5,336 nt of DNA from Phycisphaerae bacterium (GTDB lineage Bacteria; Planctomycetota; Phycisphaerae; Phycisphaerales; SM1A02), in contig NYVS01000046.1 of NCBI GenBank assembly GCA_002684755.1, positions 2,169 to 7,504 of the forward strand, in the 5' to 3' direction. The notes below the pieces were generated by a model. The model did no database searches, was not told where the DNA came from, and was given only the letters and a program-made list of their open reading frames with translations. Positions 1-5,336 of the stretch are shown one piece after another. A program made the translations under genes and the position numbers. Within the stretch, counting starts at the first letter, position 1. Each line of letters begins with the position of its first letter.

Positions 1-4
1 CCGG

Positions 5-24
5 GGGGCGAAATCGCCCCTTTT
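5..24 (+). terminator. Intrinsic terminator of an upstream unit
   Basis: A 6-bp all-GC stem (GGGGCG, 5-10, with CGCCCC, 15-20) closes a four-base AAAT loop and is followed directly by TTTT. This is the standard rho-independent layout for transcription on the plus strand. It should end a unit lying left of the window and separate it from the recA promoter, which starts seven bases later. The T-run is short, so termination may be partial. Confidence 0.7.
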
Positions 25-30
25 CGGACC

Positions 31-59
31 TTGACAGCGGGCCGTGGGCGATCGACACT
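31..59 (+). promoter_or_regulatory. Probable recA promoter (sigma70 type)
   Basis: A perfect -35 hexamer TTGACA (31-36) is followed after 17 bases by GACACT (54-59). GACACT keeps the A at position 2 and the T at position 6 of a -10 box but is otherwise weak. Transcription would start near 66, at the left edge of the first GTTC-N7-GTTC box. A weak -10 with a strong -35 suits a regulated promoter. No other convincing promoter is seen before recA. The start site is predicted, not measured. Confidence 0.55.
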
Positions 60-67
60 GCTTTTCC

Positions 68-82
68 GAACAAAGACCGAAC
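68..82 (-). promoter_or_regulatory. Candidate LexA box 1 (GTTC-N7-GTTC, minus strand)
   Basis: GAAC (68-71), seven bases, then GAAC (79-82). Read on the minus strand this is GTTC-N7-GTTC, the direct-repeat LexA operator described for Alphaproteobacteria. It lies just downstream of the predicted -10 and covers the predicted transcription start, a position where a bound repressor would block initiation. The protein that binds it is inferred; no lexA gene is in the window. Confidence 0.55.
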
Positions 83-107
83 GGATTTCGGGCCTTTTTC
101 CGATGAT

Positions 108-122
108 GTTCGGTCAGCGTTC
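108..122 (+). promoter_or_regulatory. Candidate LexA box 2 (GTTC-N7-GTTC, plus strand)
   Basis: GTTC (108-111), GGTCAGC, then GTTC (119-122). The 17-base core GTTCGGTCAGCGTTCGG (108-124) is the inverted partner of box 1 at 14 of 17 positions. The two boxes are 40 bases apart centre to centre, roughly four helical turns, so two repressor dimers would lie on about the same face of the helix. Box 2 falls about 40-55 bases into the predicted transcript and could act as an auxiliary operator. Confidence 0.5.
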
Positions 123-124
123 GG

Positions 125-593
125 TATCCGGCGTGTGTCTCACCCGACAACGACCCATGACGATCTCCCACTCATCCTCCTCCTCCGCCGATTCGAGCCG
201 TGCCCCAATCGTCTCGAGTATCCGGAACACCCCGGTCACCCAGGGGATCGATCGGTGTCCGAGGCATCGGTCGGGAGAAACCGCCGATTGCGGAGACGGC
301 CATGGGACGGGTTCTACGATTCGAACTCGTGTGCGATACACGCCGGTCGGAAGCCCTCGGATCACATCGATCTCCAAGCGGGGCGCAAGATCACCATGAG
401 CCACCTGATCCAGAGGAGGTCGGGCGGATTCAACGAGGAACCGGACGACGACGACGAGCCTGATTCCGGCCCACCGGCCCCCGACGCCAACGACCCACCA
501 TCCCGAATTTCAAATCCCCGAACACCTCGACTCGACAAGAACCCGGATCACCGACGGATCGATCCGACCATCGCAACGGAAGGCGAAGACAAC
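125..593 (+). other. Long recA leader without a convincing gene
   Basis: About 470 bases separate the second GTTC box from recA. No reading frame here has both a good ribosome site and a recognisable product. The recA frame is open without a stop back to at least 135, and an in-frame ATG at 396 could extend RecA by 66 residues rich in Asp, Pro and Arg. A plus-strand frame beginning with ATG at 157 ends in the ATGA that contains the 396 start. A 96-codon minus-strand frame (114-404) also exists but has mixed codon use and overlaps box 2. If the upstream promoter is the only one, this is a transcribed leader of roughly 500 bases. Confidence 0.5.
578..583 (+). promoter_or_regulatory. Ribosome binding site choosing the recA start
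   Basis: GGAAGG lies ten bases before ATG 594. It is the best purine-rich match ahead of any of the in-frame RecA starts (396, 594, 726), so it favours 594. A stronger AGGAGGT occurs at 414-420 but no ATG, GTG or TTG follows it at a usable distance. Confidence 0.5.
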
Positions 594-1757
<1,164 letters not shown>

Positions 1758-1763
1758 CGGAAG

Positions 1764-1794
1764 GGGCGTCCGGGCCGGTCTGGCCGACACGCCC
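1764..1794 (+). other. Hairpin just after the recA stop
   Basis: GGGCGT (1764-1769) pairs with ACGCCC (1789-1794), and inside it GGCC (1773-1776) pairs with GGCC (1782-1785) around a five-base loop. It begins seven bases after the stop codon and has no T-run, so it is more likely an mRNA 3' structure than the terminator, which lies further downstream. Confidence 0.35.
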
Positions 1795-1818
1795 GACCGA
1801 TTTCCGGGCCGATCCGAT

Positions 1819-1833
1819 GTCAACCGAGTTGAC
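1819..1833. repeat. Short perfect dyad GTCAAC-CGA-GTTGAC
   Basis: Six-base arms (1819-1824 and 1828-1833) are separated by three bases, between the recA stop and the recA terminator. It could be a small hairpin or a protein site. Nothing around it decides which. Confidence 0.3.
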
Positions 1834-1850
1834 CCGAATCAATCTGAATC

Positions 1851-1885
1851 ACACCCCTCCGTGCGGACGCACGGGGGGGTGTTTT
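1851..1885 (+). terminator. recA intrinsic terminator
   Basis: A 14-bp stem (1851-1864 with 1869-1882) has a single T-G wobble, a four-base GGAC loop, and TTTT at 1882-1885. It lies 94 bases past the recA stop and before the tRNA promoter, so recA is a single-gene unit. On the minus strand the hairpin is preceded by few useful T residues, so it reads best in the plus direction. Confidence 0.85.
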
Positions 1886-1980
1886 CTCGGGGGCGTTCGC
1901 CGGGGCTCCGGCAGGGTGTCCGGCGGGGACGTGCGGAGCGTTTCGGCGATGTTGCCGCATCGATCCGACGGTTCGAGATG

Positions 1981-2008
1981 TTGACGCCTTCGGGGAATCG
2001 GATACCCT
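1981..2008 (+). promoter_or_regulatory. Likely promoter of tRNA-Leu
   Basis: TTGACG (1981-1986), a 16-base spacer, then TACCCT (2003-2008), which keeps the T, A and final T of a -10 box. A start near 2015 would give a leader of about 30 bases before the mature tRNA. That leader contains a small hairpin, CCTCG-TCAC-CGAGG (2017-2030), which would be removed in 5' processing. Confidence 0.5.
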
Positions 2009-2045
2009 GCGACGTTCCTCGTCACCGAGGATTCCATCAAGCCCT

Positions 2046-2131
2046 GCGGGTGTGGCGGAATTGGCAGACGCGCTAGATTCAGGTTCTAGTGGGAGTAAAA
2101 TCCCGTGGAGGTTCGAGCCCTCTCACCCGCA
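2046..2131 (+). tRNA. tRNA-Leu, anticodon CAG
   Basis: This 86-base class II tRNA reads CUG leucine codons. The acceptor stem pairs GCGGGTG (2046-2052) with CACCCGC (2124-2130), with discriminator A at 2131. The anticodon stem CTAGA/TCTAG (2073-2077, 2085-2089) encloses loop TTCAGGT with CAG at 2080-2082. A long variable arm follows, with GGGA pairing to TCCC around GTAAAA, as expected for Leu. The T stem GGAGG/CCTCT (2107-2111, 2119-2123) closes the loop TTCGAGC. The 3' CCA is not encoded (ATTC follows), so CCA must be added after transcription. All arms fold, so it looks functional. Confidence 0.96.
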
Positions 2132-2139
2132 TTCACGAG

Positions 2140-2173
2140 AACGCCCCGTCCACCATCGGACGGGGCGTTGTTC
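2140..2173 (+). terminator. Terminator hairpin after tRNA-Leu
   Basis: A perfect 12-bp stem AACGCCCCGTCC (2140-2151) with GGACGGGGCGTT (2158-2169) has a six-base loop and is followed by the moderately T-rich GTTC. It starts nine bases after the tRNA. It also lies 55 bases past the stop of the converging minus-strand gene and could end that transcript too, though its minus-strand tail (CTCGTG) has few T residues. Confidence 0.7.
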
Positions 2174-2227
2174 ATCGGGCTGTTCGCGTTCGGGAGGGGG
2201 GTCGTGACCGGAGGCGACACGGCCGGA

Positions 2228-2677
2228 TCACCCGACGTTTCGTGCGTCCCGGCCGTCGATCGAATCCTTGGAGATCGGGGGATCGATGCGGTCGTCATCG
2301 AACGCACCAGCGGCATGGAGGTATTCGATCTTCTCGATCCAGCCCCGCGGAATCTTCGTGATTCCGCCCATCTGGTCGGTGGTCATCGTGTCGGTGACCG
2401 CGATCTGCTCTTCGTCGGCGTGAACCAGCAGACCGATCGTGTGCACCGTGGTCAGGGGACGCCGAGCGAACTCCAGCATCTCCTCGCAATCCTCCCAGCC
2501 CGGACCGCCCTGGCTCTCCGCATCCTTCCAGCGGATCGAGACCATCGCGTGCGGGTGTCCCGACGCGACCTCGCCGGTCCGGTCGGCGTCCGACCGTGGC
2601 TTTGAATCGGTCTCGATCGACGTGCGGTTTCCCGGAAGTCGGTGGGGTCCCTGATCGATCGAATCTCGCGGCGTCAT
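2228..2677 (-). CDS. Small hypothetical cytoplasmic protein
   Basis: This is a 149-residue protein I do not recognise. Residues 1-43 are polar and probably disordered. The compact core is about 45-120, with MVSIRWKDAE, a Trp-Glu-Asp helix (61-71), RRPLTTVHTIGLLVHADEEQIAVTDTM (72-98) and a final IPRGWIEKIEYL (109-120). The alternation of short strands, a helix and a Pro-Arg-Gly turn suggests a small beta-rich fold; it resembles short accessory proteins of unknown function, but that is only an impression. The tail (121-149) is acidic. No signal peptide or membrane segment is seen, and the only Cys is at 64. ATG 2677 is chosen because AAAGGA lies six bases upstream; the GTG at 2695 would include that site within the gene. 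It stands alone, converging on tRNA-Leu. Confidence 0.75.
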   Translation of the reverse strand: MTPRDSIDQGPHRLPGNRTSIETDSKPRSDADRTGEVASGHPHAMVSIRWKDAESQGGPGWEDCEEMLEFARRPLTTVHTIGLLVHADEEQIAVTDTMTTDQMGGITKIPRGWIEKIEYLHAAGAFDDDRIDPPISKDSIDGRDARNVG

Positions 2678-2891
2678 GTCGAGTCCTTTCCACACGTTCT
2701 TTTCATGAGCGAGGGCCCGCCATCGCGGGCTCCTCTCTGGTCAACGGCTCGATGCGGCACGCGGTTCGATCGAACATCGGCACCCGTACCGAACCATGGT
2801 TCTCGGACGTGCTGGCGGGCACGGCAGCGTGCTCGTCGACGAGATGGAGGCGGCGTCGGTCGAGTGCTCGGCCGGTTCGGACCGGACCGGG
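2678..2891. other. Intergenic gap rich in palindromes
   Basis: This gap of 214 bases lies between two minus-strand genes and shows no credible frame or clear sigma70 promoter. A minus-strand TTGACC (2744-2739) has no partner -10 at a normal distance. It holds several dyads: a 10-bp hairpin with one bulge (2711-2735), GTTCGATCGAAC (2764-2775), GAACCATGGTTC (2791-2802), GCACG-GCAG-CGTGC (2819-2832), CTCGTCGACGAG (2832-2843) and CCGGT-TCGG-ACCGG (2872-2885). None is followed by a T-run in either direction. Confidence 0.5.
2711..2735 (-). other. GC-rich hairpin ahead of the small hypothetical gene
   Basis: GCCCGC (2715-2720) pairs with GCGGGC (2725-2730) around CATC, and flanking GAGG and CCTC can extend the stem with one bulge. 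It lies 34 bases upstream of the start at 2677, so it may be a leader hairpin of that gene or a terminator-like structure for the exported-protein gene, though no T-run follows on the minus strand. Confidence 0.35.
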
Positions 2892-5150
2892 TCACTCCCC
2901 GGGAATCGGGCTCGCCACCGGTGCCGTGCAGAAGTCGTCGATGTCGGTGATTCGAATCATCGCGGCGTCCGCCGCTCGGCGGATCTGGACGGTCGGTCCG
3001 AGTTCGAGTTCCCCGAGCAGGCGTCCGGCTTCCGCCGGCCGGTCGCGGACGTCTCCCAGTCGGCGTTGAAACGTGGAGCGGAGTTCGGCCTGCGGGGAGG
3101 TCGTGGGGAAGACGTCCAGGGAGCGATACGGAAACAGGTCGTCGAGGTCGGCGAACGGCTCGGTCACGGACTCCCGAGGCGGTCGAGGCGACTCCGTCGG
3201 GATGATGGCTCGATCGTCGGCGACGGCGAAGATCGAATAGAGCCGTCCCGGGGGGAGCGCGGCGAGCGCCGTCGCGGATGCCTGCGCCGCATCGCTCGGC
3301 AGGTCCCCGAGCCTTGCGGTGACGAATCGGGACGCATCCGTTCGCGTCGCGGTCGATGCGTCGAGCCCGTCGAGCCTGGGGAGCTTCGCCGCCGCGTCCG
3401 CGATCAGCATGCGAAGAACGGGATCGATCCGCATCGCCCGGGCATCGCGGGTCGCGAGCAGGCTGGCGATGTCCTCGATGATCGCGGCGGCGAGCCGGAC
3501 CCGCGCGACACCGGGATCACGGATCAGGTGCGCGGCGAGCGACAGGGTGACCGCGATCTCGTTCGCGGCGAGATAGCGTTCATTCTCCGGCGTGATGCCG
3601 TCTTCGTCGGAGGCGGGCATCGTGACGGCGCGTCGGAGGCGACCGGCGGCATCCGCGAGGTAGCCGCGAGCGGCGGAACGAATCGCCGCGAGGCATTCGT
3701 CGGCGTCGGATTGCGGGCCGCGTGGCTCATCGAAGTCGGCTTCCGAGATCGCCGCGGCGTCGAGTCCCAGCGTCAGCCATCTGGAGGCCACCGGGGCGTA
3801 GGCGTTCCTCCAGATCACCTCGGGTGATTCCGCGGCTCCCGGCGCCCCGGACTCGTGTTCGATGAATGGCGTTCCGGCGAGAAGATCGAGGCCCGCGCGC
3901 TGTGCATCTCCCGGAAGACCGAGCATGCCCCGGCCGATCTGCTGCCAGAGAATCGCGGCGTTTCGGATTCCATCGGGTGGGATCCGGCCGGAGGCGACCG
4001 CGTCGAGGCCGCGAATGCGATCGTTCAGGATCCGTTCGACGCGGAGCCTCGCCCGGGCGAGCAAAGTCATCGAGGGAAGCAGCGTCTTGATGATCTCAGG
4101 AACCTCCGGCGAGTCGAGTTCCGCCTCGATCCCGGCGAGCGTCTCGATTCCACGATCCCGATCCGGATCGTCGAACGCGAGTTGGATCCGATCGAACATG
4201 TCGTTCATCGTGTCTCGGACGCCATCACCGCCATCCGGAAGTTCGGTGATCGACTCGATGAACCGGTCCCCGAACGCCGAGCGGTAGACCGCAAGCACGT
4301 CCTCCGACGGCGGTGCTCCATCCTTGCCGAGGATCGCCTCGAGCGACTGGGTGAACAGGAGACGTTCCCCGGCGACCGAGTCGCCGAAGTGAAAGGGATC
4401 CCGCGCCTCGCGAAGCGTGGAGAGACTCTCCAGGATCGTCGCGGCGGTGGCGGCATCGATCATCCCGTTCGCGATCGCCAGTTCCATGGTCTGGTCGGAA
4501 CGCTGGTACATCGCCGCTCCGACCAGCGAGCCGATGGCGGTGCCGTCCTGGCCGGCGTGGGCCGAGATCTCGTTCAGGGTGCCGAGCCATTCGACGACGC
4601 CGCCCACGTCGCCCGAGATGGTCGCGCGACGAGCGAGATTCGAGCTGACCCGGCAGATCTCCCGCATCGGGGCGAGATGGGGGAGCAGGAGCATGAACCC
4701 CTCGTCGAGGTCGATTCCCGCATCGAAGCGCGGCGTTCCGCGCAGCTCACGAATGAGCGGTGCGATCGATTCGGCCTTTTCGAGGTAGGCGAGGGCCGCG
4801 CCCCGGGGTGGTTCAAGCGGGCCCTGCTGCCATGCCTCGATCGCGGCGTGTTCGTCCGGGGTGAAGAAGCCCGGCGATCGCGCGGCGGTCGGATCGTCCC
4901 AGCCCGGCTGGAGTCGATCGAAGAGCCTCGTCCAGGCGTCGTAGGCGTTCGCGTCCTGGGCGGTGGCCGTCGGCACCGCGATCGATGCGACGGCGATCAG
5001 CAACGCGACGGTCGTTCGGGCCATCGCGAATCGAAGGGTTCGGGCAGGCGAGTCGAGCATCCCGGGGGTCTCCGGCGAGGGCGCTGGATCGAGCAGCTTC
5101 AGGATCGCCACCGGACCCGCACCTCGCATCAGTTCTCGTTCGATTCGCAT
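2892..5150 (-). CDS. Large exported helical protein, function unknown
   Basis: The product has 752 residues from ATG 5150. A signal sequence is clear at about 43-65: positively charged ARTLRFAMAR, the hydrophobic core VALLIAVASIAV, then PTATA before QDANA, a typical AxA cleavage site. There is no lipobox and no later membrane segment, so a periplasmic or secreted product is likely. The mature part is rich in Ala, Leu, Arg, Asp and Glu and looks helical throughout. A block containing LLPHLAPMREICR and GQDGTAIGSLVGAAMYQ resembles helical-repeat secreted proteins common in Planctomycetes (from memory, untested). No catalytic motif is recognised. Start choice: ATG 5150 has GGAG seven bases upstream and sits 31 bases after the predicted transcription start; ATG 5060 (722 residues, GGAG nine bases away) or ATG 5024 (710 residues, no ribosome site) give a more ordinary signal peptide. 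The TTG at 5213 lies inside the -35 and is rejected. Confidence 0.85.
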   Translation of the reverse strand: MRIERELMRGAGPVAILKLLDPAPSPETPGMLDSPARTLRFAMARTTVALLIAVASIAVPTATAQDANAYDAWTRLFDRLQPGWDDPTAARSPGFFTPDEHAAIEAWQQGPLEPPRGAALAYLEKAESIAPLIRELRGTPRFDAGIDLDEGFMLLLPHLAPMREICRVSSNLARRATISGDVGGVVEWLGTLNEISAHAGQDGTAIGSLVGAAMYQRSDQTMELAIANGMIDAATAATILESLSTLREARDPFHFGDSVAGERLLFTQSLEAILGKDGAPPSEDVLAVYRSAFGDRFIESITELPDGGDGVRDTMNDMFDRIQLAFDDPDRDRGIETLAGIEAELDSPEVPEIIKTLLPSMTLLARARLRVERILNDRIRGLDAVASGRIPPDGIRNAAILWQQIGRGMLGLPGDAQRAGLDLLAGTPFIEHESGAPGAAESPEVIWRNAYAPVASRWLTLGLDAAAISEADFDEPRGPQSDADECLAAIRSAARGYLADAAGRLRRAVTMPASDEDGITPENERYLAANEIAVTLSLAAHLIRDPGVARVRLAAAIIEDIASLLATRDARAMRIDPVLRMLIADAAAKLPRLDGLDASTATRTDASRFVTARLGDLPSDAAQASATALAALPPGRLYSIFAVADDRAIIPTESPRPPRESVTEPFADLDDLFPYRSLDVFPTTSPQAELRSTFQRRLGDVRDRPAEAGRLLGELELGPTVQIRRAADAAMIRITDIDDFCTAPVASPIPGE

Positions 5151-5186
5151 GACATGGCTCCAAGGAGGGTCTCCTCGATCGAGCCT

Positions 5187-5209
5187 GATACTATGTGTGA
5201 CATGGTATC
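5187..5209. promoter_or_regulatory. 23-bp dyad over the promoter: candidate operator
   Basis: GATACTATG (5187-5195), five bases, then CATGGTATC (5201-5209): nine-base arms with one mismatch. The left arm covers the whole -10 of the minus-strand promoter and the dyad fills most of its spacer. A dimeric repressor bound here would exclude RNA polymerase. The binding protein cannot be named from the sequence. Confidence 0.45.
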
Positions 5210-5217
5210 CCAATCAA
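5188..5217 (-). promoter_or_regulatory. Likely promoter of the exported-protein gene
   Basis: On the minus strand, TTGATT (5217-5212), an 18-base spacer, then TAGTAT (5193-5188). Each hexamer matches the sigma70 consensus at four of six positions. Initiation would fall near 5181, about 31 bases before ATG 5150. The promoter starts 16 bases after the gamma-glutamyltransferase stop and no terminator lies between, so read-through from that gene is also possible. Confidence 0.5.
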
Positions 5218-5232
5218 GGCTCGGGGATCCGG

Positions 5233-5336
5233 TCACCAGCCCGCGGGGCGTCCACCCTTGCGTGGATCGCTCGCCGGCTCGAGTCCGTCCTCGTGCACCA
5301 CGATCGCCTGGACCACGCCGACCCCACCGATCTCCT
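5233..5336 (-). CDS. ggt: Gamma-glutamyltransferase, C-terminal end (partial)
   Basis: Only the last 33 codons are in the window; the gene continues beyond the right edge. The residues include IGGVGVVQAIVVHEDG and ASDPRKGGRPAGW before the TGA. The pattern Gly-Gly, Gln-Ala/Ser-Ile, then A/G-SDPR and a final A-G-aromatic matches the small-subunit C-terminus of gamma-glutamyltranspeptidases (E. coli ends GASDPRSVDDLTAGY). These Ntn-hydrolases, usually exported, self-cleave into two subunits and transfer or hydrolyse the gamma-glutamyl group of glutathione and related compounds. The catalytic Thr and signal peptide lie outside the window, so activity and location cannot be judged. The assignment rests on a short stretch but a characteristic one. 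Confidence 0.75.
   Translation of the reverse strand, partial: EIGGVGVVQAIVVHEDGLEPASDPRKGGRPAGW

Follow-up and report, generated by a model that had tools for sequence, protein, structure and literature searches.

Two facing GTTC direct repeats at a planctomycete recA promoter are predicted LexA operators with counterparts at SOS operons of related genomes

The recA promoter studied here carries two copies of GTTC-N7-GTTC, the form given for the alphaproteobacterial LexA box in PMC3323433 and PMC8565304, raising the question whether these boxes are SOS operators and what their alphaproteobacterial look means in a genome that looked planctomycete in a preliminary description. For the window, by which we mean the whole stretch of DNA analysed (5,336 nucleotides), the planctomycete origin is supported: its RecA is nearest to Planctomycetota loci, some named Phycisphaerae, and the order of G006, from which 201 genomes were searched for RecA, includes in that draw the Phycisphaerae genomes G003 and G004. 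RecA was found in 189 of these genomes (best four G118, G058, G103 and G067), and the four closest proteins are 87-89% identical to that of the window in the genome search and 86-87% by BLAST. One contig in the comparison (L001) is labelled Limnohabitans, yet carries a planctomycete-like recA and promoter, which probably reflects bin contamination. The window also holds a tRNA-Leu (CAG) gene at 2045-2132, downstream of recA.

The features of the recA locus are the following:
31..36, plus strand: -35 element TTGACA, read from the sequence; TTGAC[A/G] in all five aligned promoters
54..59, plus strand: weak -10 element GACACT, read from the sequence, with a 17-bp spacer to the -35
68..82, minus strand: predicted LexA operator box 1, GTTCGGTCTTTGTTC, exact GTTC-N7-GTTC, spanning the inferred transcription start
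103..399, plus strand: possible leader ORF of 98 codons, its first codons overlapping box 2, open in all five aligned sequences
108..122, plus strand: predicted LexA operator box 2, GTTCGGTCAGCGTTC, exact GTTC-N7-GTTC, at about +42 to +56
396..593, plus strand: possible N-terminal extension in frame with recA, its length a multiple of three in all five sequences despite indels
594..1757, plus strand: recA, with matches to PF00154 (E 2.5e-132) and PF21096; 594 is the assigned start

Both boxes are thus exact and lie upstream of recA in opposite orientation, facing each other with their centres (75 and 115) 40 bp apart, just as first described. The position of TTGACA-N17-GACACT places the predicted transcription start at about 66-67, so that the claim of a box covering the recA start site holds for box 1. 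A consensus promoter scan of window positions 1-2200 reported no promoter, TTGACA-N17-GACACT included, perhaps because the -10 element is weak; among the aligned relatives this element reads GACACT in L093 and GATTCT in L094-L096. Chance is an unlikely source of such a close pair, as simulating the window with a first-order Markov model gave two boxes 12-60 bp apart in 8 of 20,000 runs. Shuffled windows gave an expectation of 0.25 matches, with three or more in 2 of 200 shuffles; the window's third exact match (4023-4037) lies within a 773-aa ORF and is outside the five best matrix scores of the window. The top score, 25.7, belongs to box 1, and box 2 reached 14.6, both sites having been part of the training set of that matrix. 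With a matrix trained on lexA sites instead, box 1 scored 14.4 and box 2 was not picked as its partner; in L093 and L096 this matrix found no partner either.

The promoter was aligned with those of four relatives whose RecA is 86-87% identical (L093-L096, five sequences in all), and here the expectation that the boxes are conserved in close relatives was borne out unevenly. Box 2 is identical in all four, within a 31-bp block that is invariant across the five sequences, and the leader beyond this block diverges. Box 1 is exact only in L093, and reads AAAC-N7-TAAC with the spacing retained in L094-L096. The 40-bp offset between the boxes is kept in all four relatives although the sequence between them diverges. 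Since the lexA-trained matrix skips box 2, this box is less certain than box 1, and its assignment draws on the exact repeat, the conservation and the fixed distance.

The overlap with the leader ORF offers a different account of this conservation, in which box 2 is kept as the start of a leader peptide (MMFGQRSVS) and the LexA site is box 1 only. The ATGATG and the ORF are indeed kept in all five sequences, and the lexA-trained matrix passes over box 2 in the window. However, no codon position varies within the 31-bp block while the remaining ORF diverges, and box 2 repeats the operator half-site exactly, in direct orientation and with operator spacing, at a constant distance of 40 bp from box 1; we regard this account as improbable, if the best placed of the alternatives. 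The leader ORF and extension frames showed no third-position excess of changes among the five sequences. Both frames are open in all five, with length differences of whole codons, and the stop of the leader ORF overlaps an ATG (ATGA) in all five, that ATG being in frame with recA. RecA may therefore carry a fast-evolving acidic N-terminal extension that is translated by coupling.

Whether LexA is available to bind such boxes was addressed in relatives. Among 32 related genomes, 29, including the four closest, contain a TIGR00498 match above the curated cut-off, while G185, G001 and G002, for which completeness is not given, had no LexA match in this search; the protein at L131 has both the PF01726 (HTH) and PF00717 (S24) domains. 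A matrix trained on 11 recA sites only was then scored against 33 lexA upstream regions of up to 1500 bp (29 and 4 from two LexA searches). It reached 10 or more in 26 of them and in none of the 33 coding controls, with a mean of 0.97 and a maximum of 5 for 100 column-permuted matrices, and in a shuffle test p was about 0.05 or less in 28 of the 33 regions. Of the seven regions below 10, that of L129 is truncated where its contig ends, its probable operator being on another contig (L299), and in L151 the low score comes from a site beyond the scanned stretch (L300). The best lexA sites are mostly 400-1100 bp upstream of lexA, so their link to the gene assumes an operon. Outside the training set, 20 of 23 recA regions scored at least 10 (coding control 0/23; permuted matrices mean 0.67, maximum 3), the exceptions being L004, L102 and L103; recA promoters were read for 37 sequences, a smaller set than the 189 genomes with RecA. 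The period of the repeat can also be seen by simple counting, since in all 70 regions together, those used for training among them, 39 of 241 CCGAAC have an AAC 11 bp ahead; the median for other offsets is 4, and the coding control lacks a peak of this kind.

In relatives, 37 sites, some of them second lexA boxes or weaker recA sites, yield the consensus CKAACA-N5-CGAACA, in which a C is also conserved ahead of the second half. The core of the motif as first described, GTTC-N7-GTTC, is therefore exact, but its extent has to be revised to this longer form. Across 30 genomes, the pattern AACATNNNCCGAACR gave 38 matches in 22 genomes versus 3 for the reversed control, with lexA-linked matches in the four closest genomes, and the strict pattern CKAACANNNNCCGAACA gave 32 matches in 16 genomes versus 7, with none in the four closest. 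Placed by coordinates and HMMs, the 32 strict matches fall at recA (7), lexA (10), imuA (9), umuDC (2; G136 and G073) and a pcrA/uvrD-type helicase gene (1; G028), with three elsewhere (G130:C10:225118, G027:C3:22458 and G037:C142:2975). Because both patterns were drawn only from recA and lexA sites already seen, the 17 recA and lexA matches are partly circular, and the 12 at imuA, umuDC and the helicase gene are independent. The ImuA and ImuB models match weakly, mostly under the cut-off; of the nine matches placed at imuA, six have dnaE2 on the same contig, one is supported by weak matches to both models, and two (G181 and G163) are assigned by synteny only, through a neighbouring sensor-kinase gene and weak similarity. 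Upstream stretches of dnaE2, none of which was in the training set, were scanned in 14 of the 17 genomes over the cut-off (G118, G103 and G181 were left out): eight scored at least 18 and the other six at most 7.5, and for two of these six, G154 and G163, a site was found outside the stretch (in G163 by synteny only). The motif thus occurs at other DNA-repair promoters of the relatives, namely at lexA, imuA-imuB-dnaE2, umuDC and a pcrA/uvrD helicase gene.

A looser pattern, GAACN5CCGAAC, was poorly specific in the four closest genomes (82 matches versus 39 for the reversed control), and in 17 stretches read most of its matches were inside long ORFs. Separately, an operator-like site is kept in three of four close relatives (L213 at 1736, L214 at 1823, L215 at 1718) upstream of a gene whose protein product is uncharacterised. 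Seven relatives of this protein were found, of which the two with an organism name are Phycisphaerae or Phycisphaerales; the gene is a possible new SOS gene.

Taken from these comparisons of sequence, it is very probable that both boxes are LexA/SOS operators at recA, conserved in relatives, box 1 being the firmer assignment of the two. The proposed SOS circuit finds its support in the relatives, through the presence of lexA, the motif at SOS operons and the conservation of the recA boxes.

How far these operators are of an alphaproteobacterial type was examined at control loci. At recA promoters, the exact GTTC-N7-GTTC is present in 19 of 23 alphaproteobacterial loci versus none of 31 other controls. 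These 54 controls come from 80 loci, of which the six closest planctomycete ones (L001-L005 and L029) were analysed apart and 20 were left out, including the 'Pseudomonadota' contig L010, which carries an exact box. At lexA the figures are 8 of 8 versus 0 of 16. The alphaproteobacterial LexA box hence shares the GTTC half-site, the direct orientation, the period of 11 and the occurrence at recA and lexA, whereas in the planctomycete sites the second GAAC has conserved flanks, CC ahead of it and A behind it, and the spacer is a different one. It would be conceivable that the operator arrived together with a lexA gene transferred from Alphaproteobacteria, given the identical half-site and spacing; a paper on Acidobacterium reportedly claims, in its title, a precedent for such a transfer. 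In two trees, however, the alphaproteobacterial LexAs form a branch of their own (100/99; 100/100) and the planctomycete ones another (100/92; 99/93), so that the LexA of the planctomycete relatives is a separate lineage outside the alphaproteobacterial clade. The recognition helices differ as well, being typically SKVT[VA]FEHV in the relatives and SKSG[IV]HRLI in Alphaproteobacteria, and in 16 aligned rows the HTH turn before this helix is one residue shorter in nine planctomycete rows (e.g., L131) than in the seven others. With operator spacers that differ too, a separate lineage with a different helix makes simple transfer from Alphaproteobacteria very unlikely. The suggestion of an Alphaproteobacteria-type motif consequently stands for the shape of the operator, its half-site and spacing, and falls for an alphaproteobacterial origin.

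A regulator other than LexA might bind the repeat and control recA together with repair operons, and the three genomes without a LexA match do carry recA sites (L001, L002 and L122). Yet the completeness of these three genomes is not given, lexA has the motif in 26 of its own 33 upstream regions, and most placed matches are classic LexA targets, which leaves little room for this explanation. Equally slim is the chance of an RNA element, in which the arms GACCGAAC (75-82) and GTTCGGTC (108-115), fully complementary in the window, would pair as a 5'-leader hairpin controlling recA after initiation, since by alignment the first-arm changes in L094-L096 break the pairing at no fewer than two of eight positions although box 2 is unchanged there, and the lexA boxes are tandem rather than facing in 11 of 33 regions.

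The arrangement of the boxes can be followed across promoters. Found with the recA-trained matrix, the tandem lexA boxes of these 11 regions are 34 bp apart, and with the lexA-trained matrix tandem boxes 47 or 48 bp apart were seen in other recA promoters, 9 of 37; in the clade of the window the recA boxes face each other at 40 bp. Spacings held constant in this way would be compatible with a pair of repressor dimers that act in phase. Under the LexA reading, and assuming that the organism of the window has the LexA of its relatives and that this protein binds, LexA at box 1 would cover the transcription start and block recA transcription, and a second LexA at box 2, in the opposite orientation and 40 bp further downstream, would add to the repression. 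The pair could act by cooperative binding, as a roadblock or by looping. Upon DNA damage, RecA filaments would trigger LexA self-cleavage, the sites would become empty and recA expression would rise.

Other known LexA systems are more distant. The Gram-positive box GAAC-N4-GTTC has the same GAAC half-site as the planctomycete one but is inverted, not direct; it was found at recA in 12 of the 31 non-alphaproteobacterial control loci, these 12 being clostridial or actinobacterial, and in the tree Gram-positive and planctomycete LexAs are on opposite sides. The Balneolaeota LexA repeat, TTACACATATTTTWTACATA, tested by gel shift according to PMC7739468, is likewise direct, with ACATA at period 11 by our own reading of the consensus, but its half-site differs from the planctomycete one, and Balneolaeota LexA is outside the sampling of our trees. 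For Planctomycetes, PMC3108266 states that their LexA does not recognise the E. coli motif, and our literature search retrieved no planctomycete LexA operator motif or regulon. The operator shape itself is already known from Alphaproteobacteria.

The shared shape may extend further. A degenerate repeat lies upstream of lexA in all three of the outgroup planctomycetes where LexA was matched (AS06, PLA3 and ANT-40), and in AS06 also upstream of a DNA polymerase IV-like gene; a fourth, G227, had no LexA match. CKAACAN4CCRAA showed no genome-wide enrichment in six outgroup genomes (14 matches versus 43 in the control), three of its matches being upstream of lexA, and the recA upstream regions of four outgroup planctomycetes score poorly, the best (10.3) being 509 bp upstream in PLA3. 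Before repeats were searched for in these groups, the first tree had already grouped its single Gemmatimonadetes LexA, along with a second LexA of Bacillota, on the side of the alphaproteobacterial and planctomycete proteins (99/92). Upstream of Gemmatimonadota lexA, CCGAA is repeated at period 11 in all 30 loci (L312, L380-L408), compared with at most five regions for any 5-mer at periods 9, 10, 12 or 13, and the TTCGG-type repeats often come as two boxes. Upstream of Gemmatimonadota recA, CGAA-N7-CGAA is present in 29 of 30 loci (L409-L438; Markov expectation 0.87, maximum 6) and the exact 5-mer repeat in 10 of 30, several of the Gemmatimonadota loci being near-identical relatives. TTTAGG at period 11, read by eye, stands upstream of the second Bacillota LexA (L328), which is on the direct-repeat side of the tree.

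An unrooted 48-row LexA tree, in which many phyla are missing and which samples 14 of 33 Phycisphaerae-group and 11 of 30 Gemmatimonadota LexAs, puts 35 alphaproteobacterial, planctomycete and Gemmatimonadota proteins on one side of a branch (98/90) and 11 from Firmicutes, Actinobacteria and Gammaproteobacteria on the other, with the Sumerlaeota and second Bacillota LexAs outside this count; the 35 are labelled by group, and not all have a clear box of their own. The planctomycete half-site TGTTCGG contains both the GTTC of Alphaproteobacteria and the TTCGG of Gemmatimonadota. We give an even chance to the reading that period-11 direct repeats mark one LexA lineage, comprising Alphaproteobacteria (GTTC), Planctomycetota (TGTTCGG), Gemmatimonadota (TTCGG) and possibly the second Bacillota LexA (TTTAGG), in which the half-site drifts and the 11-bp spacing stays. 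If so, the alphaproteobacterial box would not be a private invention.

In conclusion, an SOS operator for Planctomycetota would allow the prediction of SOS regulons in this phylum. PMC7739468 describes several instances of direct-repeat recognition by LexA as independently evolved; should the shared lineage prove true, it would bring a simple order to LexA motifs described in this way, and it would provide a testable rule, with the 11-bp direct-repeat geometry held constant while the half-site changes.
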